Shown in pieces: positions 1-64,000 of a stretch of DNA of 64,000 bases. The stretch spans positions 50,487-114,486 of the forward strand of contig CAILNX010000053.1 of NCBI GenBank assembly GCA_903835685.1, written 5' to 3'. The notes beneath the pieces were generated by a model. That model saw only the letters and a program-made list of their open reading frames with translations. It was not told the origin of the DNA and did no database searches. Position 1 is the first letter of the stretch. The number at the start of each line of letters is the position of its first letter. The stretch comes from an uncultured delta proteobacterium (GTDB lineage Bacteria; Desulfobacterota; Desulfovibrionia; Desulfovibrionales; Desulfovibrionaceae). A program made the position numbers and the translations under genes.

Positions 1-1011
1 ACCCACTCCATCTGCACCCTGGAGTTCGAGAACAACCGGGAGCTCTACGACTGGGTCCTGGACACTTTGAGCACGCCCTGCCACCCCAGGCAGTACGAGT
101 TCGCCCGCCTGAACCTGACCTACACGGTCATGAGCAAGCGCCGCCTGATCCAGCTCGTGCAGGAGGGATACGTCAGCGGCTGGGACGACCCGCGCATGTC
201 CACCCTGTCCGGCATCCGCCGCCGGGGCTATCCTGCGGCGGCCATCCGCAATTTCTGCGAGCGCATCGGCGTGGCCCGGGCCGAGAACGTGGTGGAGGTC
301 GAGTTCATGGAGTTCTGCGTGCGCGAGGAGCTGAACACCACCGCGCCCAGGGTCATGGCCGTGCTCAATCCCTTGAAGGTGGTCATCGAGAACTACCCCG
401 AGGGCCAGGTGGACGAGTTCGACTTTCCCTACCATCCCGAGGACGAGTCCATGGGCTCGCGCAAGGTGCCCTTCTCCCGGGTCCTGTACATCGAGCGCGA
501 GGATTTCAAGGAGGAGGCCCCCAGGAAATGGTTCCGCCTGGCCCCGGGGGCCGAGGTCCGGCTGCGCTACGCCTATTACGTGACCTGCACGGGCGTGGTG
601 CGCGATGAGCAGGGCGAGGTCATCGAACTGCGCTGCACCTACGACCCCGAGACCAAGGGCGGCTGGTCCAAGGACGGCCGCAAGATCAAGGGCACCCTGC
701 ACTGGGTCTCGGCGGCCCACGCCCTTCCGGCCACGGTGCGGCTGTACGAGCGGCTGTTCACCAAGGAGAATCCCCTGGACACCAAGGACGGCACGGACTT
801 CAAGGACCACATCAACCCGGACTCCCTGACCACGGTCAGCACCTGCCTGGTGGAGCCCAGCCTGGCGACGGCTACGCCCGGCCGGAACTTCCAGTTCGAG
901 CGCCTGGGCTATTTCTTCACCGACCCCAAGGAGTTCGGGCCGAAGTCCCTGGTCTTCAACCGCACCGTGACCTTGAAGGATTCCTGGGCCAAGATCGTGA
1001 AGAACGCCTGA
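1..1011 (+). CDS. glnS: Glutaminyl-tRNA synthetase, 3' part (5' end outside the window)
   Basis: The reading frame is open from base 1 and ends with TGA at 1009-1011, giving 336 codons of an enzyme that is usually about 560 residues. It charges tRNA-Gln with glutamine in the cytoplasm. The class I catalytic loop appears as VMSKR at in-window residues 43-47, the form typical of GlnRS, preceded by the conserved CTLEFENNRELYDW stretch; the rest is the C-terminal beta-barrel anticodon-binding part. A GlnRS is notable because many bacteria make Gln-tRNA by the amidotransferase route instead. A strong terminator follows 20 bases after the stop, so this is the last gene of its transcript. The identification is secure; only the start is missing. 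Confidence 0.95.
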   Translation, partial: THSICTLEFENNRELYDWVLDTLSTPCHPRQYEFARLNLTYTVMSKRRLIQLVQEGYVSGWDDPRMSTLSGIRRRGYPAAAIRNFCERIGVARAENVVEVEFMEFCVREELNTTAPRVMAVLNPLKVVIENYPEGQVDEFDFPYHPEDESMGSRKVPFSRVLYIEREDFKEEAPRKWFRLAPGAEVRLRYAYYVTCTGVVRDEQGEVIELRCTYDPETKGGWSKDGRKIKGTLHWVSAAHALPATVRLYERLFTKENPLDTKDGTDFKDHINPDSLTTVSTCLVEPSLATATPGRNFQFERLGYFFTDPKEFGPKSLVFNRTVTLKDSWAKIVKNA

Positions 1012-1030
1012 CGGCACTGACGAAAAACGC

Positions 1031-1073
1031 AAAAGCGGCGGGAACGGGGTTTGGCCCGTCCCGCCGCTTTTTT
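1031..1073 (+). terminator. Intrinsic terminator after glnS
   Basis: A long GC-rich hairpin has arms AAAAGCGGCGGGAACGGG and CCCGTCCCGCCGCTTTT, differing by one bulged A, and runs into a TTTTTT tract. The A tract on the left arm means it could also work for the gene that converges on it from the right. Confidence 0.9.
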
Positions 1074-1094
1074 GATGTGCGGCCCGAGGCTCCC

Positions 1095-1874
1095 CTAGGG
1101 CTTGCCCGCCAGGGTGTCCTCGGCCCCGATCTCCATCTCCTGGATGGCCGCGTCGATGCGGGCCAGGACCTCGGCCGCCACGCCCCCGCCGCACAGGATG
1201 TAGCGCTTGGGCCGTTCCCGCAGGTCGGTCAGCGGCAGGATCAGGAAGGCCTCGGGCGTCAGCCCCGACAGCCCGATGACCTTCTCGACCTCGGATTCAC
1301 GGGCCAGGGTGTAGGAAAAACGCCCGTGGGCCAGCATGAGGGCCTGCTGCTGCCGGGCCGGGATGTCCAGGACCCCGGCCGGGTGCTTGCGGACCAGTCC
1401 GTCCACGTAGCTCCCGTAGGACCAACTTCGGATGAGGCCCAGGGTCAATTCCGGGTCGGCGGACAGAGCGCCCAGGCTGTCCTTGCCCTCGAACCGCGCC
1501 CGGTCCTTGGCCAGGGCCAGGGCCACCAGGGGGGCGTCCTGGGAGATGGGCAGGCTGAACCGGGCGAAGGTCTCCCGCTCGGCGGTCTTGAACCATCCGA
1601 AGGAGCACATCGGGCTGTTCTTTTTTCCCAATTCCGCAAGGATGCGCTTGGAGGGCAGCTCCTGAAAAACGACCTCGATCCCGGCCCGGGCGAAAACGAG
1701 CTTGGCCAGTTCGTACAGGGTGCCCTGGGGCTGGCCGTCCTGGGTGTAGTTGTACGGGGGCCGGTCGGGATAGGCCACGACGATGGGCTGGGCCTGGGAT
1801 TCCAAGGCCGGGCAAAGGGCAAGCAGAAAGACCAGGAGAAACGCGGGCAGGGACAAAGAGCGGCGCATGAGCAT
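1095..1874 (-). CDS. Periplasmic solute-binding protein, family 3 type
   Basis: The product has 259 residues. It begins MLMRRSLSLPAFLLVFLLAL, a Sec signal peptide that probably ends at SQAQP, and continues as a type 3 extracellular solute-binding fold (IVVAYPDRPPYNYTQDGQPQ then GTLYELAKLVFARAG). Such proteins bind polar amino acids or similar small ligands, usually for an ABC importer, but no permease or ATPase gene is adjacent, so it may be an orphan or feed a sensor. The start at 1874 is chosen because AAGGGG lies six bases upstream and the signal peptide begins there; the frame could extend to 1937, but that stretch overlaps the -35 box of a good promoter. The ligand cannot be read from the sequence. 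Confidence 0.75.
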   Translation of the reverse strand: MLMRRSLSLPAFLLVFLLALCPALESQAQPIVVAYPDRPPYNYTQDGQPQGTLYELAKLVFARAGIEVVFQELPSKRILAELGKKNSPMCSFGWFKTAERETFARFSLPISQDAPLVALALAKDRARFEGKDSLGALSADPELTLGLIRSWSYGSYVDGLVRKHPAGVLDIPARQQQALMLAHGRFSYTLARESEVEKVIGLSGLTPEAFLILPLTDLRERPKRYILCGGGVAAEVLARIDAAIQEMEIGAEDTLAGKP

Positions 1875-1908
1875 GAGGTGCCCCTTGGAGTAGGAGAATG
1901 ATTTAGGG

Positions 1909-1937
1909 AATATAAGGGGAATTGGGAGGGAGGTCAA
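1909..1937 (-). promoter_or_regulatory. Sigma70-type promoter of the solute-binding protein gene
   Basis: On the minus strand TTGACC (1937-1932) and TATATT (1914-1909) are separated by exactly 17 bases. Transcription would start near 1902, leaving a leader of about 28 bases before the ATG at 1874. Confidence 0.65.
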
Positions 1938-2005
1938 GGATTGGGCAACACCTTCGGACGACTTGGCTTGACGCGAGCTCCGAGGGCAGGACCTACGAAA
2001 GCGTC

Positions 2006-2299
2006 TCAGCTCAAAACCCGGGGCCAGAGCCGGGCGGAATGCAGGACTCGCAGGACCTGGGCCTCGGCGTCCTTCTCCCGGTAGACCACGATGTACGGCA
2101 ATCCGGGGATGAGAAGCTCGCGCGTGCCTGCAATCCGGCCGGGCCTGCCCTTGCCAGGATGGCGGGCCAACTCCCGGGCCGCATCATAGACCCGTCCCAC
2201 CACCGAGACAGCGCTTTCCGAATCATCCCGGGCAATGTATTCGCCGATTGCCGAGAGGTTGCGCAGGGCCGTGGCCGTGAAGCGCACCCTAACGCGCAT
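2006..2299 (-). CDS. ParE/RelE-type toxin of a toxin-antitoxin pair
   Basis: The 97-residue product has the plasmid-stabilisation/RelE-ParE shape: an N-terminal pair of helices (FTATALRNLSAIGEYIARDD), a conserved RPGRIAGTRELLIPGLPYIV strand region, and an ending of VLRVLHSARLWP, typical of ParE (gyrase-directed) members. Its start codon overlaps the end of the antitoxin gene by 11 bases, so the two are translationally coupled with the antitoxin first. Whether it poisons gyrase or cleaves mRNA is inferred from family resemblance only. The frame looks intact. Confidence 0.85.
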   Translation of the reverse strand: MRVRVRFTATALRNLSAIGEYIARDDSESAVSVVGRVYDAARELARHPGKGRPGRIAGTRELLIPGLPYIVVYREKDAEAQVLRVLHSARLWPRVLS

Positions 2300-2531
2300 C
2301 GGTCAGGCCCCAACGGGCGCGGAAAGCGGCCTCCTCGGCCTCGGTGGCGAAATCCCCGGCCTCGGCCTCGGCCAGACCGGCCGTGACCTCGGCGGCGAAC
2401 CAGGTTTCATATTCCAAGTACCGGGCCAGGGCCTCCTGGATCAGGTAGGAACGGCTGCGTCCGGCCGATTGGGCCAGCCCGTCCAGACGGCTCAGGATCT
2501 CGTCATCCACACGGATTGTCGTGGCGCGCAT
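2289..2531 (-). CDS. Ribbon-helix-helix (CopG-type) antitoxin
   Basis: The 80-residue product begins MRATTIRVDDEILSRLDGLA, a ribbon-helix-helix DNA-binding domain followed by GRSRSYLIQEALARYLE, and ends in an acidic, Ala/Glu-rich tail that would wrap the toxin. The start at 2531 has GGAGG four bases upstream; the open frame continues to 2690, but that extension runs through the palindromic operator and has no family similarity. As in other CopG/ParD antitoxins it probably represses its own promoter by binding the palindrome just upstream. Confidence 0.88.
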   Translation of the reverse strand: MRATTIRVDDEILSRLDGLAQSAGRSRSYLIQEALARYLEYETWFAAEVTAGLAEAEAGDFATEAEEAAFRARWGLTDAR

Positions 2532-2540
2532 GGGACCTCC

Positions 2541-2575
2541 GGTTCGAGTATATTCATCATGAATACATACGAACC
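2541..2575. promoter_or_regulatory. Palindromic operator upstream of the toxin-antitoxin pair
   Basis: The core is a perfect inverted repeat, TATTCAT-C-ATGAATA at 2551-2565. It extends outward to GGTTCG on the left and CGAACC on the right, so 14 of 17 positions match in each half. It sits 10-44 bases before the antitoxin start, where CopG-type antitoxins bind, and contains the only AT-rich sequence available for a promoter there. Confidence 0.6.
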
Positions 2576-2944
2576 AACACGAGGTCAAGGCGGCCTTTGT
2601 GCCTCCCCTGCCCAAGGCCGAAATCCCCCTGCCCCGACTGTGGCGCACACCTGGGACACCGCCCCAGGAAGCGCCACACTTCTGTGGCACACGCCCCGCA
2701 CCTTCCCGCCCTCAAGCCTCGTCCACTCCCTCTTCACGGCTTGCCCAGCCCTCGCATCCAACCGGACTCACACCACCTTTTATTTCCCTCCCCATCCGAC
2801 CCCCTCATGGCACAAACCTTGCCTTCTTCCCTGCGCCACCGGGTGTCCGGGGCCTGTCCGGGAATGGCCGGGCAGGACCCTCCCCCCTTACGGCGCACGA
2901 CGGGCTCCCCAGTGAAGGAGGAGCACGAAAGAGGAGGAAGGTTC
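2576..2944. other. Intergenic region between the toxin-antitoxin pair and frdC
   Basis: About 370 C-rich bases without a credible gene. Frames running through it lack ribosome binding sites and family similarity. The only clear signal is the GAGGAGGAAGG ribosome binding site of frdC at its right end. I see no convincing -35/-10 pair, though the frd promoter must lie here. Confidence 0.5.
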
Positions 2945-3604
2945 ATGTCCAACCAATCGTCTTGTTCCTGTACGGCGCAGCCCCAGGGCTTTCGCGCAGC
3001 CTACCTCGATTGGGCTCAGATGCTCTCCGGGGCGGCCCTCGTCATTTTCATGTGGTGTCACCTGCTGCTGGTTTCCAGCGTCCTCTTGGGCCAGGGGGTG
3101 ATGAACGCCATCGCGCACTTCTTCGAGGCCACCTACATGGCCCAGGTCGGCGGCCCCATCCTGTTTCTCATCTTCGTCTTTCATTTCATACTGGCGGCCC
3201 GCAAAATGCCCTTCCGCAGCCGTGAGCACGAGGCCTACTTTGAACACGCCAAACGCTTCAAGCACCTGGACACCTGGCTGTGGGTGGTCCAGGTGGTTTC
3301 GGCCGTGATCATCCTGGTGCTGGGCTCGGCCCATGTGTACACCGTGCTCTCCAACCTGCCCATCACGGCGGTGCGTAGCGCGGCCCGGGTCCAGAACGGC
3401 TCCTGGCTCTTTTTGTACCTGGTGCTCCTGCCTCTCACCGAGCTGCACGTGGGCATCGGCTTCTACCGCATCGGGGTCAAATGGGGCTTCATCAAGCGCT
3501 CCACCCGCAAGGGCTTCCACGCCAAGGAAAACCTCCTGACCATCGGCATGATCGCCATCGGAGTGATGACCCTGGTGCGCTTTTTGACCATCACCGTGCA
3601 GTAA
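2945..3604 (+). CDS. frdC: Fumarate reductase (quinone), dihaem cytochrome b subunit
   Basis: This 219-residue membrane anchor carries electrons between menaquinone and FrdAB. It has five predicted membrane helices. Histidines 39, 80, 130 and 168 match the spacing of the four haem ligands of Wolinella FrdC (44, 93, 143, 182). Glu61 and Glu166 fall where Wolinella has Glu66 (menaquinol oxidation) and Glu180 (the E-pathway proton route); the correspondence is by spacing from the haem histidines. The start at 2945 follows a strong GAGGAGGAAGG site; a longer open frame upstream is spurious. It heads frdCAB, with 37 bases to frdA. The subunit type fits fumarate reduction or reversed succinate oxidation. 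Confidence 0.93.
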   Translation: MSNQSSCSCTAQPQGFRAAYLDWAQMLSGAALVIFMWCHLLLVSSVLLGQGVMNAIAHFFEATYMAQVGGPILFLIFVFHFILAARKMPFRSREHEAYFEHAKRFKHLDTWLWVVQVVSAVIILVLGSAHVYTVLSNLPITAVRSAARVQNGSWLFLYLVLLPLTELHVGIGFYRIGVKWGFIKRSTRKGFHAKENLLTIGMIAIGVMTLVRFLTITVQ

Positions 3605-3641
3605 ACTCGCGCCAAGCGACACGAACAGAAGGACGAAGCAC

Positions 3642-5498
3642 ATGCAAACATTCACTACCGATCTTTTGTGCATCGGCGCTGGTCTGGCCGGTGAGCGGGT
3701 GGCCGTGGCCGCGGCAGAGGCCGGATTCGGCGTCATCTGCTTGAGCCTGGTGCCCTCGCGGCGGTCCCACTCCTCGGCCGCGCAAGGCGGCATGCAGGCG
3801 GCCCTGGGCAACTGCGCCAAGGGCGAGGGCGATTCCCCGGACGTGCATTTCCTGGACACGGTCAAAGGCTCGGACTGGGGCGCGGACCAGGAAGTGGCCC
3901 GCATCTTCGTGGACAACGCGCCCATCGCCATGCGCCAGATGGCCCACTGGGGCGTGCCCTGGAACCGGGTCGTGCCCGGCACCTCCACCTACTTCAAGGG
4001 CGGCAAGCAGTTCGAAAAGACCGAGAAAGCCGAGAACGAGGGCCTGATCGCGGCCCGCGACTTCGGCGGAACGGCCAAATGGCGCACCTGCTACGCGGCT
4101 GACGGCACCGGCCACTCCGTGCTCTACACCCTGGACAACCGGGCCGTGCAACTGGGCGTGGAAGTCCACGACAAGGTCGAGGCCATCAGCCTGATCCACG
4201 ACGGCGAGCGGTGCATGGGCGCGGTGATCCGGTGCTTGAAGACCGGCGAACTCTCCGTGTACCTGGCCAAGGCCACCCTGATCGCCACGGGCGGTTTCGG
4301 CCGTATCTACCGGGAGACCACCAACGCGGTGATCAACGACGGCGGCGGGAACATCATCGCCTTGAACACCGGCGTGGTCCCCCTGGGCAACATGGAGGCC
4401 GTGCAGTTCCACCCCACGGGCATCGTGCCCACGGACATCCTGATCACCGAGGGCTGCCGGGGCGACGGCGGCACGCTTTTGGACAAGAACGAGTACCGCT
4501 TCATGCCCGACTACGAGCCGGACAAGGCCGAACTGGCCTCCCGCGACGTGGTCTCCCGGCGCATGACCGAGCACATGCGAAAAGGCCTGGGCGTGGACAG
4601 CCCCTACGGCACCCACCTCTGGCTGGACATCCGGCACCTGGGCGTCAAGCACCTGACCACCAAGCTGCGCGAGGTGGACGAGATCTGCAAGAACTTCCTG
4701 GGCGTCGACCCGTCCAAGGACTTCGTCCCGGTCCGGCCCACCCAGCACTACTCCATGGGCGGCGTGCGCACCAACAAGGACGGCGCGGCCTACGGCTTAA
4801 AGGGCCTGTTCAGCGCTGGCGAATCGGCCTGCTGGGACATGCACGGGTTCAACCGCCTGGGCGGGAACTCCCTGGCCGAGACAGTGGTCGCGGGCATGGT
4901 CGTGGGCGGCAAGGTGGTGGAGTTCCTCAAGGGATACGAGACCTTCTTCTGCACCAAGACCATCGACGCGGCGGTCAAGTTCGAGCGCGAACGCATCGCA
5001 GGCCTCATCTCGGGCAAGTACGGAACCGAGAGCGTGTACCAGGTGCGCGACGCCATGTTCGATTCCATCATGAAGGGCGCGGGCATCTTCCGCAACGGCA
5101 AGGACCTTCAGACCTGCGTGGACGAGCTGGAAGCCATTCACGAGCGGGCCGGCAAGGTGAGCCTGCGCTCGAACGGCCTGGGGGCCAACCCGGAACTGGC
5201 CGTGGCCTTGAAAATCCAGGGCATGGTCAAGCTGGCCCTGTGCGTGGCTTACGGCGCGCTGAAGCGCACGGAATCCCGCGGCTCCCACGCCCGCGAGGAC
5301 TTCCCCGAGCGCAACGACCGCGACTGGCTCAACCGCACCCTGGCCTATTGGAAGGAAGGCGACAGCCTCCCGACCCTGAAATACGAGGACGCCACCCCCT
5401 ACTTCGAACTGCCTCCGGGCGACCGGGGCTACGGCGGGGGCAAGATCATCCCGGCCGATCCCGCAAAGATCGTGGTGAAGGAGAAGAACAATGGGTAG
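3642..5498 (+). CDS. frdA: Fumarate reductase flavoprotein subunit
   Basis: This 618-residue catalytic subunit reduces fumarate to succinate on covalently bound FAD at the cytoplasmic face of the membrane. The dinucleotide fold GAGLAGERVAVAAAEAG is at residues 12-28. The flavin-attaching His is residue 43, in RRSHSSAAQGGMQ, the same number as in Wolinella. Substrate and active-site segments follow: HPTGIVPTDILITEGCRGDG, the ASRDVVSRRM arginine loop, HYSMGGVRTN and GFNRLGGNSLAE. All family residues I looked for are present. The gene overlaps frdB by 8 bases (ATGGGTAG), indicating coupled translation. Confidence 0.96.
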   Translation: MQTFTTDLLCIGAGLAGERVAVAAAEAGFGVICLSLVPSRRSHSSAAQGGMQAALGNCAKGEGDSPDVHFLDTVKGSDWGADQEVARIFVDNAPIAMRQMAHWGVPWNRVVPGTSTYFKGGKQFEKTEKAENEGLIAARDFGGTAKWRTCYAADGTGHSVLYTLDNRAVQLGVEVHDKVEAISLIHDGERCMGAVIRCLKTGELSVYLAKATLIATGGFGRIYRETTNAVINDGGGNIIALNTGVVPLGNMEAVQFHPTGIVPTDILITEGCRGDGGTLLDKNEYRFMPDYEPDKAELASRDVVSRRMTEHMRKGLGVDSPYGTHLWLDIRHLGVKHLTTKLREVDEICKNFLGVDPSKDFVPVRPTQHYSMGGVRTNKDGAAYGLKGLFSAGESACWDMHGFNRLGGNSLAETVVAGMVVGGKVVEFLKGYETFFCTKTIDAAVKFERERIAGLISGKYGTESVYQVRDAMFDSIMKGAGIFRNGKDLQTCVDELEAIHERAGKVSLRSNGLGANPELAVALKIQGMVKLALCVAYGALKRTESRGSHAREDFPERNDRDWLNRTLAYWKEGDSLPTLKYEDATPYFELPPGDRGYGGGKIIPADPAKIVVKEKNNG

Positions 5499-6240
5499 AA
5501 GGCTGCAATTCAACATATTCCGGCACAACCCCCTGGACCCGGCCTCAACGCCGCACATGCAGCCCTTCATCATGGAGGAGCTGCCCAACATGACGCTCTT
5601 CATTGCCTTGAACAAACTCCGCGAAGAGCAGGACCCCGGACTCCAGTTCGAGTTCTGCTGCCGCGCGGCCATCTGCGGGGCCTGCGCCATGGTCATCAAC
5701 GGCAAGCCCGGACTGGCCTGCCGGACCAAGACCGTGGACCTGCCCGAGGAGATCAACCTCCTGCCCCTGCCCTTCTTCAAACTGGTGGGCGACCTGACCG
5801 TGGATACCGGGACCTGGTTCCGGGACATGGCCAAACGGGTGCGCTCCTGGGTGCACACGGACAAGGACTTCGACCCCAAGGCCCAGGAAGAGCGCATGGA
5901 CAACGCCCTGGCCGACGAAATCTACGAGTTGGACCGTTGCGTGGAGTGCGGCTGCTGCGTGGCCGCCTGCGGCACGGCCCTCATGCGCCCGGACTTTCTG
6001 GGCGCGGTGGCCTTGAACCGCGTGGCCCGCTTCATGATCGACCCCCGCGACCAGCGCACGGACTGCGACTACTTCTCGGTCATCGGCTCCGACGAGGGCA
6101 TTTTCGGCTGCATGGGCCTTTTGGGTTGCGAGGACGTCTGCCCCAAGCAGATCCCCCTGCAGGACCAGCTGGGCATGATCCGGCGCAAGCTGGCCCTGGC
6201 CGCCGCCAAGAACTTCTTGCCGCGCTTCATGCGCTCGTAA
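5491..6240 (+). CDS. frdB: Fumarate reductase iron-sulfur subunit
   Basis: The 249-residue subunit links the FrdA flavin to the FrdC haems. The [2Fe-2S] ligands lie in FCCRAAICGACAM, and the C-terminal ferredoxin-like domain has CVECGCCVAACG and CMGLLGCEDVCPKQIP for the [4Fe-4S] and [3Fe-4S] centres. It overlaps frdA by 8 bases and is followed after 17 bases by the fumarase alpha gene, so frd and fum are probably one transcript. Confidence 0.95.
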   Translation: MGRRLQFNIFRHNPLDPASTPHMQPFIMEELPNMTLFIALNKLREEQDPGLQFEFCCRAAICGACAMVINGKPGLACRTKTVDLPEEINLLPLPFFKLVGDLTVDTGTWFRDMAKRVRSWVHTDKDFDPKAQEERMDNALADEIYELDRCVECGCCVAACGTALMRPDFLGAVALNRVARFMIDPRDQRTDCDYFSVIGSDEGIFGCMGLLGCEDVCPKQIPLQDQLGMIRRKLALAAAKNFLPRFMRS

Positions 6241-6257
6241 AGCCAAGGAGCATCATC

Positions 6258-7094
6258 ATGCGCACCATACTGGCCAAGGATATCAGCGACAAGGTCGCGG
6301 CCATGTGCATGGAGGCCAACCGCAAACTCCCCGAGGACGTGCTGGACAAGTTCGCTGCCTGCCACGCCGAGGAAGAGGGCGCGGCCAAGGAGGTCTTCCG
6401 CCAACTCCTGGAGAACGCCAAGCTCTCGGAAGAGACCGGCTTGCCGCTCTGTCAGGACTGCGGCCTGGCCATCTTCTTCGTGGAGATGGGCAACGATGTG
6501 CACGTGGAGGGAGGAACCCCCCGCCAAGCCATCGATGAAGGCATGATCCGGGGCTACAAGGACGGCTACCTGCGAAAGTCCGCCTGCGACCCCTTCACCC
6601 GCAAGAACACCGGGGACAACGCCCCGGCCATCGTGCACGTGGACATCGTCCCGGGCGACGGCTTCAAGATCATCATGATGGCCAAGGGCGGCGGCTCGGA
6701 GAACATGAGCCGGGTGACCATGCTCTCGCCGGCCCAGGGCTGGAAGGGCATCAAGGAGTTCGTGGTGCGCCGGGTGGCCGAGGCTGGCCCCAACCCCTGC
6801 CCGCCCACCATCATCGGCATCGGCATCGGCGGCACCTTCGAGGTGGCCCCCATGCTGGCCAAGAAGGCCCTGATCCGGGCCATCGGCGAGCCCCATCCCG
6901 ATCCGGCCATCGACAAGCTGGAGAAGGAGCTGGTGGAGACCCTCAACAAGCTGAACATCGGCCCCATGGGCCTGGGCGGCAAATACACCACCCTGGACGT
7001 GAAGATCAACGTGGCCCCCTGCCACCTGGCCAGTCTGCCCCTGGCTGTGAACGTACAGTGCCACTCGGCCCGGCACAAGGAGGTGGAACTCTGA
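6258..7094 (+). CDS. fumA: Class I (Fe-S) fumarate hydratase, alpha subunit
   Basis: The 278-residue product is the N-terminal half of the two-subunit, oxygen-sensitive [4Fe-4S] fumarase that interconverts fumarate and malate. Typical segments are GLPLCQDCGLAIFFVEMG, NTGDNAPAIVH, AKGGGSENMSRV and CPPTIIGIGIGGTFEVAP, with cysteines placed to bind the cluster. The start at 6258 follows AAGGAG. Its stop shares bases with the start of the beta gene (TGATG). Tartrate dehydratase subunits are related, but the frd context favours fumarase. Confidence 0.93.
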   Translation: MRTILAKDISDKVAAMCMEANRKLPEDVLDKFAACHAEEEGAAKEVFRQLLENAKLSEETGLPLCQDCGLAIFFVEMGNDVHVEGGTPRQAIDEGMIRGYKDGYLRKSACDPFTRKNTGDNAPAIVHVDIVPGDGFKIIMMAKGGGSENMSRVTMLSPAQGWKGIKEFVVRRVAEAGPNPCPPTIIGIGIGGTFEVAPMLAKKALIRAIGEPHPDPAIDKLEKELVETLNKLNIGPMGLGGKYTTLDVKINVAPCHLASLPLAVNVQCHSARHKEVEL

Positions 7095-7651
7095 TGGCCA
7101 CCCACAACCTGACCACCCCGCTCACCGACGAGGTGGTGATGACGCTCAAGTCCGGTGACATGGTCTTTCTCACCGGGACCATCTACACGGCCCGCGACGC
7201 GGCCCACAAACGCCTCATCGAGGCCCTGGACGCCGGCTCGCCCCTGCCCTTTGAGATCAAGGGCGCGCTCATCTACTACGTGGGTCCCTCGCCCGCGCCT
7301 CCAGGCCGTCCCATCGGCTCCTGCGGCCCGACCACCAGCTACCGCATGGACACCTTCGCCCCGCGCCTGCACGCACTCGGCTTAAAGGCCTCCATCGGCA
7401 AAGGCAAACGCAGCGACGAGGTCAAGGCGGCCATGCAGAAGTACAAGGCCGTGTACCTCGGGGCCACGGGCGGGGCCGGAGCCCTGCTCTCCCAGTGCGT
7501 CACCGAGGCCAAGGTCATCGCCTACGAAGAGCTGGGACCCGAGGCCATCCGCGAACTGACCGTGGAGAAGTTCCCGCTTCTGGTCATCAACGACGCTTAC
7601 GGCGGCGAACTGTACACCACGCCCCGGCTGGATCTGGCCGGATACGAATAG
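7094..7651 (+). CDS. fumB: Class I (Fe-S) fumarate hydratase, beta subunit
   Basis: This 185-residue subunit completes the fumarase active site. It contains the family segments GDMVFLTGTIYTARDAAHKR, GSCGPTTSYRMD and LGATGGAGALLSQCV. The start is ATG at 7094 inside TGATG, directly coupled to the alpha subunit. A hairpin terminator lies 14 bases after the stop and probably ends most frd-fum transcripts before hdrA. Confidence 0.93.
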   Translation: MATHNLTTPLTDEVVMTLKSGDMVFLTGTIYTARDAAHKRLIEALDAGSPLPFEIKGALIYYVGPSPAPPGRPIGSCGPTTSYRMDTFAPRLHALGLKASIGKGKRSDEVKAAMQKYKAVYLGATGGAGALLSQCVTEAKVIAYEELGPEAIRELTVEKFPLLVINDAYGGELYTTPRLDLAGYE

Positions 7652-7664
7652 GAAAACCCGCGTG

Positions 7665-7696
7665 GGGGGCGGCGGCCCTGGCTGCCGCCCCCTTTT
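7665..7696 (+). terminator. Intrinsic terminator between fumarase and hdrA
   Basis: A perfect 9-bp stem, GGGGGCGGC (7665-7673) with GCCGCCCCC (7684-7692), has a 10-base loop and is followed by TTTT. The short T run suggests partial termination, letting some frd-fum transcription reach the hdr genes. Confidence 0.7.
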
Positions 7697-7739
7697 CCGA
7701 AAAAACATTCTCGCGGCACACCTCCAAAGGGGGGCAAGC

Positions 7740-10700
7740 ATGGCCCGCAAGGCGAAGGTCGAGGCGAAAGCGCCGGTTGGCGCGGTGTTGGTGGTGGGCG
7801 GCGGCATCGCCGGGATACAGTCATCCCTGGATCTGGCCAATGCCGGGTTTAAGGTCTGGCTGGTCGAGAAGGGTCCTGGAATCGGCGGGGTCATGGCCCG
7901 GCTGGACAAGACCTTTCCCACCAACGACTGCGCGATGTGAATACTCGCGCCAAAGCTGGTGGAGTGCGGTCGGCACTCCGACATTGAACTTTTGCCCTTG
8001 ACGGAACTGACCTCGGTGGAAGGTTCCGCCGGGGATTTCACGGTCACCCTGGAGCAGAAGCCCCGGTACGTGGACCCCGCGCTGTGCATCGCCTGCGGGG
8101 CCTGCGCCGAGAAATGCCCCAAGTCGGTGAAGAACGCCTTTGACGAGGGGTTCGCCGACCGCAAGGCGGCCTACATCCTTTATGAACAGGCCGTGCCGCT
8201 CAAATACGCCCTGGACCCGGACCACTGCATCTATCTGCAGAAGGGCAAGTGCCGGGCCTGCGAAAAGATCTGCCCCACCCAGGCCATCCGTTTCGACGAC
8301 CAGCCCAAGATCATCAAGGCCCATGTGGGGGCCATCCTGGCCGCGCCGGGATTCAAGCCCTTCAACCCCACCGTGTGCGAACCCTATGGCTACGGGGTCA
8401 TTCCCGACGTGGTCACGGGCATGGAGTACGAACGGCTGCTGTCCTCGTCGGGCCCCTGCCACGGGCACCTGACCCGGCCCTCGGACAAGACCGAGCCCAG
8501 GTCCGTGGCCTGGCTGCAATGCGTGGGTTCGCGCACCACCACCGGGGCCGGAAGCCCGGCCTGCTCCAGCGTGTGCTGCATGTACGCCCTGAAACAGGCC
8601 GTGATGACCGGGGCGCACACCAAGGGTGCGCCCGACCTGTCCATCTTTTTCATGGACCTGCGCACCCACGGCAAGGGATTCGAGGAATACGGCGAATCGG
8701 CCAAGGCCAAGGGTGTGAAACTAATCCGCTGCCGACCCCACTCCTTCCTGCCCGGACCCGAGGGCAAGGGCGTGGACATCCGCTGGGCCGACGAAACGGG
8801 CCAGGAGCAGCGCCGCACCTTTGATCTGGCTGTCTTGTCCGTGGGCCTGGCCCCGCCCCGGGACGCCTCGGACCTGGCTGCCAAGCTGGGCCTGACCCTG
8901 GACGAACGCGGCTTCGCCAAGACTTCGGGGTTTGACCCCACGGCGGCCAGCAAGCCCGGGGTGTTCGTGAGCGGCTGCTTCCATTCGCCCATGGACATCC
9001 CCACTTCGGTGGTCATGGCCTCGGCTGCGGCCTCGGCCGCGGCCAAGACCCTGGCCCAGTCCCGGGGAACCCTCATCCCGGCCAAGGTCACGCCACCCGT
9101 CACCGACGTGTCCGGCGAGACCCCCCGGGTGGGCGTGTTCGTGTGCTCCTGCGGCACCAACATCGCAGGCGTGGTGGACGTGGCCGGGGTGGTCGAATAC
9201 GCCCGCACCCTGCCCTACGTGGCCCATGTGGAGAACAACCTCTTTTCCTGCTCCCAGGACACTCAAGGGCGCATCATCCAGGCCATCCGAGACCAGAGCC
9301 TGAACCGGGTGGTCATCGCGGCCTGCACCCCGCGCACCCACGAGCCCCTGTTCCGGGAGACCCTCATGGCCGCCGGGCTGAACAAGTACCTGGTGGAGAT
9401 GGCCAACATCCGCAACCAGAACTCCTGGGTCCATGCCGATGAGCCCGAGGCGGCCACGACCAAGGCCAAGGACCTGACCCGCATGGCCGTGGCCCGGGTG
9501 GTGCGCCTCAAGCCGTTGGTGGAAAAGACCTTGAGCGTGAACAACGCGGCCCTGGTGCTGGGCGCGGGCGTGGCCGGCATGACCGCGGCCCTGGACCTGG
9601 CCGACCAGGGCTTCCCGGTCACCCTGGTGGAGCGCGCCGACTGCCTGGGCGGCAACGCCCGGTCCCTGCGCACCACCTCGCGCGGGGAGCGCATTGCCGA
9701 TTTCCTCTCGGACCTGGCCCTCAAGGTCCGCTCTCACGACCGGGTCACGGTCCTGACCGAGGCCAATCTGACCCATGTGGAAGGCTTCGTGGGCCATTTC
9801 ACCAGCACCGTGCGCCAGGGCCGCACGTCCCTGAAGATCGAGCACGGGGCGGCCATCCTGGCCACGGGCGCGGTGCAGACCCGGCCCAAGGAATACTGCT
9901 ACGGCAGACACCCGGCCATCATGACCCATCTGGAGATGGACCGGGCCTTGACCGAGGGCCTGGACCCGCACACCATCCACGAGGCCGTGTTCATCCAGTG
10001 CGTGGGATCGCGGGAGCCCGCCCGGCCCTGGTGCTCCCGGGTCTGCTGCACCCATGCGGTGAAACTGGCCCTGCATTTCAAAGAGAAGAACCCCAACTGC
10101 CGGGTGGCCGTGCTCTACCGGGACATGCGCACCTACGGCGAGCGTGAGCTTTTGTACCACAAGGCCCGCAAGCTCGGGGTGCTCTTCGTGCGCTACGAGC
10201 TGGGCGCAAAGCCTCGGGTGAGCATCAAGAACGGCGGGGTGCGGGTCATTGTCCGGGACCACGTGCTGGACCGGGACCTGGAGTTTCGGCCGGACGTATT
10301 GGGCCTGGCTGCGGCCATCGCGCCCCCGGACACGGACAAGGTCTCCCGGATGTTCAAGGTCTCCACCGACGCCCACGGCTGGTACCAGGAGGCCCACGTG
10401 AAACTCCGGCCCGTGGACTTCGCCACGGACGGGGTGTTTTTGGCTGGCATGGCCCACGGCCCCAAGGCCCTGGACGAAGCCCTGGCCCAGGCCCAGGCCG
10501 CCGCGGCCCGGGCGGCCCAGATCCTGTGCCAGACCGAGATGACCCTGTCCGGGATCACCGCCCAGGTGGCCGAGGCCAAATGCGTGGGCTGCAAGATGTG
10601 CGTGACCATCTGCCCGTTCAAAGCCATCGCCATGAATGACAAGAACCTGGCCGAGGTCAACGAGGCCATGTGCAAGGGCTGCGGCCTGTGTACCGGGTCC

Positions 10701-10796
10701 TGCCGGTCCTCGGCCATCGCCCTGCGCGGGTTCACGGACCAGGACCTCATGGCCCAGATCGGGGCCATGTTCTCGGATCAGGAGAGCCGCCCATGA
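7740..10796 (+). CDS. hdrA: Selenocysteine-containing HdrA-type electron-bifurcating flavoprotein (in-frame TGA read as Sec67)
   Basis: The 1018-residue product is a tandem HdrA. Module 1 starts at the FAD motif VVGGGIAGIQ and module 2 near residue 460 (VGVFVCSCGTNIAG), with a second FAD motif GAGVAGMTAA near 606. Ferredoxin clusters lie at about 116-180 and 947-995. A TGA at 7938-7940 interrupts the frame within FPTNDCAM-TGA-ILAPKLVECG. HdrA proteins normally have Cys there (DCAMC-ILxPK), and some methanogen HdrAs have selenocysteine. The frame is identical on both sides and a SECIS-like hairpin follows, so I read U67, giving a CxxU with Cys64. The start at 7740 follows AAAGGGGGG. HdrA carries the bifurcating FAD of Hdr complexes. 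It is coupled to the next gene (ATGA). Confidence 0.9.
7961..7979 (+). promoter_or_regulatory. Bacterial SECIS-like hairpin downstream of the hdrA TGA codon
   Basis: GGAGTGC (7961-7967) and GCACTCC (7973-7979) form a perfect 7-bp stem closed by the loop GGTCG, which starts 27 bases after the TGA. The Escherichia coli fdhF element also presents a GGUC apical loop and lies 18 bases from its TGA, and bacterial SECIS elements tolerate a range of such distances. There is no bulged U on the 5' side, unlike E. coli. The hairpin lies within the coding sequence. Confidence 0.65.
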
Positions 10797-11248
10797 TGAA
10801 GCCCTTGACCCCCATACAGCCGTACGCCCCGCGCATCGCGGCCATGTTCTGCAACTGGTGCACCTACGCGGGCGCGGACCTGGCCGGGGTGAGCCGCCTG
10901 CAATACCCGGCCAACTTCCGGGTGGTGCGGGTGCCCTGCACCGGCCGCATCAGCGCGGAAATGATCCTGCACGCCTTCAAGCAGGGCGCGGACGGGGTCT
11001 GGGTCTCGGGCTGCCATCCCGGGTCCTGCCACTACCTGGAGGGCAATCTCTACGCCCGCCGCCGGTTCGCCCTTTTAAAGAACATCCTCGAATACGCCGG
11101 GCTTGAGCCGGGCCGCCTGCACTTCTCCTGGATATCCTCTTCCGAGGCCACCAAATTCCAGGAGACGGCCATCGCCGTGGTCGAGACCGTACGCGCCCTG
11201 GGACCGGCCACGGGCTTTCTGGCTGGAATCAGGAGGGAGGTGGCATGA
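10793..11248 (+). CDS. flxD: MvhD/FlxD-type iron-sulfur subunit
   Basis: The 151-residue product resembles the delta subunit of methyl-viologen-reducing hydrogenase (MvhD) and FlxD of bacterial Flx-Hdr complexes. It passes electrons from the input module to HdrA through a [2Fe-2S] centre. Cysteine motifs seen are MFCNWCTYAGADLAG, VPCTGRIS and SGCHPGSCHYLEGN. ATG at 10793 overlaps the hdrA stop (ATGA); ATG at 10796 is an alternative. The end overlaps the next gene by four bases, so this is one tight operon. Confidence 0.85.
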   Translation: MMKPLTPIQPYAPRIAAMFCNWCTYAGADLAGVSRLQYPANFRVVRVPCTGRISAEMILHAFKQGADGVWVSGCHPGSCHYLEGNLYARRRFALLKNILEYAGLEPGRLHFSWISSSEATKFQETAIAVVETVRALGPATGFLAGIRREVA

Positions 11249-12195
11249 ACGAACGACAGATTTTCATCCGGGAGAAAGCGGCCCGGCTTTTGTCCGAAGG
11301 CCGCGTGGACCGGGTCCTCGGCTACCGCAAGGGCTCGGTGCCCCTGCGCGACGCGCCGTTTGTGGCCCGCACGCCCGAGGAGGCCGGGGAGCTGGTCTGG
11401 TCCTCCTTCTGCCTGGGCAATGTGGCCAAGGCCCTCATCGGGCTGCCGGGAAAGTCGGCCGTGGTGGCCCAGGGCTGCGTGAGCCGCAACCTGGCCGTGC
11501 TCCTGGCCGAGAACCGGGTCCTGCGCGAGAACCTGGTCATCATCGGCGTGCCCTGCCTGGGCATGGCCGACCCGGCCAAGGTCCTGGCCGAACTGGGTGG
11601 CCGGGAGCCCGCGTCCCTGGTCGAGACCGCCGAGACCCTGACCGTGTCCGGGCCGGGCTTCACCAAGGACTTGAAGCGCCAGTTCATGCTCCGGGACAAC
11701 TGCCACACCTGCCGCCACCGCAACCCGGTGATCCACGACTTCCTGGCCGCCGAGACCGGGCCGGAAACCGGGCTGGGGGATATCGAAAAGACCTCGGGGC
11801 TGTGGGAGAAATTCACTCCGGCCGAGAGATTCGAGCAATTGCAGGCCACCTACAAGGACTGCGTGCGCTGCTACGCCTGTCGCGACGCCTGCCCCCTGTG
11901 CTCCTGCCCCACCTGTTTCGTGGACCAGAGCGACCCCCAGTGGGTGGGCAAGACCCAGGACTTCTCGGAGATCGCGGCCTATCACCTGCTGCGGGCCTTC
12001 CACTGCGCCGGTCGGTGCACGGACTGCGGGGCCTGCGAATCGGCCTGCCCCCAGACCCTGAAAGTCCGGCGGCTGACCAGCAAACTGGAGCGGGATGTGC
12101 GCGCGCTCTTTGGCCGCGAGGCGGGCATGGACCCGAGCGTCCCGCCCCCGCTGGCCACCTGGAAGACCGACGACCCCGAAGGATTCATGAAATGA
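11245..12195 (+). CDS. 4Fe-4S electron-transfer protein of the Hdr-Flx operon
   Basis: The 316-residue product has an N-terminal part with scattered cysteines (AQGCVSR, GVPCLG, NCHTCRHRNP), reminiscent of FrhB/FlxB-like proteins. Its C-terminal two-cluster ferredoxin region has CVRCYACRDACPLCSCPTC and CAGRCTDCGACESACP. It probably wires the FlxA-like flavoprotein to the HdrA/FlxD pair. It overlaps flxD by ATGA. I cannot decide between FlxB and FlxC for this gene and the next, so no symbol is given. Confidence 0.7.
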   Translation: MNERQIFIREKAARLLSEGRVDRVLGYRKGSVPLRDAPFVARTPEEAGELVWSSFCLGNVAKALIGLPGKSAVVAQGCVSRNLAVLLAENRVLRENLVIIGVPCLGMADPAKVLAELGGREPASLVETAETLTVSGPGFTKDLKRQFMLRDNCHTCRHRNPVIHDFLAAETGPETGLGDIEKTSGLWEKFTPAERFEQLQATYKDCVRCYACRDACPLCSCPTCFVDQSDPQWVGKTQDFSEIAAYHLLRAFHCAGRCTDCGACESACPQTLKVRRLTSKLERDVRALFGREAGMDPSVPPPLATWKTDDPEGFMK

Positions 12196-12217
12196 GCCAA
12201 AGCCAAGGGGTGAATTG

Positions 12218-13315
12218 ATGTCCCAGAGAATTTTGGACCACGCCGGGCTTTCGGCCCTGTTCAAGGCCCTGGCCCAGGGGCGCAAGGCCTTTGTCCCGGC
12301 CACGGTCCAGGGCAAGGCGACCTGGATACCGGCCACGGACTTGGCCCAGGCCGACCTGTCCCTGGCCAATACCGCCTTTTCGCCCAAGAACTTCTTCTTC
12401 CCCCAGAGCGAGTGCCTGATGCGCTTTGGGGCGGACCCGGCCCAGGCCCACGAGCCCATGCAGCCTGCGCCGGGCCTGGACCAGGACCTGATGCTGTTCG
12501 GCCTGCGGCCCTGCGACGCCAAGGCCCTGGCCTTGCTGGACCGCATCTTCGGCCAGGACCCGGCCATGCTCGACCCCTACTGGGCGGACAAGCGGGAGCG
12601 GACCCTCCTGGTGGGCCAGTCCTGCCCCGCGCCCTGCCCGGTATGTTTCTGCACCGGCGTGGGCGGCCATCCTTTCGGGACCGAGGGCCTGGACCTGCTG
12701 TTCACCGACCTGGGCGAGTCCTTCCTGGTGGAGGTGATCTCCGAGCGGGGTGAGCGGGCCATGAAGGACCTGCCCATGGACGCGGCCAAGGCCGCGGCCG
12801 GGGACGAGCCGGGCAAGAAGGACCTGGCCCGGCGCGAGGAGCTGAAGAACCAGGCCGAGGCCGCCCTGGCCCTGGACCCGGCCAATGCCCCGGACCTCTC
12901 GGCCCTGGACAAGGCCGAGGTCCTGGACCTGTACGAATCCCCCCTGTGGGAGCGCCTGGCCGAAACCTGCCTGAACTGCGGGGCCTGCACCTTCTGCTGT
13001 CCCACCTGCCACTGCTTCGACATCCAGGACGAGACCAAGGTGGACGAGGGTCGCCGGGTGCGCAACTGGGACTCCTGCATGTCCGCACTCTTCACCAAGC
13101 ACGGCACCGGGCACAACCCCCGGGGCCGCAAGCTGGACCGGGTGCGCCAGCGTTTCATGCACAAATTCAAGTACATCCCCATAAAAAACCAGGAGATCGG
13201 GTGCGTGGGCTGCGGCCGGTGCGTGCGGCTGTGCCCGGTGAACATCGACGTGCGCCAGGTGGCCGCCCAGATGAACGGGCAGGCGGCCAGCGCAAGCGGA
13301 GGCCAGCGGCCATGA
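12218..13315 (+). CDS. 4Fe-4S protein similar to anaerobic sulfite reductase subunit A / Flx iron-sulfur subunit
   Basis: This 365-residue protein has the N-terminal AsrA-like fold (FFPQSECLMRFG, LFGLRPCDAKALALLD, SCPAPCPVCFCTGVGGHPFG) and C-terminal ferredoxin motifs CLNCGACTFCCPTCHC and CVGCGRCVRLCPV. Relatives pair with a FAD/NAD(P)-binding AsrB-like subunit, which is exactly what the next gene encodes. The start at 12218 follows AAGGGG. The end overlaps that gene by ATGA. It most likely relays electrons from the NAD(P)H-oxidising subunit toward HdrA. Confidence 0.78.
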   Translation: MSQRILDHAGLSALFKALAQGRKAFVPATVQGKATWIPATDLAQADLSLANTAFSPKNFFFPQSECLMRFGADPAQAHEPMQPAPGLDQDLMLFGLRPCDAKALALLDRIFGQDPAMLDPYWADKRERTLLVGQSCPAPCPVCFCTGVGGHPFGTEGLDLLFTDLGESFLVEVISERGERAMKDLPMDAAKAAAGDEPGKKDLARREELKNQAEAALALDPANAPDLSALDKAEVLDLYESPLWERLAETCLNCGACTFCCPTCHCFDIQDETKVDEGRRVRNWDSCMSALFTKHGTGHNPRGRKLDRVRQRFMHKFKYIPIKNQEIGCVGCGRCVRLCPVNIDVRQVAAQMNGQAASASGGQRP

Positions 13316-14157
13316 CCGATCATCAGTCCAACCCCTATCTGCCCTATCCGGCCCGTATCAGTCGCACCTGGGCCGAGACCGAGGACAAAAGCCTGCGGTC
13401 CTACTGGCTCTCCTTTGACCGGCCCGAGGACGCGGCGGCCTTTGCCTTCACCCCGGGCCAGTTCGCCGAGCTCTCCCTGGCCGGATACGGGGAAATCCCC
13501 ATCGGCATCGCCTCCAGCCCGGGCGAGGGGCCGGACCTGCTCTTCACCGTGAACAAGGTGGGCGTGGTCACCACCCGGCTGCACGAGTTGGGCGTGGGCG
13601 ACGCGGTCTTCGTGCGCGGACCGCTGGGCCACGGCTATCCCCTTGCGGCCATGCGCGGCAAGAACATCCTCGTCGTGGCCGGGGGATTCGCCGTGACCAC
13701 GCTGCGGGCCACCATGCACCACCTGCTGGCCCACCGGGCGGACTACGGAAAAATCACCTTCGTCTATGGGGCGCGCACCCCGGGCATGCTCATGTACCGC
13801 GAGGACCTGGCCGCCTGGGAGAAACGCGGGGACGTGGACATGTTCGTGACCGTGGACCGCGAGGCCCCGGGCTGGAGCGGGATGACCGGGTTCGTCCCGG
13901 CCGTGGTCGAGCGCGCCGCGCCCAGCCCGGAGAACGCCCTGGCCCTGGTCTGCGGCCCGCCGGTGATGATCAAATTCACTCAGCCCGTGCTGGACCGCCT
14001 GGGCTGGGGGGCCGACCAGATTTACCTGAGCCTGGAAAACCGCATGAAATGCGGCATGGGCGTGTGCGGGCGGTGCAACGTGGGTCCCTGGTACGTGTGC
14101 AAGGATGGCCCGGTGTTCACCAAGGCCCAACTCGACCGCCTACCCAAGGAGTACTGA
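13312..14157 (+). CDS. flxA: FlxA-type NAD(P)H/FAD oxidoreductase subunit (AsrB-like)
   Basis: The 281-residue product is a ferredoxin-NADP reductase-type flavoprotein. It has an N-terminal FAD barrel (FTPGQFAELSL, IPIGIASSPGEG), a nucleotide domain (ILVVAGGFAVTTLR and CGPPVMIKF) and a C-terminal [2Fe-2S] site (CGMGVCGRCNVG plus a later Cys). It would be the entry point for NADH or NADPH. Malic enzyme two genes downstream is a likely local source of that reductant, an inference from context. It overlaps the previous gene by ATGA and ends one base before the next. Confidence 0.82.
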   Translation: MTDHQSNPYLPYPARISRTWAETEDKSLRSYWLSFDRPEDAAAFAFTPGQFAELSLAGYGEIPIGIASSPGEGPDLLFTVNKVGVVTTRLHELGVGDAVFVRGPLGHGYPLAAMRGKNILVVAGGFAVTTLRATMHHLLAHRADYGKITFVYGARTPGMLMYREDLAAWEKRGDVDMFVTVDREAPGWSGMTGFVPAVVERAAPSPENALALVCGPPVMIKFTQPVLDRLGWGADQIYLSLENRMKCGMGVCGRCNVGPWYVCKDGPVFTKAQLDRLPKEY

Positions 14158-14158
14158 C

Positions 14159-15487
14159 ATGGCCGCCACCGCCAAACTCAAGCCCTTCAGGCCCCGGGAG
14201 ATTCCCAAGGACTTGAAGGCCAAACTCTCGGCCCTGAACATGGAGACCTGCTACACCTGCGGGACCTGCTCCAGCGGCTGCCCCATCACCGGCACCCCAG
14301 GGGTTCAACTGGACACCCGCAAGGCCGTGCGCATGATGGCCCTCGGCCTCATCGACGAGCTGGTGGACTCGGAATTCCCCTGGATCTGCACGGGCTGCGG
14401 CCGCTGCTCCTACGGCTGCCCCCAGGGCATCGACATCTGGTACTGCCTGGCGGCCATGCGGGCCTTGCGCCGCCGGGACAAGGTCCCGGGCACCCTGCAC
14501 ACCGGGGTCATGCGCAACCTGGCCTCGGGCAACAACATGTCCGTGTCCATCGAGGACTACCTGGACACCTTGAAGGACGTGGGCCGGGAAATGGCCGAAG
14601 AGGACTGCCCGGGCTTCTACGTGCCGGTGGACAAGCAAGGGGCCAACGTCCTGTTCTTCCCCAATTCCAAGGAGATTTTCGGCGATTACGAGGACATGAA
14701 ATGGTGGTGGAAGATCTTCTACGCCGCCCGCGAGTCCTGGACCGTGCCCTCGCGCAACTGGGAGGCCGTGGACTGGGGTCTGTTCACCGCCAACACCGAC
14801 GCGGTGAAGACCTTTGCCCGGCGCAAGATCGACATCTACACCACCCTGGGATGTCAGACCATGATCATGCCCGACTGCGGCGGCGGCTCCTACGGCTGCC
14901 GGGCGGGCCTCAAGGCCTGCTCCCTGGACGACCCCTCCAGCCGGGTGAATTATTCCTATCTCTACCCCTACTTGAAGGAACTCATCGAGACCGGCCGGAT
15001 CAAGGTGGACAAGAGCCGGAACGCGGGCAAGCGCTTCACCTGGCACGACTCCTGTAAACACGGCCGGGAGCTGGAGCGCCATTTCGGGATCGGCTTTTAC
15101 GACGAGCCGCGCTGGATTCTCTCCCAACTGGTGGACGATTTCGTGGAAATGGTCCCCAACCGGGTCAACAATTTCTGCTGCGGCGCGGGCGGGGGCAACT
15201 GGCCCATGCCCTATGAGAAGCAGTCGGCGGCCCACGGCCGGTTCAAGGTGGAGCAGATCAAGAACACCGGCGCGGACGTGGTGGTGGTGGGCTGCTCCAA
15301 CTGCCGGGACCAGATCATGCGCCGCCTGCCCAAGTTTTATGAAGGGTGCAACTACGAAGTGAAATACATCTGGGAGCTGGTCGGCGAATCCCTGATCATC
15401 GACCCCTTGAGCGAAGAGGAAGTGGCCAAGGCGGCCAAGCAGGAAGCGGCCCAATGGAAGCGCTTCGGCGTGGAAGAAGAGGAATAG
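14159..15487 (+). CDS. HdrC-HdrB fusion (HdrD-like) Fe-S protein with CCG domain
   Basis: The 442-residue product joins an HdrC-like part to an HdrB-like part. The HdrC part has two [4Fe-4S] motifs, CYTCGTCSSGCP from residue 31 and CTGCGRCSYGCP near 80. The HdrB part has one canonical cysteine-rich CCG motif (HDSCKHG, NFCCGAGGGN, GCSNCRDQ). The place of a first CCG motif is taken by LGCQTMIMPDCGGGSYGC. In the family the CCG domains hold the disulfide-reducing noncubane cluster, so this subunit should be the high-potential outlet of the complex; in sulfate reducers DsrC is a candidate partner. No separate hdrB or hdrC gene is nearby. Confidence 0.83.
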   Translation: MAATAKLKPFRPREIPKDLKAKLSALNMETCYTCGTCSSGCPITGTPGVQLDTRKAVRMMALGLIDELVDSEFPWICTGCGRCSYGCPQGIDIWYCLAAMRALRRRDKVPGTLHTGVMRNLASGNNMSVSIEDYLDTLKDVGREMAEEDCPGFYVPVDKQGANVLFFPNSKEIFGDYEDMKWWWKIFYAARESWTVPSRNWEAVDWGLFTANTDAVKTFARRKIDIYTTLGCQTMIMPDCGGGSYGCRAGLKACSLDDPSSRVNYSYLYPYLKELIETGRIKVDKSRNAGKRFTWHDSCKHGRELERHFGIGFYDEPRWILSQLVDDFVEMVPNRVNNFCCGAGGGNWPMPYEKQSAAHGRFKVEQIKNTGADVVVVGCSNCRDQIMRRLPKFYEGCNYEVKYIWELVGESLIIDPLSEEEVAKAAKQEAAQWKRFGVEEEE

Positions 15488-15543
15488 GCCTGACCAATAG
15501 TCGGAAAAACAGGCGGGAGAACCCCGCCGCCAAGGAGGATCAC

Positions 15544-16863
15544 ATGGCCCTGTACACCAAGCAAGAAGCCCTGGATTACCACAGCACGTTTCCCGCCGGG
15601 AAGCTGGAAAGCATCCCCATGAAGCCCTGCCTGAACCCCAAGCACTTGAGCATGGCCTATTCTCCGGGCGTGGCCGAGACCTGCCGGGCCATCCACGCCG
15701 ACCCCAACGAAGTCTACAAGTACACCAACAAGGGCAACCTGGTGGCCGTGGTCTCCAACGGCACGGCCATCCTGGGTCTGGGCAACCTGGGCCCTCTGGC
15801 GGCCAAGCCGGTCATGGAAGGCAAGGGCGTCCTGTTCAAGACCTTTGCGGACATCGATGTCTATGACATCAACTTGAACTGCAAGGACCCGGAGCAGCTC
15901 ATCGAGATCGTGAAGGCCCTGGAGCCGACCTTTGGCGGCATCAACCTGGAAGACATCAAGGCCCCGGAATGCTTCCACATCGAGCAGACCCTGATCAAGG
16001 CCATGACCATCCCGGTCTTCCATGACGACCAGCACGGCACGGCCATCATCTCCGGCGCGGGCCTGATCAACGCCATGGAGATCGCCAACAAGAGCATCGA
16101 GAGCCTGCGCGTGGTGGTCTCCGGCGCTGGCGCGGCGGCCATCGCCTGCTCCAACTTCTACATCTCCATGGGCGTGCCCCGGGAGAACATCTCCATGTTC
16201 GACTCCAAGGGCCACATCCACACCGGCCGCACGGACTTAACCGCCGAGAAGAAGCTCTTCGCCCAGAAGAAGGCCTTCGCCAACCTGGGAGAGGCCTTCA
16301 AGGGCGCGGACATGTTCCTGGGCCTGTCCACCAAGGATCTGGTGAACAAGGACATGGTCAAGGCCATGGCCAAGAACCCGGTCATCTTCGCCATGGCCAA
16401 CCCGGACCCGGAAATCCCCTATCCGGTCGCCAAGGCCGCCCGCAAGGACCTGATCATGGGCACCGGCCGCTCGGACTTCTCCAACCAGGTGAACAACGTG
16501 TCCGGCTTCCCGTACATCTTCCGCGGCGCTCTGGACGTGCGGGCCAAGACCATCAACGAGGCCATGAAGCACGCGGCGGCCAAGGCCCTGGCCGCCCTGG
16601 CCAAGGAAAAGATCCCCTCGGAGATCCTGGACCTCTACGGGGAGAAGAAGCTGTCCTTCGGCCTGGACTACGTGATCCCCAAGGCCCTGGACACCCGCAT
16701 GTTGGTCTGGGAAGCCCCGGCCGTGGCCCAGGCGGCCATGGACACCGGCGTGGCCCAGGTCAAGATCGACATCGAGCAGTACAAGAAGGACTTAAAGGCC
16801 CGGCTCAAGGCCTCCAAGAAGCGCATCACTTCCTTTGTGAAGAGCTACAAGTACCCCTTCTAA
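15544..16863 (+). CDS. maeB: Malic enzyme (oxaloacetate-decarboxylating, NAD(P)-dependent)
   Basis: The 439-residue protein is a short-form malic enzyme without the phosphotransacetylase extension of E. coli MaeB. It converts malate to pyruvate, CO2 and NAD(P)H. Markers are [20 protein letters not shown], the [19 protein letters not shown] catalytic loop, the metal site [11 protein letters not shown] and the nucleotide fold [13 protein letters not shown]. The start at 15544 follows CAAGGAGG. It closes the hdr operon 56 bases after the HdrCB gene and is followed by a terminator. Cofactor preference cannot be read with certainty. Confidence 0.92.
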
Positions 16864-16903
16864 AACAACGGGCTTAACCGCCCCCTTTGCGGCAACCGGA
16901 CCC

Positions 16904-16944
16904 GGGCCGGGCCAGGAGCGATCCTGGTCCGGCCCCCATTTTTT
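16904..16944 (+). terminator. Intrinsic terminator after the malic enzyme gene
   Basis: A 14-bp stem, GGGCCGGGCCAGGA with TCCTGGTCCGGCCC (one G-U pair), has a GCGA loop and ends in ATTTTTT. It ends the hdrA-to-maeB transcript. Confidence 0.9.
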
Positions 16945-17344
16945 CCTGCGCCCGGCCCCAGTCCGAAATATCGGACAAGCTTCAACTCCATCGGACGTGG
17001 CCCTGCTCCCCGAGAAATTCCGATCATCCCGTATACGCTCGAGAATTTATTCCCTACCTCCCTTGCCCCGCTCCCGTACGTCTGATATTTTGGACAGGGC
17101 TCAATAACCTGCCCGGGAAGCGTCAAATTTGTTTCAATAAATTCGGCCTATTGTTTCATTCTCCCGGCGACAATCAATTTTGGCAACATTTGTGCAATGC
17201 CTCCCTATCCCGCCAGCAGGGATCGGTTCTCCCGGGATTCCCGCACTCGTCCCTACTCGGACATGCGGGGCGCTTGGCGAGACGCCCTTCGGGGCGCTGA
17301 GGCTCTGACAGTTGTCTGTTCAACCCCGTGCCCCCGGAGGGATC
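16945..17344 (+). other. Intergenic region upstream of the chemoreceptor, with a possible sigma54 promoter
   Basis: About 400 bases without a credible gene, more AT-rich than its surroundings. At 17181-17196 the sequence TGGCAACATTTGTGCA has the GG-N10-GC spacing and most of the -24/-12 consensus bases of a sigma54 promoter, 149 bases before the receptor start. A GGAGG site precedes the ATG at 17345. Nothing else is recognisable. Confidence 0.35.
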
Positions 17345-18907
17345 ATGCCCAAGACTTTCGTTTCCCTGGAAGCCTGCCGCTGGGTGATGGCGCTCCTCGG
17401 CCTTGCGGTCCTTCTGGCCTTGGCCGCCCTTTTCCTGTCCCTGGTCGAACCCGGACGGCTCCTGCTCATTCTCACGCCCGTGAGCCTGGCCCTCTTGGCC
17501 GTGCTTGCGCTCGGGTTGAACGGGATTTCCGCGCTCTTATCCGCCAATGGCGAGACGGCCCGGCGCATCCTGGCCGAAGACTACGCTGTGGCCTTTCCCG
17601 CCCGGAGCACCGGCCTGGCTGCGGACATGCAGGCCTCCCTGACCGGGATGCTGGACAAGCTCAAACACGATTTGAGCCTGGCCCGGGGCATCATGAAGAG
17701 CATGGTCACGCCCTGCGCCGTGGCCGACATCGAGGAGAACTTCATCTTCGGCAACCAGGCCCTCATCCGCATGGTGGAGCACGAGGGCAAGCCCGAGGAC
17801 CACTACGGGAGCAACATCGCCTATTTCTTCTACGGCGAGATCCGGCCCACGGTGCTGGGCGTGGCCATGCGCGAGAACAAGTCCATCAGCAAAGAGGTGG
17901 TCTTCACCGGCCGCAAGGGCCGCAAGCTGGACATCCACATCGACTCCTCCCCGCTCTACGACCTCGAAGGCAAGATCATGGGCGCTCTGTGCGTGTACAC
18001 CGACCTGTCCGAGTCGCGCGCCCGCGAAGCCCTGATCACCCAGCAGAAGGAGACCATCACCCAGGCCATGGAGGCCATCAGCTCGGTGTCCCAGGAACTG
18101 CACGGGACCGCCGGACGACTCATGGTCCAGGTGCGCCAGGCCTCGGCCAACGCCTGCGACCAGGCCCACCGGGCCTTGGCCACGTCCCATTCCATGGAAG
18201 AGATGAACACCGCCGTGGGCGAGGTGGCCCACAGCGCCTCGGAGGCCTCCATGCAGGCCGGCCAGGCCCAGGACAAGGCCCTGGGAGGGTCACGCATCGT
18301 GGAGCAGGCCGTCTCAGCCATCAAGGACGTCAGCGGCCAGACCGCCACCTTGAAGACCAATCTGCACGGCCTGGGCGCACAAATCGCCTCCATCGGCAAG
18401 GTCATGGACGTGATTTCCGACATCGCGGACCAAACCAATCTCCTGGCCCTGAACGCGGCCATCGAGGCCGCCCGGGCGGGCGACGCCGGGCGCGGGTTCG
18501 CGGTGGTGGCCGACGAGGTGCGCAAGCTGGCCGAAAAAACCGTGGGCGCGACCAAGGAAGTGGGCGCGGCCATCTCCTCCATCCAGTCCGACACCCGCCT
18601 CAGCCTGGACGGCATGGACCGCGCCTCCGAGGCCGTGGGCCGGGCCTCCACCCTGGCGGCCGACTCCGGCCAGGCCTTGCGGGAAATCGTGGATCTGGTG
18701 GCCAAGACCACGGACACCATCGTGGCCATCGCCTCGGTGGCCGAGGAGCAGTCCCAGGCCAGCATGGAGATATCCAAGTCCGTGGACGAGGTCCAGGCCA
18801 CCTGCAGCGAGACCTCCAATGAGATGACCGCAGCAGCCCTGGCCGTGGAGGACATCAACCGCCTCTCGGGCGCGTTGCGGGAGATCGTGGACAAATCCCG
18901 GGGCTGA
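17345..18907 (+). CDS. Methyl-accepting chemotaxis protein with PAS domain
   Basis: The 520-residue receptor has two N-terminal membrane helices (about 14-34 and 39-60) joined by only a few residues, so there is essentially no periplasmic sensor. A PAS-like domain follows (about 110-215, from [20 protein letters not shown] to CVYTDLSE). A long coiled-coil signalling domain has the conserved hairpin tip [20 protein letters not shown]. It should sense a cytoplasmic or redox signal through PAS and control CheA. The start at 17345 follows GGAGG. It is monocistronic. Confidence 0.9.
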
Positions 18908-18935
18908 TTGTAAGCCTGCCCGGCCTTCCCTGAAC

Positions 18936-18970
18936 GCAAAAAGGCCCGCGATCCGAAGTTCGCGGGCCTT
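18936..18970 (-). terminator. Intrinsic terminator of amtB (bidirectional in shape)
   Basis: A perfect 9-bp stem, GGCCCGCGA (18943-18951) with TCGCGGGCC (18960-18968), is followed on the minus strand by TTTTT. It ends amtB and may also stop the chemoreceptor transcript coming from the other side. Confidence 0.85.
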
Positions 18971-18993
18971 GCATCCATCAAAATCGCGCTTCG

Positions 18994-20217
18994 TTATTCG
19001 CTGTAGGCCGCCTCGCTGTGCTGGCTCACGTCCAGGCCCATGGTCTCATGGTCCGGGGCCAGGCGCAGACCGGCCAGGGTCTTGACCAGCTTGAGCAGCA
19101 GGGTGCTGGCCACCAGGGAATAGCCCAGGACCACCAGGCAGCCAAAGGCCTGGATTCCGAGCTGCCCGGGATTCCCGGCCAGCAGCCCGTCCACCCCGGC
19201 CGGATTCACGGCCTTGGTGGCGAAAATCCCCACGCACAGGGTTCCGATCAGGCCGCCCAGGCCGTGGATGCCCACCACGTCCAGGCTGTCGTCAAAGCCC
19301 AGGCGGGACTTGAACATGACCCCCAGATAGCACAGGCCCCCGGCCAGAAGCCCGATGAGCACGGCCGCATTGGGGGCCACGAACCCGGCCGCCGGGGTCA
19401 CGGTGGCCAGCCCGGCCACGGCCCCCGAGGCTGCGCCCAAAGTGGTGGGCTTGCCCCGGTGATACCATTCCACGGCGGTCCACATGGCCATGCCGGCCAT
19501 GCCCCCCAGATGGGTGGAGACAAAGGCCGTGGCCGCCACGCCGTCGGCAGCCAGGGCGCTGCCCGCGTTGAACCCGAACCAGCCGAACCACAACAGGCCC
19601 GTGCCGAGTAAGGTCAGGGGCAGACTGTGGGGGAAGACGTTGACCTGGCCGAAATCCTTGCGCGGGCCGATGACCCACACCGAGGCCAGGGCCGCCGCGC
19701 CCGAGGTCAGGTGCACCACCAGGCCGCCCGCGAAATCAGCCACGCCCATTTCCTTGAGCCAGCCGCCCGCGCCCCAGACCCAGTGGCAGACCGGATTGTA
19801 CACCACCACCACCCAGAGCAGGGAGAAGATCAGAAACGGCCCGAAGCGCATGCGCTCGGCAAAGGCCCCGGTGATCAGCGCCGGGGTGATCACCGCGAAC
19901 ATGCACTGGTAGATCATGAACACCAGATGGGGGATGGTCGGGGCGTAGTCCGGATTGGGAGCCGCGCCCACGTCCGCAAGGCCCGACCAGGCCAGGGACC
20001 CGATCACTCCACCCAGGTCCGGGCCGAAGCTCATGGAATAGCCCAGGTAGACCCACTCCAGGCTGACCAGGGAGATAAGGATGAAACTCTGCATGATGGT
20101 GCCCAGGGCGTTCTTGCCCCGGACCATGCCCCCGTAGAACAGGGCCAGACCCGGGGTCATGAGCAGGACCAGGGCCGCGCTGATGAGCACGAAAGCAGTG
20201 TCTCCGGCTTGAATCAT
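18994..20217 (-). CDS. amtB: Ammonium transporter
   Basis: The 407-residue membrane protein conducts ammonium/ammonia. It has about eleven helices and the family signatures DTAFVLISAALVLLMTPGLA, FYGGMVRGKN and DDSLDVVGIHGLGGLIGTL, the latter including a pore histidine. The start at 20217 follows GGAGG; codons further upstream have no binding site. No glnB/glnK PII gene is next to it, which is unusual because the pair is normally linked. A sigma54-like promoter upstream fits nitrogen control. Confidence 0.93.
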   Translation of the reverse strand: MIQAGDTAFVLISAALVLLMTPGLALFYGGMVRGKNALGTIMQSFILISLVSLEWVYLGYSMSFGPDLGGVIGSLAWSGLADVGAAPNPDYAPTIPHLVFMIYQCMFAVITPALITGAFAERMRFGPFLIFSLLWVVVVYNPVCHWVWGAGGWLKEMGVADFAGGLVVHLTSGAAALASVWVIGPRKDFGQVNVFPHSLPLTLLGTGLLWFGWFGFNAGSALAADGVAATAFVSTHLGGMAGMAMWTAVEWYHRGKPTTLGAASGAVAGLATVTPAAGFVAPNAAVLIGLLAGGLCYLGVMFKSRLGFDDSLDVVGIHGLGGLIGTLCVGIFATKAVNPAGVDGLLAGNPGQLGIQAFGCLVVLGYSLVASTLLLKLVKTLAGLRLAPDHETMGLDVSQHSEAAYSE

Positions 20218-20292
20218 GAAGCCTCCATGGGTGCGCGGGAAGCGGTCTGCATCCGGCGCAGGGGATTGGGGATGGCCCGGCAATCACTTGGG

Positions 20293-20308
20293 CGCGAGCG
20301 ATTTGCCA
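20293..20308 (-). promoter_or_regulatory. Candidate sigma54 promoter of amtB
   Basis: On the minus strand TGGCAAATCGCTCGCG matches the -24 box (TGGCA), has GG and GC exactly ten bases apart, and reads TCGC where the -12 box expects TTGC. It lies about 75 bases before the amtB start. Nitrogen-regulated amtB genes often use sigma54. Confidence 0.45.
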
Positions 20309-20609
20309 TAAACCGAAAAGGGCGGATATGACAACAAAAAATGTAGTATATATTTTACATAAATGGGAATTTGTTACAATTGTCAGGATTTGTCCGACAA
20401 ATTTTGTCTGTGTCCGCAGGAGAGACCCTGGGGCGGCCTGCATTTTTAGGGCAAATGACAAAATTGAAATGCGGCCCGTGCAGCGCTCTGCCCGGCAGCA
20501 TTTCGTGGACGCCTCCGGCGCTGGCGACCCTTAAGTCCCCTGGCCGCCCCTGCCTGCTCCTGCCCAGTCCCTGGCCCGGCCCCTCAATGATCCCTGGGCG
20601 GTCCCTGCC
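20309..20609. other. AT-rich intergenic region between divergent amtB and plsY, with inverted repeats
   Basis: No gene is visible. From 20320 to 20470 the sequence is strikingly AT-rich. It contains ATGTA-N10-TACAT (20341-20360), the palindrome ACAATTGT (20376-20383) and TTTGTC-C-GACAAA (20389-20401). These lie upstream of the amtB sigma54-like site, where activator sites would be expected. Confidence 0.4.
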
Positions 20610-20638
20610 TTGCCTTGGCCGGGCAAGTGCTTTATATC
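20610..20638 (+). promoter_or_regulatory. Sigma70-type promoter of plsY
   Basis: TTGCCT (20610-20615) and TATATC (20633-20638) are 17 bases apart. The predicted start of transcription is near 20645, 35 bases before the plsY ATG. Confidence 0.5.
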
Positions 20639-20679
20639 CTGGCCACGGGCGAAACCACTTTGCCGAAAGAGAGGCGGAC

Positions 20680-21273
20680 ATGACCATCCTTTGGATAATA
20701 TTGGCCTTTGGCCTTGGCTCCATCCCCTTCGGCCTGGTGATTTCCCGGATGGTGAAGGGCCTGGACCCCCGCGAGGCGGGCAGCCACAACACCGGGGCCA
20801 CCAATGTGGCCCGGCTCTGCGGCCTGGGATACGGGATTCTGGTGCTGGCCTTGGACATCGGGAAGGGCTGGCTGCCCGTGGCCCTGGCCCTGAACCCGGA
20901 CCGGGGCTGGCTGGCCATGAGCCTGGTGGCCATGGCCGCGCTTTTCGGCCATGTCTTTTCCCCCTTCCTGGAGTACAAGGGCGGCAAGGCCGTGGCCACC
21001 ACCGTGGGCGTGTTCCTGGCCCTGTCCCCGGGCGTGACCCTGGCGGCGGCCGCAGCCTGCCTGCTGACCATCAAGTTTTCCGGGTACGTGTCCCTGGGCT
21101 CGCTCACGCTGGCCGTGTGCCTGCCGGTGTTCTGCCTGCTGGCCGGGCTGCCCCAGTACGTGCCCCTGGCCCTGGCGGTCATGGCCCTGCTTTTTACCCG
21201 GCACCGGGAGAACATCGAGCGCCTGGCCCGGGGCCAGGAGAACCCCTTTCGGGGGGCGGGCGGCGACGCCTGA
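20680..21273 (+). CDS. plsY: Acyl-phosphate glycerol-3-phosphate acyltransferase
   Basis: This 197-residue membrane enzyme transfers an acyl group from acyl phosphate to glycerol-3-phosphate, the first step of phospholipid synthesis. The three family motifs are present: GLGSIPFGLV, the glycine-rich GSHNTGATNVAR and HVFSPFLEYKGGKAVATTVG. About five membrane helices are expected. It is a single gene. Confidence 0.95.
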   Translation: MTILWIILAFGLGSIPFGLVISRMVKGLDPREAGSHNTGATNVARLCGLGYGILVLALDIGKGWLPVALALNPDRGWLAMSLVAMAALFGHVFSPFLEYKGGKAVATTVGVFLALSPGVTLAAAAACLLTIKFSGYVSLGSLTLAVCLPVFCLLAGLPQYVPLALAVMALLFTRHRENIERLARGQENPFRGAGGDA

Positions 21274-21306
21274 CGGCCGTCTGGAATGTGTGTCGGTGAG
21301 GCGGCC

Positions 21307-23490
21307 CTACTCCGTAGCGGCCAGAAGACTCCCGCGCCTGGCCATGAGCACCTCGGCGGCCGCAGCCCCCACCGGACGGGAAAAGAGGAAACCCTGGGCG
21401 AAGCCGCAGGACAGGGCCTTGAGCATCAAGTGCTGGCGGTTGGTCTCCACGCCCTCGGCCACGCAGACCCGGCCGAGCTTTTCACCCAGGGCCACGATGG
21501 AGCGGGTGATCTCCAGACTTTCCTCGTCCGTGCCGAGCTTGGAGATGAAGGCCCGGTCGATCTTGATCATGTCGATGGGGAAGCGGGCCAGGTAGGACAG
21601 GGAGGAATACCCGGTGCCGAAGTCGTCCACGGCCACCCGGGCGCCCTGCTCCCGCAGGCGATTTAATATGGCCAGAGCCCGCTCGGGATTGGCCATCATG
21701 CACGTTTCCGTGATCTCCACCCGCACCCGGTCCAGGGGCACCCCCTGATCCTGGAAAATCTTCAGGAACTGGTCCACGAATTCCGTGCGGGCCAGTTGGA
21801 TGGGCGAGATGTTCACGGCCACGTAAGGCCCGTGGCCGTTGGTCTCCATGGATATCCAGCGGCGCAGGTCGGCCGCCACCTGGGTCAGGATAGACCGGCC
21901 CATGTCCACCACCAGGCCCGAGTCCTCGGCCAGGGGGATGAACAGCGCCGGATTGACCAGCCCCCGGGTGGGATGCCGCCAGCGGGCCAGGGCCTCGAAC
22001 CCGGCCAGGGTCGAGTCCTCCACCCGCACGATGGCCTGGTACAGGGGAAAGAACTCGCTGGCGGCGATGCCCCGGCGCATGTCGTTCTCCAGGGACAAAA
22101 GCACCCCGGCCTGCTCGCGCATGCGCTTGTTGAACACCTTCATCCGGCCGCGCCCGGCCTCCTTGGCCTTGTACATGGCGATGTTGGCGTCGCGCAGGAT
22201 GTCGTCGGGCCGCACGCTTTCCCCCGGGCCGAAGACCAGGCCCGTGCTCACCGTGAGCCGGATCTCCTGCCCGCCCAGGAGCATGGGTTCGGCCATGGCC
22301 TTGCGTACCCGGTTCAGAATGCGCACGGCCTCGCCGTAGGAGGTCAGGTCCTCCAGCACCAACACGAACTCGTCCCCGCCGAAACGGGCCATGGTGTCGA
22401 TGGAGCGCACGCTGGCGGCCAGGATTTGGGCCACCTCGCGCAGCACGCTGTCCCCAAAGGGATGGCCCAGGCTGTCGTTGATGATCTTGAAGCGGTCCAG
22501 GTCCAGGAAGGCCACGGCGAAGATGGCCTCGGGACGCCGCATGGCCCGGAGCAGGGCGTGGCTGATGCGGTCCTGGCACAGGGTCCGGTTGGCCAGGTCC
22601 GTGAGCGGATCGTGCAGGGCCTGATGGCGCAACTGCTCCTCGGCCCGCTTGTTCTCGGTGATGTCCTGGATGTGGGCGATGATGGACAGGGCCTGGCCGG
22701 ATTCACCCGTGATCTTGGCCACGTGCAGCCGGACCCAGACCAGATTCCCGGTCTTGGACAATAAACGCTGCTCGTACTGATGGGTGGGTTCCTGGTCCGT
22801 GACAAAGGAGGCGTGGCGCTCCAGGGCCATGTCCATGTCCTCGGGATGGGACACGTCCCGGAGGTGGCGGCCGGCCAGCTCTTTGGGGCTGGATTCGAGC
22901 ATGTCCGCCAGGGCCTGGTTGGCCATGATGAAACGGCCGCCCAGGTCCAGAAGGACCATGCCCGTGGCCGCCTGCTCAAAGGAGGCCCGGAACAGGGCCT
23001 CGCTCTCGCCCAAGGCCCGCTCGGCCTTGAGCCGGGCGGTGATGTCCCGGGCCACGATGATGAGATGCGCCTGGCCGGAGACCACATGCTGGACCCGGGT
23101 GGCCTCCACGGGCAGGCTCCCGCCCCGGGCCGTGCGCACCCCGTGCACGATGCGGCTGCCGTTCTCGCCCGGGACCACGAAGGCGTCGGCCTCGGAAATG
23201 ATGTCCTCCAGGCCCATGCCCAGGATCTGCTGGCGGGTGAAGCCCATGGCCCGGCAGGCGGTCTGGTTGCAGTCCTGGATGCGGCCGGTGTCCGGATCGG
23301 CCATGAAGATGAGGTCCCCGGAATGGTCCAGAAGCGCGCGGAAATGCTCCAGTTCCTGAAGGCGCTTGCGCAGTTCCGGGTAGTAGCTCTTCTGGAAGGA
23401 GCGTTCCCCCAGGCCGATGAGCCGGTCCCGGTCGCTTTCGGCCGAAGGCAGGCCCCCGCCCGGGGCCGGATTCCTGCGCTGGACGCTCAT
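21307..23490 (-). CDS. PAS-PAS-GGDEF-EAL cyclic-di-GMP signalling protein
   Basis: The 727-residue cytoplasmic protein has two PAS domains (about 45-165 and 166-290), a GGDEF domain and an EAL domain. The GGDEF active site is intact (RFGGDEF), with an RxxD inhibitory site (RSID) five residues before it. The EAL domain keeps FEALARW, NISPIQL, EITE, DDFGTGYSSL, KIDR and AEGVET, so both cyclic-di-GMP synthesis and breakdown look possible. The start codon follows the alcohol dehydrogenase stop without a gap (TAGATG), so the two genes are co-transcribed. Confidence 0.92.
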   Translation of the reverse strand: MSVQRRNPAPGGGLPSAESDRDRLIGLGERSFQKSYYPELRKRLQELEHFRALLDHSGDLIFMADPDTGRIQDCNQTACRAMGFTRQQILGMGLEDIISEADAFVVPGENGSRIVHGVRTARGGSLPVEATRVQHVVSGQAHLIIVARDITARLKAERALGESEALFRASFEQAATGMVLLDLGGRFIMANQALADMLESSPKELAGRHLRDVSHPEDMDMALERHASFVTDQEPTHQYEQRLLSKTGNLVWVRLHVAKITGESGQALSIIAHIQDITENKRAEEQLRHQALHDPLTDLANRTLCQDRISHALLRAMRRPEAIFAVAFLDLDRFKIINDSLGHPFGDSVLREVAQILAASVRSIDTMARFGGDEFVLVLEDLTSYGEAVRILNRVRKAMAEPMLLGGQEIRLTVSTGLVFGPGESVRPDDILRDANIAMYKAKEAGRGRMKVFNKRMREQAGVLLSLENDMRRGIAASEFFPLYQAIVRVEDSTLAGFEALARWRHPTRGLVNPALFIPLAEDSGLVVDMGRSILTQVAADLRRWISMETNGHGPYVAVNISPIQLARTEFVDQFLKIFQDQGVPLDRVRVEITETCMMANPERALAILNRLREQGARVAVDDFGTGYSSLSYLARFPIDMIKIDRAFISKLGTDEESLEITRSIVALGEKLGRVCVAEGVETNRQHLMLKALSCGFAQGFLFSRPVGAAAAEVLMARRGSLLAATE

Positions 23491-24648
23491 CTACATGGCT
23501 CGGGCGTAAATGCCCTTCAGGTCGGCCAGGCTGGCGACCCGGGGATTGGTCAGCAGGCAGGGGTCCTTCAGGGCCTTTTCGGCCAGGCGGTCCAGATCCT
23601 CGGGCCGCACCCCGATCGCCGACAGGGTCCGGGTCAGGCCCAGGCGCTTTTTCAACTCCTCCACGGCCTGGATCATGGCCCCGGCCGCCTCGCCCGGGCC
23701 GAAGTCCAGGCCCAGGGTCCGGGCCATGGCCTCGAAGCGCTCGGGGCAGGACGGGGCGTTGAAGGCCATGACCGGGGGCAGGAGGATGGCGTTGCATTCT
23801 CCGTGGGGCAGGTCCAGAAGGCCGCCCAGGCTGTGGGCCAGGGCGTGCACCGCGCCCAGGATGGCGTTGGAGAAGGCCAACCCGGCCTCCAGACAGGCCA
23901 GTTGCATCTGGGCTCGGGCCGTGATGTCCCGGGGCTCGTTCATGGCCCGGGGCAGGGAGACGAACACCCGACGGATGGCGCTCAAGGCCAACTGGTCGGT
24001 GATAGGCGAGGAGGCGTTGGACACAAAGGCCTCCACCGCGTGGGTCAGGGCGTCCATGCCTGTGTTGGCGGTCAGGTCCGGGGGCATGGTCACGGTCAGT
24101 TCCGGATCGATGAGGGACACGTCCGGGACCATGGCCTTGCTCACGATGGCAATTTTCACCTGACGCACGGTGTCGTTGATGATGGCGAACTGGGACACGT
24201 CCGCCGCGCTGCCCGAGGTGGTGGGAATGCACACCAGGGGCGGGCAGGGCTGGGCCACCTGGTCCACGCCCTCGAACTCCAGGATGTGGCGGTTGTTGGT
24301 GCACACCGCGCCGATGCCCTTGGCGCAGTCGATGGCGCTGCCTCCGCCGATCCCCAGCAGGGCCTCGCACTCCCTGGACCGGAAGACCTCGGCCCCGGCC
24401 ATGACCTCGTGGTCCCGGGGATTGGGGGTGACCTCGGAGAAAACCGTCACCCGCATGCCCTGGTCCAGGAGCATGGATTTGACCGGCTCCACCCACCCGG
24501 CGGCCACGATTCCCGGGTCCGTGACCAGGAGCACCGAGGCGGCCTGAAAATTGCGCAGGTATTGGGCGGCCAGACCCGAGGCCTGGGGTCCGAAAACGAA
24601 TTCCGGGGCCACGAATTTACGCAGCACCAGGGCATTGTCAATGTCCAT
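23491..24648 (-). CDS. Iron-containing (group III) alcohol dehydrogenase
   Basis: The 385-residue NAD(P)-dependent dehydrogenase interconverts alcohols and aldehydes. It shows GGGSAIDCAKGIG for the nucleotide, TGMDALTHAVEAF with metal-binding Asp and His, and HALAHSLGGLLDLPHGECN with two further metal histidines. The start at 24648 follows GAGGAG; the frame extends 13 codons upstream without support. Substrate is unknown; ethanol oxidation is common in this group. It is the first gene of a two-gene unit with the cyclic-di-GMP protein. Confidence 0.9.
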   Translation of the reverse strand: MDIDNALVLRKFVAPEFVFGPQASGLAAQYLRNFQAASVLLVTDPGIVAAGWVEPVKSMLLDQGMRVTVFSEVTPNPRDHEVMAGAEVFRSRECEALLGIGGGSAIDCAKGIGAVCTNNRHILEFEGVDQVAQPCPPLVCIPTTSGSAADVSQFAIINDTVRQVKIAIVSKAMVPDVSLIDPELTVTMPPDLTANTGMDALTHAVEAFVSNASSPITDQLALSAIRRVFVSLPRAMNEPRDITARAQMQLACLEAGLAFSNAILGAVHALAHSLGGLLDLPHGECNAILLPPVMAFNAPSCPERFEAMARTLGLDFGPGEAAGAMIQAVEELKKRLGLTRTLSAIGVRPEDLDRLAEKALKDPCLLTNPRVASLADLKGIYARAM

Positions 24649-24897
24649 GAGGGTCTCCTCGCGGCGGAGATTGGCGCAAAACTCCACCGATGAACATTCT
24701 ATGCCCCGAAAGCCCCGGAAGTCAACGCCGCGAAAGGTCAGGCCACCACGTTCAAGAGGGGCTTTCCCCCGGGGAAAACCGGCGCATCACCCCCAATTCG
24801 CCTGCCTTTGCCCGCAATAAACCGGGTAGAGAGCCCGAAACCCTCCCAGGCCGCCCCTTCCGGTTGAATCCCAGGCTCCTTTGTCGTAGCCTGGACC

Positions 24898-26076
24898 ATG
24901 GTTCAGATTCTCATCGCCCACATCGACATGGACGCCTTCTTCGCCTCGGTGGAGCAGATGGACCATCCGGAGATCCGAGGCAAGCCCGTGGTCGTGGGCG
25001 GTCACGGCCCGCGCTCGGTGGTGGCGGCCGCCTCCTACGAGGCCCGGGTCTTCGGAGTGCGCAGCGCCATGCCCATGGTCACGGCCCTGCGCCAGTGCCC
25101 GCAGCTCATCGTCATGCCCGGCCGCATGTCCCGGTACAAGGAGATTTCCCGGGCGGTCATGGGGGTGCTGGACCGCTTCTCCCCCCTGGTGGAGCAGGCC
25201 TCGGTGGACGAAGCCTACCTGGATCTGACCGGCAGCGAGCGGCTTTTGGGCTCGGCCTGGGACATCGGCGCGGCCATCAAGACCCAGGTGCGCCAGGCCA
25301 CGGGCCTGACCTGCTCTTTTGGCGCGGCCCCGGCCAAATTCCTGGCCAAGATCGCCTCGGATATGAACAAGCCCGACGGGCTCACGGTCATTGCCCCGGA
25401 CCAGGTGGCCGCCTTCATGGCCGCCCTGCCCCTGGGCAAGATTCCGGGGGTGGGGGCCAAGACCGCCGAGGCCCTGGCCCGGCTGAACGTGCGCACGGCC
25501 GGAGATGTCCTGCGCCGCCCCGAGTCCTTCTGGATCGAGCGCCTGGGCGAACGCGGCCGGGACCTCTACGAGACCGCCCAGGGCCTGGACCGCTCCCAGG
25601 TCACGCCCCACAGCCTGCCCAAGTCCATGAGCGCCGAGCACACCTTTGACACGGATGTCCCGCCCCGGCGTCTGGACGAACTGAAAATCTGGCTCCTGCG
25701 CCAGGCCGAGCGCGTGGGCCGCGATCTGCGCCGCCACAGCGCCTCGGGCCGCACCGTGACCTTAAAGGTGCGCTACGCGGACTTCAGCCTGATCACCCGC
25801 TCCCGCTCCCTGCCCGGCCCCACGGCCTCCACCCGGCGTATCCACGAGGTGGCCTGCGACCTGCTCGACCGCCTGGACCCGCAAAAGCCCATCCGGCTCA
25901 TCGGCCTGGGTGTGTCCAGCCTGACCTTTGCCCAGCGCCAGCTCTCGCTTCTGCCCGATCCCACGGAGCGCAGCGAGGACATGGACCGGGCGGCCGACGC
26001 CGTGCGGAAACGGTTCGGGGACAAGGCCATTGTTCGGGCCGCGACTTTGCGGGAAGCTGAAGAGCCCAAGAGATGA
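24898..26076 (+). CDS. dinB: DNA polymerase IV (Y-family translesion polymerase)
   Basis: The 392-residue error-prone polymerase bypasses lesions. Catalytic acids are Asp10 (HIDMDAFFASVE) and Asp104-Glu105 (ASVDEAYLDLTG); Phe15 is the steric gate. The helix-hairpin-helix region reads GKIPGVGAKTAEAL. A sliding-clamp-binding QLSLL is at 348-352, followed by about 40 more residues, so it is not at the very end as in E. coli. I see no clear LexA box in the short upstream region. Confidence 0.94.
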   Translation: MVQILIAHIDMDAFFASVEQMDHPEIRGKPVVVGGHGPRSVVAAASYEARVFGVRSAMPMVTALRQCPQLIVMPGRMSRYKEISRAVMGVLDRFSPLVEQASVDEAYLDLTGSERLLGSAWDIGAAIKTQVRQATGLTCSFGAAPAKFLAKIASDMNKPDGLTVIAPDQVAAFMAALPLGKIPGVGAKTAEALARLNVRTAGDVLRRPESFWIERLGERGRDLYETAQGLDRSQVTPHSLPKSMSAEHTFDTDVPPRRLDELKIWLLRQAERVGRDLRRHSASGRTVTLKVRYADFSLITRSRSLPGPTASTRRIHEVACDLLDRLDPQKPIRLIGLGVSSLTFAQRQLSLLPDPTERSEDMDRAADAVRKRFGDKAIVRAATLREAEEPKR

Positions 26077-26104
26077 TAAGATCAAACTGACCGAAGAAAC
26101 CCGA

Positions 26105-26150
26105 CAAGAAAGAAGAATAAAAATAATTATTTCTTATTCTTATCCTCTTG
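26105..26150. repeat. AT-rich palindromic element between convergent dinB and hydrolase genes
   Basis: AAGAATAA (26113-26120) and TTATTCTT (26134-26141) flank the palindromic centre AAATAATTATTT; outer CAAGA and TCTTG arms extend the hairpin. It lies between two converging genes and may act as a bidirectional terminator. The 20 bases from 26122 match those at 30793 in 19 positions. Confidence 0.6.
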
Positions 26151-26181
26151 CGAAGGCTGACGCCAATTTCCAAACGCAACG

Positions 26182-27018
26182 CTACTGAGCTTCCAATCCG
26201 CACAGGCGCACGAACTCGGCCAATTCTCGCCAGTACCCCTCCCCGGCCACGAAACGAAGGTCCTCGTGCCCGGCCTGGGGCAAAAAGAAGCCCCGTTTGG
26301 GCTCCCGGGCCCGGGCCAGGAGGTCGTGGCCGTGGGAGGGCGGGATGACCCGGTCCTGGCCGCCCTGCAGGATGAAAACCGGGGCCTGCACCCGGTCGAT
26401 CTTGTCGATGTTGCGGAAGCGGTCGCCGGGAAAGAGGTCGATGCCGGTCATGACCCGGTAGGCCGTGCTGAAGGCCGCCTCCAGGACCAGGCCGCCGGGC
26501 TTGACCTGGGAGGCCAGGTCAATGGACGGCCCGCCGCCCAGGGAATAACCGTAGATGATCACCTGCCGGGCCTCTATTCCGGGGCTCGGTCCGGGGCCGT
26601 CCGCCGCCTCGGCTCCTGCCCCCCCCTGCCCGGTGAGCCAGTCCCAGGCCACCCGGATGGCCGCATTGGTCCCGGCCTCCGATGGCTTGCCCCCGCTTCG
26701 GCCGTATCCGGGATAGTCGTAGGCCAGGACCGAATATCCCCGCCTGTTCAAGTCCAGGAGCGAGGGCAGGGCCGTGCCCAGGTCCTCGGCATTGCCGTGG
26801 CTGTAGAGGATGACCGGGGACTGCGGGCCAAGCGGCCCGGCGGCCGGGAGCCAGCAGGCCGCGATGGGGGTGCCGTCGGGCATGCGCAGGAAAATCAGCC
26901 CGGGGTCTTGGCCATAGGACGGGGCCGGGGCCGGGAAGATCATGGAGTCGGCCACCAGATGGGCGGTCAGGGCCGCAGCCCCGTACACCAGGACCAGGAC
27001 GAGAACGGCTTTGAGCAT
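26182..27018 (-). CDS. Alpha/beta hydrolase, membrane-anchored or exported
   Basis: The 278-residue protein begins with a hydrophobic helix (MLKAVLVLVLVYGAAALTAH), probably an uncleaved anchor. The hydrolase fold has ILYSHGNAEDLG for the oxyanion region, nucleophile Ser in YGYSLGGGPS, Asp in QGGQDRVIP and His in QAGHEDL. This resembles the Bem46/ABHD13-type family of uncertain substrate. Its promoter region is shared, divergently, with the leucine operon. Confidence 0.8.
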   Translation of the reverse strand: MLKAVLVLVLVYGAAALTAHLVADSMIFPAPAPSYGQDPGLIFLRMPDGTPIAACWLPAAGPLGPQSPVILYSHGNAEDLGTALPSLLDLNRRGYSVLAYDYPGYGRSGGKPSEAGTNAAIRVAWDWLTGQGGAGAEAADGPGPSPGIEARQVIIYGYSLGGGPSIDLASQVKPGGLVLEAAFSTAYRVMTGIDLFPGDRFRNIDKIDRVQAPVFILQGGQDRVIPPSHGHDLLARAREPKRGFFLPQAGHEDLRFVAGEGYWRELAEFVRLCGLEAQ

Positions 27019-27037
27019 GGAGCCTCCCTTTTTCCCC

Positions 27038-27064
27038 TTGACAGCCCCCTTGGGCCGGTATTAG
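27038..27064 (+). promoter_or_regulatory. Candidate promoter of the leucine operon
   Basis: TTGACA (27038-27043) is a perfect -35 box. TATTAG (27059-27064) is the best -10, but with a 15-base spacer; TTAGGG at 17 bases is an alternative. Transcription would start near 27071, about 16 bases before the leader peptide start. Confidence 0.5.
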
Positions 27065-27086
27065 GGCTCATTCCACGAGCAGCATC

Positions 27087-27197
27087 ATGAACAGCACGTC
27101 TTCCAGAATATCCAGGGGCCGCCGCGCCCCCCGCGCCTTGCACTCCGTTCGCAAGGCCGCTTCGCTGCTTCTGGCTCTCGCTCTACGAGAGTTCTAA
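27087..27197 (+). CDS. leuL: Leucine operon leader peptide (attenuator)
   Basis: This 36-codon reading frame starts at 27087 and stops with TAA at 27195. It encodes a basic peptide ending KAASLLLALALREF, with five leucines in a seven-residue run encoded CTG CTT CTG GCT CTC GCT CTA. It lies between the presumed promoter and leuA. Leucine-codon runs in short leaders are the hallmark of ribosome-mediated attenuation of leu operons. The Shine-Dalgarno is weak (GAG eight bases upstream). The run ends exactly where competing hairpins begin. The rest of the peptide is Arg-rich and not conserved with any leader I recognise. Confidence 0.7.
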   Translation: MNSTSSRISRGRRAPRALHSVRKAASLLLALALREF

Positions 27198-27206
27198 ACT
27201 CTCGTA
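27175..27206 (+). promoter_or_regulatory. Mutually exclusive hairpins at the end of the leuL reading frame
   Basis: CTCTCG at 27175-27180 can pair with CGAGAG at 27186-27191. The same CGAGAG lies inside TACGAGAGTT (27184-27193), which pairs perfectly with AACTCTCGTA (27197-27206). The two structures cannot coexist. A ribosome stalled on the leucine codons would cover the first arm and favour the second hairpin. I see no T-rich terminator downstream, so how the switch acts on leuA is unclear. Confidence 0.6.
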
Positions 27207-27353
27207 AACACCACCTCCCCTCTTTGGGCGGGTCTTCCGCCGTATTCCCATCATCCATCGCCAGCATGCCAGGCTTTGCATTCGTGCCCGCCTCGTATAC
27301 CATGAACGACCGGCGGACAACGGTCCACCGGTCACAGCCCTCCCGGAGGGAAC

Positions 27354-28895
27354 ATGTCCGAGCGTATCTACATCTTCGACACCACCTTGCGCGACGGCGA
27401 GCAATCGCCGGGCGCGACCATGAACACCTTTGAGAAAATCCGCCTGGCCCACCAGCTCGAAGCCCTGGGCGTGGACATCATCGAGGCCGGTTTCCCGGCC
27501 GCCAGCCAAGGCGATTTCGAGGCGGTCCAGGCCATCGCCAGGGCCTTGGGCCGGTCCCAGGTGGCCGGGCTCTGCCGGGCCATGCCGGGCGACATCGACC
27601 GGGCCTGGGAGGCGGTGAAAGAGGCAAAGCACCCGCGCATCCACACCTTCCTGGCCACCAGCGACATCCACATGAAGCACAAGCTGGGCAAGACCCGGGA
27701 GCAGGTCCTGGTCATGGCCGAGGCGGCCGTGAAACGCGCGGCCTCCTACACCACCAACGTGGAGTTCTCGGCCGAGGACGCCTCCCGCTCGGACTGGGAC
27801 TTTTTGGCCCAGATCGTGGAACTGGCCATCGCCTCCGGGGCCACCACGGTGAACATCCCGGACACCGTGGGCTACGCCCAGCCCGCCGAGTTCGCCGAAC
27901 TCATCCGCTTTCTGTTGGACAAAGTCCCCAACAGCGGCCAGGCCGTGTTCAGCGTGCATTGCCACAACGACCTGGGCCTGGGCGTGGCCAACACCCTGGC
28001 CGCGCTGAAAGCCGGGGCCAGGCAGGCCGAGGTGACCATCTCCGGCATCGGCGAGCGCGCGGGCAACGCGGCTCTCGAAGAGGTCATCATGTCCTTGAAC
28101 ACCCGCCGGGACTATTTCCAGATGGAGACCGGGATCAAGGCCGAGCTGCTCTTCCCCACCTGCCGCATGCTCTCCAGCACCATCGCCCAGCCCATTCCGC
28201 CGTACAAGCCCATCACCGGGGCCAACGCCTTTGCGCATGAGTCCGGGGTGCACCAGGACGGGATGCTGAAAAACCGCCTGACCTACGAGATCATGACCCC
28301 GGAGAGCGTGGGCCGGAAGGGTTCGGAAATGGTCATCGGCAAGCATTCGGGCCGCCACGCCATCAAGAAGAAGCTGGCCGAGCTCGGGTTCGCGGACTTA
28401 GACGAGGATCAGGTCGGCGTGGTCTTTGACGCGGTCAAGGCCCTGGCCGACCGCAAGGAGCGCATCTTCGACGAGGACGTGGAGGCCCTGGTCCACGAAA
28501 AAGTCTACCAGAAGCCCGACCGCTTCGAGCTGATCGACTTGATCGTGACCACCGGGACCGGCACCCTCAAACCCACTGCCGCCGTCTGCCTCAAGGTGGA
28601 CAACGAGATCATCCAACAGAACTCTTTCGGAGCCGGCCCGGTGGACGCGGTGTTCAACGCCGTGTCCCAGGCCGTGGGCATGACCCCAAAACTGGAGCGC
28701 TTCCAGGTCAACGCCATCACCGGGGGCGCCGACGCCCAGGGGGCCGTGACCGTGCGCATCGAAAAGGACGGCAAAAAGGCCGTGGGACGGGGTTCGGACG
28801 AGGACATCATCAGGGCCAGCGCCAAGGCCTACGTCCGGGCGCTCAACCGCCTGGCCAAAATGACACAGGAGATTGCGGAATGCAGCACACTTTAG
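27354..28895 (+). CDS. leuA: 2-isopropylmalate synthase
   Basis: The 513-residue enzyme condenses acetyl-CoA with 2-oxoisovalerate, the committed step of leucine synthesis. The catalytic part starts IYIFDTTLRDGEQSPGATM and contains the metal site FSVHCHNDLGLGVANTLA. The C-terminal regulatory domain (from about residue 390, GTGTLKPTAAVCLKV) normally gives leucine feedback inhibition. The start at 27354 follows CGGAGGG. It overlaps leuC by 16 bases. Confidence 0.95.
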   Translation: MSERIYIFDTTLRDGEQSPGATMNTFEKIRLAHQLEALGVDIIEAGFPAASQGDFEAVQAIARALGRSQVAGLCRAMPGDIDRAWEAVKEAKHPRIHTFLATSDIHMKHKLGKTREQVLVMAEAAVKRAASYTTNVEFSAEDASRSDWDFLAQIVELAIASGATTVNIPDTVGYAQPAEFAELIRFLLDKVPNSGQAVFSVHCHNDLGLGVANTLAALKAGARQAEVTISGIGERAGNAALEEVIMSLNTRRDYFQMETGIKAELLFPTCRMLSSTIAQPIPPYKPITGANAFAHESGVHQDGMLKNRLTYEIMTPESVGRKGSEMVIGKHSGRHAIKKKLAELGFADLDEDQVGVVFDAVKALADRKERIFDEDVEALVHEKVYQKPDRFELIDLIVTTGTGTLKPTAAVCLKVDNEIIQQNSFGAGPVDAVFNAVSQAVGMTPKLERFQVNAITGGADAQGAVTVRIEKDGKKAVGRGSDEDIIRASAKAYVRALNRLAKMTQEIAECSTL

Positions 28896-30139
28896 CCCAG
28901 AAAATCCTTGCGCGGCACACGGACCAGGAGATCACCGAGGCCGGGCAGATCGCCCGCTGCCGGGTGTCCCTGGTCCTGGCCAACGACATCACCGCGCCCC
29001 TGGCCATCAAGTCCTTCAAGGGCATGGGCGCGACCAAGGTCTTTGACCGGGACAAGATCGCCCTCGTCTGCGACCATTTCACGCCCAACAAGGACATCGA
29101 CTCGGCCGAGCAGGTCCGGGTGGTGCGAGAGTTCGCCCAGGAGATGGGCGTGACCCACTACTACGAGGGCGGGGACTGCGGCGTGGAGCACGCCCTTCTG
29201 CCCGAGCTGGGCCTGGTCGGCCCTGGCGACCTGGTGGTGGGCGCGGACAGCCACACCTGCACCTACGGCGGCCTGGGCGCCTTTGCCACGGGCATGGGCT
29301 CCACCGACATCGCCGGGGCCATGGCCCTGGGCGAGACCTGGTTCAAGGTGCCGCCCACCATCCGGGTGCTCATAAGCGGCAAGCTGAAGAAATGGGTGGG
29401 GGCCAAGGACCTGATCTTAAACCTCATCGGCCGCATCGGCGTGTCCGGCGGCCTGTACAAGGCCCTGGAGTTCGACGGCGACACCGTGGCCGACCTGTCC
29501 GTGGAAGGCCGCCTGACCATGGCCAACATGGCCATCGAGGCCGGGGCCAAGGTGGGGATCTTCCCCTCGGACGACAAGACCGTGGCCTACGGCCAGGCGC
29601 ATAATCGGCCAAACGCCGAGCGCCTGACCGCTGACCCGGGCGCGGTGTACGAGTCCGTGGTCGAGATCGACGCGGCCGCCCTGGCCCCCCAGGTGGCCTG
29701 CCCGCACCTGCCGGACAATGTGAAGCCCGTGTCCGAAGTGACCGGCGTGCGCATCCACCAGGCGGTCATCGGCTCCTGCACCAACGGCCGCATCAGCGAC
29801 CTGCGCGAGGCCGCCCAAGTGCTGAAAGGGCGCAAGGCGGCCAAGGGCGTGCGTCTCATCGTGCTCCCGGCCACCCCGACCATCTGGCGGCAGGCCATGC
29901 ACGAGGGACTCTTCGACATCTTCCTGGACGCGGGCGCGGTCATCGGACCTCCCACCTGCGGCCCCTGCCTGGGCGGCCACATGGGCATCCTGGCCCAGGG
30001 CGAGGTGTCCGTGGCCACCACCAACCGCAACTTCAAGGGCCGCATGGGCAGCCTGGAGAGTTTCGTGTACCTGTCCAGCCCGGCCGTGGCCGCAGCCAGC
30101 GCGGTGACGGGCGTTCTGACCGATCCCGGGAGTCTCTAA
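28880..30139 (+). CDS. leuC: 3-isopropylmalate dehydratase, large subunit
   Basis: The 419-residue aconitase-type subunit isomerises 2- to 3-isopropylmalate with LeuD. Cluster cysteines are in [11 protein letters not shown] and [10 protein letters not shown], with [18 protein letters not shown] upstream. It is the shorter LeuC form found in archaea and many anaerobes. It overlaps leuA by 16 bases and is followed by leuD after a 94-base gap. Confidence 0.95.
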
Positions 30140-30233
30140 GCCTCCAAGGAAACGGCAATTTAAAACTCTTCTCTTCCTCCCTGCCGGGTCTCGTCCGCCG
30201 GACGCAGCCCTGCCTGGGACAAAGGAGCACGAC

Positions 30234-30734
30234 ATGAGCATTCGCGGCAAAGCCCACAAAGTGGGCGCGCATATCGATACCGACGCCATCATCCCGGCCC
30301 GCTTCCTGGTCACCACGGACAAGGACAAACTCGGGGCCAACTGCATGGAGGGCCTTGAGCCCGGCTGGATCAAGCGGGTCACGGCCGGAGACATCATGGT
30401 GGCCGGGGAGAACTTCGGCTGCGGCTCCAGCCGGGAACACGCGCCCATCGCCCTTCTGGGCGCGGGCATCCCGGTGGTGGCGGCCAAGAGCTTCGCCCGC
30501 ATCTTCTACCGCAACAGCTTCAACATGGGGCTGGTGCTGCTCGAAATCGGGGACGAGGTGGACAAGATAGGCGACGGCGACCAGTTGGAAGTGGACATCG
30601 AAAAGGGTCTGCTCAAGAACCTGACCACCGGGGCCGAGATCAAGGTCCCGGCCATCCCGGCCTCCATGCGCGAGCTGGTGGACGCGGGCGGCCTGGTCCC
30701 CTACGTGAAGAAGCGCATCCAGACCGGAGCCTAG
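30234..30734 (+). CDS. leuD: 3-isopropylmalate dehydratase, small subunit
   Basis: The 166-residue swivel-domain subunit completes the LeuCD dehydratase. It shows [32 protein letters not shown] and [16 protein letters not shown], all diagnostic. The start at 30234 follows AAAGGAG. An AT-rich hairpin lies between it and leuB. Confidence 0.95.
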
Positions 30735-30766
30735 CCTGGGCCAATCGAGCAAGGACCGCAGGAACG

Positions 30767-30819
30767 GGGAGCAAGAACAAGATGAAGAATACAATAATTA
30801 TTTCTTGTTCTTCGCTCCC
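30767..30819. repeat. AT-rich palindromic element between leuD and leuB
   Basis: GGGAGC-AAGAACAAG pairs with CTTGTTCTT-C-GCTCCC, a 15-bp stem with one bulged C. The 22-base loop contains the palindrome AATAATTATT. The stretch 30793-30812 matches 26122-26141 in 19 of 20 positions. Inside an operon it may cause partial termination or mRNA processing, lowering leuB relative to leuACD. Confidence 0.6.
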
Positions 30820-30851
30820 AGGCATTCCATGAACCCCAAAGGGAGATCGAC

Positions 30852-31919
30852 ATGAACATCTGCCTTCTCGCCGGTGACGGCATCGGCCCGGATATCCTGA
30901 AGCAGGCCCGCAAGGCCTTCTCGGCCGTGGAAAAGAAATTCGGCCACTCCTTCGCCTTCACCGAGGCCCTGATCGGCGGCGCGGCCATTGACGCCACGGG
31001 CGGCCCCCTGCCCGAGGAGACCGTGACCAAATGCAAGGCCAGTGACGCCGTGCTCCTGGGTGCGGTGGGCGGCCCCAAATGGGACGACGTGGCCATGAAC
31101 ATCCGGCCGGAAAAGGGCCTGCTCGGCATCCGCAAGGCCCTGGGGCTCTTCGCCAACCTGCGTCCGGCAGCCCTGTTCAAGGAGCTGGCCCCGGCCTGCT
31201 ACTTAAGGCCCGACATCGTGGCCCAGGGTATCGACGTGCTGGTCATCCGCGAACTCACCGGCGGGGTCTATTTCGGCGAACCCCGGGGCGAGGGCCAGCG
31301 GGACGGCGAACGCGCGGCCTTCAACACCATGATCTACAAGGAGTCAGAGATCCGGCGCATCGCCAAGGTGGGATTCGAGTCCGCCCGCAAGCGCCGAGGC
31401 AAGCTCTGCTCCGTGGACAAGGCCAATGTCCTGGACGTGTCCCGCTTCTGGCGCGAGATCGTCATCGACGAGCACACAAACTACCCGGACGTGGAGCTGT
31501 CGCACCAGTACGTGGACAACGCGGCCATGCAACTGGTGCGCGCGCCCTCCCAGTTCGACGTCATCGTCACCGAGAACCTGTTCGGCGACATCCTCTCGGA
31601 CGAGGCTGCGGCCATCACCGGGTCCATCGGCATGCTGCCCTCGGCCTCGCTGGGCGCGGCCAATCCCGGGCTGTACGAGCCCATCCACGGTTCGGCCCCG
31701 GACATCGCCGGGCAGGACAAGGCCAACCCCCTGGCCACGATTTTGTCCGTGGCCATGCTCCTGCGCTTCTCCCTGAACCTGGCCGTGGAGGCCGAGGCCA
31801 TCGAGACGGCCGTGAAAACGGCCCTGGCCCAGGGCCTGCGCACCGGGGACATCATGCAGCCGGGCCAGCGCCTGGTCGGGTGCGAGGAGATGGGTGAGGC
31901 CGTGGCCGCGCTCATCTAG
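30852..31919 (+). CDS. leuB: 3-isopropylmalate dehydrogenase
   Basis: The 355-residue NAD-dependent enzyme oxidises and decarboxylates 3-isopropylmalate. Recognisable are [25 protein letters not shown], the metal-binding [20 protein letters not shown] segment and [20 protein letters not shown]. The start at 30852 follows GGGAGA. It is the last gene of the leuACDB operon, ending before a strong hairpin. Confidence 0.95.
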
Positions 31920-31944
31920 GGACGAATGCCAGGAATTGGATGAA

Positions 31945-31990
31945 CCAGGCCTGAAGAATAAGAAGGAATCTTCTTATTCTTCAGGCCTGG
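31945..31990 (+). terminator. Long perfect hairpin after leuB
   Basis: A perfect 21-bp inverted repeat, from CCAGGCCTGAAGAATAAGAAG to its exact complement, closes on a four-base GAAT loop. The base is GC-rich and the upper part is purine-rich on the left and pyrimidine-rich on the right. There is no T run after it, so it may stall RNA polymerase or protect the 3' end. It belongs with the AT-rich elements at 26105 and 30767 by its AAGAATAA/TTATTCTT arms. Confidence 0.6.
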
Positions 31991-32171
31991 CCCGCAAACC
32001 CACTCTTGCGCGTATTTCCTGCCCCAGGCCCCTTTCCTTCCCCTTCCACTTCTTGCTATTGTGCGCAAAGGCGGAAAAGAATCCGCCCCCTCGGTCCGTC
32101 CGGCGGCCCAGACGGGCATGGGACTGGCTTGGGATTGGCTTTGAACTGGCGTAAAAGAGGCGTGGACCCGC

Positions 32172-32486
32172 ATGGTACAGGCGCGGCAGGACAATCGATA
32201 CAAGATCGGACAGGCGGCCAAACTCCTGGACTTGAAGCCCTACGTGCTGCGCTTCTGGGAGACCGAGTTCCCGGCCATCGCGCCCATCCGCACCCCTTCG
32301 GGCCAGCGTCTGTACACCGAGGACCAGATCGAACTGGTGCGAGCCATCAAGCACCTGCTCTACGACGAGGGCCTGACCATCGAGGGCGCGCGCAAGCGGC
32401 TTCAGGAAAAGGGCCAGGGCGACGTACTGCGCGGCATCCGGGACGAACTCCTGGGCATCAAGCGCCTGCTGGAGACCGGGGCGTAA
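32172..32486 (+). CDS. MerR-family transcriptional regulator
   Basis: The 104-residue product has the N-terminal winged helix (YKIGQAAKLLDLKPYVLRFW then SGQRLYTEDQIELVRAIKHL) and a short coiled-coil end with no effector domain. Related small MerR proteins often lie after ihfA in deltaproteobacteria, but that context is absent here. The target is unknown. Confidence 0.8.
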   Translation: MVQARQDNRYKIGQAAKLLDLKPYVLRFWETEFPAIAPIRTPSGQRLYTEDQIELVRAIKHLLYDEGLTIEGARKRLQEKGQGDVLRGIRDELLGIKRLLETGA

Positions 32487-32504
32487 GGCCCGGCCCTTCC
32501 CTTC

Positions 32505-35500
32505 TCAGTTTCGGACCTTGCGCCGCCCACACCCCCAAGACCCCAGTCCCCACAACCCAGCCGCACCCACCGGCAGCAGCCATTCCCAGCCCAGCCCGGC
32601 CTCGGGCGAGAGCAGGCAGCCGCCGTTGCCCGAACTGATGGACTTGGGCGCGGCCAGGACCGTGGGGTCCTGGATGCGGCCCAGGGTGGGGTCCAGGTCG
32701 AAGTTCCCGTTGTCCTTGAGGCAGAGGTGCACCACGTAGGTCCCGTTGGCCGCCAGCACCGAAGCAGGGAGAAGATAGGTCCCGCCCGTGTCCGTCAGCC
32801 ACCATTTCCCGTCCCCGTAGTCCGTGGCGTTGCCCGCATAGGTGAAGCCCAAGGTGGCCCGGACGTTCCCGTTGAGCTTGAACAGGCTTAAGCCCTGGGC
32901 CGCGATCTGGCGCGAGGAGGTGAAGGCGTACTCGAAGGCGGCCAGGTTCCCGGCCAGGCTCACCGAGGCGTTGAAGGCCATGGGGTCGGTGAACTTCTCC
33001 CAGGAACTGGCCGGAAAACCATAGGTGGTGGCCAGTTCGGCCTCGCTCTTAAACTGGGCCGACTGCCCCAGGATGGTGGCGGTCTGCCCGGCCACGGGCT
33101 GGGTGGAACTGGCCTGAATAACCGGGGACATCTGGAGGAAATCCAGGGTGTTCAGCACCGTCTCCCCGCTCGGCTCAAAGCCCCCGCCAGCCAGGAGCCC
33201 TCGGCCGGGGATGTAGCCCAGTCCGGCCCAGGCCCGCTTGCGCAGGGGCTCATTGATGGTTCCGGTCATGTTGACCCAGGTGTTGGTGGACGGGGTGTAG
33301 GTGTAGAGATAGGTCTGGCCCGTGGGCCGGGTGCCGTTCCAGATGAAGCCCGTGGTCACATAGATGGTGCGGTTCACGGCCACGGCCCAGGCGTCGGTCA
33401 TGTTGAAGGGCATGGCCTTGGCCGTCACGGTCCCGGCCGTGGTGTTGTAGACCTCCAGGTCCGAGATGGGCACGCCCGCCCCGTTCGTACCGCCGAAAAC
33501 GTACAGGCTGTCGCCCACGCCCACGGCCGTGTGCCGGTGCCGGGCCGTGTTCAGGTTGGGCTTGGGGGCCAGTGCGCAGGTCGAGGGGTTGAGACTGTTG
33601 ATGGCGCTTGACGCCACCCCCGTGCCGGTGCCCCCGCCCGCCACCAGGATGGTCCCGGCCACCACCCCGGCGGCCGTGGCGTTCACGGCCAGGGGGGGAT
33701 TGCAGGTGGACCAGGTCCCGGTGGAGAAATTGTAGGTGTCCACGGTCCCCACCCGGGCCGCGCCATTGCTCCCGCCGATGAGCGAGCTGGTGGCGCCCGT
33801 GCTGGCGCTGGCCGCAAAGGCCCGGGCCGTGGGCGGGGCCGTGAGGGCGGTCCAGGCGTTGGCCTGGGGGTCGTAGCCTTCGGCCGAGGCCAGGGCTGTC
33901 CCGGCCGATCCCTGGCCGCCGAACAGGTAGAAACGGCCATTGAACACCACCGAGGCCGGACCCATGCGGGCGGCCGAGGACGAAGCCCGGACGCTCCAGG
34001 CCGTGACCTCCAGGAAATTCGAGCCCGCGCCGCCCCCGTCCTTGACCCGCACGAAGCGCCCGGCCTGGTTGGGCACGGTCCCGCGCACGCTTATGTCGTC
34101 CCAGGAGGACAGGGACCCGGCGACCTCGGTCCCGGGCGAGTCCTCGAAGGCCAGCCGTCCCGAGGCGGTTCCGAACCCCAGGCCGTTCAGGGTCAGGGAG
34201 CTTCCGGCCACCAGCCCCTGTTGGGTGGAGGCGTTGAGCACAAAGGGCATGAGCGTGGGCGAAGGGGCCAGGGCGGCAGCCACGTTCAGGCGGCCGCCGG
34301 TGAGCACCTTGCTCGCGAGCGCAGGCAGGGAATCCACGGTGGAGAGCACCCGGCGGATGCGGGTCCAGCCCGTGTCCGTGGGATATTTGGCGGCCAGAAG
34401 GGCCAGGCTGCCGCTGACAAAGGGCGTGGCCATGGAGGTGCCGTTCAGCACCTTGTAGATGCTGCCGAGGTAGGTGCTGTTGATGTTGAAGCCCGGCGCG
34501 CCCAGGTCCACGGTGCGGCGGCCGAAATGGGAGAAATCGGCCAGTCCACCGGTGGAGTTGGTGGCGGCCACGGAAATGATGTTGGGCAGGTCCGCCGAGG
34601 CCACCATCTCCCGGACCCGGGACACGTCGTTGTTCTGGGCGTCGTTGCCGGCCGCGGCCACCCAGACGATCCCGGCCTGGCCGAGCTGGACGATCTGGTC
34701 CAGGACCAGGGGATTGCGGGCCGGCCCGCCATAGGAGGCGCTCACGGCCACGATGTTCACGCCCCGGCGCTTCTTCTTGAGGATGTAGGAGATGCCGCTC
34801 AAGGTGTCCGAGTCCGTGAACTCCTTGCTGGGGCGCATGAGCTTCAAGGCCAGGATCTTGGCGTTCCAGGCCACGCCGGACAGGCCGATGCCGTTGTTGC
34901 CCACGGCCGCGATGATGCCCGCGCAATGGGTGCCGTGGCCGTCGATGTCCATGGGGTCGTCGGAGGTGGCCCCGGAATTGTCCGCGGAGAAATCCGCCCC
35001 ATAGGTCCCGTCATAGGTCCCGTCAATGTGCGGGTTGGGGTTGACCCACATGTTGGCCGCCAGATCCGGGTGGGTGTACTGCACCCCGGAGTCGGCCACC
35101 ACCACGACCACCTGGTTCGATCCGGTGGTGATGTCCCAGGCTGCGGCGGCCTTGATGTCCTCGCCGCTGGTTCCCACGCTGGTGCCCAGAGCCTGGCCGG
35201 TGTTGCGCAGGCCCCACTGGGTACCGAAGCCCGGGTCGTTGGGTATGGCCCGCTTCTGCCTGCGGGAATTGAAGGCCACGGAGTCCACCAGGGGGTCGTC
35301 GGCCAGCAGGCCGGCCATGGCCGAGGCGTCCAGGCGGTCGGAGCGCACCAGAACGATGAACTGGCCCTTGGCTTCGGCAGGCTCGGCCAGCACGGTCTTC
35401 AAGGTCAGGCCCAGGGATTTGAGCCGGGACTCGATGTCAGAAAGCCCCACCCCGACCTTGAAGCGCACGATGAGCTCGTCCTCGATTCGGGAGGATTCGC

Positions 35501-35615
35501 CCCCGAAGGCCGGGGCCGTGGCGCACCAGGTCCACAGCAGCAGGCCCAGACACAGGAGGGGAAGAAGGGATCGGAGCGGGCCGCCTCCGACCCTCTGGAG
35601 CACTGGATCAGTCAT
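32505..35615 (-). CDS. Large secreted subtilisin-like protease with kelch-type repeats and C-terminal sorting signal
   Basis: The 1036-residue product has a signal peptide (about 1-38), a pro-region (about 45-120) and an S8 protease domain with an intact triad: Asp175 (VVVVADSGV), His227 (DGHGTHCAG), Ser394 (NGTSMATPF). An IPT-like domain and several kelch-like beta-propeller repeats (FYLFGGQG, LIGGSNG, LYVFGGTNG) follow. The C-terminus is a Gly-Gly-Cys motif (GNGGCLLSPEAG), a hydrophobic stretch and a basic end (GRRKVRN). This resembles JDVT-CTERM-type signals, which anchor proteins at the cell surface after cleavage by a glutamic intramembrane protease. The start follows GGGAG. It lies 69 bases after a membrane-protein gene on the same strand. 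Confidence 0.88.
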   Translation of the reverse strand: MTDPVLQRVGGGPLRSLLPLLCLGLLLWTWCATAPAFGGESSRIEDELIVRFKVGVGLSDIESRLKSLGLTLKTVLAEPAEAKGQFIVLVRSDRLDASAMAGLLADDPLVDSVAFNSRRQKRAIPNDPGFGTQWGLRNTGQALGTSVGTSGEDIKAAAAWDITTGSNQVVVVVADSGVQYTHPDLAANMWVNPNPHIDGTYDGTYGADFSADNSGATSDDPMDIDGHGTHCAGIIAAVGNNGIGLSGVAWNAKILALKLMRPSKEFTDSDTLSGISYILKKKRRGVNIVAVSASYGGPARNPLVLDQIVQLGQAGIVWVAAAGNDAQNNDVSRVREMVASADLPNIISVAATNSTGGLADFSHFGRRTVDLGAPGFNINSTYLGSIYKVLNGTSMATPFVSGSLALLAAKYPTDTGWTRIRRVLSTVDSLPALASKVLTGGRLNVAAALAPSPTLMPFVLNASTQQGLVAGSSLTLNGLGFGTASGRLAFEDSPGTEVAGSLSSWDDISVRGTVPNQAGRFVRVKDGGGAGSNFLEVTAWSVRASSSAARMGPASVVFNGRFYLFGGQGSAGTALASAEGYDPQANAWTALTAPPTARAFAASASTGATSSLIGGSNGAARVGTVDTYNFSTGTWSTCNPPLAVNATAAGVVAGTILVAGGGTGTGVASSAINSLNPSTCALAPKPNLNTARHRHTAVGVGDSLYVFGGTNGAGVPISDLEVYNTTAGTVTAKAMPFNMTDAWAVAVNRTIYVTTGFIWNGTRPTGQTYLYTYTPSTNTWVNMTGTINEPLRKRAWAGLGYIPGRGLLAGGGFEPSGETVLNTLDFLQMSPVIQASSTQPVAGQTATILGQSAQFKSEAELATTYGFPASSWEKFTDPMAFNASVSLAGNLAAFEYAFTSSRQIAAQGLSLFKLNGNVRATLGFTYAGNATDYGDGKWWLTDTGGTYLLPASVLAANGTYVVHLCLKDNGNFDLDPTLGRIQDPTVLAAPKSISSGNGGCLLSPEAGLGWEWLLPVGAAGLWGLGSWGCGRRKVRN

Positions 35616-35684
35616 GGTTCTCCCTGTGGGCCGCCGCAGAGCGCTCGTGATGATTTATCCAATAATGCGCATCAGGCGCTGTGT

Positions 35685-36548
35685 CTATTCTTCTGGCCTG
35701 CCGGATTCCGCCTGGCCGGGAAGGGGCAGGCCCTGGTGACCGATCATGGCCTCCCGGGGGGGAAAGCGTCTGGAGGAGTGGCCCGACAGAAAGAGGCACA
35801 GGCTCCAAAAGGAGAGCAGAAAGCCTGCCAGAAAGGGACGCCAAGGGAGAAAGGCCTGCTCACCGCCCACCAAGGCGATGAGCACCTGGGCCGGATAGAG
35901 CAGGACAAAGGCGGACAGCGGGGAACGGCTGAGCACCGCGCCCAGCACCGCCGGAACCATCCAGAGCATGTCCACGGGTCCGGCCCGCAGCACCCCGCCG
36001 TATTGGGACTCCACATGGCTCAAGCTGAGCACGCCCAGAACAGCCACCACGGCGCTGACCACCCGGGCCAAGAGCCTGTCGCCCATGAGGCCTTCGATGA
36101 CCCGGGGGAAGAGCAGAAAAAGGAACAGGCACTGCCCCAACACCCAGGGGAAGAGGAGGAAGGCGCATTTGAGGACCCGGGCGGACAAGGGAATGGCTTG
36201 CCCGGCCAGAAAGGTCAGATCCAGAGACAGGCATCGACCCGCCGTCGCTGCAACGATGAGGGCCAGCCCGCCCCAGAAGGCCATGCCCCGGGGCCCGGCC
36301 GGGCGATAGGGGGACAGGCCGGACCAGCGGGCCAGGAGCAGGGGAAGGCCAACCCCGAACAGGGAAAGGTGCAGGAGGCAATAGGCCAAGAGCCCGAGTG
36401 AACGGGCATCCAGTTCCTGAACCCGGACCAGGGGATGTTCGAGGAGCCAAAAAGGCAGGGAGAATTGGACCTGGGCCAGTCCACTGGTGAGCAGGAATCC
36501 CGACCAGGCCAGCAGGACCCAGAGGACCGGCCCTCGTTCGTTTCGCAT
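35685..36548 (-). CDS. Multi-pass membrane protein of unknown function, possibly CPBP-like
   Basis: The 287-residue product has about eight hydrophobic segments and no domain I can assign with certainty. The stretch 147-225 weakly recalls the core of CPBP/myxosortase glutamic proteases: Glu152 and Arg158 (FPRVIEGLMGDRLL), His178 (VLSLSHVES), then a Gly/Pro-rich helix pair. The family's EExxxR spacing is not kept, and Tyr218 is where a final His/Asn is expected. It precedes the protease with a sorting-type C-terminus, so a processing role is tempting but unproven. The start at 36548 is the first Met before the first helix; no good ribosome binding site is seen. Confidence 0.55.
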   Translation of the reverse strand: MRNERGPVLWVLLAWSGFLLTSGLAQVQFSLPFWLLEHPLVRVQELDARSLGLLAYCLLHLSLFGVGLPLLLARWSGLSPYRPAGPRGMAFWGGLALIVAATAGRCLSLDLTFLAGQAIPLSARVLKCAFLLFPWVLGQCLFLFLLFPRVIEGLMGDRLLARVVSAVVAVLGVLSLSHVESQYGGVLRAGPVDMLWMVPAVLGAVLSRSPLSAFVLLYPAQVLIALVGGEQAFLPWRPFLAGFLLSFWSLCLFLSGHSSRRFPPREAMIGHQGLPLPGQAESGRPEE

Positions 36549-36799
36549 CCAGACATTGTGCCGCAAAGCCCCGGGCTTGGCAAGAAGAGCCGGCCGATTC
36601 GCCTGGACTTCAGCCCGCAAGCCCGTTCCTGGCCCCATCTTCCGGCCCGCTCCTGATCCGGGAGAGAAAACCGCCCATGCCCGGCTTGTTACCTGAAGCC
36701 CGCCAGTATAGGCTGCATTCCTGGACCTGGAATAGGCCGCCGCTGCCGGAGAAACGCTCAAGGCCCGGACATATCCAGGCCCTTGAGGACTGAGGAATA

Positions 36800-37564
36800 A
36801 TGGACGCATCCACCCTGATTATCACGGCCCTGGCCGCAGGCCTGGCCGGTTTCACCCAGGGGTTCGCCGGGTTCGGCTCCACCCTGGCCGCCTTGCCTCT
36901 GCTCGGCGCGATCCTGCCCGTGCGCACGGCCGTGCCCGTGTCCTGCCTCATGGCCCTGTGCATCAACCTCCTGCTGACCAGCCGCCTGAAGGCGGACATC
37001 CGCTGGCGGCCACTCGTCCGCATCCTGGCCTGCTCCCTGCCGGGCATGGTCCTGGGCGCGCTGGTCCTGGGCCTGGCCCCGGCCCTGGTGCTCAAGGCCA
37101 TGCTGGGCGCGGCCGTGCTGCTCCTCTCCCTGCGCACCCTGCGCGCCCCGCTGGCCGCGCCCAAGCCCGGCCCGCTGCTGACCGTGGGGGCCGGGTTCCT
37201 GGCCGGATTCTTCGGGGTGTGCATCGGCATCAACGGCCCCCAGGTGGTGGCCTGGGCCACCCGCCAGTCCCTGGGACGGGACGGGTTCAAGGCCACCCTG
37301 GCGGCCTATTTCCTGCTGGCCGGAGTGGTCATCGTGGGCCTCCAGGCCTGGGATGGACTCCTGGACCAGGAGGTGCTCTCTCTGTTTGTGTTGAGCCTGC
37401 CAGCCCTGGGGGTCGGGCTTTGGGCCGGATACGCGGCCAGCGGCCGGATGAGCGAGGAGGGATTCCTGAAGATGGTGCAGGGGCTTTTGGGCCTGACCGG
37501 GGCCGTGCTTCTGGGCCAGGCCTTTCTGGCCTGGGTGACCGCCCTGCCCACCCCGCTCCCCTAA
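36800..37564 (+). CDS. TauE/SafE-family membrane permease
   Basis: The 254-residue protein has eight predicted helices in two repeats of the TauE/SafE fold, with the glycine-rich motifs GFTQGFAGFGSTLAALPLL and AGFLAGFFGVCIGINGPQVV. Members export sulfite, sulfoacetate or other sulfur-containing or organic anions. Substrate cannot be told from sequence. The start at 36800 follows TGAGGA. It is divergent from the membrane-protein gene to its left. Confidence 0.85.
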   Translation: MDASTLIITALAAGLAGFTQGFAGFGSTLAALPLLGAILPVRTAVPVSCLMALCINLLLTSRLKADIRWRPLVRILACSLPGMVLGALVLGLAPALVLKAMLGAAVLLLSLRTLRAPLAAPKPGPLLTVGAGFLAGFFGVCIGINGPQVVAWATRQSLGRDGFKATLAAYFLLAGVVIVGLQAWDGLLDQEVLSLFVLSLPALGVGLWAGYAASGRMSEEGFLKMVQGLLGLTGAVLLGQAFLAWVTALPTPLP

Positions 37565-37608
37565 GGCCGGGCCAGCCAATTCAGCCGACCAGCGCCCAAC
37601 ACAACACA

Positions 37609-37630
37609 AAGAAAATATTATTCTTTTCTT
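37609..37630. repeat. AT-rich hairpin between convergent genes
   Basis: AAGAAAA (37609-37615) and TTTTCTT (37624-37630) form a perfect 7-bp stem around TATTATTC. It sits between the converging permease and deoxyribosyltransferase-fold genes and could terminate the permease transcript, which then runs into T-rich sequence. Confidence 0.45.
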
Positions 37631-37661
37631 CTTCCGGGTGGAGTGTTTCCCAGGCGCAGCC

Positions 37662-38219
37662 CTAGGAGACGCAGCCCAGCATGGCCTGTTCGGCCTGGGC
37701 CGAATAGGGGACGTACCCCGCGCCCGGCCTCTGGGACAGAACCGTGCGCACCAGGCGGGCCAACTGCCCGGGCCGCTCCAGGACCTCGGACAAACCGAGA
37801 AAATCCGTGCGGGTCAGAGCTGTAATCCCCCGCAAAAGCAGCGGGGCGTCAGGTCCGGGCAGGCCGTCGCCGACCACCACCACCCGCTTCTTCAAGGCCC
37901 CGGCCCAGCCCAGGCGCATATGCGCGGCCTCGGCCCGGACCAGGCGGCCGCTGCTGTCGCGAGGCAGCAGGGTCACAAACACGTCGCAGGTCTCCATCCA
38001 GTTGAACTCCCGGCGGGTCGAGGCCACCGGATCGCTTCCAGGCCCGGCCAGGGGGCTTGCGGGCTGGCAATGGCTGGAAAATACCTGCAACCCGGCCTGC
38101 TCCAGGGCCAAAGCCAAGCGGTCCGAAAGGCCGGAATGCATTTGGACGGGAAGGTCCAGATAGACACAGGAGCGGCGGTCGCTGCCGCCGGAAGAATACT
38201 CGTTCAGACTGGGGTCCAT
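37662..38219 (-). CDS. Nucleoside 2-deoxyribosyltransferase-fold protein of unknown function
   Basis: The 185-residue product has the layout of the nucleoside deoxyribosyltransferase/TIR-related fold: CVYLDLPVQMHSGLSDRLAL, then FNWMETCDVFVTLLPRDSSG with Asp79, RAEAAHMRLGWA with a possible nucleophile Glu97, and RVVVVGDG. Such proteins cleave or sense nucleosides or nucleotides. It is the third gene of a unit headed by cheV and a histidine phosphotransfer gene, so it may have a signalling job. The assignment rests on pattern resemblance only. Confidence 0.5.
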   Translation of the reverse strand: MDPSLNEYSSGGSDRRSCVYLDLPVQMHSGLSDRLALALEQAGLQVFSSHCQPASPLAGPGSDPVASTRREFNWMETCDVFVTLLPRDSSGRLVRAEAAHMRLGWAGALKKRVVVVGDGLPGPDAPLLLRGITALTRTDFLGLSEVLERPGQLARLVRTVLSQRPGAGYVPYSAQAEQAMLGCVS

Positions 38220-38305
38220 GCTGGCCTCCTCAAGGGATGGCCGGAAAATTGTCCCTTCCGGCTTCTGATCCAGCAGGTTTGCAAGGCCTGTGCCGTCCGG
38301 CAGCC

Positions 38306-38695
38306 CTACCCGCTGACCGCCACCCGGCTGAGGAGGAGCATGACCTCCCGCAGATTATCCGGCGCGCCAGCCTCGGGATGGTCCAGAAAGGCCCCGATGG
38401 TGTCCAGGCCCCGGATCAGGGCCTCGTGGATGCGCGGGCTGGGCTGAAGCATCTGGTTGCGGATCATGTCCAGGACATGCTCCATGCGGTGGGACAGGAA
38501 CTCGATATCCTTGTATCCCAGCAGGTTGCTTGCGCCCTTGATGGAATGGGCATGACGGAACAGGGCGTTCACCAGGGCGTCCCGCTCATCAGGGTCGGCG
38601 TTCTGGAGGGCGATGAGCTGGTCCTCCATCTCCACCAGGCGGCTCCCGGTCTCCTCCACAAAGGAGTCCACCACCTCGTCGCGGGTCAGGGTCAT
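38306..38695 (-). CDS. Stand-alone histidine phosphotransfer (Hpt) protein
   Basis: The 129-residue helical protein carries the Hpt motif RHAHSIKGASNLLG, with His50 as the likely phosphorylated residue. It is CheA-like in its N-terminal domain but lacks any kinase part, so it must take phosphate from another kinase or receiver. It lies between cheV (75 bases upstream), whose receiver domain is a possible partner, and the deoxyribosyltransferase-fold gene. Confidence 0.85.
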   Translation of the reverse strand: MTLTRDEVVDSFVEETGSRLVEMEDQLIALQNADPDERDALVNALFRHAHSIKGASNLLGYKDIEFLSHRMEHVLDMIRNQMLQPSPRIHEALIRGLDTIGAFLDHPEAGAPDNLREVMLLLSRVAVSG

Positions 38696-38770
38696 GAACG
38701 TCTTCCTTGTCTTTTGTCCTGGGGGGTATCTGAGTGGCGCAGTGGCCCTGCAAGTCCCTGCGCAGCCAGC

Positions 38771-39724
38771 CTAGCGCGCTACGGCCCGGGCCTCGATGAG
38801 CCGGATGGCGTGGCTGGCCATCTGGTCCAGGTCCGGTTTGGAGACCTGCTCGTCGGCATGCACGGATTCGCCCTTGTGGCGCAGTTCGTCGGTGATGATC
38901 GAGGAGTACAGGATGACCGGAAGCACCTGGAGCACCGGGTCGCTTTTTATGGCCTTGGTCAGGGAGAATCCGTCCATCTGGGGCATTTCGATGTCCGAGA
39001 TGACGATGTCCACGAATTCGGTGATGGGGCGGCCTTGTTCCTGGGCCTCGTTCTTCAGGCGCATGAGGGTGGTCAAGGCCTCTTGCCCATTGCCCGTGAG
39101 CAGGGGTTTGAAATTGGCCTGGGTCAGGTTGTCCTTGAGCATGAGCCGGATGGTCTGGGAGTCCTCGGCCACCAGGGCACTGTAGGTCCGGTCAGCCCGA
39201 ACCGTGATCTTCCAGGGTGAGCGGTCCCCGGCCGGGGCCAGGTCCGCGATGATGCTCTCCAGGTCCAGGAGCTGGATGAACCGCCCGGCCCGCTCCACGA
39301 TGCCGATGAGGCAGGCGGTGTTCATGCGGGCCAGATAGCCGCTGGGGGCAGCCACCTCGCCCCAGCCCACCCGGTGGATCTCCGTGACCCCGGAGACCAG
39401 AAATCCGGTCACGGACTGGCTGAACTCGGTGACGATGACCACCTCGTGGGGATGCTGGCGGCGCTTCATGCCCAGCCAGACGCTTAAGTCCAGCACGGGC
39501 AGGATGTGGTCGCGCAAGGGGATGGTGCCCAGAAAGCAAGGGTGCGGGGCCGAGGCCGAGGGCTCCAGGGACGGGGTCTCGATGACCTGCATGACCTTGG
39601 CCACGTTCACCCCGAAATGGCAGGGTTCGCCCGGCCCATCAGGCCCCAGGTCTTCGTTGATGAAGAATTCCAGGATTTCCAGCTCATTGGTCCCGGTTTC
39701 AAGCAGAATGCCGGTCTTCACCAT
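38771..39724 (-). CDS. cheV: Chemotaxis coupling protein CheV (CheW plus receiver)
   Basis: The 317-residue product has a CheW domain (about 1-165, with FGVNVAKVMQVIETP and HILPVLDLSVWLG) followed by a receiver domain (about 185-310). The receiver has the acidic pocket VAEDSQTIR, the phospho-acceptor Asp in VISDIEMPQMDG and the lysine in QVSKPDL. It couples chemoreceptors to CheA and adjusts the coupling by phosphorylation. It heads the cheV-hpt-ndt-like unit. Confidence 0.93.
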   Translation of the reverse strand: MVKTGILLETGTNELEILEFFINEDLGPDGPGEPCHFGVNVAKVMQVIETPSLEPSASAPHPCFLGTIPLRDHILPVLDLSVWLGMKRRQHPHEVVIVTEFSQSVTGFLVSGVTEIHRVGWGEVAAPSGYLARMNTACLIGIVERAGRFIQLLDLESIIADLAPAGDRSPWKITVRADRTYSALVAEDSQTIRLMLKDNLTQANFKPLLTGNGQEALTTLMRLKNEAQEQGRPITEFVDIVISDIEMPQMDGFSLTKAIKSDPVLQVLPVILYSSIITDELRHKGESVHADEQVSKPDLDQMASHAIRLIEARAVAR

Positions 39725-39903
39725 GGTCTCCCCCTGGACTGGGCATCGAGGCGTTGCGTGGCGGGTATCCCCTTATCCAATCTGTAGCACCCTTTCCGGG
39801 TCCGGTCCACTCTTGATGGGACCGGAAGTCCCGCCAGGCCGAGGGACATTCCCCTTGCGCAGGCCCAGGACGCGCCACTGGCGGCGACTCCCATTCAGGC
39901 CTC

Positions 39904-40920
39904 TCATTTCGCGGGGGCAATCTGTTTGCGCTTGCCCTTGAAGAAATCCCAGATCGCGGTGGTCGCGTCCAGGGTCGACGCCGATCCGTCGTTCTCCCTC
40001 CGGCCCCCTGCCCCGCCCGGCCAGGCGTGCCCGATCTCTTCGACCAGGGTGAAGACCACCTCGGTCTGCTCCCGGCATCCTTCATAGCGGTCCACGGCCA
40101 CGCGCCGGTCAACGTCCCCCTCCTGCACCGGACCGGAAGCACATCCGTCGGCGCCGGTCCAATAATGGACCGCAAAGGAGGCCGGGGCCAGGGGCGCGTC
40201 AAAAGCCTTGAAAATGCGTTTGCGGTCCAGGGAGCTTTTTCCCCCTGCCACTGGGACCAGGGTATCCTGGCCGCCGTTGATGAGCAGGGCCGAGACCGGG
40301 CGGGCCGGTTGTTTTTCGTCGCCAAACATCCCCCCGGCCACCGGGGCGATGGCCGCGATCAGGTCGGACAACTCCCGGCCCAGACGATGGGCCATCATGG
40401 CCCCGTTGGATATGCCGGTGACAAAAATGCGCTCGGGGTCCACGGGATAGTCCCGGACCAGGGACTGGATCAGGTCGCGGATGAAACCCACGTCGTCCAC
40501 GCCCTGGCGCATGGCCGAGGCGCAGCAGTGCCCGGCGTTCCAGACCAGGAAACGGTCCTGGAGACTGGCCGTGCCGTCGGGAAACACCGCGATGAAGCCC
40601 TCCTGCTCGGCCTTGAGGTGAAACCCGGTCATGCGCATGACCTGCTTTCCATTGCCGCCCCCCCCGTGCAGGACCAGCACGGCCGGGACCTTGGCCTCGG
40701 CCAGGTGGCTGGGGATATACACAGAATAGGTACGCACCCGGCCCCGGTGTTCAAGGTTCACGGTCCGGGGATTCCCGCTCTGCGCCGGGGGTTGGACCGC
40801 CGCAGCCCAGGCGCAGGGGGCTTGGATCAACCAAAAGATCAGAAGGGCCGACACGAACAGAAGGCCTCCGCCGCTCAGCCAAAATCCAACGGGTCGAAAT
40901 TCCCGAACACCGCTCCCCAT
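39904..40920 (-). CDS. Secreted esterase of the polyhydroxybutyrate-depolymerase/LpqC family
   Basis: The 338-residue product has an N-terminal membrane/signal segment (about 10-40). Its alpha/beta hydrolase has VLVLHGGGGNGKQ, nucleophile Ser in VTGISNGAMMAHRL, Asp in INGGQDTLVP and His in EIGHAWPGG. Family members split polyhydroxyalkanoate oligomers or feruloyl-type esters; the substrate here is unknown. Its start abuts the korC stop without a gap, so it is probably expressed from the kor operon although its role seems unrelated. Confidence 0.8.
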   Translation of the reverse strand: MGSGVREFRPVGFWLSGGGLLFVSALLIFWLIQAPCAWAAAVQPPAQSGNPRTVNLEHRGRVRTYSVYIPSHLAEAKVPAVLVLHGGGGNGKQVMRMTGFHLKAEQEGFIAVFPDGTASLQDRFLVWNAGHCCASAMRQGVDDVGFIRDLIQSLVRDYPVDPERIFVTGISNGAMMAHRLGRELSDLIAAIAPVAGGMFGDEKQPARPVSALLINGGQDTLVPVAGGKSSLDRKRIFKAFDAPLAPASFAVHYWTGADGCASGPVQEGDVDRRVAVDRYEGCREQTEVVFTLVEEIGHAWPGGAGGRRENDGSASTLDATTAIWDFFKGKRKQIAPAK

Positions 40921-41532
40921 CTAGTCCCCCGGCTCCTCGGTCTCGTCTCCGTTGCCGTCCCACAGGGCCGGAGGCGGACCGAAATGCTTCTTGGCCTGGC
41001 TGTATCCCAGGCTGAAGGCCTTCAGGTTCTTGTCCAGGACCTTGGCCGGCAGCGAGGCGGCCAGGGCTTTTTTCATCACCGCCTGCCGGGCAAAGGGCAG
41101 GAGCCAGGTCAGGGCGCCCAGGACCACGCTGTTCATGGCCTGGGGCACGCCGATCTTGTCCCGGGCCAGGCGGGTGAAGGGCAGGCCCAGGTAGAAATTG
41201 GACGGGGGCTGGCGGACCAGGTCGGATTCGATGACCAGGATGCCCCGGGGCTTCATGTTGCGGTAGTAGGTGTTGCAGGCCTCCTGGCTCAAGGCCACCA
41301 GGAGGTCCACGCTTTCGGCCTTGGGATAGCTGATGGGCACGGTGCTGACCACCAGGTCCGTGCGGCTGGCCCCGCCCCGGGCCTCGGGTCCGTAGCTCTG
41401 GGTCTGGGTCACGTGGAAGCCGTGGCCCAGGGCCAGGGCTCCGCCCAGGACCTTGCCCAGGGTGATGACCCCCTGGCCGCCCAGGCCCGAGAGCCGGATT
41501 TCGAAGCGTTCCAGGGCCGTGAACCGCTTCAT
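40921..41532 (-). CDS. korC: 2-oxoacid:ferredoxin oxidoreductase, gamma subunit
   Basis: The 203-residue gamma-type subunit starts with the conserved FEIRLSGLGGQGVITLGKVLG and continues with QSYGPEARGGASRTDLVVS. With KorA, B and D it oxidises a 2-oxoacid (most likely 2-oxoglutarate) to the acyl-CoA while reducing ferredoxin. Its start overlaps korB by four bases. The acidic tail is unremarkable. Confidence 0.9.
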   Translation of the reverse strand: MKRFTALERFEIRLSGLGGQGVITLGKVLGGALALGHGFHVTQTQSYGPEARGGASRTDLVVSTVPISYPKAESVDLLVALSQEACNTYYRNMKPRGILVIESDLVRQPPSNFYLGLPFTRLARDKIGVPQAMNSVVLGALTWLLPFARQAVMKKALAASLPAKVLDKNLKAFSLGYSQAKKHFGPPPALWDGNGDETEEPGD

Positions 41533-42437
41533 GACTCGACCCCCTCCAGCTTGGCCTTGGTCGAGGCCGGATCATGGCCGTTCGGCTCGGGCAGGGCCTC
41601 CCGGGCCTTGGGCCGGGCCAGGAGCGCGGCCTGCATGACCCGGTAGCGCTCTTCCAGGCCCGGCTCGTCCCGCTCCACGAACACGCCCACGGGGATGCGC
41701 TCCTTGCGCTCGGCCTCGCTGAAGTGCTCCCAGGCCTCCCGGGGCACGGCCGCGTGCTTCAAGGCCTGGTACATGTCCACCGGGTTCTTGAACTTGTTCT
41801 TGCGGCCGTACTGGGTGTGGCAGGGGGTGAGCACCTCCACCAGGTTGAAGCCCGGCCGCTCGATGGCCGAACTGATGAGCCGGTCCAGGAGATGAGCCTG
41901 GAACACCGTGCCCCGGGCCACGTAATTGGCCCCGGCCGCCCGGGCCAGGTCCACCAGATCAAAGGGCTTTTCCAGCGCGCCGTAGGGGCTGGTGGCCGTG
42001 CGCGCCCCGCCCGGGGTGGTGGGCGAGGTTTGCCCGCCGGTCATGCCGTAGATGTTGTTGTTCAGCACCAGGGCGGCGATGCCGATGTTGCGCCGGGCGG
42101 CGTGGATCAAATGGTTGCCGCCAATGGCCAGGGCGTCGCCGTCGCCCATGATGCAGATGACCTTGAGCTTGGGGCTGGCCATCTTGATGCCCGTGGCAAA
42201 GGTCAAGGCCCGGCCGTGGGTGGTGTGCACGGTGTTGAAGTCCACGTACACGGCGATGCGGCCCGAGCAGCCGATGCCGGCCACCACCACCACCTCGTCC
42301 TTGGACAGGGACAGGCCGTGCACGGCCCGGATGAGCGAGCCCAGGGCGATGCCGTGCCCGCAGCCCGGGCAGAACACGTGGGGAAATTTCTTGTTGTGGC
42401 GCAGGTACTGGTGGATGAGCTGGGTGACGTCGGACAT
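41529..42437 (-). CDS. korB: 2-oxoacid:ferredoxin oxidoreductase, beta (TPP-binding) subunit
   Basis: The 302-residue subunit binds thiamine diphosphate through GDGDALAIGGNHLIHAARRN then LVLNNNIYGMTGGQ, and has CPGCGHGIALG near the N-terminus. It forms the active site with KorA. It lies 4 bases after korA and overlaps korC by ATGA. Confidence 0.93.
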   Translation of the reverse strand: MSDVTQLIHQYLRHNKKFPHVFCPGCGHGIALGSLIRAVHGLSLSKDEVVVVAGIGCSGRIAVYVDFNTVHTTHGRALTFATGIKMASPKLKVICIMGDGDALAIGGNHLIHAARRNIGIAALVLNNNIYGMTGGQTSPTTPGGARTATSPYGALEKPFDLVDLARAAGANYVARGTVFQAHLLDRLISSAIERPGFNLVEVLTPCHTQYGRKNKFKNPVDMYQALKHAAVPREAWEHFSEAERKERIPVGVFVERDEPGLEERYRVMQAALLARPKAREALPEPNGHDPASTKAKLEGVES

Positions 42438-42441
42438 GGCG

Positions 42442-43599
42442 CTACACCTGGGTCAGGGCCTTCAGGATTTCCGAGGGGGTGATGATCTGGCCATCCACGC
42501 GGTTCAAGGTGCGCACCGAGGAGCGGCCGCCATTCACCCGCTTCACCTCGCGGGACATCTGGCCCATGTTCATCTCCGGCACGATGACCGCCCGGCAGGA
42601 CGAAAGCAGGCGCAGGGCGGCCGCCTTGGGAAAGGGAAAGAGCGTGCCGAGTTTCAAGAGTCCGGCCTTGATCCCCCGCGCCCGGGCCTGGTCCACGGCG
42701 TAGCGGGCCGAGCGGGCCACGGACCCGTAGGCCACCACCCCGACCTCGGCGTCCCGGGTCTGGTATTCCTCCACCACCTGGATGTCGTGGAAAAACTGAT
42801 CGATCTTGCGGAAGAGGCGGTGGTTTAAGTCCACGGTCTCGTCCGGCCGCTGGGTGGGAAAGCCGTTCACGTCGTGGGTCAGGCCGGTGACATGGAAGCG
42901 GTAGCCCGAGCCGATGGGCGGCATGGGCGGCACCCCGCGCACGGTCTCCTCGAAAGGCTTGTACCATTCCGGGGGCATGGTCGGCACCACCCGGTTAAAG
43001 ACCTCGAACTCGCCGGGAAGCGGCAGGGTGATCTTCTCCCGGGTGTGGGCCGTGACCTCGTCCAGGAGGAGAATCACCGGGGTGCGGTACTTCTCGGCCA
43101 TGTTGAAGGCGGTCACGGTCATGTGCAGGCATTCCTGGGTGTCCGAGGCCGAGAGCACGATGATGGAATGGTCCCCATGGGTGCCCCAGCGGGCCTGCTG
43201 CACGTCGCCCTGGGCCGGGGAGGTGGGCAGGCCAGTGGACGGCCCCCCGCGCATGACGTTGACCACCACCAGCGGGGTCTCGGCCATGCAGGCGTAGCCG
43301 ATGTGCTCCTGCATGAGGGAGAACCCCGGACCCGAGGTGGCGGTCATGGCCTTGCGCCCGGCCAGCGAGGCCCCGATGACCGCGCCCAGGCTGGCGATTT
43401 CGTCCTCCATCTGGAGAAAGACCCCGTCTCTTATGCGGGGCAGGCGGCTGGCCATGGTCTCCATGATCTCCGAAGAGGGGGTGATGGGATATCCGGCGTA
43501 AAAGGAGCACCCGGCCAGGAGCGCGCCCTCGGCCACGGCCTCGGCCCCCAGGGCGAAGACTTCCTTGCGTTTCTTTCGGGAAGAGCGCGGTGTAGGCAT
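42442..43599 (-). CDS. korA: 2-oxoacid:ferredoxin oxidoreductase, alpha subunit
   Basis: The 385-residue subunit shows AGCSFYAGYPITPSSEIMET, MEDEIASLGAVIGASLAGRK and TSGPGFSLMQEHIGYACMAE, typical of KorA. Subunit order D-A-B-C and the separate small ferredoxin subunit are typical of 2-oxoglutarate synthase in anaerobes, where it feeds an incomplete or reductive citric-acid pathway and glutamate synthesis. The exact 2-oxoacid is inferred from family resemblance. Confidence 0.92.
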   Translation of the reverse strand: MPTPRSSRKKRKEVFALGAEAVAEGALLAGCSFYAGYPITPSSEIMETMASRLPRIRDGVFLQMEDEIASLGAVIGASLAGRKAMTATSGPGFSLMQEHIGYACMAETPLVVVNVMRGGPSTGLPTSPAQGDVQQARWGTHGDHSIIVLSASDTQECLHMTVTAFNMAEKYRTPVILLLDEVTAHTREKITLPLPGEFEVFNRVVPTMPPEWYKPFEETVRGVPPMPPIGSGYRFHVTGLTHDVNGFPTQRPDETVDLNHRLFRKIDQFFHDIQVVEEYQTRDAEVGVVAYGSVARSARYAVDQARARGIKAGLLKLGTLFPFPKAAALRLLSSCRAVIVPEMNMGQMSREVKRVNGGRSSVRTLNRVDGQIITPSEILKALTQV

Positions 43600-43602
43600 G
43601 GC

Positions 43603-43866
43603 TCATTTCCCCTTGGCGGGCGGCTTGTAGCCCGGGGTCCCAGGGTCGGCCCCGGGCTCCTTGGTCCGTACCGAGATGGCGAAATCCGGGCAGTGCAGTT
43701 CGCAGAACCCGCAATTGATGCAATCTTCCTGGCGCACGGCCCGGGCCTTGCCCTCGGCGTCCAGTTCGATGACCTTTTCCGGACAAAAGGCGGCGCAGAT
43801 TCCGCAGCCCTTGCACCAGGCCGGGTAGATGACCACCTCGGTCAAACCCTTGTGTCTGTCGGTCAT
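43603..43866 (-). CDS. korD: 2-oxoacid:ferredoxin oxidoreductase, ferredoxin-like delta subunit
   Basis: The 87-residue protein has two [4Fe-4S] motifs, CKGCGICAAFCP and CINCGFCELHCP, and is the electron outlet of the Kor complex. It is the first gene of korDABC, ending 3 bases before korA. The start at 43866 follows a GGGTGGGGG stretch; a GTG at 43875 in the same frame is less likely. I cannot point to a clear promoter in the 170 bases upstream. Confidence 0.92.
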   Translation of the reverse strand: MTDRHKGLTEVVIYPAWCKGCGICAAFCPEKVIELDAEGKARAVRQEDCINCGFCELHCPDFAISVRTKEPGADPGTPGYKPPAKGK

Positions 43867-44040
43867 GTCCCCCACCCGTTCCGCGCCCTGGCCCGCCGGG
43901 TCCGGCCCGGATTCTCGGGCCGAGTCAAGGCCTTGGTATCACCTTCGGCGTCCTTACGGCAATACAAAACCCTGCCCTGAATGGGGGTTGAGACACGGTG
44001 GCGGGCCGGGAGAAGCGGGAAGGAAAGGCGGCGGCAGGCC

Positions 44041-44430
44041 TTACAGCGCGATCCGGTTCTGGCAGATATCTTCAACGAAGCGCACGGCCGAGAGCAACTG
44101 CTCGGACCCGAAGGGCTTGGCCAGGACCTGCTGCGCGCCCAGCGTTTCGGCGTGATAGAGCATGTTCACGCCCATGCCCTCGCTGCCCTTGGAGATGGCG
44201 ATGATCCCGCAACCAGGCGCGATCTTCTTGATCTCCAGAATGGTCTCGATGCCGTCCATCTCCGGCATGAAGATGTCCACCACCGCAATGTCCACCGGGG
44301 AGATGCGGAACAGGCCCAGGGCCTGGCGACCGTTCCCAGCCTCCAGCACGCTGTAGCCGCTGCGTTCCAGATCGTACCGGATGCTCATGCGCATCAGGGG
44401 GTTGTCATCAATGACCAGGATCGTCTTCAT
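44041..44430 (-). CDS. Single-domain response regulator (CheY-like)
   Basis: The 129-residue product is a receiver domain alone: ILVIDDNPLMRMSIRYDLE with Asp8/Asp9, phospho-acceptor Asp52 in VVDIFMPEMDG and Lys in VLAKPFGSE. It has no output domain, so it works through protein contact. The start at 44430 begins directly with the first strand; the frame continues upstream to Met codons such as 44496 with a better binding site (GGAGGG), so a short N-terminal extension is possible. The partner kinase is not in the window. Confidence 0.85.
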   Translation of the reverse strand: MKTILVIDDNPLMRMSIRYDLERSGYSVLEAGNGRQALGLFRISPVDIAVVDIFMPEMDGIETILEIKKIAPGCGIIAISKGSEGMGVNMLYHAETLGAQQVLAKPFGSEQLLSAVRFVEDICQNRIAL

Positions 44431-44572
44431 GTCCACGCGTTCGTCTCCTGCCGGTTCACGCATTCGCGTCTTTTTCGACACATACTCCCTTTCCATCCCT
44501 CCGCCAACCCCCTCGGCTGATTTTCGGGCCGGAATGATCCTGGGAAAGGCCAAGGGCTGGTGGCCGGGCACG

Positions 44573-44606
44573 AAAAAAGACCCTCCCCCGCGCGGGGAAG
44601 GGCCTT
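44573..44606 (-). terminator. Intrinsic terminator after secF
   Basis: On the minus strand a GC-rich stem (GGCCCTTCCCC with GGGGGAGGGTC, slightly imperfect) is followed by TTTTTT. It ends the secD-secF transcript 21 bases after the secF stop. Confidence 0.85.
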
Positions 44607-44627
44607 ATGAGGGGGCAGGGCTCTGTG

Positions 44628-45692
44628 CTAGGCTGCGGGAGCGACCTCGGGGGCCGCCTTGAGCTTGAAGCCGAGCAGGATGGGGGAGGCGATGAAGATG
44701 GAGGAATAGGTCCCCACCACGATGCCGATAAGAAGCGCCAGGGCGAAGTCCCGGATCACGTGCCCGCCCAGGAGGTACAGGCACAAGACCGTGATCAGCG
44801 TGGTGCAGGAGGTCAGCAGCGTGCGGGACAGGGTCTGGTTGATGCTCCGGTTGACCGTCTCTTCCATGGTCTTGTATTTTTTGTTGTTCACGTTCTCGCG
44901 GATGCGGTCATAGACGATGATGGTGTCGTTCAAGGAATAGCCGGTGATGGTCAGCAGCGCGGCCACCACGGTCAAGTCGAACTCGATGTTCAGCATGGAG
45001 AAGATGCCCACGGGAATGAGCACGTCGTGGACGCAGGCCACGATGGCCCCCAGCGCGTAATTGAGCTTCAAATAGAAGGACATCCCCAGGGCGATGACCA
45101 CCGCGGCCATGATCATGATGCCCATGGGCATATCGAAGAACTTGAGTACGAAGATCCCGCCGAACAGCGCTGCGGCCATGAGCCCGGCCACCATCCAGCG
45201 CTTCTCGAACCGGCCGGAGATGTAGATGGAGATGATAAGGACCGAATAGAACAGGGCCTCCAGGGCCTTGGATCGCAAATCCGCGCCCACCTTGGGGCCG
45301 ACCATCTCCACCCGCTGCACGCTGTAGCCGACATCGCCCATGGAGGTTTTGAAGGCCTCGTCAATGGTCTTGCGCAGGGTCTCGGTGGGGATCTCCGAGG
45401 TGGCGGTGCGCAGGAGGAACTCGGAGTCGCCCTCGGCGCCCATGCGCTGGACCACCAGCCCGGGCATGTCCGCCTGGGCCAGGGAGGTCTCGATCTTCTC
45501 CAGGGTCACGGGCTTCTCGAAGCGGACCTGGATGATGGTGCCGCCCGCGAAGTCGATGCCGTATCTGGGCCCGCCCTTGAGCGTGAGCGAGACCAGGCCC
45601 GCCAGGATGAGCAGGCCGGAAAGGGCCAGCATGAGATAGCGGTTGCCGATGAAGTTGATGTTGATGTCGTGCCGAATCAGATGCAATCCCAT
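44628..45692 (-). CDS. secF: Protein translocase subunit SecF
   Basis: The 354-residue six-helix membrane protein works with SecD to pull exported proteins out of the Sec channel using the proton gradient. Family signatures are GIDFAGGTIIQVRF in the periplasmic domain, MVGPKVGADL, and the helix-4 region TITGYSLNDTIIVYDRIREN. It lies 41 bases after secD. Confidence 0.95.
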   Translation of the reverse strand: MGLHLIRHDININFIGNRYLMLALSGLLILAGLVSLTLKGGPRYGIDFAGGTIIQVRFEKPVTLEKIETSLAQADMPGLVVQRMGAEGDSEFLLRTATSEIPTETLRKTIDEAFKTSMGDVGYSVQRVEMVGPKVGADLRSKALEALFYSVLIISIYISGRFEKRWMVAGLMAAALFGGIFVLKFFDMPMGIMIMAAVVIALGMSFYLKLNYALGAIVACVHDVLIPVGIFSMLNIEFDLTVVAALLTITGYSLNDTIIVYDRIRENVNNKKYKTMEETVNRSINQTLSRTLLTSCTTLITVLCLYLLGGHVIRDFALALLIGIVVGTYSSIFIASPILLGFKLKAAPEVAPAA

Positions 45693-45733
45693 CGTGTTCC
45701 CCCGAATGCTTCAGAATTATCTAGGCGTCAGGA

Positions 45734-47338
45734 CTAAATGGAAAGCCGGGCTTCGGCCGGGCGGCCCGACATGTACATGTCCAGGACGATGCGGGACATG
45801 AACACGGCCGTGAACATGGAGCACATGATGCCCAGGATCAGAGTCACGGCGAAACCGCGCACCGGGCCTGTACCGAACTGGTACATGATGATCCCGGCGA
45901 TGATGTTGGTGACGTTGGCGTCCAGGATGGCCAGCATGGCCCGGGAATAGCCCTCGGCGATGGCCGCCTTGGTCGTCAAACCCCGCCGGATTTCCTCGCG
46001 GATGCGCTCGTTGATGATCACGTTGGAGTCCACGGCCATGCCGATGACCAGGATGATGCCCGCGATGCCCGGCAGGGTCAGGGTGGCCCCGAAAAAGGCC
46101 AGCCCGGCCATGATCAGCACCATGTTCAGGACCAGCACCAGGTCGGCCACCAGGCCGGTCAGGCTGTAGAACACGACCATGAACAGGACCACCAGCGCGC
46201 CGCCGAGTAAGGCCGCCCGCACACCCGAGTCGATGGACTCCTGGCCCAGGGAAGGACCGACCGTGCGCTGCTCCATGACCGTGACCGGCGCGGGCAGGGC
46301 CCCGGCCCGCAGCACGATGGCCAGGTCCCGGGCCTCCTCCACGCTGAAGCGGCCGGTGATGCTGGCCCGTCCGCCACTGATCTTGTCCTGGATCGTCGGC
46401 GCGGAATAGACCTTGCCGTCCAGCACGATGGCCATGCGCTTTTTGATGTTCTCGCCCGTGATCCGCTCAAATATCATGGCCCCGCGAGGGTTGAACGTCA
46501 GGGCCACATAGGGCTGGTTGTAGGAGTCGAAACGGGTCTCGGCGTCGGAAATGTACTCGCCGGTCAGGGCCACGTTCTTTTTCAGCACGATGGGCCGGTC
46601 GACGTAGCTGCCGTCAGGGCTCTTGGAGCGCAGGACGGTCATCTCGTCGCCCGGGGGCAACACGCCCTTCTCCACCTTGGCCGAGTCCACCTCTTCGTCC
46701 ACCATCTTGAATTCCAGATGCGCGGTCTGGCCGATGACCTGGATGGCCCGCTCAGGGTCCGAGAGGCCCGGGAGCTGGACCTGGATGCGGCCGCCTTCCT
46801 GGCGGCGGATGTCCGGCTCGGCCACGCCGAACTGGTCGATGCGGTTGCGGATGGTTTTCAGCGCCTGGTCGATGGTCAGCTTTTCCAGGTTCTTGCGGTA
46901 GTCGGGCGTGAGCACGAACACGTACTCGACCCGGTCCCCACCCTTGCCCTGCTTGCCTTCCACCGCCAGCGTGCCCTTGAAATTCTTTTCCACCAGCTTC
47001 TCGAAGTCCACCTGCTGGGAGGCCTTGAGCAGGGTGATCTGGAGCTTCTCGCCCAGCACGCCCTGGGCGCGCAGGACATTGATCTCCTTTTCCCGGGCCG
47101 TGGCTTTCAAGTCATCGCCCATGCGGTCCAGGGAATTCTCCAGGGCCTTCTTCATGTCCACGCCCAGGGTCAGGTGGATGCCGCCCTTTAAGTCCAGGCC
47201 CAGATTGATGGTCTTGGAGGGCAGGAACCTGCCCAGGGGGGAATCGGCCACCCCGGGGATGGACGGCAGCACATACAGGGCGGCGATCAGAAGGACCACC
47301 AGGCTCAAGCCCATTCTCCAACGCAAACTTCCGGTCAT
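45734..47338 (-). CDS. secD: Protein translocase subunit SecD
   Basis: The 534-residue partner of SecF has the D1 motif LGLDLKGGIHLTLGVDM, a large periplasmic P1 domain (about 50-340), the D4 motif GSVGPSLG-like TVGPSLGQESI, and helices with IAGIILVIGMAVDSNVIINE, including the essential Asp of the proton path. The start follows GAGAGG. It follows yajC after 110 bases and precedes secF. Confidence 0.95.
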   Translation of the reverse strand: MTGSLRWRMGLSLVVLLIAALYVLPSIPGVADSPLGRFLPSKTINLGLDLKGGIHLTLGVDMKKALENSLDRMGDDLKATAREKEINVLRAQGVLGEKLQITLLKASQQVDFEKLVEKNFKGTLAVEGKQGKGGDRVEYVFVLTPDYRKNLEKLTIDQALKTIRNRIDQFGVAEPDIRRQEGGRIQVQLPGLSDPERAIQVIGQTAHLEFKMVDEEVDSAKVEKGVLPPGDEMTVLRSKSPDGSYVDRPIVLKKNVALTGEYISDAETRFDSYNQPYVALTFNPRGAMIFERITGENIKKRMAIVLDGKVYSAPTIQDKISGGRASITGRFSVEEARDLAIVLRAGALPAPVTVMEQRTVGPSLGQESIDSGVRAALLGGALVVLFMVVFYSLTGLVADLVLVLNMVLIMAGLAFFGATLTLPGIAGIILVIGMAVDSNVIINERIREEIRRGLTTKAAIAEGYSRAMLAILDANVTNIIAGIIMYQFGTGPVRGFAVTLILGIMCSMFTAVFMSRIVLDMYMSGRPAEARLSI

Positions 47339-47388
47339 TTAAAACCTCTCACCAGGCTTATGTGGGCAGATTTTCCTCAACGAATGAA

Positions 47389-47420
47389 GGCAAGCACGGC
47401 CGTTTGACGCCGCGCTTGCC
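47389..47420. other. Hairpin between yajC and secD
   Basis: GGCAAGC-A-CGGC pairs with GCCG-C-GCTTGCC around an 8-base loop, an 11-bp stem with a single A-C mismatch. There is no T tract on either side, so it looks more like an mRNA processing or stabilising structure than a terminator. Confidence 0.45.
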
Positions 47421-47448
47421 CTCGCAAAAAGACCGGACCAATCCGAGA

Positions 47449-47829
47449 TCAGTCCTTTTTGTCCTTCTTCTCTTTGGGGGCCTCTTCCTTGGCCTTGCCC
47501 GTAGCGTCGGTCTGGGAAGACACGAAGCTGCGGTTCACCTTGACCCGCACCCCGTCGGCGATCTCGATGGCCAGGACGTCTCCGTCGATCTCCTGGATGC
47601 GGCCGTAGATCCCGCCGCCGGTCAGGACATAGTCGCCCTTGCGCAGGGTGGAGAGCATCTCTTTATGCTGCTTGGCTTTCTTCTGCTGGGGCCGGATGAG
47701 CAGGAAGTAGAAAATGGCGAACATGAGGATGAGCGGCACGAAAGCCCCGATGGGGTTCGAGGCCTGTCCATCCGCGCCCGGAGCGCCGCCCAGGGAGCCC
47801 ATGGCGTGCGCCACGCTGTCAAAGTTCAT
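47449..47829 (-). CDS. yajC: Sec translocon accessory protein YajC
   Basis: The 126-residue protein has one membrane helix (FVPLILMFAIFYFLLIRP) followed by the conserved QQKKAKQHKEMLSTLRKGDY and TGGGIYGRI segments and a Lys/Glu-rich tail. It binds SecDF. It starts only 37 bases after the glutamate synthase operon with a GAGGAGG site, so it may be partly transcribed from there. Confidence 0.94.
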   Translation of the reverse strand: MNFDSVAHAMGSLGGAPGADGQASNPIGAFVPLILMFAIFYFLLIRPQQKKAKQHKEMLSTLRKGDYVLTGGGIYGRIQEIDGDVLAIEIADGVRVKVNRSFVSSQTDATGKAKEEAPKEKKDKKD

Positions 47830-47866
47830 AAAGCCTCCTCAAGGATGCGGTTACGCCCTTCACCCC

Positions 47867-48742
47867 TCAAGCCGGGACGTACATGTTGCCGTACGGCCGG
47901 TGGGAGAACGGCTTCACTTTCACAAACGGTTTGGACAAAATGGTCTTGGCGCTGACCTTAAACTCCGTGGCGAAGTCCTCGGAAAGCTCCCGTATCATCT
48001 TCATATCCGTCTCGTCCACGGGCTGGGTATGCAGGCCCGGGCCGAGCTGGTAGTCCGGGACCTCGCCCCGGACGTAGATGACCCCGCCGTGCATGCCTGT
48101 TCCCAGGCTGCGTCCGGTGATGGGGTCCTCGGGCTTGTCCGTGAACATGCCCAGCAGCAGAATCACCCCGCCAGCCATGTACTCGCCCAAAAAATCCCCG
48201 GACTTGCCGCCGACAACGATAGTGGGCAGCTTCTCCTTGTAGGCCTTCATATGAATGCCCACCCGGTAGCCCACGTCGCCCTTGATCATGATCCGGCCGC
48301 CGCGCATGGCGTACCCGATCACGTCTCCGGCCAGGCCGTTCACGATCACCCGGCCGTCGTCCATGGTGTTGCCCACGCCGTCCTGGGCGTTGGCCTCAAC
48401 CCGGATCACCGGCCCGCGCATGAACGCGGCCATGTCCTGGCCCGGCACGCCCTGGATAGTGAATTTCACCTCTGCAGCCACGCCGTCAGCGATGTACCTT
48501 TGTCCGTTGACATTGACAAGTGTTATTTCCTTGGCTCCGGCCGCCACGGCCTCGCGGATGCGCTCGTTGAGCTGCTTGTAGTAGACCCCTGCCGCGTCAA
48601 TGGTCACGGCCTTGCCGGGCGTCGCGGTCTTAGCCACGGCCTTGGTCCCGGCCTTGGCCACGGGCTTGGCGGGCTTGGCCGCCTTGGCCACGGGCTTCGC
48701 GGCCTTCTTGACCCCGCTCTTGGGGGAGGATGCCTTTGTCAT
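47867..48742 (-). CDS. Glutamate synthase, GXGXG (GltB C-terminal) domain protein with Lys/Ala/Pro-rich N-terminal tail
   Basis: The 291-residue product carries the right-handed beta-helix found at the C-terminus of GltB (GDVIGYAMRGGRIMIKGDVGYR, MAGGVILLLGM, TGMHGGVIYVRG). In archaeal-type synthases this domain is a separate subunit. Residues 8-45 are a low-complexity run of KPVAKAAKPAKPVAKAG type, like a histone-H1 tail, which is not part of the family. It lies 6 bases after the amidotransferase gene and is the last glt gene. Confidence 0.85.
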   Translation of the reverse strand: MTKASSPKSGVKKAAKPVAKAAKPAKPVAKAGTKAVAKTATPGKAVTIDAAGVYYKQLNERIREAVAAGAKEITLVNVNGQRYIADGVAAEVKFTIQGVPGQDMAAFMRGPVIRVEANAQDGVGNTMDDGRVIVNGLAGDVIGYAMRGGRIMIKGDVGYRVGIHMKAYKEKLPTIVVGGKSGDFLGEYMAGGVILLLGMFTDKPEDPITGRSLGTGMHGGVIYVRGEVPDYQLGPGLHTQPVDETDMKMIRELSEDFATEFKVSAKTILSKPFVKVKPFSHRPYGNMYVPA

Positions 48743-48748
48743 ACGCCT

Positions 48749-49849
48749 CTAGACCTCCGTTTCCACGATCACGGGTTCGCCCGCCTTGGGCATCCAGACC
48801 CTGTCCAGGTCCGGCTGGACTTCCCGGATGGCGCTCTCTTCGCTGGACATGAAGACCATGTCGCCCTTCTCGGCCACCACCAGCGGACGCAGCTTGACCC
48901 GGTCGTTCAAGCCCCACAGGCATTTGGAGCTGCCCACCAGGATGGCGAAGGGGCCGTTCAGCATGGCCGAGCCGTAGGTGGCCCGCAGCGCGGTGTACAT
49001 GCGCTTTTCTTCCGGGGGCATGCGGTCGATCTCGTCCCAGAAGGGCGGGGCAAAGACCTTGCTGCACAATTTGCGCGACAGCCCGTGGCGACGGACCAGA
49101 AGGTCCAGCAGATAGGCCACCACCTCGGTGTCGGTCATGAGCGTGCACAGGTAGTCGTTCTCGCACAGGTAGCGCATGTTGATGCCGTAAGAGGAGATTT
49201 CCCCGTTGTGCACGATGGACCAGTCCAACAGGGTGAAGGGGTGGGCCCCGCCCCACCAGCCCGGGGTGTTGGTGGGAAAGCGGTTGTGAGCGGTCCAGAT
49301 ATAGGCCCGGTAGTCTTCCACCCGGAAGAACTCGGCGATGTCCTCGGGAAAGCCCACGCCCTTGAAGGCGCCCATGTTCTTCCCGCTGGAGAACACGAAG
49401 GCCCCGTGGACCTTGGCGTTGATGTGCATGACCACGGCCACCACGAAATCCTCTTCGCCCAGGTCCCGGAACGTGGGCCGCTCGCCCTTGCGCTTGGGCG
49501 TGAGGAAGAAGCGCCAGACAATGGGCGCGTTCTTGATGGCCAGGACCTTGCGGGTGGGAATGGGCTGGGAGTCGTGGATGGTGAAGAACTTGGTGATCAC
49601 CTCCCGGGCGCTCTCCAAGGCCCCTTCGGTCTCGCACATGAGATGGAAGGCGTACTTGTCCGCCTGTTCCGGATAGATGCCATAAGCCGCGAACCCGCCG
49701 CCCAGGCCGTTGCCCCGGTCGTGCATGGTGGCCATGGCGCAGGAGGGCATGTGTCCCGGGATCAGTCCACGCTTCTTGTGGATGACCCCGAAAATGCCGC
49801 AACCGGAGATGTCCTTGTCGAATTCGTGATACCTAAGAGGAGCCTTCAT
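48749..49849 (-). CDS. Glutamate synthase, class II glutamine amidotransferase subunit
   Basis: The 366-residue product is the N-terminal part of GltB as a free subunit. It hydrolyses glutamine to ammonia. The catalytic residue is Cys17 in GCGIFGVIHKK; NRFPTNTPG and HNGEISSYG are the matching amidotransferase motifs. Having Cys17 rather than Cys1 or Cys2 implies that a leader of 16 residues is removed or tolerated, as in other archaeal-type members. It lies 17 bases after the FAD oxidoreductase gene. Confidence 0.88.
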   Translation of the reverse strand: MKAPLRYHEFDKDISGCGIFGVIHKKRGLIPGHMPSCAMATMHDRGNGLGGGFAAYGIYPEQADKYAFHLMCETEGALESAREVITKFFTIHDSQPIPTRKVLAIKNAPIVWRFFLTPKRKGERPTFRDLGEEDFVVAVVMHINAKVHGAFVFSSGKNMGAFKGVGFPEDIAEFFRVEDYRAYIWTAHNRFPTNTPGWWGGAHPFTLLDWSIVHNGEISSYGINMRYLCENDYLCTLMTDTEVVAYLLDLLVRRHGLSRKLCSKVFAPPFWDEIDRMPPEEKRMYTALRATYGSAMLNGPFAILVGSSKCLWGLNDRVKLRPLVVAEKGDMVFMSSEESAIREVQPDLDRVWMPKAGEPVIVETEV

Positions 49850-49866
49850 CGTTCAACCTCTGTATG

Positions 49867-51150
49867 TTAGGCGGCGGAGCGCTTGCGGGGATTCCAGGTT
49901 TCCTTGAGGAACTCCTCGGGCCAGAGCAGGACCCCGGGTTCGCCAGCCAGGAGACGCTTCTTCACCTCGTCGGAAACCGGGAAGCCGAATTTCACGAAGG
50001 AGGTGAACAGACCCGAGTTCTCGATATTGCCGACCAGCACGTAGCCGATCAGCTTCCCGCCCTTGAACACCAGCTTGCGGTAGGTGCGGTTTTCCTGGTC
50101 CAGCACGGCCTCGACGCTGATCTTCTTGTCCTCGGCCGGGGGATTGACTAGGCCCACGGACTGGGTGGGCAGGCCGTAGAAGCTGATGGAGTTCATGGGC
50201 AGCCCACCCAGGTAGTCGGCCTTGTCCCCGGCCATGTTCCGGCCCGCGTAGAAGCCCTGGTCGTAGGCGTTGGGCCAGATGGGCACCACCCGCTGCTCGC
50301 CCGAGAGCAGGTCCGGAGCCTGGGCCACGTCACCGGCCGCGAACACGTGCTTGTCGCTGGTGCGCAGGTGCTTGTCCACCAGGATGCCGCGTTCCGTGGC
50401 GATGCCAGCGGCCTTGGCCACGTCCATGGCCGGGGTCACGCCGATGGCGATGACCACGGCCTCGGCCGGAAGCACGCGGCCGTCGGTCAAGGTCACGCCC
50501 TTGATCTCGCCCTTCTTGCCCCGAGTGATCTCCTTGGCCGAGACATTGCAGAAGACCTTCAGGCCCACCTGGGCCAGACGCTCGGCTACGATCCCGCCCG
50601 CCGCGTCGTCAAAGGCGGCCGAGAGCACCCGGGAGGCCAGCTCCACGATGCTCACGTCCACGCCCCGGTCGAACAGGCTCTCTCCGGCTTTCAAGCCGAT
50701 GAGCCCGCCGCCGATGACCACCACCTTCTTGACCTTGCCGGCCAGCTCGATGAGCTGGTCCGCATGGGCCTTGGTGGTGAAGCTGTACACCCCGGAGCCG
50801 TCCTTGCCCGGGATGGGCGGGACAAAGGGCTTGCCGCCCGTGGCCACCAGAAGCTTGTCGTATTTGATCTCGCCCTTGTCCGTGACGGCCTTTTTGGCCT
50901 TCAGGTCCAGGGAGGTGACGGTCTCAGCCAAGCGCAACTCCACCTTCTTGTCCGTGTAGAAGGAGTCGGGCCGCAGCGGCAGGCCCTCGGCCCCGATCTT
51001 TCCGGCCAGGTAGTAGGAGATGAGCGGGCGGCCGTAGGTGGGGGTCGGCTCCTGGCTGACCACCACGATCCTGCCCTTGGGGTCCGTTCTGCGGATGCCC
51101 TCGATGGCCCCGACCGAGGCCACGCCGTTTCCGATGATGAGATAGGTCAT
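49867..51150 (-). CDS. FAD/NAD(P)-dependent pyridine nucleotide-disulfide-type oxidoreductase of the glt operon
   Basis: The 427-residue flavoprotein has an N-terminal FAD motif (YLIIGNGVASVGAIEGI), TYGRPLISYYLAGK, an internal NAD(P) motif (VVVIGGGLIGLKAGESL) and VFAAGDVAQAPD. It resembles NADH oxidase/nitrite reductase-type reductases and probably supplies electrons to the synthase in place of GltD. It is tightly linked to the Fe-S gene on its left-hand promoter side. Confidence 0.85.
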   Translation of the reverse strand: MTYLIIGNGVASVGAIEGIRRTDPKGRIVVVSQEPTPTYGRPLISYYLAGKIGAEGLPLRPDSFYTDKKVELRLAETVTSLDLKAKKAVTDKGEIKYDKLLVATGGKPFVPPIPGKDGSGVYSFTTKAHADQLIELAGKVKKVVVIGGGLIGLKAGESLFDRGVDVSIVELASRVLSAAFDDAAGGIVAERLAQVGLKVFCNVSAKEITRGKKGEIKGVTLTDGRVLPAEAVVIAIGVTPAMDVAKAAGIATERGILVDKHLRTSDKHVFAAGDVAQAPDLLSGEQRVVPIWPNAYDQGFYAGRNMAGDKADYLGGLPMNSISFYGLPTQSVGLVNPPAEDKKISVEAVLDQENRTYRKLVFKGGKLIGYVLVGNIENSGLFTSFVKFGFPVSDEVKKRLLAGEPGVLLWPEEFLKETWNPRKRSAA

Positions 51151-51151
51151 G

Positions 51152-51592
51152 TTAGCGCTCCTCGTACTTGAGGGCCAGATTGGGACAGGCGGTCACGCAG
51201 GCCGGGACCTCGCGGTCCGGGCAGCGGTCGCATTTCACGATCTTGGCCTCCACCGGGTGGCGGCTGATGGCCCCGTACGGGCAGGCCATCATGCAGGACC
51301 AGCAGCCCACGCACTTTTCCTTTTCATAGATCGTGCGACCGGACTCCAGGTCCTTGTACAGCGCGCCGGAGATGCAGGCGGCCACGCAGGCCGGTTCGTC
51401 GCAGTGGCGGCAGCCGATGGAGGCGCATTCGGTCCCGTCCCGGTGCACCTTCTTGCAGGAGCGCAGGCCCTCGCCCGTCTCCTGGACAAAGGCCAGGATC
51501 AGGTCCTTGCTTTTGGAATGGACCGTCAGGCAGGCCAGCTCGCACAGGCCGCAGCCGATGCAGAAATCCTTGTCCATGTATACCTGTTTCAT
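51152..51592 (-). CDS. Four-cluster 4Fe-4S ferredoxin of the glt operon (HycB-like)
   Basis: The 146-residue protein has cysteine motifs for about four [4Fe-4S] clusters: CIGCGLCELAC, CRHCDEPACVAAC, CVGCWSCMMACP and CDRCPDREVPACVTACP. It resembles electron-transfer subunits of DMSO reductase or formate hydrogenlyase type. Between the FMN subunit and the FAD oxidoreductase, it most likely carries electrons for glutamate synthesis. Confidence 0.88.
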   Translation of the reverse strand: MKQVYMDKDFCIGCGLCELACLTVHSKSKDLILAFVQETGEGLRSCKKVHRDGTECASIGCRHCDEPACVAACISGALYKDLESGRTIYEKEKCVGCWSCMMACPYGAISRHPVEAKIVKCDRCPDREVPACVTACPNLALKYEER

Positions 51593-51601
51593 AGCGCCCT
51601 C

Positions 51602-53128
51602 TTACTTTCCGGCGTGCTTCACGCCCAGGATGTCCATTTCGGCCTGGGACAGGCCCACGGCGCGGAGCTTGTCGCGGTTGCCGCGCAGGCTCTCGATGGA
51701 ATTCAGGCCCATGCCGCCCAGCATTTCCTGGATTTCGTGGCTCCAGGCCTGGATCAGATTGATGAGCTTCTGCTCGGCCACTTCCGGGTTCTGGCGCTTG
51801 GCCAGTTCGGCGTCGTTGGTGGCGATGCCCCAGGGGCATTTGCCCGTGTAGCAGCGGGCGCACAGGGTGCAGCCCACGGCCAGGAGCGCTGCCGTGGCGA
51901 TGTACACCGCGTCCGCGCCCAGCGCGATGGCCTTGACCACGTCCGCGCTGCAGCGGTGTCCGCTGGCGGCCACGATGGAGGCCCGGTGGCGGATGCCTTC
52001 GTCACGCAGACGCTGGTCCACGGCGGCCAGGGCCAGTTCCACGGGGATGCCCACGTTGTCCCGGATCATGCCCGGGGCCGCGCCCGTGCCGCCGCGCATG
52101 CCGTCGATGACCACGATGTCCGCACCGGCCCGGACCACGCCCGAGGCGATGGCCGCCGCGTTGTGCACGGCCGCGATCTTGACCGACACCGGCAGGCGGT
52201 ACTCGCTGGCCTCTTTCAGGGCGTAGATGAGCTGGAGCAGGTCCTCGATGGAGTAGATGTCGTGGTGCGGGGCCGGGGAGATGGCGTCGGACCCTAAGGG
52301 GACCATGCGCGTCTCCGAGACCTTGGCGTTGATCTTCTCGCCCGGGAGATGGCCGCCGATGCCCGGCTTGGCCCCCTGGCCGATCTTGATCTCGATGGCC
52401 GCGCCCGCGTTCAGGTAGTCGCGGTGCACGCCGAAGCGGCCCGAGGCCACCTGCACGATGGTGTTCTTGCCGTACATGTACAGGCTGGGATGCAGGCCGC
52501 CCTCGCCGGTGTTGTAGCAGATGCCCAGCTTGGTGGCGGCCCGGGCCATGGCGATGTGCAGATTGAAGTTGATGGACCCGAAGCTCATGGCCGAGAACAT
52601 CAGCGGGGTTTCCAACTGGATCTGCGGGGTCAGCTTGGTTTTCAGGATGGGCTTGCCGTCCTTACCCTTCTCGAACTCCAGGCGATCCGGCTTGGCCCCC
52701 AGGAAGGTGCGCAGTTCCATGGGCTCCCGCAAGGGGTCGATGGAAGGGTTGGTGACCTGGCTGGCGTCGAGCAGGAGCTTGTCATAGTAGATGGGAATGT
52801 CCACCGGGCTGCCCATGCCGGTCAGAAGCACCCCGCCGGTGTCGGCCTGCTTGTAGATGTTCTTGATGAACACCGGCCGCCACAGGGCGTTGGTCCTGAA
52901 CTCGGAGTCGTTCTGCCGGATGTTCAAGGCCGCAGTGGGACAGAGGGCTTCGCAGCGATGGCAGCCGACACACTTGGAATTGTCGTGCATGACCTTCTTG
53001 CGGTTCTCGTCCCAGTAATGGGCCTGATACGAACACTGCCGGACACAGACCTTGCAGTTGATGCACAGGTCCTTGTCCCGGTCGATCTTGAAGTCGTGGT
53101 AGTTGCGGTTGATGGGTGTTAGGAGCAA
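51602..53128 (-). CDS. Glutamate synthase, FMN-binding subunit with ferredoxin domain (archaeal type)
   Basis: The 508-residue product has two [4Fe-4S] motifs at the N-terminus (CINCKVCVRQCS, CVGCHRCEALCP) and then the FMN barrel of glutamate synthase (MSFGSINFNLHIAMARAA, GEGGLHPS, KIGQGAKPGIGGHLPGEKI, RGGTGAAP). CTLCARCYTGKCPWGIAT holds the 3Fe-4S cluster. It makes glutamate from 2-oxoglutarate and ammonia. I chose TTG at 53128 because GAGGTGA lies just before it and relatives begin MLLTPINRNYHDF. It is the first gene of a five-gene operon. Confidence 0.9.
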   Translation of the reverse strand: MLLTPINRNYHDFKIDRDKDLCINCKVCVRQCSYQAHYWDENRKKVMHDNSKCVGCHRCEALCPTAALNIRQNDSEFRTNALWRPVFIKNIYKQADTGGVLLTGMGSPVDIPIYYDKLLLDASQVTNPSIDPLREPMELRTFLGAKPDRLEFEKGKDGKPILKTKLTPQIQLETPLMFSAMSFGSINFNLHIAMARAATKLGICYNTGEGGLHPSLYMYGKNTIVQVASGRFGVHRDYLNAGAAIEIKIGQGAKPGIGGHLPGEKINAKVSETRMVPLGSDAISPAPHHDIYSIEDLLQLIYALKEASEYRLPVSVKIAAVHNAAAIASGVVRAGADIVVIDGMRGGTGAAPGMIRDNVGIPVELALAAVDQRLRDEGIRHRASIVAASGHRCSADVVKAIALGADAVYIATAALLAVGCTLCARCYTGKCPWGIATNDAELAKRQNPEVAEQKLINLIQAWSHEIQEMLGGMGLNSIESLRGNRDKLRAVGLSQAEMDILGVKHAGK

Positions 53129-53755
53129 GACTCTCACCTCGCGTTGCAAGATTTTCGACACCGCCGCCCGTCCCCATCCCGTCCGGCTGGATCGGCGACT
53201 TCCCCCGAGACGCGAACCGGCGACCTTCCTGCCCATTCCAAAACCAGGGGAACCGGAGGACGACCATTTTTCGCAAACGGGGTTGCCAGCTAACAACAGA
53301 GGGGAAGACCTGTCAAGAATCACGGCCGACAAAACCGCCTGAATTGCCGAATAAAATTCAATTCGATATATATCTGTAACATACAGTAATATTATAAATT
53401 AAAATTGAGATCGGAGCTGAAAGAGGTTCTGTATCAACTTTATACAGAATATTGTTCGGAACAATTTTGGACATTTTTTTTGTCCGTTTTTTGACACCAA
53501 AAATTATTTTGCCATATTTGTTATTTTTTGCCATTTTTATTTTTGCAATTTTGCATAGTTCACATCGGCTAACAAAGACCTCCCCCTCTCCCTGATCAAA
53601 ACCGGAACCGGCCAGGGGCTTTCCTGACCGCAACCCGGTGAAAAGGCCCGGCCCAGACCTTCCTGACCGGAACTCCGTCGGAAATATCCTATGGAGACAG
53701 AAGGATATTCGTTTCTCGCCCCTGGAACCGAAGGAAGGGGGGCCGGGATCAGGGC
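53129..53755. promoter_or_regulatory. AT-rich control region upstream of the glutamate synthase operon with four inverted repeats
   Basis: No gene is visible in about 630 bases. From 53340 to 53560 the sequence is very AT-rich and holds CTGTA-ACA-TACAG (53374-53386), TTCTGTAT-N7-ATACAGAA (53427-53449), ATTGTTC-G-GAACAAT (53451-53465) and GGACA-T7-TGTCC (53469-53485). The first two share the half-site CTGTA/TACAG. This looks like a cluster of protein-binding sites controlling glt, which reads leftwards from here. I see no confident -35/-10 pair. Confidence 0.5.
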
Positions 53756-53782
53756 AAAAAAAAGCCCGCTGGAAGCGGGCTT
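53756..53782 (-). terminator. Intrinsic terminator downstream of ssb
   Basis: On the minus strand AAGCCCGC-TTCCA-GCGGGCTT forms a perfect 8-bp stem followed by eight T. It ends the ssb transcript. Confidence 0.88.
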
Positions 53783-53861
53783 GGGAAGGACAGGCGGCGA
53801 TCCGCCGAATGATCTTGTGCTTTCGTTCCGGAACTGGCGGCGCTGTTGACGAGCGCGTAAC

Positions 53862-53897
53862 AGCAAGAATTTATTATTTTTATCTTTCTTTCTTGCT
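53862..53897. repeat. AT-rich hairpin between ssb and its terminator
   Basis: AGCAAGAA (53862-53869) pairs with TTCTTGCT (53890-53897) around a 20-base AT-rich loop containing ATTATTTTTAT. It lies 25 bases after the ssb stop, and its AAGAA/TTCTT arms and AT loop resemble the elements at 26105 and 30767. Confidence 0.45.
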
Positions 53898-53921
53898 TCC
53901 GGTTCTTTGGAGAACGCGGTC

Positions 53922-54431
53922 CTAGAAGGGCACGTCGTCCATGGCCCCGGCCTCGGAGGGGAAGGCCGGTCCCAGGTCCTCGTCCCGGTACTGCTGAGGC
54001 GCGGCGCCCGCGCCCTGAGCCGGGGCCTGGCGCTGGTTCTGGCTGGCGGGCCGCTGGGGCCGGTGGCCGCCTTCCTGGGAATCGTGGGGCGCGTCGCCGC
54101 CCTGGGCGCGGTCCAGACCGGCCACCCGGGTGGCGATGACCTCGGTCATGTAATGCTTCTGGCCGTCCTTTTCCCACTGCCGGGTTTGCAATTTGCCTTC
54201 GACCAGCACCAGCCGCCCCTTGGACAGGGAGTTGGCGCAGCGCTCGGCTTTTTCCCGCCAGACCTTCACCCGGTGCCATTCGGTGGAGTCCACCCACTGG
54301 CCGTCCTTCTGATAGCTCTCGTCCGTGGCCACCGAGAACTCGGCCACGGCCTGGCCCGAGGTGGTGTAGGAAAGCTTGGGGTCCTGGCCCAATCGCCCGA
54401 TGAGAATCACCTTGTTCATGCTACCGGCCAT
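53922..54431 (-). CDS. ssb: Single-stranded DNA-binding protein
   Basis: The 169-residue product has an OB fold (about 5-110; MNKVILIGRLGQDPKLSYT, WHRVKVWREKAERC, KGRLVLVEGKLQTRQWEKDG). A Gln/Pro/Gly/Ala-rich linker follows, with the acidic tip MDDVPF that docks repair and replication proteins. The start at 54431 follows AAGGAG. It is the last gene of the string starting at 55525. Confidence 0.95.
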   Translation of the reverse strand: MAGSMNKVILIGRLGQDPKLSYTTSGQAVAEFSVATDESYQKDGQWVDSTEWHRVKVWREKAERCANSLSKGRLVLVEGKLQTRQWEKDGQKHYMTEVIATRVAGLDRAQGGDAPHDSQEGGHRPQRPASQNQRQAPAQGAGAAPQQYRDEDLGPAFPSEAGAMDDVPF

Positions 54432-54450
54432 ATGCGCTCCTTGATGTGAT

Positions 54451-54483
54451 CGTGCAGTGCTCGTGCAGTGCTCGTGCTGTGCC
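54451..54483. repeat. Three tandem 11-bp repeats upstream of ssb
   Basis: CGTGCAGTGCT occurs twice back to back (54451-54461, 54462-54472) and a third copy, CGTGCTGTGCC, follows with two changes. They lie 20-52 bases before the ssb start on its 5' side, possibly in the mRNA leader or a binding site. Confidence 0.6.
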
Positions 54484-54504
54484 CGTTATGGGCCAGGCCT
54501 AAGG

Positions 54505-54873
54505 CTAGTCCTTGGGCGCTTCTTTTTCCAGGTCGTCCAGGGCAGCCTCCAGGCGGTCGCTGGCCATGTTGGCCTCGGCGGGCTTCCAGTCGGCCAGGGC
54601 CGCTTCCAGGCTTTCCATGATCTCATAGACCCGGCGCACCGAAGGCTCCAAGGCCCGGGCCAGGTCCTTGGGCAGGTCGCCGAAGCTGACCTGGTCGGTC
54701 AGGGTCTGGACCAACTCCAGGACTCCGCGCTCGCCCTTGGCCGGGCCGCCGGACGCGCCCTGGTCCGGATGGTCCTGGGGCCAGGCCAGACGGCAGAGCC
54801 GGGGCCAGGCCTTTTGCACGTCTTCGGGCCGGAAGGTCTGGGCCATGACCCGGATTTGCAGCAGCCGCCCCAT
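54505..54873 (-). CDS. Hypothetical small helical protein
   Basis: The 122-residue product is not recognised. It is predicted almost entirely helical, with a Trp-rich N-terminal part (KAWPRLCRLAWPQD) and an acidic, Ala/Leu-rich C-terminal half that could form a coiled coil (YEIMESLEAALADW to LEAALDDLEKEAPKD). No signal peptide or membrane helix is seen. Its start lies two bases after the stop of the preceding gene, so the two are co-expressed, and ssb follows. Confidence 0.65.
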   Translation of the reverse strand: MGRLLQIRVMAQTFRPEDVQKAWPRLCRLAWPQDHPDQGASGGPAKGERGVLELVQTLTDQVSFGDLPKDLARALEPSVRRVYEIMESLEAALADWKPAEANMASDRLEAALDDLEKEAPKD

Positions 54874-54874
54874 G

Positions 54875-55525
54875 CTACTCCCTCTCTTCCCATTCGGTCT
54901 GGACCCGGGCCACCACGTCCTGGATCAGGGACAGATGGTCCTCGGGGCAGACCCCGATGAGCGGGCCGGACACGTCCACGTTCTCGCCCGCGCTGAAATA
55001 CACGGCGTAGATGATGCCCTCGGGGCCGGAGTAGACCACCGGGGTCTCCCGCTTCATGCGCGAGGCGATCATGATCTCCTGCCCGGGCCGCACGGTCACC
55101 GAGCGTTCTCCCGAGGCCTTGATCTTTAAGTCGATCTCCGGGATGAAATAGTATTTGGCCCTCTCCGGGGCCAGGAAGATGCTCAAGGTCTGTTTGAGGA
55201 TGCGCTGGATGACCTCCTCCTTGGACAGGAAATGACGCAGCCGGACCAGGACCTCGCCGGACTCCACGAAGCGGCCTTCCATCTCCCGGGCCACGAAGAC
55301 CACCTCGCCCTTCTGAGGGGCCAGGATGGGCTTCTTGTTGCGCTCCCGGGCCAGGTTGGCCAGCAGGGTCCCGGGCTTTTCCTTGAAGGTGCCCGAAGCC
55401 CCCACCACCCGCTGGCCGGGGTCAAGCTTGCAGAACTCCACCACCCCGGTGTGCGGGGCCTGGATCTCGATCTCCTCATAGGGAGAGTTTTTAATTTCTT
55501 CCAACAATTCACGTATATTGAACAA
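54875..55525 (-). CDS. Protein with two biotinyl/lipoyl-like domains, function unknown
   Basis: The 216-residue product has segments like barrel-sandwich hybrid domains: EIQAPHTGVVEFCKLDPGQR (about 20-40) and PILAPQKGEVVFVAREMEGR followed by FVESGEVLVRLR (about 70-100). A C-terminal beta-rich part (VTVRPGQEIMIASRM, GIIYAVYFSAGENV) repeats the theme. There is no lysine in the usual biotin/lipoyl position, so it is not an obvious carrier. TTG at 55525 is chosen as start: AAGGAG lies 7 bases upstream and the longer frame would run into the -35 box of a good promoter. It has no signal peptide. Confidence 0.6.
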   Translation of the reverse strand: MFNIRELLEEIKNSPYEEIEIQAPHTGVVEFCKLDPGQRVVGASGTFKEKPGTLLANLARERNKKPILAPQKGEVVFVAREMEGRFVESGEVLVRLRHFLSKEEVIQRILKQTLSIFLAPERAKYYFIPEIDLKIKASGERSVTVRPGQEIMIASRMKRETPVVYSGPEGIIYAVYFSAGENVDVSGPLIGVCPEDHLSLIQDVVARVQTEWEERE

Positions 55526-55568
55526 CGGCGATCTCCTTTGTCCCCAAACGAACCAAACGTGGCCCCCG

Positions 55569-55597
55569 CTTTTACAGGGCCGCGCCTGGCCTGTCAA
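55569..55597 (-). promoter_or_regulatory. Sigma70-type promoter for the lipoyl-like/hypothetical/ssb unit
   Basis: On the minus strand a perfect TTGACA (55597-55592) and TAAAAG (55574-55569) are 17 bases apart. Transcription would start near 55562, 37 bases before the TTG start codon at 55525. It lies in the gap after pilZ, so the ssb unit need not depend on the motAB promoter. Confidence 0.6.
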
Positions 55598-55653
55598 AGT
55601 CCTGGTCCGGCCCCAAGCGGGGCACGCGGCGCACCCGCCCCTGGTTCAGGCGG

Positions 55654-56037
55654 CTATTCGTTTTCCTTCTTGGCCTTGCGCATGTCGATCATGCGTTTCT
55701 GGACCTCCAGCACCAGCTTGTCCAGCCGGGCCTCCTGGCGACGATCCATGGGCTCGAAGGAAAAGCCCACCACCAGTTGGGCCGGGATGATGCGGCGCAC
55801 CACGGACAAAAGACCGGTGACATAGACCTGGTCCTTGATGAGCAGCTCCACGGTAAATTTCTGGCCCAGGCTGAAGGGCTTGCCGTCGCTTTCCAGGGCG
55901 AAGCCCCCGGCCGAGAGGTCCGTGACCGCAAAGGCCTGGCCGAGTTCCTGGACGCGCACGCCCAGTCCCGGGACCCTGGCCCGGAAGGTGCTGCGTCCCC
56001 CGGCTTTCTCGTCAGGGGCCTTGAAGGTGATGTCCAT
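55654..56037 (-). CDS. PilZ-domain cyclic-di-GMP receptor
   Basis: The 127-residue product has both cyclic-di-GMP-binding motifs, RSTFR at 15-19 (RxxxR) and DLSAGG at 40-45 (DxSxxG). It directly follows motA-motB, where a PilZ protein commonly acts as a motility brake when cyclic-di-GMP is high. The C-terminal helix is Lys/Glu-rich. The PAS-GGDEF-EAL protein elsewhere in this window is one possible source of the signal. Confidence 0.88.
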   Translation of the reverse strand: MDITFKAPDEKAGGRSTFRARVPGLGVRVQELGQAFAVTDLSAGGFALESDGKPFSLGQKFTVELLIKDQVYVTGLLSVVRRIIPAQLVVGFSFEPMDRRQEARLDKLVLEVQKRMIDMRKAKKENE

Positions 56038-56058
56038 GTCTGTCTCCTTCGCGTCCGG

Positions 56059-56811
56059 CTATTTGCCGCCACCGACCACCCGGCGCTCCAGCACGAATTC
56101 CACCCGCCGGTTGCGGGCCTTGTTCTCCGGGGTGTTGTTGGGAAAAAGTGGCTCCAGATCGGCCAGGCCCGTGGCGGTCATGCGCGAGGGGCTTAAGCCC
56201 AGCTTGACCAGGGAGCGCAGCACGTTCACCGCGCGCATGGCCGAGACCTCCCAGTTGTCCCTAAACCGGGACCCGGCCGGAGGCGGGTCCGTGTCCGTGA
56301 AGCCCTTGATGTTGATGGTCTGGTCCACGTGCTTGATGAAGAAGTCCTTGAGCGTGGCCAGGGCCTGCTGGCCCTTGGGGGTCAGTTCGGCGTCGCCGGC
56401 TGCAAAAAGCACGTCCATGGGCGCGCGCAGGGTGATCAGCCCGTCCTGGAAATAGGCCCCCACGATGCCTTCGAGGCCCTTGGTGGTCTGGAAAAACTGC
56501 ATGTCGGCAAAGATCTTCTTCTGGGACTCGATGATGGACTTTTTCAGCATGAGCTGGTCCATGAGCACCCCGACCTCGGAGCTGGAGACCTTGCCCGAGA
56601 CCACCTTGGACTCCTTGCCGCCGATGGCCTTGCTCACCGAGAGCATGGCGTCGGACATCTTCTTGGTGTCCGGGCTGGACATGGCGAACATGAGGATGAA
56701 GAAGCTGGCGATGAGCAGGCACATGTCCGCAAAGGAGATGAGCCACTCCCTGGGATCGCCCTCTTCGTCCTCTTCAAACTGGATGGTGGCCTTGGTTTTG
56801 CCTTTAGCCAT
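56059..56811 (-). CDS. motB: Flagellar stator protein MotB
   Basis: The 250-residue product has one N-terminal membrane helix with the proton-carrying Asp29 (SFADMCLLIASFF), a plug and linker, and a C-terminal OmpA-like peptidoglycan-binding domain (INIKGFTDTDPPP, NWEVSAMRAVNVLR, NRRVEFVLER). It anchors the stator to the wall. ATG at 56811 is preferred over GTG at 56817; either overlaps the end of motA. Confidence 0.93.
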   Translation of the reverse strand: MAKGKTKATIQFEEDEEGDPREWLISFADMCLLIASFFILMFAMSSPDTKKMSDAMLSVSKAIGGKESKVVSGKVSSSEVGVLMDQLMLKKSIIESQKKIFADMQFFQTTKGLEGIVGAYFQDGLITLRAPMDVLFAAGDAELTPKGQQALATLKDFFIKHVDQTINIKGFTDTDPPPAGSRFRDNWEVSAMRAVNVLRSLVKLGLSPSRMTATGLADLEPLFPNNTPENKARNRRVEFVLERRVVGGGK

Positions 56812-57556
56812 TTCCACGCTCCCGGGGCGACAGGAAGGAGGAGAGCTGCTCGTGCACCAGCCTGGGGTTGTTGTTCTCCAGGATGGATTTGGCCCCCTCG
56901 AAGATGATCTCCAGGTTCAGGGCCTCCTGCTGGGTCCTGGACTTGAGCTTCTCGGCAATGGGAATAAATATCAGGTTGGCCAGGGTGGCCCCGTAGAAGG
57001 TGCCGAGTAAGGCCACGGACATGCCCGGACCCACGGACTTGGGGTCGTCCAAATGGGAGAGCATCTCCACCAGGCCGATCAGGGTTCCGATGAGCCCGAA
57101 GGCCGGGGACAGGGCGGCCATGCGCTTGAAGATGTCCTGGCAGACCTTGTGCCGCCGTTTCATGGCCACGATCTCGATGGTCAGGGTGGAGTTGATCAGG
57201 TCCGGATCGGCGTTGTCCGCAATGAGCTGGCAGGCTTTTTTGAGCATGACGTTCTCGGTCTGCACGTGCTCCAGGGCCACCAGGCCCTCGCGGCGGCTGA
57301 TCTCAGCCACCTTGATCATGATGTTGACCACTTCCTTGGCCTTGACCTTGCGGGAACCGAAGGCCTTGAGGCCAGCATAAAAGGATTGTATGATCTCTTC
57401 AAAGGGAAAGGCCACGCAACTGGCCGCCAGAGTCCCGCCGAACACGATGAACATGCCGGGCACATCCACGAAAAGAAGAAGGCTGCCGCCCATGAAGATG
57501 GCGGTGCCAAGCAGGGACAGACCGGCCAAAAGGCCCAGCAAGGTGGAGATGTCCAT
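56804..57556 (-). CDS. motA: Flagellar stator protein MotA
   Basis: The 250-residue four-helix membrane protein forms the proton channel with MotB and pushes on FliG. It has the N-terminal helix pair (ISTLLGLLAGLSLLGTAIFM), the large cytoplasmic loop and the conserved PAFGLIGTLIGLVEML and GPGMSVALLGTFYGATLANL helices. It heads a motA-motB-pilZ unit and is divergent from the nucleoside phosphorylase gene. Confidence 0.94.
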   Translation of the reverse strand: MDISTLLGLLAGLSLLGTAIFMGGSLLLFVDVPGMFIVFGGTLAASCVAFPFEEIIQSFYAGLKAFGSRKVKAKEVVNIMIKVAEISRREGLVALEHVQTENVMLKKACQLIADNADPDLINSTLTIEIVAMKRRHKVCQDIFKRMAALSPAFGLIGTLIGLVEMLSHLDDPKSVGPGMSVALLGTFYGATLANLIFIPIAEKLKSRTQQEALNLEIIFEGAKSILENNNPRLVHEQLSSFLSPRERGNG

Positions 57557-57652
57557 CCGATCCTACTTCCGACAAAAATAACAGGAACGACCTTCAAACC
57601 TTCCGCCAAACCCGTCGCCCGGCGGCAAGCAGCCCCGGCCAAGGACAATCGC

Positions 57653-58477
57653 ATGGATTCCCCCCGCAGGGCCGAGCACGTGGCCTCGCTTATACAGGAA
57701 AAGTTGGGTATTGTTCAACCAGGAACAATCGGTCTGGTTTTAGGATCAGGCCTGGGCGACCACCTGGACCGTCTCACGGATGTCCGGGTCCTGCCCGTCA
57801 GCAATATCCCGGATTTTCCGGCCGTAACAGCCCCGGGCCACAGTGGAGCCTTCCTGCACGCCCGCCTGGGCGGAACTCCCGTGCTCATCCAGCGCGGCCG
57901 GGTGCATCTCTACGAGGGCTACACGCCCCAGGAGGTCTCCTTAGGCGTGCGGGCCATGGGCGTCCTGGGCCTCTCGGCCCTGATCCTGACCAACGCGGCC
58001 GGGGCCTTGAACCCCCTGTTCGAGGCCGGGGGGCTCATGCTCCTTTCCGACCACATCAACATGACCGGCGTGAGTCCGCTCACGGGCGCGAACCACGAGC
58101 CCTGGGGACCCCGCTTCCCGGACATGTCCCGGGTCTACGACCGGGAGTTGCAGGCCAAGGCCCTGGACGCGGCCGTTCGCCTGGGCCTGCGCCTGGAGCG
58201 CGGGGTCTATGTCCAGGTCCCTGGCCCGGCCCTGGAGACCCCGGCCGAAACCCGGGCCTATAGAAGGCTCGGGGCCGACGCCATCGGCATGTCCACGGTC
58301 CTGGAGGCCATAGCCGCCCGGCACATGGGCTTAAAAGTCCTGGGCCTGTCCTGCCTGACCAACAAGAACCTGCCCGACTGCATGGAAGAGACCTCGGCCG
58401 AGATCATCCTGGCTGCGGCCGCCCGTTCGGCCGACGCCCTGCTCCGGCTCATCGAAGCCCTGGTCCGGCAGGCATGA
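57653..58477 (+). CDS. Purine nucleoside phosphorylase (trimeric, class I)
   Basis: The 274-residue enzyme splits purine nucleosides with phosphate. It shows GLVLGSGLGDHLDRL for phosphate, FPAVTAPGHSGAFLHARLGG, GRVHLYEGYTPQEV, LTNAAGALN, and near the base-binding site GVYVQVPGPALETPAE and GADAIGMSTVLEAIAARHMG. The start at 57653 follows AAGGAC. It is a single gene. Confidence 0.93.
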   Translation: MDSPRRAEHVASLIQEKLGIVQPGTIGLVLGSGLGDHLDRLTDVRVLPVSNIPDFPAVTAPGHSGAFLHARLGGTPVLIQRGRVHLYEGYTPQEVSLGVRAMGVLGLSALILTNAAGALNPLFEAGGLMLLSDHINMTGVSPLTGANHEPWGPRFPDMSRVYDRELQAKALDAAVRLGLRLERGVYVQVPGPALETPAETRAYRRLGADAIGMSTVLEAIAARHMGLKVLGLSCLTNKNLPDCMEETSAEIILAAAARSADALLRLIEALVRQA

Positions 58478-58515
58478 ACGGTCCCGGCCATCCCAAAGCC
58501 CGAACATCCCCAGTC

Positions 58516-58544
58516 TTGACGCAGTCCGGGCTTTGTCCTACGAT
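58516..58544 (+). promoter_or_regulatory. Sigma70-type promoter giving a probably leaderless mRNA
   Basis: TTGACG (58516-58521) and TACGAT (58539-58544) are 17 bases apart. The expected transcription start, seven bases after the -10 box, is 58551, exactly the A of the lipoprotein ATG, and there is no Shine-Dalgarno sequence. Confidence 0.6.
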
Positions 58545-58550
58545 TTTTTC

Positions 58551-59249
58551 ATGACTTTTTCAGCGCGCATTTTGGCCCTGGCCGTAGCCCTCATCCTCGC
58601 GGCCCTCGGTCTGACGGCCTGCAGCGGCACCCGCTACGACCTGCCCTGGAGTTCCAAGACCCCCTCCTTTTTCGACAAGGAGGACAACACCCCCATCGTG
58701 GAGTTGAACTATGCGGCGGCGGACAGGCTGACCGCGAACCTGAAAAAGACCCTGCCCCCGGGATCGCCCATCTATTTCGAGCCGTTGGCGGATATGAACG
58801 ATCCCTCGGCCCAGCGGCCCTTCGGCCTGGTGGTCATGCGGCAGGTGGCCGCGCGCCTGACCCAGAACGGATTCCGCATCACCGAAGGTTCGTCCCAGGA
58901 CCCGGCCAGGCCCGCTCCGGCCAAGCCCGGGGAGTTTGACCTGGCCCCGCGCAACAGCACCCTGCCCGACACCGCCCCGCCCCGGGAGGCCCTGCTGCGT
59001 GGGACCTATCTCCTGGGCAAGAACGTCATCTATCTCTCCGCCCAGGTCGTGCGCCTGGACGACCGGGCCGTGGTCTCCGGGTACGACTGGACCCTGCCCA
59101 ACAACAAGAACACCCGCGAACTCCTGCCCCAGCTCAAGTCCTCGGGCATGAGCCCGGCGGTCAAGACCATGCCCGACCCCATCACCTCCTCGCCCATCAT
59201 GACTCCCCTGCCCGGGGAAAAGCCGCTGAACGACAAGAAGAAGCAGTAG
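58551..59249 (+). CDS. Outer-membrane-type lipoprotein, FlgO-like
   Basis: The 232-residue product begins with a lipoprotein signal (TFSARILALAVALILAALGL) and lipobox LTAC with Cys24. The mature part (VELNYAAADRLTANLKKTL, PIYFEPLADMNDPSAQRPFG, GTYLLGKNVIYLSAQVVRLD) resembles the FlgO domain, a lipoprotein tied to flagellar or cell-surface assembly in vibrios, but similarity is limited. The end is Lys-rich. The start is ATG at 58551; a TTG at 58533 in frame would lie upstream of the predicted transcription start. Confidence 0.65.
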   Translation: MTFSARILALAVALILAALGLTACSGTRYDLPWSSKTPSFFDKEDNTPIVELNYAAADRLTANLKKTLPPGSPIYFEPLADMNDPSAQRPFGLVVMRQVAARLTQNGFRITEGSSQDPARPAPAKPGEFDLAPRNSTLPDTAPPREALLRGTYLLGKNVIYLSAQVVRLDDRAVVSGYDWTLPNNKNTRELLPQLKSSGMSPAVKTMPDPITSSPIMTPLPGEKPLNDKKKQ

Positions 59250-59273
59250 CCTGCTGATTTCGCTGGCGCGAGC

Positions 59274-60728
59274 CTAGAATTTTGTCAGGTCGGAAGAAGT
59301 CGAGGGAAGGATCTGGTCCGGGGCCAAGCCCGCCAGTTCGGCCAGGGCCGCGTGCACCCGGTCGAAGACCTCGGCCCAGTCTCCGGGCCGCTGCTGGCGG
59401 AACAGGCGCATGGTCGGGTACCAGGGGCTGTCCTCGCGGTGCAGGAGCCAGCGCCAGTCCGGGGAGAACGGGAGCAGCACCCAGACCGGGCGGCCCAAGG
59501 CCCCGGCCAGATGCCCCACGGCCGTGTCCACGGTGATGATCAGGTCGAGCTGCTGCATGATCTTGGCCGTATCCGCGAATTCCCGGCAGCCCATGCCCAG
59601 GTCCCGGATCAGGACCCCGCTGGCCTGCTCTTGGCGGTCCTTGGCCCGCTCCCCCTTTTGCAGGCTGAACAGGCTGACCCCGGGAAAGGCGGCCAGGGGC
59701 AGAAAATCCGTGACCTGGGTGGAGCGGTTGCGGTCGTTCTTGTGCGTGGGCTTGCCCGCCCAGGACAGGCCCACGGACAGGCGGGTCCCCTTGGGCTTGG
59801 CCACGGGGAATCCGGCCCAGGCCGGGGCCGAGAGATAGGGAATCTCAGCCGGGACCGTGTCCAGGGTGGTCTGAAAAATCATGGGCAGGCTGAGCAGGGG
59901 CAGATGGACGTGGAAATCCGGCAATCTCTCGCCCTTGGCCACCACCTGGGCCACGCCGGGCAGGCCCGTGATCAGGGAGACCAGCTCCGGCTGGCACTCC
60001 ACCACCACCATGGCCCGGCTGCGCTCTGCGGCCATGGACGCGTAGCGCAGGAACTGGATGGCGTCGCCAAAGCCCTGTTCGGTGTGGATGAGCAGGGTCT
60101 GGCCCGGGATGGCCTCCCCTTCCCAGCGGGGCTGCCGAAAATAGCGTTTCTTCAGTTCCGGCCGGGACCAGCGCCACTCGTACTCCGTGAACCCCGTGCC
60201 CAGGTCCCCGGAAAGCAGGAGGGAAAGAGCCCGGTCCCAGCGCACGTCCTCGCGCTCGGGCCGCATGGCCACCACCCGGTCAAAGGCCGCCCGGGACTCG
60301 TCCAGCCTGCCCAAATCGTGCAGGATGAGGCCCATGTTGTAGATGCCTTCGGCGAACTCCGGGGACAGGGCCACGGATTTCTCCTGGCAGGCCAGGCCCT
60401 CCTCCAGCCGCCCCATCCAGCGCAGGGCGTTGCCCAGATTGGACCAGGCCCCATGGTTGGTGGGGTCCAGGGCCAGGGTCCGGCGGTAGCAGGTCTCGGC
60501 CGCCGCCACCTTCTCCTGAGCCCGCAAGACCACCCCGAGATTGCCCCAACTGCGGGCGTCCTCGGGATTCTCGGCCAGGGCCAGGCCGTAGCGGTTGGCC
60601 GCCTCTTCCAGCCGTCCCTGGCGGTGCAGGGCCACGGCGGCCTGGAAATGGCCCTCGGCCGGGGACAAGCCCGTGCCGATACGGACAGACTCTCCGACCG
60701 CTGGGGGCGAATCCGGGCTAGAGCTCAT
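59274..60728 (-). CDS. TPR protein with a glycosyltransferase family 9-like domain
   Basis: The 484-residue product has about five tetratricopeptide repeats in the first 165 residues (AVALHRQGRLEEAANRYGLA, WSNLGNALRWMGRLEEGLAC). A GT-B domain of heptosyltransferase type follows (TLLIHTEQGFGDAIQFLRYA, LSVGLSWAGKPTHKNDRNRS, DLIITVDTAVGHLAGALGRP). Such fusions add sugars to proteins or surface polymers. It overlaps the end of the HlyD-type gene by 11 bases, so it is co-expressed with the type I secretion machinery and may modify the exported adhesin or toxin. Confidence 0.82.
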   Translation of the reverse strand: MSSSPDSPPAVGESVRIGTGLSPAEGHFQAAVALHRQGRLEEAANRYGLALAENPEDARSWGNLGVVLRAQEKVAAAETCYRRTLALDPTNHGAWSNLGNALRWMGRLEEGLACQEKSVALSPEFAEGIYNMGLILHDLGRLDESRAAFDRVVAMRPEREDVRWDRALSLLLSGDLGTGFTEYEWRWSRPELKKRYFRQPRWEGEAIPGQTLLIHTEQGFGDAIQFLRYASMAAERSRAMVVVECQPELVSLITGLPGVAQVVAKGERLPDFHVHLPLLSLPMIFQTTLDTVPAEIPYLSAPAWAGFPVAKPKGTRLSVGLSWAGKPTHKNDRNRSTQVTDFLPLAAFPGVSLFSLQKGERAKDRQEQASGVLIRDLGMGCREFADTAKIMQQLDLIITVDTAVGHLAGALGRPVWVLLPFSPDWRWLLHREDSPWYPTMRLFRQQRPGDWAEVFDRVHAALAELAGLAPDQILPSTSSDLTKF

Positions 60729-62112
60729 GCAGGGCGTACCCGAAAGTTTGCAGGAAGGGTTCCAGGAGGTATTCCATGATGGTGCGCTGGCCCACGTGGA
60801 TGCCGGCCGTGACCTGCACCCCGGGATAGAGATTGTAGCGGTTGTGGCCGCGTTCGAAATGGTCCTTGTTGGTCATGATGAGCACCCGGTAATAGGTCTT
60901 GGTCCCCCCGCCCGGGCCAGCCCCCTGAGAGGTGACCGTGTCCGGGCTGATGTTTAAGACCCAGCCGTCCATGCTCCCGTAGCGCGACGCGTCCCTGGAG
61001 GCCAGCTTGATCACGGCCTGCTGCCCCACCTGCACGTAGCCGATGTCCCGCACGGGCAGATGGGCCTCGACCACCAGCCGGTCCCCGGCAGGCACGATGT
61101 CCATGATGGTGGTCCCGGGCCGGACCACCTCGCCCACGTTGACCACGTACAGGGTCTTGACCACCCCGTCCACGGGCGAGCGGATGATCATGCGTTGCAG
61201 GGTGTCCGTGTACTTGCGCAAACGCTGGGTGAATTCCTCCATTTCGCGGGAGGCCTTGCGCAGATCCTCCCGGGCCGTCTCCTTGTACAGGCTGGTCAGC
61301 TTGATCAGCTTCTCCTTCTCCGAGGCCAACCCGGCCTCGGCCCGTTTCAGGGCGGACCCGTCTTCTTCGATGCGGCTTTTTAAGTTGCTCTCTTCCTGGA
61401 GGAAGGACAGGTGCTTGTACTTAGTGGTCAATTGATCCTTGAGCAGGTCCGCGCTGATGGCGATCTGTTCGCGCAGGATCTCCAGGCCCCGGTGGTTATT
61501 GCGAATCCGGGTGGTGATCTCGTTGACCAGTTGCTCCTTCTGCTTGATCTCCTCCCGCTGGGAGGCCAGCTCGTTGTTCAGGCGGGTGCGCCTGGCCTGG
61601 AACAGCTTCCGGGCCTGGTCCACCATGTCCTTGTGCCCTGTCGCCAGCTCCGGGGGAAAGATCGGCTCGGCCTGGTCCTGGAGTTCGGCCTGGATGCGGA
61701 TGATCTCGGCCTGGAGGGAGGCCATACGCACCTCCACTTCCTCCTTGCTGGAGTCCGAGGCCGTGGATTCCAGGACCAGAAGCTCCTGGTCCTGCTTCAC
61801 CTTGTCCCCTTCCTTGACCAGGATCTCCATGATGATGCCGCCTTCCAGGTGCTGGACGCGCTTGACCTTGGTGCTGGGGATGATCTCCCCCTCGGCCTCG
61901 CTGACCACGTCCAGCTTGAAGAAGCAGGCCCACAGGATGAAGGCGGTCACCAGGGCCCCGCACAGATAAAAGAACAGACGGGCGGCCCGGCTCACCTCGG
62001 CCTCGGTGATCGGTCCCTCGCGCCTGGCCCAGGGGTTGAGCCCGCCCAGGGACAGCCCGGAAACCAGGCGCGAGACCAGAGGACGGGTTGTGGTGGAAGG
62101 GTCGTCGGTCAT
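60718..62112 (-). CDS. Type I secretion membrane-fusion protein (HlyD family)
   Basis: The 464-residue adaptor has a cytoplasmic N-terminus (about 1-45), one membrane helix (RLFFYLCGALVTAFILWACF), a split lipoyl domain (VQHLEGGIIMEILVKEGDKV and IIRSPVDGVVKTLYVVNVGE), a long coiled-coil hairpin (about 125-310) and a beta-barrel end. It bridges the ABC protein and TolC. It starts 4 bases inside the ABC gene end. Confidence 0.92.
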   Translation of the reverse strand: MTDDPSTTTRPLVSRLVSGLSLGGLNPWARREGPITEAEVSRAARLFFYLCGALVTAFILWACFFKLDVVSEAEGEIIPSTKVKRVQHLEGGIIMEILVKEGDKVKQDQELLVLESTASDSSKEEVEVRMASLQAEIIRIQAELQDQAEPIFPPELATGHKDMVDQARKLFQARRTRLNNELASQREEIKQKEQLVNEITTRIRNNHRGLEILREQIAISADLLKDQLTTKYKHLSFLQEESNLKSRIEEDGSALKRAEAGLASEKEKLIKLTSLYKETAREDLRKASREMEEFTQRLRKYTDTLQRMIIRSPVDGVVKTLYVVNVGEVVRPGTTIMDIVPAGDRLVVEAHLPVRDIGYVQVGQQAVIKLASRDASRYGSMDGWVLNISPDTVTSQGAGPGGGTKTYYRVLIMTNKDHFERGHNRYNLYPGVQVTAGIHVGQRTIMEYLLEPFLQTFGYALHEL

Positions 62113-63779
62113 GCCTGGCCTCCTTCCTGGGCCGGGGCGCGCACCACCAGGGGCACGGGTTTCTCGCCCAGGTCCAGAATCAGGCGCGCGGCCTTCACGA
62201 TATTCATGTCGTTGGTGAAGACCAGGATGGTCTTGCCCAGCCGAGCCAGTTCATTGATGGTGCTGTACATGGCCGTGGCCCCTTCCTGGTCCAGACCCTC
62301 GGTGGGGTCGTCCAGGACCGCCAGAGGGCCGTCGCCCACCAGTCCCCGGGCCAGGGCCAGTCGGCGCCGGACGCCCAGGGGCAGGTTGCGGCCACCCTCG
62401 CGCACCGGGGTCTCCAGGCCCTGGGGGCTTAAATCCAGAAAGCGCCGCAGGTCGGCCATGCGCAGGATGTCGTTTAAGCGCTCCCCGGGCAGGTCCGGGT
62501 TGGGAAAGAGCAGGTTCTCCCGGATGGTGGCGGACAGGAACAGGGCCTCCTGGGGCACGTAGATGAGCTGCTTGCGCCACCATTCCAGGGCGATCTGGCG
62601 CAGGTCCACCCCGTCCACCAGGATCTGCCCCCGCCCGGGATCGAGAAGTCCGGTCACCAGCCGGGCCAGGGTGGTCTTGCCCGACCCGTTGTATCCCCGC
62701 ACCACCAGGACCGAGCCCGGATCAAGGACCAGGTTCAGGCCTTCGAACAGGGGGCCGCTGGAAGCCGGATAGGCAAAGCCCAGATCCTTGAACTCCATGC
62801 GGCCCGAGTAGACGCGCATGGCCGTGCCCGAAGACGACTCCCGGGGCAGGGCCATGAACTCCCTGAGTTGGGCCATCTTTTCCCCGGCCCGGGCGATGAC
62901 GAAGCTGGTCTGCATGTAGGAGGCCACGATCTGCAAGGCCTTGGAGGCCAGGATGCTCACGCCGATCAAGGTGCTGGTGGTGATGACCCCGTCCACGGCC
63001 AGCTTGGCCCCCACTGCGTAGACCCCCACCCGCAAAAGGCCCGCGATGGTGGCGGACACGCCCAGGGAAAAGGTGCGGCTCCCGGACATGGACCGGGTCA
63101 GGCGGCCGATGTTGGCCAGTTGCCCTTCCCACTGGTGGGCGAGGAACGGGCGGCAGAGAAAGGCCCGCACCGTGTCCGCCCCGCCCACGGCCGAGGCCAC
63201 CAGGGTGCGGTGGGCCACCATCTCCTCCTGGAGCCGGGCGGCCGGGGTCTTGCCCAGCCTTAAGCTCAACCAGCCGTTCACCAGGGTGGCGGCAATGGCC
63301 AGCATGGTGACCAGGGCCAGAAGCGGGCTGAGCAGGAAGGTGGCCCCGATGAAGAGCAGGAAGAACGGGGCCTCCAGCACGTTGATGACGTGCGCGCCCT
63401 CGTAGGCCGTGGCCACGGTCTGCACCCCGCCCAGGATCTCGTGCACCTTGGCCTGAGGGATGCGGTCCAGGGCCTGGGCCTTGGCCTGGGACAAGGCCGA
63501 GAGCACGGACGTGGAAAGATCGAAATCCGGCGTGAGGCTCACGGCCGAGGCCAGGGTGGAGCGCACCGAGGTGAACCCGAAGCTGAAGATCGTGGCGATG
63601 AGCACACCCACGGTCAGGGTGACCAGGGTGCCGTCGAACCCGTAGCCCACATAGCGGGAGAGGACCAGGATGACGTAAATGGTCGAGGCCAGGGAGAGGA
63701 TGTTGATGAACAGGCAACAGCCGATGATCTCCAGGGCCAGGATCGGCTTGAGCCTCAGTCTGCGCAGAAGTTCCTTCAT
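62109..63779 (-). CDS. Type I secretion ABC transporter with altered ATPase motifs
   Basis: The 556-residue product has a six-helix membrane domain (about 10-300) and an ATPase domain (about 325-545). Walker A is intact (GYNGSGKT, 362-369), as is the Q-loop Gln410. The LSGGQ signature reads LPLGV (466-470), the catalytic Glu after Walker B is Asp491 (LAVLDDPTEG), and the H-loop His is replaced by Asn523 (VFTNDMN). Three changes together suggest a weak or non-hydrolysing ATPase that may pair with a second ABC subunit. There is no C39 peptidase domain. It lies 84 bases after the TolC gene. Confidence 0.88.
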   Translation of the reverse strand: MKELLRRLRLKPILALEIIGCCLFINILSLASTIYVILVLSRYVGYGFDGTLVTLTVGVLIATIFSFGFTSVRSTLASAVSLTPDFDLSTSVLSALSQAKAQALDRIPQAKVHEILGGVQTVATAYEGAHVINVLEAPFFLLFIGATFLLSPLLALVTMLAIAATLVNGWLSLRLGKTPAARLQEEMVAHRTLVASAVGGADTVRAFLCRPFLAHQWEGQLANIGRLTRSMSGSRTFSLGVSATIAGLLRVGVYAVGAKLAVDGVITTSTLIGVSILASKALQIVASYMQTSFVIARAGEKMAQLREFMALPRESSSGTAMRVYSGRMEFKDLGFAYPASSGPLFEGLNLVLDPGSVLVVRGYNGSGKTTLARLVTGLLDPGRGQILVDGVDLRQIALEWWRKQLIYVPQEALFLSATIRENLLFPNPDLPGERLNDILRMADLRRFLDLSPQGLETPVREGGRNLPLGVRRRLALARGLVGDGPLAVLDDPTEGLDQEGATAMYSTINELARLGKTILVFTNDMNIVKAARLILDLGEKPVPLVVRAPAQEGGQA

Positions 63780-63863
63780 GGTCGTGAGTGGCTCGGGGGA
63801 ACGCCCCCCTTGGCAAGGCCATTCCCCCCTGTGGTGGTCCGCGAAGTTCGTCGCAAGAAGCGG

Positions 63864-64000
63864 CTATTTGGTGAACATGTCAAGATTCATCTTGCCCATC
63901 TGGAAAAGGAGCGTGTAGGCGGCGATGTTCGTGTCGATGTCCGCGGTGACCGCGGAACTGGAGGCCTGGATGTAGTCACGCTCGCCGATGAGGATGTCCA
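63864..64000 (-). CDS. TolC-family outer membrane channel, 3' end (continues past the window)
   Basis: The last 45 codons are visible, reading DILIGERDYIQASSSAVTAD and ending QMGKMNLDMFTK before TAG at 63866-63864. This matches the final helix of TolC-type proteins (typically ...QRDxxQAxxxAVxAxxxxxxAxxxLxxxxG). With the ABC and HlyD-type genes it completes a type I secretion system. Low certainty on subfamily because only the tail is seen. Confidence 0.65.
   Translation of the reverse strand, partial: DILIGERDYIQASSSAVTADIDTNIAAYTLLFQMGKMNLDMFTK

Follow-up and report, generated by a model that had tools for sequence, protein, structure and literature searches.

A tandem hdrA gene with an in-frame TGA, predicted to encode selenocysteine, and a SECIS-like hairpin in an uncultured deltaproteobacterium

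Introduction

Does the TGA inside an hdrA gene of an uncultured deltaproteobacterium end a protein, or is it read as selenocysteine (Sec)? The question arises in the window, by which we mean the whole 64,000-nucleotide stretch of DNA analyzed here. A preliminary description of this DNA had reported two open frames of the same phase with the TGA as their only divider, and the frame from 7740 to 10796 is indeed open except at 7938-7940. The features on which the answer depends are as follows.

7740..10796, plus strand: hdrA, for a tandem HdrA of 1018 residues (stop not counted), with a single in-frame TGA; matches solved HdrA chains (best E value, 2.2e-184)
7938..7940, plus strand: predicted Sec codon TGA, codon 67, in CAMU; 53 of 133 and 44 of 67 homologues have TGA at this codon, and the rest have Cys
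7960..7980, plus strand: SECIS-like hairpin, with arms at 7960-7967 and 7973-7980 and the loop GGUCG at 7968-7972

Results

The open reading frame places the ATG at 7740 in phase with both the internal TGA and the terminal TGA stop at 10794-10796, which overlaps the start of flpD, and reading through the former leaves zero other internal stops in the 1018 residues. In its context, NDCAM-U-ILAPK, the internal TGA occupies the second Cys of the HdrA CxxC motif, so that the gene has the in-frame UGA at the CxxC/U site that defines bacterial Sec-HdrA. Solved HdrA chains align across the TGA without a gap and pair it with the final Cys of the TLDCSMC stretch of chain 8rvu, in agreement with the preliminary description. 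Residues 16-392 resemble the flavin domain of the solved methanogen HdrA, residues 460-625 match its N-terminal domain, which continues into a second flavin domain, and residues 874-1014 match its C-terminal part; the second flavin half (604-926) is also matched by 6tjr. Against the NCBIfam HdrA2 model (NF040770), the product scored 937 bits, below the curated cut-off of 1100 bits. Compared with seven relatives, third codon positions differ most and second positions least both upstream of the TGA (0.42-0.61 and 0.09-0.19, respectively) and downstream of it (0.39-0.57 and 0.24-0.26); by this comparison, both parts of hdrA are under purifying selection.

The alignment of Cys- and Sec-containing homologues at this site, proposed in the preliminary description, was carried out on 133 genes, among them that of the window (L107), with at least 44% identity over 700 or more aligned residues. 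They came from a search of named genomes (79 loci), an order-level survey (30 loci), and added regions (24 used). From the 141 loci at the outset (L028-L168), four were dropped for having no match over the site, and another four (L137-L140), which are the Cys HdrA and the Qmo-like genes of the own genome, were excluded for identity or length. The site codon is TGA in 53 genes and TGC or TGT in 80, and it is never TAA or TAG; one of the search patterns behind the 79 named-genome loci included the Cys in question, which skews these loci toward Cys.

The codons shortly after the site behave unusually in the Sec genes. When each of 841 columns was scored on the rows carrying its commonest residue, columns 75, 76, and 78 were among only six that showed no synonymous change across the 53 Sec genes, the other three being 300, 887, and 919. 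In this set, Glu75 is always GAG and Arg78 always CGG (53/53 each), residue 76 is either Cys encoded by TGC (38 genes) or Val encoded by GTC (15 genes), and Gly77 is GGT in 38 and GGC in 15. In the 80 Cys genes, columns 75, 76, and 78 are ordinary, with Glu75 as GAA in 32 and GAG in 20 and with six codons in use for Arg78. Across all 97 Sec genes collected, one of them a duplicate protein, residue 76 is Cys or Val only.

These codons coincide with a hairpin that the preliminary description did not mention and that tracks the Sec state across the family. Its sequence at 7960-7980, UGGAGUGC-GGUCG-GCACUCCG, forms seven Watson-Crick pairs and a closing U-G, and its loop begins 27 nucleotides past the TGA. 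Bacterial SECIS elements are coding-region hairpins that lie approximately 16 to 37 nucleotides past the UGA and have a G in the apical loop. The hairpin agrees with this placement and loop, but only with the first 12 nucleotides outside the fold: once these are omitted, it is the best fold (-14.9 kcal/mol), whereas a fold that includes the TGA onward prefers a different structure (-18.1 kcal/mol, with a z score of -1.79 and with 11 of 200 shuffles folding as well). We set the competing fold aside on the assumption that a ribosome at the UGA would cover these 12 nucleotides. A scan of 7700-8300 with Rfam gave three matches only, all far below their cut-offs.

Two registers of the hairpin occur among the Sec genes. 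Form 1, that of the window, has the loop GGUCG, and form 2 has the stem CUGGUCG/CGGCCGG and the loop AGGU, which begins five nucleotides closer to the UGA. A GGU-loop hairpin with at least five pairs is present in 51 of the 53 Sec genes and in 7 of the 80 Cys genes; lowering the threshold to four pairs raises these numbers to 53 and 13. The outer pair of form 1 (23-41) is paired in 30 of 38 genes (C-G in 20, T-A in 6, G-C in 2, and T-G in 2) and unpaired in 8, and only 1 of 10,000 shuffles did as well, in a procedure that ignores relatedness. Two form-1 genes carry A-C at pair 25-39.

For the protein tree, built by FastTree with the site masked, and for the motif count, a duplicate protein (L130) was removed, leaving 132 rows. 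This tree requires 12 switches between Sec and Cys, of which starred branches force at least 8. The hairpin motif is present in 52 of 52 Sec rows and 1 of 80 Cys rows, counts that come from the set on which the motif was defined and from related sequences that are not independent. In eight independent pairs, the motif follows the Sec state in seven, opposes it in none, and shows no difference in one (P = 0.016).

A phylum-level search of 345 genomes, 210 of which had a match at 1e-250, supplied 67 further loci (27 new loci and the next 40 by rank that were not yet in the collection); 3 of the 67, all Cys, duplicate stretches already present in the first set. The site is TGA in 44 and Cys in 23, and the motif, fixed beforehand, was found in 38 of the 44 Sec genes and 0 of the 23 Cys genes. 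The six Sec genes that miss it carry variants of form 2 that have 6 to 8 pairs and in which the outer C-G pair is T-A in three and broken in three.

Within the first set, a single Cys gene has an intact motif: L057:8001-11006, with TGC at the site and an exact form-1 hairpin, likely the remnant of a change from Sec to Cys. PMC1794560 reports such remnant SECIS elements in Cys genes of other families.

The genome from which the window comes (65 contigs, 97.56% complete) encodes the machinery that Sec insertion requires, each component scoring above its cut-off: a tRNA-Sec (82.7 bits, anticodon TCA), SelB (368 bits) and SelA (608 bits), whose genes lie approximately 1.5 kb apart on contig C9, and SelD (347 bits). 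The search for selA, selB, selC, and selD that the preliminary description had called for thus ended in their favor, and the absence of selB or selC, which it named as counterevidence, was not borne out. The selD gene itself has an in-frame TGA (KAAG-TGA-AAK), after which the RNA folds as a hairpin with the loop GGU, and three of the four formate dehydrogenase alpha genes (fdhA) that score over the cut-off have one TGA, in the context QAR-TGA-HS. The fourth fdhA, L182 (G000:C37:130996-133998), is without an in-frame TGA. One further HdrA is encoded in this genome, on contig C26; it is shorter and has TGC at the site.

Since an in-frame TGA, a conserved hairpin, and the Sec machinery genes occur together, hdrA likely encodes a selenium-containing HdrA. 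Specifically, the gene product is very probably a bacterial selenoprotein HdrA, in which SelB and tRNA-Sec, directed by the hairpin, are predicted to decode the TGA at codon 67 as Sec.

A nonsense change or a misread base in an ordinary Cys-HdrA gene is a common cause of an in-frame stop, and the close relatives L108 and L109 do have Cys. Such a pseudogene or sequencing error is nevertheless very improbable here: TGA recurs at the site in 52 further first-set genes and in 44 of the 67 new loci, with TAA and TAG never seen there, the frame is intact for 952 codons past the TGA, most change falls at third positions in both parts, and the hairpin tracks the TGA. With TGA at codon 67 in so many other genomes, a misread TGC or TGT is not credible. 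That a dead gene was unlikely had been proposed in the preliminary description from the gap-free flanks and the operon context, and the same conclusion follows from these homologue data.

Nor do we give more credit to two separate genes, a 66-residue piece and a second protein starting downstream, for example, at GTG 7959. The list of open reading frames does contain two pieces, 7662-7940 and 7959-10796, just as the preliminary description had foreseen that a standard annotation would split the gene, but this split would cut a flavin domain that aligns gap-free across the TGA and would leave the frozen codons and the hairpin right after it unexplained. Leaky read-through of TGA occurs in bacteria, and the codon could in principle be read as Cys or Trp with no Sec involved. 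Against this, the least probable of the three alternatives, stand the Sec machinery and the other TGA-bearing selenoprotein genes of the genome; moreover, the terminal stop of hdrA is also TGA, and the fold there is different and weaker. Sec at codon 67 remains our reading of this gene.

In the order-level survey, TGA was found in 49 and Cys in 5 of the 54 top-ranked tandem-HdrA copies examined, the window's included; together with the 44 of 67 phylum-level loci, such recurrence at exactly this codon excludes chance. At 1e-100, the underlying search had matches in 123 of the 297 genomes, many of them to other HdrA-like genes. Some rows from this survey contain one TAA; they are 31-33% identical and most likely represent QmoA-QmoB neighbors read in phase, judging from a similar case in the own genome. 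There, L138 (G000:C17:47930-49933) consists of two neighbors, presumably QmoA- and QmoB-like, in one frame with TAA between them. A TAG inside a match in G068 was considered as a recoded stop and rejected, as the site codon is TGC and the aligned part is stop-free. L126, from the same order, clusters with the Desulfoplanes record L036, which makes Desulfovibrionales the probable identity of this order. The clade of the window's hdrA comprises eight others (local support, 99), six of them Sec (L110-L115) and two Cys (L108 and L109).

The hdrA gene lies among the following genes, several of which carry tentative labels.

3642..5498, plus strand: fumarate reductase flavoprotein subunit (NCBIfam PRK08626, 1061 bits; cut-off, 663)
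5491..6240, plus strand: open reading frame that we take to be the fumarate reductase iron-sulfur subunit
6258..7094, plus strand: presumably the alpha part of fumarase; frame inside the open reading frame 5937-7094
7058..7651, plus strand: open reading frame, presumably the beta part of fumarase; its start may be nearer 7094
10793..11248, plus strand: flpD/mvhD-like subunit (PF02662, 172 bits, above cut-off); start overlaps the hdrA stop
11245..12195, plus strand: iron-sulfur protein with weak Fer4 and FrhB_FdhB_N matches, which we assume to be possibly FlxC-like
12215..13315, plus strand: AsrA/sulfhydrogenase-beta-like iron-sulfur subunit (NCBIfam 171 bits, under cut-off; PF17179 over cut-off), presumably FlxB-like
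13303..14157, plus strand: AsrB/sulfhydrogenase-gamma-like NAD(P)-binding flavin subunit (NCBIfam 203 bits, under cut-off; PF00175 over cut-off), presumably FlxA-like
14105..15487, plus strand: HmcF/TmcB/DsrK-like protein with one CCG domain (165, 137, and 131 bits, all under cut-off; PF02754)
15544..16863, plus strand: malic enzyme (NCBIfam PRK12861, 524 bits over the malic-enzyme part, under the full-length cut-off)

The bacterial Hdr-Flx complex named in the preliminary description has a possible counterpart here: FlpD scores above its cut-off, but the other neighbors are only Flx-like, with NCBIfam scores under the cut-offs, and a separate HdrB and HdrC were not found at the locus, where a single HmcF/TmcB/DsrK-like protein stands in their place.

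Much of this arrangement recurs in related genomes. L175 (G124) has the order of the window, frdA-frdB-fumarase-hdrA-flpD followed by the counterparts of the 11245 gene and of the AsrA-like and AsrB-like genes; malic enzyme was not found in this stretch. In L171-L174, hdrA is preceded by the fumarase and malic enzyme genes, with the downstream set as far as the AsrB-like gene equal to that of the window; frdB is also present in L172 and L174, and the stretches of L171 and L173 stop at fumarase. In L169 and L170, which have Cys, the set from hdrA to the AsrB-like gene is kept, and frdA, frdB, fumarase, and malic enzyme were not found in the stretches taken. Outside the clade, flpD adjoins hdrA in five Sec copies (L176-L180), two of which also show an HmcF-like gene. 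L175 also carries NfnAB-type genes (14025-16707) between the AsrB-like and HmcF-like genes, which are not so placed in the window.

Discussion

The neighbors of hdrA suggest a source of NAD(P)H in malate and a context of fumarate, malate, and succinate metabolism, in which NAD(P)H would be generated by the malic enzyme. In such a scheme, electrons from NAD(P)H would enter at the AsrB-like flavin subunit (13303-14157) and pass via the iron-sulfur subunits and FlpD to the HdrA flavin, where HdrA would send one to ferredoxin and the other to the HmcF/TmcB/DsrK-like protein, for which a disulfide or a membrane carrier is a possible partner; the chain may also run in the opposite direction. CAMU, which lies in the flavin domain matching the bifurcating domain of methanogen HdrA, may serve as a redox pair or a cluster ligand, with Sec altering the reactivity and potential of the pair or itself acting as the ligand. 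The parts of PMC12350162 and PMC6019823 available to us name the HdrA clusters and do not give the role of the matching Cys.

All of this may be joined into a wider model, which we offer tentatively and to which we assign somewhat less than even chances: a Sec-dependent electron-bifurcating complex dedicated to malate, fumarate, and succinate, in which NAD(P)H from the malic enzyme would feed a two-flavin Sec-HdrA, the CxxU motif would tune the flavin, and an overlapping SECIS in one of two registers would dictate residue 76. If the register does dictate residue 76, then an RNA signal would shape the flavin domain of HdrA.

With regard to known systems, the preliminary description had placed Sec-HdrA in some methanogens. 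This is correct as far as it goes, since the accessible parts of PMC2933860 and PMC11227280 describe Sec-HdrA in methanogens and Asgard archaea, with hdrA by frhD or vhuD as in the window, but Sec-HdrA is not confined to them. Bacterial Sec-HdrA has been in print since 2006, when 16 were listed (PMC1794560), which makes the present case less new than the preliminary description implied; HdrA1 and HdrA2 of Desulfobacterium autotrophicum (PMC2702500, 2009), the hdrA of Desulfococcus multivorans with its SECIS (PMC5109826, 2016), an HdrA read-through cluster (PMC1914089), and the CxxU motif of Sec-HdrA in a review (PMC13188914, 2026) followed or accompany it in the excerpts we could consult. As far as these excerpts extend, the bacterial cases (PMC1794560, PMC2702500, and PMC5109826) share with the window an in-frame UGA read as Sec, often beside mvhD or frhD, in sulfate-reducing or related bacteria, and the window differs from them in its fumarate reductase, fumarase, and malic enzyme neighborhood with NAD(P)H-type subunits. 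In the methanogens and Asgard archaea, the same sources indicate, SECIS elements were sought and found in 3' untranslated regions, whereas the hairpin of the window lies in the coding sequence, as in bacteria.

The FlxABCD-HdrABC system of Desulfovibrio vulgaris, the subject of a paper cited in PMC5296606, combines HdrA with FlpD/FlxD-like, AsrA-like, and AsrB-like NAD(P)H-type subunits, to which the neighbors of hdrA in the window may correspond. Compared with it, the window is without a separate HdrB and HdrC, has the HmcF/TmcB/DsrK-like protein and malic enzyme following, and encodes a tandem HdrA with Sec.

Sec-HdrA itself is therefore not new; what is less usual is the fumarate reductase, fumarase, and malic enzyme neighborhood, which close relatives share, together with the two registers of the hairpin, which restrict residue 76 to Cys or Val. 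In the open-licence literature, represented mostly by listings, we found neither two-register codon freezing nor a fumarate- or malic-enzyme-linked Sec-HdrA, and among the matches listed, none pertinently linked hdrA to malic enzyme and fumarate in Desulfovibrio, one of them concerning Pelotomaculum.

Because a plain list of open reading frames splits hdrA in two, annotation can lose the gene, and the TGA together with either hairpin register provides a simple test that separates Sec from Cys HdrA. Natural pairs of Sec and Cys proteins, such as those offered by the Cys orthologues L108 and L109 and by the hairpin-bearing Cys gene L057, could reveal the role of selenium in flavin-based electron bifurcation. 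L108 (G068) and L109 (G049), the closest orthologues of the window's gene, have Cys and are without the hairpin motif, and each of their genomes carries a second tandem HdrA copy with Sec (L145 and L146).
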